Origin: a virus
Direction: 5' to 3' (one strand)
Length of the DNA: 20,039 nucleotides
IMG/VR virus record: IMGVR_UViG_3300031539_000409
Coordinates: 1 to 20,039 of that record
Both the position numbers and the translations under genes were made by a program. Below are positions 1 to 20,039 of the stretch, piece after piece; the stretch's first letter is position 1, and every line of letters starts with the position of its first letter. The notes below the pieces were generated by a model. It ran no database searches and was not told where the DNA came from. It saw only the letters and a list, made by a program, of their open reading frames with translations.

Positions 1-8
1 CAGGCAGC

Positions 9-542
9 ATGGGTGAGATGCTCAGCTCGCTCAAGCAGCCGAAGAAGAACGCCGGCCAACTTGAGCAGTTGGCTGAAAAGACCCAAGAGCTTCAGGCACT
101 CACCGAGAAGCATGGCACGATCGAGAACCTTCGCCGCAAGGAGCGGGAGGCCACCGTGGCGGCAGCAAAGGCCAAGGACACCCTCCACAGGGCTGAGATG
201 GAAGCTGCCCGGATTACCGCGCGCGCTCAGGCTGCGGCGTCCGATATGTGGGCCAAGGCCAAAACTGAGGCAGGTGAGGCCCGGAAGAAGATCGTGGAGC
301 GGGAACGCGCCAGCGAGGAGGGGGCGAGAGAGATGGCAGCGGAGTTTAAGGCTCAGGCTGCTGAAATGGACCGTGAGGCGGAGGATTTGGCCAAGCGCAC
401 CGACGCCATGGACAGGGCCGAGAAGACGCTGGAGCGCCGCGCCAAAGCCGTCGAGATCGAAATGTCTCGTGCCAAAGCGATGCAGGCCGATCTTCAGGCC
501 AAGGCCACGGCACTCCAGAACGCGATCAAGGGTTTGGTCTGA
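9..542 (+). CDS. Coiled-coil phage protein (possible scaffold or tail-assembly factor)
   Basis: This 177-aa protein is almost wholly charged and helical, rich in Ala, Lys, Glu and Arg. Heptad-like spacing runs from about residue 15 to 170, so a long coiled coil is the only visible architecture. There is no signal peptide, membrane segment or catalytic motif. The start is uncertain: ATG at 9 and ATG at 18 are both in frame, and the frame stays open to the window edge, so the true start may lie upstream. It ends in TGATG, sharing one base with the next gene. Its place ahead of large virion proteins would suit a scaffold, chaperone or minor structural role, but this is inference and I do not recognise a named family. 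The Arg-rich open frame that overlaps it (13-588) is a shadow. Confidence 0.8.
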   Translation: MGEMLSSLKQPKKNAGQLEQLAEKTQELQALTEKHGTIENLRRKEREATVAAAKAKDTLHRAEMEAARITARAQAAASDMWAKAKTEAGEARKKIVERERASEEGAREMAAEFKAQAAEMDREAEDLAKRTDAMDRAEKTLERRAKAVEIEMSRAKAMQADLQAKATALQNAIKGLV

Positions 543-721
543 TGACGCATCGCATCCGTCTTTTGGAGGACTGGGAAGCGCCCGATGAGACCCAGCACAA
601 GAAGGGTGATTGGGTAGAGGTTGGTAAATCCACCGCCAACACGCTCATCATCACCGGCACTGGCACCCGCCTCGTAGAGCAGCCCAAGAAGAAGGGTAAG
701 CGAGCCAAAGGCAAGAAGTAA
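542..721 (+). CDS. Small basic phage protein, 59 aa
   Basis: Short ORF starting MTHRIRLLEDWEAPDE and ending in a strongly basic tail, KKKGKRAKGKK. The ATG shares its A with the TGA of the upstream gene (TGATG), the dominant start arrangement in this window, which supports both the gene and the start. The middle (about residues 20-47) has alternating polar and hydrophobic residues, as in a small beta-sheet fold; the last 12 residues look disordered and could bind nucleic acid or an acidic partner. No family recognised. It directly precedes the 883-aa virion protein with a 6-base gap. Two other small basic ORFs in this window also sit just before larger structural genes. Confidence 0.72.
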   Translation: MTHRIRLLEDWEAPDETQHKKGDWVEVGKSTANTLIITGTGTRLVEQPKKKGKRAKGKK

Positions 722-727
722 GCTGGC

Positions 728-3379
728 ATGACGGCAGCCACTTATACAAGCAACCTCGTCGATATCTTCCTGTTCGAGAGCGCGACGGGCGTGAGTGCCT
801 ACGGCGGCGGTGCTGCCGGCCTGACCGCTGAGCCTGACTTCGCGATGGAGGGCACCAACGCGGTCGATAAACAGATAACCGGTTCAGCAGACAAGGGTTT
901 CCTGTTCGCGGCGGGGGCTGCTTTCACCATCAACGACTATGATCATTTCTACGAGTGGATATACGCAGCGACCTTTGGCATTCTCGATAGCCGCGACAAC
1001 AACGGCATCAGCGTCGGCATCGGCGACGACGTTTCGAACTTCGTGAAGTTCCACGTTGATGGCAATGACACCCTGCCGGTGGGCAGCGGTGGGACGCCGT
1101 ACTGCATTCGGTTCGTGAACACGGGGCTGACTAATTTTCGCACGCTGGTTGGCACCCCCGGCACGACACCGGATAACATTGGTGGCGGGCTGAACGTCAC
1201 CGGCAACTCCAAGGACATCAATCTCGGGATCGACGCGGCCCGTATCGGTAGCGGATATATCATTACCGGTGGTACCGGTGCCGATGATCCCGCTGATTTC
1301 GCTGGTATCGCGACGAACGATGAGAGTACCCAAGAGGGGATATTTCAAAACACGACCGGCGGGTTCAACCAACAAGGTAAAATCCATCTTGGAACCAGCG
1401 CCGCCGAAGGGGAGCTTACAGACAGCAACAAGAACATCTTCATCCTTGATGGGTTGCATCACGCAGAAGACCACACCGAAATACTAGTCAGGCATCCTTC
1501 GTCGATCCTGACCCTGACGAACGTCAACTTTATTACTATCGCGGGCAAACAGCAGACAGTCGCGGGCAATAATCCGAACCGGGGCCGGTTCGAGATGCTG
1601 ACCCCGCTGATCGATGCGCAGGACGAGACCAGTTACGACAACAGTCCGACGACAGAGGGCACGTTTGCTGGCGGCACCGGGCATGCGGCAACCGATGTGC
1701 TGGTGATGTCGGATGACAGCGAGGTTGTGGTTGACGCGGTTAGCGGCGGTGTGGTGACGGAGTTCACCGTCCAGAGCAGTGTCGCGCCAACGGCTACTAT
1801 CCCCGGCGTTGAGGCGCGCAGCGCGGTAGCCGGCACGACAATCACGCAAGTCAGTAGCGACGGCGCTGGTATCGACTTCAGCCTGACCCCAGACACCGAC
1901 AATATTAGACCTACCCCGACTTGCGCCCTTACCGGCGTGTCTTTCATTGGCATTGGTAAGACCGTTCTCCTTAGCGGAGGGACTTTTAGCGGCTGCCGCT
2001 GGGTCGGGTCTGATATCATCGAGGCCGGTGACGCGGACCTTACCGGGTCCACGATAGATAACTTCGACGACCAAATCATCATCGATGCGCAGGATGAAAC
2101 CTTATACAACAATTCGCCAACAACCGAAGGTACGTTTGCTGGCGGCACCGGTCACGCTAATACCGATATCCTTACGATGTCTGATGGTTCTTTGATCACC
2201 GTCGATTTGGTATCCGGCGGCGTGGTAACGCAGTTTACGGTAGATAGTTCGACAGCGGTCGCCTCGATTACGGGCGTGGCCAACACGCAGCTTGTGTCGG
2301 ATGGTTCGGGCATCAATTTCACGTTAACGCCGGATTTAGACAACCTCGCCGAAGTCGCGGCGCTGCAATGGCTTGAGAATACCGACCCCGATGGCTTTCT
2401 TGATGACATGACGTTTCTCAAGGGAACGAACCCGACGCACGCTATAGAATTCGGGATAACGTCACCCCTAACTATGACCGTTCGCGGTTTTACCAACACG
2501 GGGTACAACGCCAGCAACGCTGCTAAGGACAGCTTCTTTTGGGTGCGTCGCACTAGCGGAACGGTTACGATTAACGTGATCGGCGGCAGCGGCAACTTCA
2601 GTTACAAATCGGACGGTGCGACGGTCGTAATCGTCGTCGATCCGGTAACGATACGCATTGAAGGACTGACCGAAGGGTCTGCGGCGGTAATGATTGCAGC
2701 CGAAACGGTCGGCACGATCACGGCGGGGGACGTGCTCTTGTCTGGATTGGCCGATAGCACTGGTGCGATTGAAGATGCCGGTTTCGATTATGAAGGCGCG
2801 TTCGGTGCTGGTTTGGATGTCACGGTGCGAGCGCGCAATTCAGGTTTCCCGTCCGCTGCCATCGCCGACGACAATACGGTACTGACCGACGAGACGACCG
2901 AAGCCAACAGCAACGTGACGGGCGATATGACGTTGATGCCGCTGGTACCGGTGGCGACTGAGGATCGGTACATCTTCGGGCACAACGAAGAGTTCGGTCA
3001 ACTCAAGCTGGATATATCTGTGGCAGGAGTGGGGACGGTTACCCCGGTAATTACGTGGCAATACTGGAATGGGGCGTGGACGAATTTATCGGGCGTTACC
3101 GATGGGACCGACAGCTTCCAGAACAGCGGCGAGAACACGGTGTCGTGGACGATCCCCGGAGACTGGGCCGACACCACAATCAACTCGCAAGGTCCGTTTC
3201 TCTTTGTGAGAGCCAGCCTGACATCAGGCAACTATACGACCACCGAGCCGGTTGGCCGCAAATGCAAACTCGATGTTGCTCGGTATATCCCCTTTGAGCC
3301 GACCTCAACGTTTGTCGTTAGCTCGACCGGACTGACCGTCGTCGCCGCTTGGGCGCGCGATAACATTTCTAGCTTCTGA
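728..3379 (+). CDS. Large virion protein with beta-helix-like region and duplicated module (tail appendage/fibre-like)
   Basis: This 883-aa protein has few Lys and Cys and many Gly, Thr, Asp, Asn and Val, typical of phage appendages. The N-terminal ~250 residues, with phrases such as TNAVDKQITGSADKG and FVKFHVDGNDT, resemble a conserved structural family I recall from uncultured marine phages. Residues ~250-450 contain short repeats of the LTNVNF and LTGVSF kind, suggesting rungs of a right-handed beta-helix. A module of about 95 residues occurs twice, at residues 295-393 and 452-540, flanking one stretch of rungs. The C-terminal third contains a second beta domain with WQYWNGAWTNLSG. The start at 728 has only a weak ribosome-binding site, but it is 6 bases after the previous stop and agrees with family-like sequence from the start. 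A receptor-binding or appendage role is inference. Confidence 0.82.
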   Translation: MTAATYTSNLVDIFLFESATGVSAYGGGAAGLTAEPDFAMEGTNAVDKQITGSADKGFLFAAGAAFTINDYDHFYEWIYAATFGILDSRDNNGISVGIGDDVSNFVKFHVDGNDTLPVGSGGTPYCIRFVNTGLTNFRTLVGTPGTTPDNIGGGLNVTGNSKDINLGIDAARIGSGYIITGGTGADDPADFAGIATNDESTQEGIFQNTTGGFNQQGKIHLGTSAAEGELTDSNKNIFILDGLHHAEDHTEILVRHPSSILTLTNVNFITIAGKQQTVAGNNPNRGRFEMLTPLIDAQDETSYDNSPTTEGTFAGGTGHAATDVLVMSDDSEVVVDAVSGGVVTEFTVQSSVAPTATIPGVEARSAVAGTTITQVSSDGAGIDFSLTPDTDNIRPTPTCALTGVSFIGIGKTVLLSGGTFSGCRWVGSDIIEAGDADLTGSTIDNFDDQIIIDAQDETLYNNSPTTEGTFAGGTGHANTDILTMSDGSLITVDLVSGGVVTQFTVDSSTAVASITGVANTQLVSDGSGINFTLTPDLDNLAEVAALQWLENTDPDGFLDDMTFLKGTNPTHAIEFGITSPLTMTVRGFTNTGYNASNAAKDSFFWVRRTSGTVTINVIGGSGNFSYKSDGATVVIVVDPVTIRIEGLTEGSAAVMIAAETVGTITAGDVLLSGLADSTGAIEDAGFDYEGAFGAGLDVTVRARNSGFPSAAIADDNTVLTDETTEANSNVTGDMTLMPLVPVATEDRYIFGHNEEFGQLKLDISVAGVGTVTPVITWQYWNGAWTNLSGVTDGTDSFQNSGENTVSWTIPGDWADTTINSQGPFLFVRASLTSGNYTTTEPVGRKCKLDVARYIPFEPTSTFVVSSTGLTVVAAWARDNISSF
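1610..1906 (+). repeat. Internal protein module, copy 1 (residues 295-393 of the 883-aa protein)
   Basis: Begins IDAQDETSYDNSPTTEG, continues TFAGGTGHAATDVLVMSD and GGVVTEFTV, and ends near SLTPDTDNI. It pairs with the copy at 2081-2347. This copy is about 10 codons longer, mainly because of extra residues around GVEARSAVAGTTI. The GGTGxA...V.VD.VSGGVVT.FTV signature resembles small beta modules that I recall recurring in phage structural proteins. Confidence 0.85.
2081..2347 (+). repeat. Internal protein module, copy 2 (residues 452-540 of the 883-aa protein)
   Basis: Begins IDAQDETLYNNSPTTEG and shares TFAGGTGHA, VSGGVVT and FTV with copy 1. It ends near TLTPDLDNL. The DNA has diverged visibly at third positions, so the duplication is not recent or was imported from a diverged source. 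Confidence 0.85.
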
Positions 3380-3389
3380 CGAGGTATCC

Positions 3390-5987
3390 ATGACTACAAT
3401 TCCCATCCTCAGTGGCGATTTCGAAATCCTGATGGATGACGAACGAACCACGGCTACGCCAGTTCTGGGCATGAAGACGGTGCGCCGCGCATCTGGCGCG
3501 ACCGCCACCGTCTACAGCACCAACGCTCTTTATTCGGCCATCGCCGATGCGGCGGACGACTTCATCGCCATGGGTTTTGAAAACCCGATGCTGCCGGTTA
3601 CGCCGAACGCCTACACGATGGAGAATATGTATTTCATCGACAGGCGCTCAACTGAATGGTTGAGTGGTGGTGCGATTGATGCTGACTGGACGATCTCGGG
3701 TACTTCCGGCATTGTTCGGAAGCCCTACACGGCTGGCACCGGTTTCGTGGATGGTGATCGTGGACGGGAGGTCACTGAAAGTGCCTCTGGTGACACCGGC
3801 ACCTTGCTCGACTACGAGGTCGAGCCTGACGGCACGTTGGTTCTCTGGATCAGGCCGGAAGACGCCAGCACGATGGCTTTCGACAGCGTGACGGGCACCA
3901 TTGGTGTCACAGGTGACGGCGGGACTGGCGTCTCCGGCACACTTGTGGCTGGAATGGAAGCCACCAACGGACAAAGCCTGTGGCCTTCGATCCAAGCGAT
4001 TGGTGCGGTGCCAGCAGGCACGGAAGTCTATCTGGTGCAGGATCGCCAGAAGATCACTGACTGGGAAGGTAACTTCCAGTGGTGGACGACAGACAACACG
4101 GTTTCGCTGGGTATCATCGATATCCTGATCCGCGTCGTCAACGCGGGCGCTACCATCGCTGATGGTGACGTGGAGGTCTTCGGGCGACGCTATACCTCGC
4201 TCTATGACAACTTCCGACTGAACATTGTCGCGGGTGGCCGCTCGGCGCTGCCGCTGGCCTCCGCCCCGGACATCAACAACACCACCGGCTACCGCACCAC
4301 CGGCACCCTTTCGACCGTTACTGGCACCTTCACGGTCGGCAACGGCATCTATCAGGGCGCGACGTGGGCGACGGCGACTGCGCGCGGCGTGATCACCGAA
4401 ACCAACACCAATACCGATCTGGAATATTACCTTGTCGGTGATCTGACCGATTTGTCCTCGACCACCTCGACGCAGGAATACGACTTTGTGACGCAGGCGG
4501 ACGGCGACGCCGATGCCACCACCGGCACCGTTGGTATCAACTTGACCGGACCAACCGACACAGCCGCCGGAGAAGGCGGAACCGTTACCATCACGCAAGG
4601 TGCGCAGACAGGCATCGATCATGACGGCAACGGCACCAACGAATTTTACTCCGTTACCGTCGATGCTCAGGGTCCGGGTGCCAACGGCGTGACTGCCGCC
4701 AAGGTCTATGAGCGCATCAAGTACGCCACAAGACGCGGCGCTACCGCAGCCGATCTTTTCGCCACGCCCACCAACATGACGGGCGAGCAGTATCGCGGCC
4801 TCGACGGTCAGTTCGAATACGACGCCAACACTGGTACGCTTGGTGCTGGTGAAGATTTATTCACCACTACAGGCGGCAATACTTGGACCGCCAAGCTGGG
4901 GGCGCAGCAGACTACGGCGTCGCCAACCTACATCACGGTCATGGACCAGCAGACTTCGCTCGATAGCGTGGTCAATGACAACGTGATTGAGGATGAGGCC
5001 GGCACCGAAGACGTGACTGTTCATACCGGTACGGTTGGGCTCAATACTTTTACCTCACCCAAGGCCAGCCCGTTCGGCACCTTCACCGGCACCGTGATCT
5101 TTGGCGCGCGCGGTATTGCCTATACCGGCTTCCATGACGACGATACCCAGAACTACATTCTGACCGACGACGGCGGCGCTATCCTGACGCCGCCGAACAC
5201 CGTCACCTTCTCGGTCACCAACACGATTGCCGGCGATAACGTCTATGTCGCTCGCGATACCGGCACGGCTGGTGTGATCGATAAGGATCAATTCGGCGGC
5301 ATCGACACTCCAGCGGCATCATATAACCGGATTGGTGATGCCCAGCTTCGGGTGGCGGGCTCCACCGACGTTCAGGTGCCGCCGGCAGGCTATGTGCGTG
5401 TGATCGTGGACCCCGGCGGGGTCGGGACGGAGGAACACACCTACGTCTACGACAGCCGCACAGTCGCCTCGAATGGCGTCTTCAATCTTCGTGTGGTTGA
5501 CGATGGTGACGGCATTGCTGACGCGACCACCTCATCTGTGCTGTTGGTCAATGCGGGCGCTGCCTTCGACACTGTGCCGAAAGCTTTGCCGGGGATGCTG
5601 GTGCAGAACACCACCCCTACTCCGAATGAGGTCTATGAGGTCGTGTCGGTCGATAGCGACAGCCAGCTTACAATCAAGCCGCTCTATGGCGGCACCACCT
5701 TCACTACCGGCAACACCTTCCAAATCAACACGGTGATCGGGCACAGTCAGGTTCCGGCGGATTACGATACCGGCGATGACATCCATGACCTGATCCTCGA
5801 TGCTGAGGCGGACGCAACCACGATGAGCAACACCTTCGTCAAGACGTTGGCTGCCAACTTCGACGTGGTGGTCAACGTGCGTCGCGGAGAAACCGGAGGC
5901 ATCATCCCCTTCACGGCAAACCCGACTGTGAACGATGCCGGCGGCTCTGCGGCGACCGTCCGCACCACTGATACGATCCACTCGTAA
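3390..5987 (+). CDS. Large conserved virion structural protein, 865 aa
   Basis: Long beta-rich protein, Gly/Thr/Asp/Val-dominated, no signal peptide or membrane segment. Residues ~1-80 form a distinct N-terminal domain containing an ADDFIAMGFENPMLPVTP segment. The centre (roughly residues 410-680) carries phrases such as AAKVYERIKYATRRGATA, GEQYRGLDGQFEYDANTG, FTSPKASPFGTFTGT and VARDTGTAGVIDKDQFGG. I recall this conserved pattern from virion proteins of uncultured marine tailed phages. A GAGG ribosome-binding site at 3381-3384 precedes ATG 3390 at good spacing. The stop TAA shares its last base with the next ATG (TAATG). A tail or appendage component is likely; the exact place in the virion cannot be read from sequence. 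Open frames on the opposite strand inside it are shadows. Confidence 0.82.
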   Translation: MTTIPILSGDFEILMDDERTTATPVLGMKTVRRASGATATVYSTNALYSAIADAADDFIAMGFENPMLPVTPNAYTMENMYFIDRRSTEWLSGGAIDADWTISGTSGIVRKPYTAGTGFVDGDRGREVTESASGDTGTLLDYEVEPDGTLVLWIRPEDASTMAFDSVTGTIGVTGDGGTGVSGTLVAGMEATNGQSLWPSIQAIGAVPAGTEVYLVQDRQKITDWEGNFQWWTTDNTVSLGIIDILIRVVNAGATIADGDVEVFGRRYTSLYDNFRLNIVAGGRSALPLASAPDINNTTGYRTTGTLSTVTGTFTVGNGIYQGATWATATARGVITETNTNTDLEYYLVGDLTDLSSTTSTQEYDFVTQADGDADATTGTVGINLTGPTDTAAGEGGTVTITQGAQTGIDHDGNGTNEFYSVTVDAQGPGANGVTAAKVYERIKYATRRGATAADLFATPTNMTGEQYRGLDGQFEYDANTGTLGAGEDLFTTTGGNTWTAKLGAQQTTASPTYITVMDQQTSLDSVVNDNVIEDEAGTEDVTVHTGTVGLNTFTSPKASPFGTFTGTVIFGARGIAYTGFHDDDTQNYILTDDGGAILTPPNTVTFSVTNTIAGDNVYVARDTGTAGVIDKDQFGGIDTPAASYNRIGDAQLRVAGSTDVQVPPAGYVRVIVDPGGVGTEEHTYVYDSRTVASNGVFNLRVVDDGDGIADATTSSVLLVNAGAAFDTVPKALPGMLVQNTTPTPNEVYEVVSVDSDSQLTIKPLYGGTTFTTGNTFQINTVIGHSQVPADYDTGDDIHDLILDAEADATTMSNTFVKTLAANFDVVVNVRRGETGGIIPFTANPTVNDAGGSAATVRTTDTIHS

Positions 5988-6604
5988 TGGGTAGGGTTAC
6001 ATCGAATATCGGCATCACTGGTGTCGAGAGCATTCGCATTGGCGGGATGCTCATATCCGATCTGCCGCTGGCTGAGGCGGCGCAGGCCAAGGCGGGGATG
6101 AAGCTGGCTGAGGACACCGAGCGTTTGTCCAAGGTCCACGGCATTCTCAAGACCGCGCCCAAACAGCCCATCGCCTACTTGCAATCGCGGATCAAGGAGG
6201 CTCAGCACAACATCAAACGCATCCGTGATCTTCGGGCGCGTGAGCAGAAGACGATTGACGAGTACCGGACCCAGATTGCGCTCTGTGAGCATCGGGATAA
6301 GGAGATTGCCAAGACCGACGATCCGGCTAAGCACAAGGAGCTTTACCGGGATTTTCCGCCCTACAACGTCGATGCCATGCGGCAGCAGATTTTGCAGTGT
6401 GAGCAGGGACAGGTTCGCTGTGACGATGTGATCGATCAGGAACACAAAGCCATAGCAACGATAAGCGATGTGCTGACCCGGTGCGCGATCCGCGACCAGC
6501 AGCTAAAGGCGCTCGGAGTTCGGATTGCCCCGAAGGGCGCAACCCTAGTGGAGGCCGTTGAATGGCAAAAGCCAAAGGAAAACGTACTCTCGCTCTCTCT
6601 GTAG
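5987..6604 (+). CDS. Coiled-coil phage protein, 205 aa
   Basis: Residues 1-35 form a short hydrophobic start (GVESIRIGGMLISDLPLAEA). From about residue 50 to 165 the protein is charged and helical with heptad-like spacing, including ERLSKVHGILK, LQSRIKEAQHNIKRIRDLRA and AIATISDVLTRCAIRDQQLK. Cys residues at about 105, 138, 146 and 167 lie in helical stretches and form no clear metal site. The start is fixed by TAATG overlap with the 865-aa gene. Its 3' end overlaps the next small gene by 43 bases in a different frame. It may be a structural, chaperone or tail-assembly protein. I do not recognise a named family. Confidence 0.78.
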   Translation: MGRVTSNIGITGVESIRIGGMLISDLPLAEAAQAKAGMKLAEDTERLSKVHGILKTAPKQPIAYLQSRIKEAQHNIKRIRDLRAREQKTIDEYRTQIALCEHRDKEIAKTDDPAKHKELYRDFPPYNVDAMRQQILQCEQGQVRCDDVIDQEHKAIATISDVLTRCAIRDQQLKALGVRIAPKGATLVEAVEWQKPKENVLSLSL

Positions 6605-6735
6605 AGACGATGAGAAAGCTTGAGGAAATCTCGCAGGGTGATGTGGAAGCGACCATCACCGGAATGATCCAGCAGCGCTGGATGATGAAGATCGGTCGCC
6701 TCCAGACAGCCAGCCGGAGACGAGGCAAGAAGTGA
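6562..6735 (+). CDS. Small basic protein, 57 aa, possible ribbon-helix-helix-like fold
   Basis: Begins MAKAKGKRTLALSVETMRKL and ends SRRRGKK. A short beta-like stretch (RTLALSV) followed by two predicted helices (ETMRKLEEIS and VEATITGMIQQRWMMKIGR) recalls ribbon-helix-helix DNA-binding proteins, but the match is weak and from memory. The gene overlaps the 205-aa gene by 43 bases. It ends in GTGA, where the GTG starts the next gene, which supports its reality. Other possibilities are a small structural or DNA-condensing peptide. Confidence 0.6.
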   Translation: MAKAKGKRTLALSVETMRKLEEISQGDVEATITGMIQQRWMMKIGRLQTASRRRGKK

Positions 6736-8258
6736 CGACCCGCTCTGATGTTGCGGTCAATTTCAATCTGAGCCCGCGCATCATCGAAGTCGCAGACCCG
6801 TCTGTCATTATCATTGCGCAGGACACCGTTGATACGCTGCGCGATAAGGAAGACGACTTCCGGGGCATGTCCGAGTTCAAACTGCTCAACGCCTCGGGCA
6901 AGGATGATTTGGGCGGCGGCGTGTTGGTGGGCATCACGGCGGCGCTTCAGAATGCACAGATCGCTTTTGAGAGCCGCCTGACCCCGACCTCGACCGGCAC
7001 CATCACGACGCCCGACACGACGGGGATCACGCTGATCGATGGCTCGGCCACCTTCGAGAGCGATGGGGTTACTCGCGGGGCTGTGGTGATCAATTTCACC
7101 GACCAATCGATTACCGAGGTTCTGTCCATCGATGGTCAGGATCAGTTGACCTGTCGTGTGCTGCGCTCCGGCTCGGATAACCAGTTCGACAGCGCCGATG
7201 CCTACAAAGTCTGGAACGTTATCCAGTGTGACATCTCCGGCGGCAACGTGGTTGCAGTCGACACCGATGGGGTCACGCCAATCAGCCCGGTGTTCCCCAC
7301 GGCGTTCACCCAGATCGTGCGAACCTCGTCCTCGTCAGCGACACTGCAAGAGCTTCAGGACATTCAGTTCAGTTCTTTCAACGGCGGCGTGACCGTTGAT
7401 ATCGGCAACATCACCGGGCTCGCGGTCGCCGGCACAGCTTTCCCGGCAGGCACTCGCCGGCAGCCATCGGCCAATTTTGCAGACGCCCTGACGATTGCAG
7501 CTACCAACGGGTTGTTCAGGCTCTACATCCTCGGCGACGCGACCCTCGACACGCCAGATGATTTCTCCAACTTTGAGATTATCGGAGAGAATGAAAACAA
7601 GTCCTCCTTCACGCTGAACACGGGAGCCGTTCTGACCGGTGCGGAGATTTCCAACGCTACCATCACCGGCACCCTCGACGGCGAGACGCATGTCTCCCAC
7701 TGCGTTATCAACAACATCACCTTCATCAATGGGCAGATCGAACAATGTTTGCTGATTGGAACAACTACGTTAGGTGGGACAGGCGTCGCACATTTTCTGG
7801 ATTGCGCCAGTGGCGTGCCGGGAGCCTCGACGCCAATCATAAACATGGGTGGGTCCGGCGTGGACTTGGCCTTGCGAAACTACAGCGGCGGCATCCAGAT
7901 CGACAACTGCACCGCCGCCCAAGACACGTCAATCGACCTTAACAGCGGTCAGATAATCCTCGACAGCACCGTCACCAACGGAAATTTCGTGCTGCGGGGT
8001 GTCGGCAAGCTGACCGATAACTCGACCGGCACCACGATCACCAATGAACTGATCTCTGGTATCGCCACCGATATTGTTGAGGGCGCGCTGACGGTGCAGG
8101 ACGCGCTGCGGATCATCATGGCTTCTGCTGCCGGAAAGCTTTCTGGCGCGGAGACCCTGACAGTGAGTATCAGAGACACCACCGACACGACGGATCGGAT
8201 CGTTGCGACGGTAGATGCGAACGGCAACCGTACAGCGGTCACGCTTGACGCCTCCTAA
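6732..8258 (+). CDS. Virion structural protein with beta-helix-like middle and conserved C-terminal tail motif
   Basis: This 508-aa protein starts at GTG in a GTGA overlap with the preceding stop. Residues ~1-75 (NLSPRIIEVADPSVIIIAQD, then TLRDKEDDFRGM and GGGVLVGITAALQNAQIAF) are a conserved N-terminal domain I recall from phage tail proteins. Residues ~75-200 are a beta domain. Residues ~260-440 carry rung-like repeats (AEISNATITGTLDG, SHCVINNITFINGQIEQC, DNCTAAQDTSIDLNSG), suggesting a right-handed beta-helix. The C-terminal ~60 residues (VQDALRIIMASAAGKLSGAE, then DTTDRIVATVDANGNRTAVT) match a widespread terminal motif of phage structural proteins. A tail spike or appendage is plausible; no hydrolase catalytic set is evident. 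The downstream gene overlaps by TAATG. Confidence 0.8.
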   Translation: MTTRSDVAVNFNLSPRIIEVADPSVIIIAQDTVDTLRDKEDDFRGMSEFKLLNASGKDDLGGGVLVGITAALQNAQIAFESRLTPTSTGTITTPDTTGITLIDGSATFESDGVTRGAVVINFTDQSITEVLSIDGQDQLTCRVLRSGSDNQFDSADAYKVWNVIQCDISGGNVVAVDTDGVTPISPVFPTAFTQIVRTSSSSATLQELQDIQFSSFNGGVTVDIGNITGLAVAGTAFPAGTRRQPSANFADALTIAATNGLFRLYILGDATLDTPDDFSNFEIIGENENKSSFTLNTGAVLTGAEISNATITGTLDGETHVSHCVINNITFINGQIEQCLLIGTTTLGGTGVAHFLDCASGVPGASTPIINMGGSGVDLALRNYSGGIQIDNCTAAQDTSIDLNSGQIILDSTVTNGNFVLRGVGKLTDNSTGTTITNELISGIATDIVEGALTVQDALRIIMASAAGKLSGAETLTVSIRDTTDTTDRIVATVDANGNRTAVTLDAS

Positions 8259-8449
8259 TGTTTCCGCCGCGCTACTTCCCAGCCAGATACTTCGCGCCGC
8301 GTTATTGGGAACCTGCCGACGGAGCGCCGCCTGCGGTTCGGCTCTCAGCCATCACGAGGGGTGCCGGGCTGCGGGCTCGGACGGGTCTCAGTGATGGACG
8401 CTCAAACATTGGCGACCAAGACATCTCTGAGCCCTTTGAGGATGTGTGA
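8258..8449 (+). CDS. Small aromatic/proline-rich phage protein, 63 aa
   Basis: Begins MFPPRYFPARYFAPRYWEPA, three imperfect repeats of a (F/P)xPRYF unit, then an Arg-rich middle and an acidic end (DISEPFEDV). Short proteins with such tandem RYF/RYW starts are common beside phage tail genes, and I recognise the type but not a function. The start shares a base with the stop before it (TAATG), and its own TGA overlaps the glycosyltransferase ATG (TGATG). Both junctions support a translated gene. A virion-associated or surface-binding role is inference. Confidence 0.7.
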   Translation: MFPPRYFPARYFAPRYWEPADGAPPAVRLSAITRGAGLRARTGLSDGRSNIGDQDISEPFEDV

Positions 8450-9174
8450 TGACGGAAACTCCGGTGGTGGTTATCGAAGAGCCCAAAGGCACGCCCGAGC
8501 AGCCTAATTTTCGTGGACGCAGCGTCCTGATTGCGATCCCGACCTACGACGGCAAGGTTCAGGTTGAGACCATGGGCTGCGTGCTTCAGGCAGCAGACAT
8601 GATCAGGGGGTTTGGCGGGCAATGCGGCATCACCTACGTCAAAGGCTACCCGCACATTGCCAAGGCGCGGAATGCGTTGGCCAAGCATTTTTGCGCATCT
8701 CTGGCGACTGATCTGTTGTTTTTGGATGCCGACATCGAGTTCAGCCCGTCCGCGCTGCCGTTTTGCATGGCGCAGGACAAGGACATCATCGGTGTTGCCT
8801 GCCGGGTCAGGGATGACAAGGTGAGATACAAAGTTCACCTCAGAGAGCGCGATGGGGTCTACGAGGCCGAGGGCTCTCTGCTCAAGGCCGATCGTATGGG
8901 AACCGGCTTCATGCTGATCAAGCGGCAGGTCATGGAGACGCTTCGCAAGAGTGTTCCGACGTACCGGCAGGACGGTCAGGACTATCCGCTGCTCTTTCAT
9001 ATGCCGGTGACTGAAGAGGGCTATGTCGGTGAGGACTATTACTTCTGCGATCTCGCGCGGGAAGCCGGGTTTGAGCTTTTCCTGAGCCCGCAGCCAGTCA
9101 TGACGCATTACGGGGCCAAAGCTTACAGCGGCTCTTTTGCCGACGACATACTCACCAAGGAAGAGGCTGCCTGA
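8449..9174 (+). CDS. Phage glycosyltransferase, GT-A fold
   Basis: A 241-aa protein. After ~20 variable residues a Rossmann-like strand appears (SVLIAIPTYDGKV, residues 25-37). It is followed by HIAKARNALAKHF (69-81) and the nucleotide-sugar/metal site LLFLDADIEF with DAD at 93-95. MGTGFMLIKR lies at 150-159, the GED acceptor/catalytic motif at 194-196 (YVGEDYYFCDLAREAGF), and His220 in the MTHYGA segment. This is the motif order of small GT-A glycosyltransferases found in many tailed phages. Donor and acceptor cannot be told from sequence. ATG 8449 (TGATG overlap) is preferred; an in-frame GTG lies one codon earlier at 8446. No signal peptide, so cytoplasmic. Between tail genes, it may glycosylate a virion protein or alter host surface glycans; this is inference. 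Confidence 0.88.
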   Translation: MTETPVVVIEEPKGTPEQPNFRGRSVLIAIPTYDGKVQVETMGCVLQAADMIRGFGGQCGITYVKGYPHIAKARNALAKHFCASLATDLLFLDADIEFSPSALPFCMAQDKDIIGVACRVRDDKVRYKVHLRERDGVYEAEGSLLKADRMGTGFMLIKRQVMETLRKSVPTYRQDGQDYPLLFHMPVTEEGYVGEDYYFCDLAREAGFELFLSPQPVMTHYGAKAYSGSFADDILTKEEAA

Positions 9175-9860
9175 TGGCGACAAGCGGCACGACTGATTTC
9201 GATCTGGATATGACGGAAGTCATCGAGGAAGCTTTCGAGCGCGCGGGTTTGGAAGCCCGCACAGGCTACCACTTCCGCACAGCACGCCGATCGCTCGATC
9301 TGATGATGATCGACTGGGCCAACCGTGGTCTCAACTTGTGGCAGATCGACGAGCAGAGCCAAGCGCTGACCGCTTCCACGGCTCAGTACGCCCTCGCCGA
9401 CGGTACCGTGGATGTCATCGAGCACATGATCAGGACCGGATCAGGTAGCTCGCAGGCCGACTACAATCTTAACCGGATCTCAGTCTCGCGCTGGGCCAAC
9501 CTCACCAACAAGAATACCGAAGGCAGGCCGACAGAGGTCTGGTTCGACAAGCAAACCGGCGAGACGATCGAGGCTAACCTGTGGCCCATCCCTGACGCGA
9601 GCACCTACACGCTGGTTTACTGGCGGCTCCGGCGGATCGAGGACACGGGCACGGACGGCGCTAACACCATGGACATCCGGCACCACTTCCTGCCGGCGCT
9701 GGTTTCCGGGCTGGCCTACAACATCGCCATGAAGACCACGGGCGTCGAGATACGGGTGCCGCACTTAAAAGCTCAGTATGAAGAAGATTTCGATCTCGCA
9801 TCACAGCGGGACCGGGAGACCGCCTCATTGCGCTTGGTGCCACGGATTGCTCACGTTTAG
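9174..9860 (+). CDS. Conserved virion structural protein, 228 aa
   Basis: The N-terminus DFDLDMTEVIEEAFERAGLE, followed by TARRSLDLMMIDWANRGLN and LWQIDEQSQALTA, is a conserved signature I recall in virion proteins of marine podoviruses and siphoviruses. It is often annotated only as structural protein or tail accessory. Helices dominate residues 8-60 and again 165-210 (RHHFLPALVSGLAYNIAMK), with a beta-rich middle. The fold is in the size range of neck or tail accessory proteins such as P22 gp4. A purine-rich AAGGAAGAGG at 9157-9166 precedes the ATG, which overlaps the glycosyltransferase stop (TGATG). It probably sits at the neck or tail. The exact function is not proven by sequence. Confidence 0.8.
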   Translation: MATSGTTDFDLDMTEVIEEAFERAGLEARTGYHFRTARRSLDLMMIDWANRGLNLWQIDEQSQALTASTAQYALADGTVDVIEHMIRTGSGSSQADYNLNRISVSRWANLTNKNTEGRPTEVWFDKQTGETIEANLWPIPDASTYTLVYWRLRRIEDTGTDGANTMDIRHHFLPALVSGLAYNIAMKTTGVEIRVPHLKAQYEEDFDLASQRDRETASLRLVPRIAHV

Positions 9861-9872
9861 ACATGGCGAAGT

Positions 9873-10139
9873 ATGGAAGCTTTGATCAAGAACGCATGGC
9901 TGCAACTGGGCGCGGTGGGGATCGTTGCGATATCCGGATGGGTCGTCTCCATGATGTGGAGAAAGGACATGGCTGCTCTGCTGAAAGATGTGAAAGCGGA
10001 GAGGGAAGCCATGAGACTGGAGCGGGAAGAGTGGCGAAGGGACAGCGAGCAGCGCTCAAAAGCTTTCCAAACGGTCGTCAGCGAGAACACCAAGACGCTG
10101 GCGATCCTTGCGGAGCGAGTGAAATTTCCGCGATTGTGA
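9873..10139 (+). CDS. Holin-like small membrane protein with coiled-coil tail
   Basis: An 88-aa protein with one clear transmembrane helix at residues ~9-29 (WLQLGAVGIVAISGWVVSMM). A highly charged helical region follows (about 30-75, KAEREAMRLEREEWRRDSEQ), and then a short tail. One N-terminal membrane helix plus a coiled coil suits a small holin, an inner-membrane spanin-like protein or a membrane-anchored accessory protein. No lipobox protein is embedded in it, so a classical Rz/Rz1 pair is not supported, and no endolysin is in the window. It starts 12 bases after the previous stop. A second reading frame (9863-10225) stays open right through it, so the frame choice rests on the protein's sensible membrane and coiled-coil character. 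Confidence 0.68.
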   Translation: MEALIKNAWLQLGAVGIVAISGWVVSMMWRKDMAALLKDVKAEREAMRLEREEWRRDSEQRSKAFQTVVSENTKTLAILAERVKFPRL

Positions 10140-10225
10140 AGGCGAACTGCAAGGCTGCCAGAGCTTTCAGGGCTGCGTTGATGAAGAGGTACCCCAAAGC
10201 CAATCTAAAAGCGGCACACAGATGA
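10136..10225 (+). CDS. Possible 29-aa basic peptide
   Basis: A very short ORF, GTG start, protein KANCKAARAFRAALMKRYPK and then ANLKAAHR. It has about nine Lys/Arg residues and no acidic ones, with helix-like character. Its GTG overlaps the stop of the holin-like gene (GTGA) and its TGA overlaps the ATG of the next gene (ATGA). It therefore fills the only 82-base gap in the block using the same coupling rules as its neighbours. It could instead be the tail of the 120-aa frame starting at 9863, or noncoding. No homology is recognised. Confidence 0.38.
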   Translation: MKANCKAARAFRAALMKRYPKANLKAAHR

Positions 10226-10548
10226 GTAATGTCCGCTACGCCTCTGGAAAGCATGCCTTTGGGTTTTGTGATCGTTGTGGCTTTCGATATCCGTATCTCG
10301 AACTCCAAGACCAAATCATCAACGAGAATGTTTCGGGGCTCAAGGTCTGCGATGACTGCCTCGATATCGACCACGAGCAGCTTCGTCTCGGCGAGACCCC
10401 GATCCTCGATCCGCAAAGCCTCGAAGATCCCCGTCCTGACATAGCGCAGGCTGCCAGCCGATCCTTCTTCGGCTGGAAGCCGGTGGGCCATCCTCTGACC
10501 AACATCGCCAGAACGGCTCTCGGCACCGTCACCATCGTTATCACCTGA
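10222..10548 (+). CDS. Zinc-ribbon-like phage protein, 108 aa
   Basis: Two CxxC knuckles are plain: FCDRCGFRYP with Cys16/Cys19, and GLKVCDDCLDIDH with Cys43/Cys46. The 23-residue spacer is typical of a four-cysteine zinc ribbon. The motif order, followed by DPQSLEDPRPD (about residues 62-72), matches a small protein family I recall from marine and roseobacter-type phages, usually of unknown function. The C-terminal ~25 residues are more hydrophobic (ARTALGTVTIVIT). A structural zinc site is inference from the cysteines. The ATG overlaps the TGA of the short upstream frame (ATGA), and its stop overlaps the strong ribosome-binding site of the next gene. A small virion or DNA/RNA-binding role is possible. 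Confidence 0.78.
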   Translation: MSNVRYASGKHAFGFCDRCGFRYPYLELQDQIINENVSGLKVCDDCLDIDHEQLRLGETPILDPQSLEDPRPDIAQAASRSFFGWKPVGHPLTNIARTALGTVTIVIT

Positions 10549-10552
10549 GGAG
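10547..10552 (+). promoter_or_regulatory. Strong ribosome-binding site GAGGAG
   Basis: GAGGAG lies six bases before the ATG of the 52-aa basic protein and includes the last bases of the upstream TGA. It is one of the best Shine-Dalgarno matches in the window and fixes the start at 10559. Confidence 0.8.
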
Positions 10553-10558
10553 ATCGAT

Positions 10559-10717
10559 ATGAAAAAGTCCGGCCCCATGAAGAACAAGCATGGGGGCAAG
10601 AAGGCTGCCCCGATGAAGAAATATTCCGATGGTGGCGTCGTCAAGAAGACGGTCGCCGCGCGTGGCGGCGGATCTGCCACCTCGGGGAAGAGCCACACGG
10701 TGTATGGCGACAAGTAG
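10559..10717 (+). CDS. Small Lys/Gly-rich basic protein, 52 aa
   Basis: Begins MKKSGPMKNKHGGKKAAPMK, then KYSDGGVVKKTVAARGGGSA, ending TVYGDK. Low-complexity Lys/Gly composition with SDGG and ARGGGSA turns predicts a disordered, strongly basic peptide, a type often seen beside phage structural genes. A strong ribosome-binding site precedes it, implying substantial translation. Its TAG is followed at once by the ATG of the adaptor gene. It could neutralise DNA, act as a small cement or tail component, or be an assembly peptide; none of these is shown by the sequence. Confidence 0.74.
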   Translation: MKKSGPMKNKHGGKKAAPMKKYSDGGVVKKTVAARGGGSATSGKSHTVYGDK

Positions 10718-11359
10718 ATGGCGCTCACCTTCACGACCCTGAAGTCAGCGATCCAAGACTATCTGGAGAACCCCGAGGCTACCTTCGTGGCTGATCTCTC
10801 GATCATCATTACGCAGGCCGAGGACCGCATTCTCCACTCCGTGGAGCTTCCCAACTTCCGTAAGCACTCCGCCGGCACCATGACCTCGGGCAATCGCTTC
10901 CTCTCGATGCCGCCTGATTTCATTCGTGTGCGATCGATCAACTACACGAGTGGCGGCGAGTTCATCCTGATGGTGCAGAAGGAATTGAGCTTCATCGAGG
11001 AGGCGTATCGGGATGCCACGGCGACAGGATTGCCGAAATACTACGCTTACTGGGATGACGATACGGTGCTGATCGGGCCGACACCGAATGCCAATCTGGT
11101 GACCGATTTGCATTATTTTTTCCGTCCGACCTCGATCACGACCTCGGGCGATGGCACCAGTTGGCTCGGCAATAACTTCGAGAGCGTGCTGCTCTACGGC
11201 AGCCTTGTGGAAGCCTACACCTTCATGAAGGGCGAGGAAGACTTGCTGGCGCTCTACACGGGGCGCTACGAGCAGGCACTCGATCTGCTGCGTGAGTTCG
11301 CGGCGCGCAAAAGCACTTCCGATATCTTCCGAAACGGTGAAACGAGGCTAAGAGCATGA
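10718..11359 (+). CDS. Head-tail adaptor / tail tubular A-like protein, 213 aa
   Basis: The helical N-terminus TTLKSAIQDYLE plus ITQAEDRILHSVELPNFRKH leads into a beta stretch (TMTSGNRFLSMPPDFIRVRS). The C-terminus is helical, including WLGNNFESVLLYGSLVEAYT and a YTGRYEQALDLLREF segment. This order is what I recall for podovirus phage adaptor (gp11-like tail tubular A) proteins, which form a ring between portal and tail nozzle. Length is also typical. The downstream 629-aa protein is a plausible partner at the nozzle. The ATG directly abuts the previous TAG, and its own TGA overlaps the next ATG (ATGA). Assignment is by recognised pattern, without an alignment. Confidence 0.75.
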   Translation: MALTFTTLKSAIQDYLENPEATFVADLSIIITQAEDRILHSVELPNFRKHSAGTMTSGNRFLSMPPDFIRVRSINYTSGGEFILMVQKELSFIEEAYRDATATGLPKYYAYWDDDTVLIGPTPNANLVTDLHYFFRPTSITTSGDGTSWLGNNFESVLLYGSLVEAYTFMKGEEDLLALYTGRYEQALDLLREFAARKSTSDIFRNGETRLRA

Positions 11360-11652
11360 TTGGCGTAAGCGGTGGCACGGCGTTAGGCAAAGCGACGGTG
11401 GTGACGACAGACTTCGATAACCACTCCCCAGACAAGTGGGCGTCCTTGGCTGTCAATAAGATCATCTCGATCTCGGTGACCACTCCCGACGCCCTGAAAT
11501 ATCAGGCGACCCAGTACAAAGCACAAATCCAAAACATCATTGCAAACACAGTTGCTTCAGCGCTGATTGCTGAACGGCAAACGATAGCGTTCAAGCTGGC
11601 TGCGATCGGCATGACCGAAGCCGCAGAACTTCTCCGAAAGGATTTAGTGTAA
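11356..11652 (+). CDS. Conserved small phage protein, 98 aa, function unknown
   Basis: A short N-terminal segment precedes [20 protein letters not shown]. Two helices follow (about residues 45-95), including [20 protein letters not shown] and [13 protein letters not shown]. Small proteins with HSPxxWA followed by a helical hairpin are common next to adaptor genes in uncultured phages. I recognise the type but know no function. The start is fixed by a four-base ATGA overlap with the adaptor gene. The TAA at 11650-11652 shares its last base with the ATC proposed as the start of the HNH gene. AAAGGA within its 3' end would be that gene's ribosome-binding site. Confidence 0.75.
11637..11642 (+). 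promoter_or_regulatory. Putative ribosome-binding site AAAGGA for the ATC-start HNH gene
   Basis: AAAGGA lies nine bases before ATC 11652. It supports initiation at that ATC, since no ATG, GTG or TTG exists in the open part of this frame, which begins after a stop at 11571-11573. Confidence 0.5.
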
Positions 11653-11816
11653 TCAAGCGGTGCCCGAAATGTGGGGAAACAAAACCGCATGTAGATCACA
11701 TCGTTCCGCTTCAGGGTCGAACGGTTACCGGCCTGCATGTTCCATGGAACCTCCGAGTGGTGACAGCCGAAGAGAACCTTCGCAAACACAACCACTTGTT
11801 GAGTAATCTGGAGTAA
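11652..11816 (+). CDS. Minimal HNH endonuclease with apparent ATC start, 54 aa
   Basis: The frame reads [20 protein letters not shown], then [20 protein letters not shown] and [13 protein letters not shown]. It shows a CxxC knuckle (Cys4, Cys7), the catalytic DH pair at 15-16, the GLHVPWNL segment with His29 and Asn33, and the final Asn42 of an HNH site. Phage HNH proteins with this core are usually longer, about 100 or more residues, so the N-terminal part is minimal or lost. The frame has no ATG, GTG or TTG between the stop at 11571-11573 and the catalytic core. The natural start is ATC 11652, at the exact place where TAATG would occur in this operon, with AAAGGA upstream. It may be translated from ATC, be a decayed gene, or reflect a base error. 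It would nick or cleave DNA if made. Confidence 0.7.
11810..11813 (+). promoter_or_regulatory. Putative ribosome-binding site GGAG for the ATC-start structural gene
   Basis: GGAG lies eight bases before ATC 11822, an ideal spacing, and overlaps the end of the HNH gene. It favours ATC 11822 over the internal TTG at 11915, which would cut off a conserved N-terminus. Confidence 0.6.
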
Positions 11817-11821
11817 ATACA

Positions 11822-12253
11822 ATCGCCATAACCCAAGCGTTATGCACCAGCTTCAAGCAGGAAATTCTTGTCGCTGAGCATGACTTCACGGCTTCGACAG
11901 GCCACACCTTCAATTTGGCGCTTTACCTGTCCACAGCCACGATGGACGCCACCACGACGGCTTACTCGGCAAGCGACGAGACCTCCGGCACCGGCTACAC
12001 CGCGACCGGCGAAATCCTCACCAGCGTCACCCCGGTCACTTCTGGCGTTACGGCTCTTTGTGACTTCGATGACAGAAGCTGGACGACGGCCTCATTCACC
12101 GCGCGCGGCGCGCTGCTCTACAACGACACGCACGCCACCAACGCGGCGGTCTGCGTGCTTGATTTCGGCAGCGACAAGACGGTCTCGACCGGCACCTTCA
12201 CGGTGCAGTTCCCGGCTGCTGATGCGAGCAACGCCATTATCAGGATCGCATAG
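11822..12253 (+). CDS. Conserved small virion protein with apparent ATC start, 143 aa
   Basis: From ATC 11822 the protein reads AITQALCTSFKQEILVAEHD, then GHTFNLALYLSTATMDATTT. It ends in SWTTASFTARGALLYNDT, VCVLDFGSDKTVSTGTFTVQ and AIIRIA. I recall this family from many phages, where it begins Met-Ala-Ile-Thr-Gln-Ala-Leu-Cys. Here the Met position is ATC, with GGAG eight bases upstream. The first conventional start in frame is TTG 11915, which would remove 31 conserved residues, including ITQALCTSFKQE. The beta-rich composition and final TFTVQFP...AIIRIA fit a small structural or tail-associated protein. The gene begins five bases after the HNH stop, and the stop is two bases before the next ATG. 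The function is otherwise unknown. Confidence 0.75.
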   Translation: MAITQALCTSFKQEILVAEHDFTASTGHTFNLALYLSTATMDATTTAYSASDETSGTGYTATGEILTSVTPVTSGVTALCDFDDRSWTTASFTARGALLYNDTHATNAAVCVLDFGSDKTVSTGTFTVQFPAADASNAIIRIA

Positions 12254-12255
12254 CC

Positions 12256-12690
12256 ATGCCGCTTGTTGAGTTCACCAAACTACGCCGCTCGCGCCCTCGT
12301 TTAGAAGCAGACACTGGGTTACCGCACCGTTGTGGTTTTCGTTATGTCGTGGATACCGATCAGGTTTTAGTCGATGGCACAGCCCCCGTGACTGAGTGGG
12401 AAATGTTTCAGATCAATATGGGCGACCATGAATGGACTGAGAATATCGAGAATGTTGGTGAGCGAACCATCCGGGGCGACGGTACAATCAACCTGCCGAC
12501 TGTCGGCGTCCGCGCAACTCAGAAGCGCGACCGTACCGGCGACGTAACTAACCCAGACAAATACGGTTTAGTGCCACGCCGCGTACCTGAGCAAATGGTT
12601 CGCCACGACCGCAAGATGCCGCTGGATATGGACCGTCAGGCACTGGCAGATCGAGGCATCATACTGCCGCCCAAAAGGGCTCAGCCATGA
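12256..12690 (+). CDS. Hypothetical phage protein, 144 aa
   Basis: A charged, Arg-rich protein (MPLVEFTKLRRSRPRLEADT). It includes PVTEWEMFQINMGDHEWTEN and ends in a basic, proline-containing tail (RVPEQMVRHDRKMPLDMDRQ, IILPPKRAQP). There is one Cys and no membrane helix or recognisable enzyme motif. The middle (RTIRGDGTINLPTVGVRATQ) looks beta-rich. No family recognised. The gene is joined on both sides: it starts two bases after the previous stop and its TGA overlaps the next ATG (ATGA). It could be a small virion or assembly protein. Confidence 0.7.
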   Translation: MPLVEFTKLRRSRPRLEADTGLPHRCGFRYVVDTDQVLVDGTAPVTEWEMFQINMGDHEWTENIENVGERTIRGDGTINLPTVGVRATQKRDRTGDVTNPDKYGLVPRRVPEQMVRHDRKMPLDMDRQALADRGIILPPKRAQP

Positions 12691-13403
12691 CCGATTATGT
12701 CGCCCCAACGTCAGGCGGCGAGGGCGGCTGGAGCGGGGCGAGCGGCACCGCAGGAACGCCCAACTTCGCAGCCGCCAGTGAGCAGGCGATTGTCGTTTGG
12801 CCCGGCTTTAACTTCAACAGCGACACGATCACGATCACACTAGAGACCAATGCCCCAGACGATCAGGTCGAGGTCAGTGCGGGCGGGGCTGATGACGATA
12901 CCTGTATCATTCTATCGTGGGTAAGCGCGACAACGGGATCGGCTATTGATTTGGAATGGTCCGGCATGGATGCCGGCGACAGCGGCGTTTGGTTTGCCTT
13001 CGGCGTGGAGAACTCAGATACAACTGAGATGGCTGCAACCGGCTTTTCCGCGACTGATACCGGCGTAAACGAAAACACCTTCACCGGCAGCGTGGCCACC
13101 GACACCGACGACTTGGTGATCACAGGGTCGTTGGCTTTCCGCGACGGCATCGGCACAGGCGATCTTTACACGCCGGGCAGCGGCGAAACCGAGATCGCGG
13201 AGCGTTACGATAGCACCAACGATCAATCGGGATATGCCGGCTACGAGAAAGCCACCGGCACGCCGACAGCTTGCACCGCTGACGCAGCAGACGCTCAGCA
13301 CGACACAGATGTCTTCATTGCAGCAGTGATCCCTACTGCCGCAGCCGGCGGTCTTTCCATCCCTGTGGCCATGAACTCTTATCGACAACTTCACCAAGGC
13401 TAA
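12687..13403 (+). CDS. Beta-rich virion protein (fibre/appendage-like), 238 aa
   Basis: Gly, Thr, Ser, Ala and Asp dominate and charged helices are absent. Segments such as IVVWPGFNFNSDTITITLET and CIILSWVSATTGSAIDLEWS read as antiparallel beta strands, as in small jelly-roll or Ig-like phage decoration domains. It ends GGLSIPVAMNSYRQLHQG. That IPVAM-xxYRQ tail is a recurrent C-terminus I recall from phage structural proteins. No catalytic motif. AAGGG lies upstream of the ATG. It probably belongs to a tail appendage, since the next three genes are also tail-fibre-like; this is inference. Confidence 0.72.
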   Translation: MTDYVAPTSGGEGGWSGASGTAGTPNFAAASEQAIVVWPGFNFNSDTITITLETNAPDDQVEVSAGGADDDTCIILSWVSATTGSAIDLEWSGMDAGDSGVWFAFGVENSDTTEMAATGFSATDTGVNENTFTGSVATDTDDLVITGSLAFRDGIGTGDLYTPGSGETEIAERYDSTNDQSGYAGYEKATGTPTACTADAADAQHDTDVFIAAVIPTAAAGGLSIPVAMNSYRQLHQG

Positions 13404-13406
13404 CAG

Positions 13407-14555
13407 ATGTTCTTGAGGCAAAGCACATCGCAGGTAATCCTCTTTGGACCCTGCCTCGACATCACCAATGGTGTGACCGAAGAGGTCTCGTTGACGCTTG
13501 CCCAAGCCGATATGCGGCTTTCCAAGGATGGCGGTGCTTTCGCCCAGAAGGGCACTGCGGGCAACGCTACCCATGACAGCGACGGCTGGTACTCCACCAC
13601 GCTCAGCACCACCGACACAAATACAGTGGGTGAGTTGATCCTCAATGTGCATCAACCAGCCAATATGCTGCCGGTGTGGAAGCGCTACTGGGTGATCGAA
13701 GAAGCAATCTACGACGCGCTTTTTGGCGCTTCTGGGGCTGGCTTCGATGCCAGCGGTCGGGTGGATGTTGGTTTGTGGCTTGGTACAGCCGCTGCGACGC
13801 CAACGGTGGCGGGTGTTCCTGAAGTTGATGTCACCCATCAGGGCGGCGGCGCGATCCCGGCCCCAGCCGTGACGGGTGTGCCGGATGTAAACATGACACA
13901 CCATGTCGATGTCGCGGCTTCAGTGTCCACGAACAACCTCGATGTCAATGTTGAGACCATGGACGCTGCCGTGATCACCGCAACGGTCATTGCCACCGAC
14001 GCCATCGGGTCTGACGAGCTTGCCACGACCGCCGTGGACGAGATCGCAGATGGGGTCTGGAACGAAGATGCCACCGCTCATCAGACCACCGGCACCTTCG
14101 GTCAGGCTATAGGCGACCCGGTAGCGAACACCGAGACCATCTATGACGCTGTGGTGACCGATGCGACGGGCATCAATGTGGCGACCGATGTGGCAGGCGT
14201 CCTCGATGACACCGGCACCTCCGGCGTGATTGTCGGCACCAACAATGACAAGACCGGCTACACGCTGACAGCGGACTTCCGGGTCAAGAAAAACACGGCG
14301 CTCGCCAACTTCATGTTCCTGATGGTCAGCGACACAGATCACGTCACGCCGGCCACCGGGCTTACCGTGGTTGAGGAACGCTCCATCGATGGCGCTGCCT
14401 TCGGGGCTTGCGCCAACGCCTTCAGCGAACTTTCCGATGGCGTCTACGTGCTTGATCTTGCTGCCGCCGATTTGAACGGCGACGTGATCATGTTCAAGTT
14501 CACCGCAACAGGTGCTGACGCGACCTACGTGACCATCGTTACTCAAACCGAGTAA
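13407..14555 (+). CDS. Tail-fibre-like structural protein with paired domains, 382 aa
   Basis: N-terminal domain (residues ~1-105): MFLRQSTSQVILFGPCLDIT, then EEVSLTLAQADMRLSKDGGA and DSDGWYSTTLSTTDTNTVGE, a recurring phage virion domain. A linker follows with two VxGVPxVxxTH motifs (13806-13838 and 13869-13901). Residues ~205-240 contain TTAVDEIADGVWNEDATAHQ and TTGTFGQAIGDP, another recurrent fibre phrase. The C-terminal domain (~285-382) has a DGAAFGACANAFSELSDGVY segment and LDLAAADLNGD. It looks like a second, diverged member of the same fold class as the N-terminal domain. This is typical of modular phage fibres. No enzyme motif. The start is 3 bases after the preceding TAA with AAGG upstream. 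Confidence 0.78.
   Translation: MFLRQSTSQVILFGPCLDITNGVTEEVSLTLAQADMRLSKDGGAFAQKGTAGNATHDSDGWYSTTLSTTDTNTVGELILNVHQPANMLPVWKRYWVIEEAIYDALFGASGAGFDASGRVDVGLWLGTAAATPTVAGVPEVDVTHQGGGAIPAPAVTGVPDVNMTHHVDVAASVSTNNLDVNVETMDAAVITATVIATDAIGSDELATTAVDEIADGVWNEDATAHQTTGTFGQAIGDPVANTETIYDAVVTDATGINVATDVAGVLDDTGTSGVIVGTNNDKTGYTLTADFRVKKNTALANFMFLMVSDTDHVTPATGLTVVEERSIDGAAFGACANAFSELSDGVYVLDLAAADLNGDVIMFKFTATGADATYVTIVTQTE
13806..13901 (+). repeat. Short linker repeat VxGVPxVxxTH (two copies)
   Basis: Codons 134-144 and 155-165 of the 382-aa protein encode VAGVPEVDVTH and VTGVPDVNMTH. The two 33-base copies at 13806-13838 and 13869-13901 are separated by 30 bases and differ at many synonymous positions. 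Confidence 0.75.
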
Positions 14556-14559
14556 CCCG

Positions 14560-14889
14560 ATGATTATCCACTGGCAAAACCGGCTCAGCACAGGTGAGGC
14601 GTGGCCGGTTTACCGGTTCAGGCCCAATGCCGCCGCGTTTACCGGAGATCAGGTTGTCGCGGTTACCGGGGTTGCCGGCACCACCACGCTCGGCACGGTG
14701 ACTATTCTCACGTCCTTCGGCGAAGTTACTGGTGTCTTCGCAACGGGCTATGTCGGGCAGGTTCTTGTTTGGGGAGACACCATAGACGATCAGACACCGG
14801 GTTGGTCAGAGATCGATAGCAGCGAGACTGATGACTGGTCTGAAATTGACGACAGTGAAACCGACGACTGGGTGGAGATCGTGACCTAA
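14560..14889 (+). CDS. Small virion protein with acidic Trp repeat, 109 aa
   Basis: Begins MIIHWQNRLSTGEAWPVYRF. A beta-rich middle (residues 28-70) leads into a strongly acidic C-terminal repeat, WSEIDSSETDD, WSEIDDSETDD and WVEIVT. Trp-x-x-Ile repeats of about 11 residues at the ends of phage tail proteins are a known type (often rich in QTPxW); here QTPGW appears once just before the acidic copies. A structural or fibre-associated role is likely, perhaps with the repeat as a stem or a binding tail, but the function is unknown. It starts 4 bases after the previous stop and overlaps the collar gene by TAATG. Confidence 0.72.
   Translation: MIIHWQNRLSTGEAWPVYRFRPNAAAFTGDQVVAVTGVAGTTTLGTVTILTSFGEVTGVFATGYVGQVLVWGDTIDDQTPGWSEIDSSETDDWSEIDDSETDDWVEIVT
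14803..14886 (+). repeat. 11-codon Trp/acidic tandem repeat
   Basis: Two full copies (14803-14835 and 14836-14868) encode WSEIDxSETDD, plus a partial third WVEIVT (14869-14886). The copies share 10 of 11 amino acids yet differ at almost every third codon position where a synonym exists. Confidence 0.85.
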
Positions 14890-16076
14890 TGGCTTCTACA
14901 TTTTCAACACGGCTACGGTTCGAACTCATTGGCTCGGGCGAGCAGGATGGGACGTGGGGCGACACCGCCAACGTCAACCTCGGCACCCTCGTCGAGGAGG
15001 CGATCGCTGGTGTGGCTTCGGTCACCCATGACGACACAGCGACCTACAGCCTGACTTCATCGAACGGCGTCACCGACGAAGCACGCCAGATGATCTTGGT
15101 GGTCGGTGGATCGCTCTCCCAAGTACGCATTCTTGAATGTCCGGCGCAGGAAAAGCTTTACGTCGTCCACAACAACACGGCTGGCGGCTTTGCCCTCACT
15201 TTCCAGCCAGCCGGAGGCACTGGCGTTTCTGTGCCAAACGGCACCACGACCGTCGTCTATTGTGACGGAACGGATATTGTTAGCGGGGTTTCGCACCTCG
15301 CTGATTTGACGCTTAGCTCAGCACTCACGGTAGGCAGTGGCGGCACCGGAGCCGCGACGCTCACCGATGGGGGCGTTCTGCTGGGGTCCGGTACAGGCGC
15401 TGTCACAGCGCTCGCTCAGATGGGGGACGGCGAAGTTCTCGTGGGAACCGGCGCTGGCGATCCGGTGGCTGAAAGCGGAGCCACGTTGCGCACCAGCCTT
15501 GGTTTGGCGCTCGATACCGACGTGGATGCCTTCACCGCCACGATTGGTCAGGCAGAAGCTGAAGCTGGCACAGCGACCACACGCCGCACGTTCACAGCGC
15601 AGCGAGTGGCGCAGGCTATCGCCGCGCTTGGTCAGGCGTTCCCCAGCGGGACCATAATGTTGTTTAACCAAACCTCGGCACCGACCGGCTGGACGAAGCT
15701 GTCTGTGGACAATGACAAAGCCCTGCGGTTGACCACCGGTACAGTGGGGACCGGCGGCGCGACGGCTTTCACCAGTGTCCTTGGCTCTGGCAAAACGACC
15801 GGCGGGTATACGTTGCTGGAAGCCGACATCCCAGACCACACTCACTTGATCCTGAAGACTGGTGACGGCAATAGCACAGGGATCAGTTCTTCGGCTCATA
15901 CCGGCGCGGTAACGGAAACCGCGGGGCCGTTTGGCGGAGCAAACTACGTGATTACGCAAATCACCGGCCCTGCCGATGCTGGCGTAACAAGCGGAACGGG
16001 CGGCGACGGCAGCCACTCACATACCCTATCGCTAGACCTACAGTACGTTGATGTAATTCTTGCGAGCAAAGACTGA
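14889..16076 (+). CDS. Tail fibre protein with phage collar-like domain, 395 aa
   Basis: N-terminal domain (residues ~1-150): LRFELIGSGEQDGTWGDTAN, then MILVVGGSLSQVRILECPAQ and VVYCDGTDIVSGVS. These are hallmarks of a common fibre domain in podoviruses and siphoviruses. A Gly-rich repeat follows (~150-205, SGGTGAATLTDGGVLLGSG, then DGEVLVGTGAGDPVAESGAT). A collar-type domain begins near 251 with FPSGTIMLFNQTSAPTGWTK, and continues with DHTH at 316-319. The SHSHT and DLQYVDVILASKD end is typical of collar-type tips. The HxH motifs recall metal-binding fibre tips, but metal binding is inference. It probably forms a trimeric receptor-binding fibre. The start overlaps the previous stop (TAATG), with GGAG about 11 bases upstream. 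Confidence 0.85.
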   Translation: MASTFSTRLRFELIGSGEQDGTWGDTANVNLGTLVEEAIAGVASVTHDDTATYSLTSSNGVTDEARQMILVVGGSLSQVRILECPAQEKLYVVHNNTAGGFALTFQPAGGTGVSVPNGTTTVVYCDGTDIVSGVSHLADLTLSSALTVGSGGTGAATLTDGGVLLGSGTGAVTALAQMGDGEVLVGTGAGDPVAESGATLRTSLGLALDTDVDAFTATIGQAEAEAGTATTRRTFTAQRVAQAIAALGQAFPSGTIMLFNQTSAPTGWTKLSVDNDKALRLTTGTVGTGGATAFTSVLGSGKTTGGYTLLEADIPDHTHLILKTGDGNSTGISSSAHTGAVTETAGPFGGANYVITQITGPADAGVTSGTGGDGSHSHTLSLDLQYVDVILASKD

Positions 16077-16366
16077 TGACCAAGAAATGCCCACGGCTGA
16101 AAAAACCCTGCATTGAACATGACTGCATGTTTTGGATGCAGATGCTGGGTAAGCATCCGCAAACGGGAGCGGGCGTGCCTGAATGGGATTGCGCTGATCG
16201 TTGGCGTGTCATTCTTTTGATTGAGGGGTCTCAAGAAACCAGACAGGCGGCTGCGGCTATTGAGAGCTTTCGCAACGAGATGGTCGGCTTCAATGTCCTC
16301 AATCTTGAGCAACTTGAAAAGAACAAACAGGCCGAACAGAACGCATTGAATGATGGAACTGCCTGA
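16076..16366 (+). CDS. Four-cysteine conserved phage protein, 96 aa
   Basis: Cys at 5, 12, 17 and 39 in MTKKCPRLKKPCIEHDCMFW and PEWDCADRW suggest a small metal or iron-sulfur site. A C-terminal helix follows with TRQAAAAIESFRNEMVGFNV. I recall a family with this CP...PC...C...W...C pattern and an AAVESFRNE helix in uncultured marine phages, with unknown function. The start shares a base with the collar stop (TGATG) and the end shares one with the next gene (TGATG). A virion, regulatory or redox role is all possible; the metal is inferred from the cysteines only. Confidence 0.76.
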   Translation: MTKKCPRLKKPCIEHDCMFWMQMLGKHPQTGAGVPEWDCADRWRVILLIEGSQETRQAAAAIESFRNEMVGFNVLNLEQLEKNKQAEQNALNDGTA

Positions 16367-18255
16367 TGCCGTTGCAGAAGTTCATCTTTACTCCCGGCAT
16401 TAATCGCGAGGGCACGAACTACAGCAACGAAACAGGCTGGTATGATTGCAGCCTGATACGCTTTCGGGGAGGGCTCCCCGAGAAGATGGGCGGCTGGCAG
16501 CGCCTGAGTGCCATTGATATGTTTATCGGGGCTGCTCGCTCGCTGACTGCTTGGGTTGCGCTCGATGGTACCAATTTTTCGGCCTTCGGCACCTACATCA
16601 AATACTATATCGAAAGGGGCGGTGCCTATAACGACATCACCCCTGTCCGCGAGACCCAAGCCCTCGGCACCGATCCGCTCGACACGGTGATTTCGACTGC
16701 GGTCATCACGATCAACGATACCGCTCATGGTGCGGCTGACGGCGCTTACGTCACGATCTCAGGTGCCACCACGACCAACGGCATCCCTGACACCGAGATC
16801 AACGCCGAGCATGTGATCACGCTGGTTGATGACGACAGCTATACGATCACGGTGACCACCACAGCATCCTCATCGGGTTCCGGGGGCGGATCTTCGATAT
16901 CCGTGGATTATCAGCTTAATCCGGGCCTCAACACGACCCTCCGGGGCTCGGGCTGGGGTGCCGGGGCGTGGAGCCGGGGGACATGGGGCTCGGGCGCGGA
17001 TGTCTCGATCGAGGGCGCGAAGCTTCGGCTGTGGTCTCAGGACAATTTTGGCGAAGACCTCTTCTTCAATCCACGCGGCGGCGATCTTTATTACTGGGAC
17101 AAAAGCCTTGGCTTGAGTTCCAGAGCGGTGACTTTTGCAAGTCAGGGCAGCGCTGTCGATGCGCCTACTTTCGCCTTGCAAGTGATGCTTTCAGATGAAG
17201 ACCGCCACATCATCGCTTTTGGCACCAACGAGGTTGGCGGTTCGACCCTCGATCCGCTTCTGATCCGCTGGTCCAACACGGAACTGGCGTTTGATTGGGA
17301 AGCAACCACTGAGAACACGGCTGGTGATCTGCGTCTCGGCTCAGGCTCAACTTTTGTCCAAGCGGTGAAGGCACGCCAAGAAATCATCATCTGGACTGAC
17401 AAGAGCCTGCATACGATGCGGTTCACCGGGACACCTTTCACCTTCGGCATCCAGACGATCAGTCGCAGTGTCACCATTATGTCGCCTAACGCCGCAGTGG
17501 CAGTTGATGACCGGGCCTACTGGATGGGTCTCCGAGGCTTCTATCGCTACACCGGCCACGTCGAGCCGCTGCCCTGTTCGGTCGAAGACTATGTTTTTTC
17601 TGATTTCAATTACGAGCAGCAGGACAAGGTAAACGCCGGGATCAATTCGATCTTCAGCGAGGCGATCTGGTTCTATTGTTCTTCGACTGCGACCGAACCT
17701 GATCGATACGTGATCCTCAATTCCAAGGAAAATATCTGGTACTTCGGTAACCTCTCACGGACCTGCTGGGTTGACGCGGATGTGAGGCTGAAGCCCATCG
17801 CTGCGGTCTACGATGCCGGCACCAATATGGGTAACCTGATCAATCACGAAACCGGCACCAACGACGCCGAGACCGGCACCCCGGTAGCAATGGACGCCTA
17901 TATCGAAAGCTCCATTTTCGACATGGCGGATGGCCAGCGGTTCATGTTCATCTGGCGGCACATCCCCGATGTTGTTTTCGATGGCACCGACTTCGCTCAG
18001 AATGCCAGCCCAAGCGTCAACTACACCTTCAATGTTCGCAATGAGCCCGGCTCCTCCACGGTGGTTGGGGAGACCGCGAACGTCGAGCGCGATGTTTCTG
18101 GATCGATCACCAATGTGGTCAATCCGCACACCAAACAAAGTTTCATCCGTAAGCGTGGCCGGCATATGTCGGTGCGGATCTATAGCGACGAAAAGGATAT
18201 CCAGTGGCGGGTTGGACCGTTGCGCCCTGATATGCGACCCGATGGCAGACGCTGA
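16366..18255 (+). CDS. P22 gp10-like packaged-DNA stabilisation / tail nozzle protein, 629 aa
   Basis: The N-terminus LQKFIFTPGINREGTNYSNE leads to SLIRFRGGLPEKMGGWQRL, a conserved start I recall in gp10-like and tail-nozzle proteins. A beta insertion (~112-180, AVITINDTAHGAADGAYVTI then INAEHVITLVDDDSYTITVT) is followed by a long propeller-like region with LLIRWSNTELAFDWEAT, EIIIWTDKSLHTMRFTGTP and DDRAYWMGLRGFYRYTG. Length fits the family. The protein probably forms a ring below the adaptor, sealing the packaged genome. The 213-aa adaptor upstream supports that role. The start overlaps TGATG with the four-cysteine gene. The C-terminus is basic (RVGPLRPDMRPDGRR). Assignment is by recognised pattern, without an alignment. 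Confidence 0.8.
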   Translation: MPLQKFIFTPGINREGTNYSNETGWYDCSLIRFRGGLPEKMGGWQRLSAIDMFIGAARSLTAWVALDGTNFSAFGTYIKYYIERGGAYNDITPVRETQALGTDPLDTVISTAVITINDTAHGAADGAYVTISGATTTNGIPDTEINAEHVITLVDDDSYTITVTTTASSSGSGGGSSISVDYQLNPGLNTTLRGSGWGAGAWSRGTWGSGADVSIEGAKLRLWSQDNFGEDLFFNPRGGDLYYWDKSLGLSSRAVTFASQGSAVDAPTFALQVMLSDEDRHIIAFGTNEVGGSTLDPLLIRWSNTELAFDWEATTENTAGDLRLGSGSTFVQAVKARQEIIIWTDKSLHTMRFTGTPFTFGIQTISRSVTIMSPNAAVAVDDRAYWMGLRGFYRYTGHVEPLPCSVEDYVFSDFNYEQQDKVNAGINSIFSEAIWFYCSSTATEPDRYVILNSKENIWYFGNLSRTCWVDADVRLKPIAAVYDAGTNMGNLINHETGTNDAETGTPVAMDAYIESSIFDMADGQRFMFIWRHIPDVVFDGTDFAQNASPSVNYTFNVRNEPGSSTVVGETANVERDVSGSITNVVNPHTKQSFIRKRGRHMSVRIYSDEKDIQWRVGPLRPDMRPDGRR

Positions 18256-18575
18256 TGTCTCACAGATTTGAAATCCAAGGCCGGCGTGATCTACCGCTGG
18301 TTCTGGCTGAGACGCCGCGTGAATACGACCAACACTTCATGGCAGAGATTGTTCACTTCCTGCAAATCTGGGCGCAGGGCGTGCGAAACCCCGGCCCTCT
18401 TCGCGCCACGTATCTTTTCTGCGACGACAAGTTTCCACGCAATGGCAACCATCTTGAGGCAGGCGCTGTCTTTATCGACGGCGATGTCCTCAAGGTTGTT
18501 ATGCCAAATCAGGGCTACGCCCCAAGCTTTGCTCTCACGATGAGCTTGGGCGATGTCACCGTCGTCACCTCTTAG
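18255..18575 (+). CDS. Conserved phage protein of unknown function, 106 aa
   Basis: Reads MSHRFEIQGRRDLPLVLAET, then AEIVHFLQIWAQGVRNPGPL and RATYLFCDDKFPRNGNHLEA, and ends DVTVVTS. A mixed alpha/beta small protein with no membrane helix or catalytic motif. Two Trp/His-containing helical turns (HFLQIWAQG) may be a protein-binding face. It lies between the stabilisation protein and the ejection-type protein, so a tail or assembly role is likely but not proven. TGATG fixes its start; TAG at its end is part of the next gene's ribosome-binding site. Confidence 0.72.
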   Translation: MSHRFEIQGRRDLPLVLAETPREYDQHFMAEIVHFLQIWAQGVRNPGPLRATYLFCDDKFPRNGNHLEAGAVFIDGDVLKVVMPNQGYAPSFALTMSLGDVTVVTS

Positions 18576-18578
18576 GAG
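18574..18578 (+). promoter_or_regulatory. Strong ribosome-binding site AGGAG
   Basis: AGGAG lies six bases before ATG 18585 and partly overlaps the upstream TAG. It fixes the start of the large Gly/Ala-rich gene and suggests efficient translation. Confidence 0.75.
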
Positions 18579-18584
18579 CCGCTA

Positions 18585-20039
18585 ATGGCTGCCGACCTCA
18601 AGAAATCAGCGAAAGCACTAGCCTCAAAAGGCCGACACGGCGATGACATTTTGGTTCATATGTCGCCGGCTGAACTTCAGGGGCTTGGCTCACTGCTGGG
18701 GATAAAGCACACAATCAATCCCGAAACAGGGCTGCCTGAGGCTTTCGCTTGGATGCCGATCATCATTGGCGCTCTTGCCGGCGCGGCACTTGGCGGCGCT
18801 TCTACCGGTACTGCACAAGGCGCACTTACTGGCGCTGCGTTGGGCGGTTTGGGCGGCTGGGCGTTGGCTCCAGCCGCCGCTGGCGCTGGCGGCTTGGGTG
18901 CAGCCGGTGCGGCCAGCACGGTAGGCGCTGGCGCAGCCGGTGGGATAGGGACGGCTGGATCGACACTGGGGGCGAGCGCTCTTGGTGGCTACGGCGCTCT
19001 TGAGCTTGGGGCTGCCGGTGCCGGCGCTCTTGGTGGCGGTGCCGCTCTTGGCGGTGGTGCAGCCGCAGCGCCGTATCTGGGCACGTCTGCCTTGACCGGG
19101 GCTGAAGCAGGCGCGCTTGGCGGTGCTGCTGGCGGTGGTGGTGGGATCAGCGGGGGGCTCGGTGGTCTGCTCAACTCCCCGATGGGCCAAATGGGTGCCA
19201 TCACAGCGCTTAGCTCTTTGGGCAACCTTGGCGGAAACCAGTACGGCATACCTGACGACGCGCTCAACTACGAGACGCCTGAGCTTGCCGGCCCTCAAGA
19301 GCCGCGTGAGCGCAGGCCACTTCCAGCCAGCTACGCTGCCGGGTTCGATCCCGAGGAGGAGGTCTTCCAAGCCCAAGACGGCGGTCTCGTCAACGTGCCC
19401 AAAGCAGGCCCGATCGAAGCATTCAATGCGCCTGTGTATCAGGGGCAGCCGGACAGTCAGCAAGGCGGCAATGCGTGGCCGTTCATGGCGCGTGATGTGA
19501 CACCACCGCCTGTGGAGGCTCCCCCACCGGTCGAGACCCCTCCGCCTGTTAGTGCGCCTGCGGTTGGCTGGTCCGACCCGTCCATTGGAGCGACGCACGT
19601 CTGGTACGACAATGATGGCAACCCGCAATACGCATATGGCAAAACGGCGTTTGGCGGGATGGGTGGCGACGCCTCTGGTGGGCTTGGCGCTCTCGGCGGC
19701 ACAGGCTGGGGCGCGATTGGAGGTGGATACAACGGTCTAGCCGACGGTGGACAGGTCAGGGGATATGCTGGTGGCGGCGGTATCGACATGCTGACTTCCC
19801 CCTTCCGCTTCGATCGGCTCTTCAGCGGCGAGAGTGTGGGCATGTTTGGCCTGCCTGCCTTCATGGACCCTGAAGCGGCCATGGGTGGCGGCTTCGCTAG
19901 GATGATGGGCTATGGACCCGAAGCGAGAGAACAGAAGGCAAGCGACAAAGCAGCTTCTGAAAAGGCATGGGAGAAGTTCAACGAGTTCAAGTATGCCAAT
20001 GGCGGCATCGTGGGTTATCAGGAGGGCGGACCGGTCATG
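18585..20039 (+). CDS. Internal virion / ejection protein, Gly/Ala-rich (3' partial)
   Basis: The first 485 codons are open and the gene runs off the window. It starts MAADLKKSAKALASKGRHGD, then DILVHMSPAELQGLGSLLGI and INPETGLPEAF. This N-terminal signature (KGRxGDxxLxHxSPxE...NPxTGLPE) I recall from internal or tail-tip ejection proteins of uncultured marine phages. A Gly/Ala-zipper region follows (~57-210, e.g. MPIIIGALAGAALGGASTGT), suited to membrane insertion during DNA ejection. Then come a proline repeat (PPPVEAPPPVETPPPVSAP, ~307-325) and Gly-rich segments with YANGGIVGYQEGGP near the window end. The ribosome-binding site AGGAG is strong. Ejection into the host envelope is inferred from the family and composition. 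Confidence 0.75.
   Translation, partial: MAADLKKSAKALASKGRHGDDILVHMSPAELQGLGSLLGIKHTINPETGLPEAFAWMPIIIGALAGAALGGASTGTAQGALTGAALGGLGGWALAPAAAGAGGLGAAGAASTVGAGAAGGIGTAGSTLGASALGGYGALELGAAGAGALGGGAALGGGAAAAPYLGTSALTGAEAGALGGAAGGGGGISGGLGGLLNSPMGQMGAITALSSLGNLGGNQYGIPDDALNYETPELAGPQEPRERRPLPASYAAGFDPEEEVFQAQDGGLVNVPKAGPIEAFNAPVYQGQPDSQQGGNAWPFMARDVTPPPVEAPPPVETPPPVSAPAVGWSDPSIGATHVWYDNDGNPQYAYGKTAFGGMGGDASGGLGALGGTGWGAIGGGYNGLADGGQVRGYAGGGGIDMLTSPFRFDRLFSGESVGMFGLPAFMDPEAAMGGGFARMMGYGPEAREQKASDKAASEKAWEKFNEFKYANGGIVGYQEGGPVM

Follow-up and report, generated by a model that had tools for sequence, protein, structure and literature searches.

Free-standing homing endonuclease genes of phages, mobE of T4 among them, are inserted between conserved genes, and mobE overlaps the gene upstream of it as UAAUGA, an arrangement for which coupled translation has been presumed (PMC2988022). 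The ShiLan domain, an HNH found in phage methylases (PMC11855218), is 195 aa long, starts with GTG and is contained in a gene that remains open. As for unusual start codons, infC of bacteria, whose AUU start is regulatory, and other near-cognate bacterial genes combine an ATH start with a good Shine-Dalgarno sequence. In rpoS, a natural ATG-to-ATA change left the protein level up to 5-fold lower, although ATA is cited in the same work as giving at most about 1% of the expression from ATG (PMC12864459). Initiation at AUC in E. coli was reported by Romero and Garcia in 1991, as cited in PMC1794132.

Our study concerns a locus that touches on both subjects, located in a window of 20,039 nucleotides (the whole stretch of viral DNA analysed, positions 1 to 20,039 of the IMG/VR record IMGVR_UViG_3300031539_000409). 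Its features are as follows:

11356..11652, + strand: up98, a 98-aa gene 5' of the insertion; its TAA stop (11650-11652) overlaps the first ATC as TAATC, and it has a homologue in the isolate DSL-LC04
11637..11642, + strand: AAAGGA, Shine-Dalgarno-like, inside the end of up98; by comparison with relatives, the ancestral ribosome site of the MAITQ gene
11651..11654, + strand: AATC, left copy of a 4-bp direct repeat, holding the ATC at the HNH Met/Ile position
11652..11816, + strand: miniature HNH gene of 54 aa, with a zinc-ribbon N-terminus fused to an HNH core
11810..11813, + strand: GGAG, Shine-Dalgarno-like, eight bases 5' of the second ATC
11821..11824, + strand: AATC, right copy of the direct repeat, holding the ATC that replaces the MAITQ ATG
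11822..12253, + strand: MAITQ gene (phrog_644) of 143 aa, whose product is probably a structural protein of the virion; its start position reads ATC

The HNH frame (11652-11816) and the MAITQ gene next to it (11822-12253) have no ATG, GTG or TTG 5' of their conserved parts, and an ATC occupies the expected Met position of each (11652-11654 and 11822-11824). Both absences and both codons had been described in a first-pass annotation of this DNA, and we found them at the positions that it gave, together with the AAAGGA upstream of the HNH ATC and the GGAG eight bases before the MAITQ ATC. The open frames extend 5' to 11574 for HNH and to 11807 for MAITQ, and both of these stretches are free of ATG, GTG and TTG. 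Codons one base away from ATG are limited to ACG 11574, ATC 11652 and AAG 11655 in the HNH 5' stretch, and to ATC 11822 and ATA 11828 at the MAITQ start. All the other window genes that we checked start with ATG or GTG; as the annotation had stated, TAATG overlaps are used elsewhere in the operon (at 5987, 8258 and 14889), with TGATG at other junctions. The pairing energies with the anti-Shine-Dalgarno sequence (-5.4 kcal/mol for AAAGGA and -5.9 kcal/mol for GGAG) place both sites in the stronger half of the operon. Control of the two starts by RNA hairpins found no support, since the folds were no better than those of shuffled sequences (z = -0.25 and 0.81). Two further regions of the window were noted: an unlisted 57-aa gene at 6562-6735 (MAKAKGKRTLALSVETMRKL...) fills the gap 5' of the GTG gene at 6732, which it overlaps as GTGA, and two open reading frames overlap in different frames at 9863-10225 and 9873-10139, the 88-aa one having a holin-like hydrophobic N-terminus.

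The comparison with relatives establishes that ATC 11822 stands at the Met position of the family. The homologous start codon is ATG in all 80 relatives of a first IMG/VR set and in 129 of the 130 relatives of a wider set, where the ATG coincides with the window codon in 102 and precedes it by one codon in 27; the remaining relative uses TTG. A scan for this N-terminus across all 2.9 million IMG/VR contigs gave no match with ATA, ATC or ATT in place of the MAITQ ATG. Among the IMG/VR loci compared, the ATG form of this N-terminus is present in 84 and the non-ATG form is matched by the window alone, so that the change is private at the level visible in a collection from which kin very near the window may be absent. 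Near-identical DNA was found neither in phage records nor in IMG/VR, and a search for prophages in bacterial genomes gave one distant MAITQ relative, whose start is ATG. The annotation had compared these starts to the AUU of infC, where a non-ATG start would be kept across relatives; the likeness is limited to an ATH start behind a good Shine-Dalgarno sequence, whereas the window ATC is caused by a private insertion and no relative has ATA, ATC or ATT. Conserved non-ATG initiation in the MAITQ family is therefore rejected: the ATC start is the scar that one insertion left on the start codon and does not represent a conserved non-ATG system.

Evidence for the insertion comes from gene order. 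In relatives, an SU10-type adaptor gene is followed by up98 (about 95 aa) and MAITQ; usually the stop of up98 and the start of MAITQ overlap as TAATG, and otherwise up to 5 nt lie between them. The isolate phage DSL-LC04 shares this order, its up98 and MAITQ being 2 nt apart. None of the relatives examined, DSL-LC04 included, has an HNH gene between up98 and MAITQ, and the window HNH is thus a private insertion of ~170 bp placed exactly at the TAATG. Such optional presence at a site uninterrupted in relatives is what is expected of a free-standing homing endonuclease gene. The ends of the insert read TAATC and CAATC, which gives a 4-bp direct repeat, AATC...AATC. On these sequence comparisons, a single insertion has the first ATC at its left junction and the second at its right. 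The two are hence not independent: one event accounts for both, and two unrelated start mutations are unnecessary. For the same reason, the annotation's argument that two adjacent cases suggest real non-ATG initiation does not follow, while we agree with it that a sequencing slip at two neighbouring starts is unlikely. We consider the insertion and the loss of the standard start to be well supported by the sequences compared; the AATC repeat may have originated as a target duplication, as a copy of a pre-existing ATC or as a junction patch.

Two other observations concern this region. In the loci L356 and L357 (about 917-1113), the two conserved halves of the adaptor gene are separated by an in-frame insertion of ~65 codons with a high content of T, S and V. 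In the window, third-position GC dips between 11506 and 11896: values below those of the adjoining parts occur in HNH, in the second half of up98 (0.51 versus 0.74) and over the first 25 MAITQ codons (0.64 versus 0.81). Tentatively, given the small samples, flanking DNA could have been imported together with HNH.

Compared with the systems described above, the window HNH shares with mobE-type genes the intergenic position, the UAAUG start/stop overlap and an expected low, coupled translation. In contrast, mobE has an AUG and is not a 54-aa miniature, and the window insertion additionally removed the ATG of the downstream gene. Like the ShiLan domain, the window HNH has no recognisable intron or intein and is out of frame with its neighbour, but it is intergenic and has no standard start.

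In the 54-aa HNH, the N-terminal 12 residues of a zinc ribbon of the endonuclease-VII type run straight into an intact HNH core; ~100 residues are missing between the two, where full-length relatives have 100-120 aa. It matches the profiles phrog_26577 (1.2e-14) and phrog_1035, endonuclease VII (1.3e-11), and the proteins behind the profiles, endonuclease VII among them, are longer and have the core at their C-terminus. Relatives of the GLHVPWNL type mostly span 110-290 aa between stops, and several of them start with the zinc ribbon MKxCxxCxxxK, followed by roughly 100 residues and then by the VDHI core. The nine CPKCGETKP sites in IMG/VR all fall in zinc-ribbon-like proteins, most of which are recognisable HNH/endonuclease-VII-type nucleases. 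The core has the conserved DH, N and final N and keeps 16 of the 16 residues invariant across 14 relatives, with no visible decay, while from the full N-terminal CxxC...CxxC ribbon and its linker the first CxxC alone remains. We also considered the compact CxxCGx4HVDHI-type HNH family and rejected it: no GLHVPWNL type occurs among the compact loci listed, and the short HNH is consequently better read as what it looks like from its sequence, the product of an internal in-frame deletion. Structure prediction gave a poor model of the mini-protein (pLDDT 57), and a nuclease lacking the remainder of the ribbon is unlikely to home efficiently. That its ATC lies at a Met position holds less strictly than for MAITQ: the locus L391 has ATG AAG CGT at the matching position, but other zinc-ribbon proteins have an internal residue there. 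A former ATG may have stood at the left ATC, as L391 suggests, or this ATC may be an old internal Ile codon (the codon is GTA in L392).

The MAITQ gene belongs to phrog_644 by profile, and its sequence, fold and position beside an SU10-type adaptor agree with this family. Proteins of phrog_644 from Roseobacter, Pelagibacter, Caulobacter and Gordonia phages share sequence, fold and gene neighbourhood with it, but they have ATG and no intervening HNH, whereas the window has ATC and an HNH between MAITQ and the 98-aa gene. The fold is predicted with confidence (pLDDT 94), with a structured N-terminus, and is similar to one domain of a 'structural protein' from Agrobacterium phage 7-7-1. Solved structures gave no useful match by sequence or fold. 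In Roseobacter phage CRP-603, the MAITQ homologue adjoins a putative coat protein, and the MAITQ product is probably a virion protein. Of 14 residues that do not vary among 41 relatives it has 13, the sole exception being Met1, and the next possible start, TTG 11915, would cost 31 residues including the first helix. The shared decay that the annotation had offered as an alternative agrees with the loss of the HNH middle, but not with the intact HNH core or with a MAITQ protein from which, of the invariant residues, only Met1 is missing. As a separate observation, two MAITQ-type genes flank up98 in the loci L166 (2370-3547) and L167 (2567-3600), which suggests duplication of a virion-type gene.

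The explanation that we favor, at about even chances, is that a relict homing-type nuclease insertion took the start of MAITQ, which is now weakly translated from ATC. A segment of ~170 bp with an endonuclease-VII/zinc-ribbon homing-type HNH gene would have entered the up98/MAITQ TAATG in this phage lineage, and an internal in-frame deletion would have cut the HNH to 54 aa. The insertion, with its AATC ends, would have taken away the MAITQ ATG and left an ATC at both junctions, the order of these events being the one that we infer. The HNH stop lies five bases 5' of ATC 11822 and the up98 stop overlaps ATC 11652, and both are good settings for termination-reinitiation. Ribosomes would be placed at 11822 by the GGAG, would reinitiate there after the HNH stop, or both; the HNH itself, if made at all, would presumably depend on TAATC-coupled reinitiation after up98. 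Two points count against translation from the ATC: AUC is weak as a start codon, and virion proteins are as a rule required in large amounts. Based on the placement of the GGAG and of the HNH stop, and on the near-cognate precedents, we nevertheless judge weak translation of MAITQ from ATC to be the most likely outcome; initiation would occur at the ATC itself, and low-level expression is plausible.

The poor quality of ATC as a start, the truncation of the HNH, which would mark a decaying locus, and the private nature of the change would also fit a second explanation, namely that the insertion knocked MAITQ out, in a lineage that is defective or dying or that does not need the protein. We regard this loss of expression as unlikely, though deserving of serious weight. 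MAITQ contains no stop or frameshift, lacks only Met1 of the residues that are constant in relatives, and still has its GGAG in a good position; if the HNH middle was lost after the insertion, there was time enough for decay to appear. In addition, the 20-kb window has no second MAITQ-like gene as a replacement, and the other structural genes examined are open.

It is important to consider that the window is a single metagenome contig available without reads, and that close kin were left out of the collections compared. Both odd bases sit on the borders of a segment that none of the relatives has, and the assembly could have been joined there; the ATCs could then result from a misassembly or from base miscalls at the ends of the HNH insert. 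Such an artefact is improbable: independent miscalls at two start codons would be very unlikely, the other TAATG starts of the window are unaffected, and the HNH frame and core are intact. Ribosomal frameshifting, by which the HNH would be a -1 extension of up98 and MAITQ likewise an extension of HNH, with no start needed, has in its favor that the HNH is in the -1 frame relative to up98, with a 26-codon open overlap, and that CCGAAAG at 11634 is a possible A-site slip. We consider it very improbable, given that there is no perfect slippery heptamer and the sites are only weak, that the usable HNH/MAITQ overlap is about three codons and has no slippery site, that relatives use separate genes with TAATG, and that no unusual RNA structure is present. 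Finally, group I introns frequently carry HNH genes, and the placement of the segment is exact, but that it leaves the RNA, by self-splicing or otherwise, and so restores a normal start is scarcely credible: no catalytic RNA core was recognised (a search of 11000-12400 against Rfam gave no match at E values up to 1), coding sequence takes up almost all of the 170 bases, which have no strong fold, and their excision between the repeats gives TAATCGCC, with no ATG.

Returning to translation of MAITQ from the ATC left by a relict insertion, its confirmation would provide a natural example in which a mobile nuclease gene has landed on a start codon and a conserved virion gene is translated from ATC. 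It would test what expression level a MAITQ-type gene needs, and whether termination-reinitiation rescues near-cognate starts in phages. A bolder possibility, to which we assign little probability, is a free-standing HNH element that targets TAATG overlaps, removes the downstream ATG and leaves a near-cognate ATC at both ends; if true, such a mobile element rewrites start codons and throttles both a virion gene and itself through weak reinitiation. More generally, odd starts in adjacent genes can be the scar of one insertion, with no translational code behind them.
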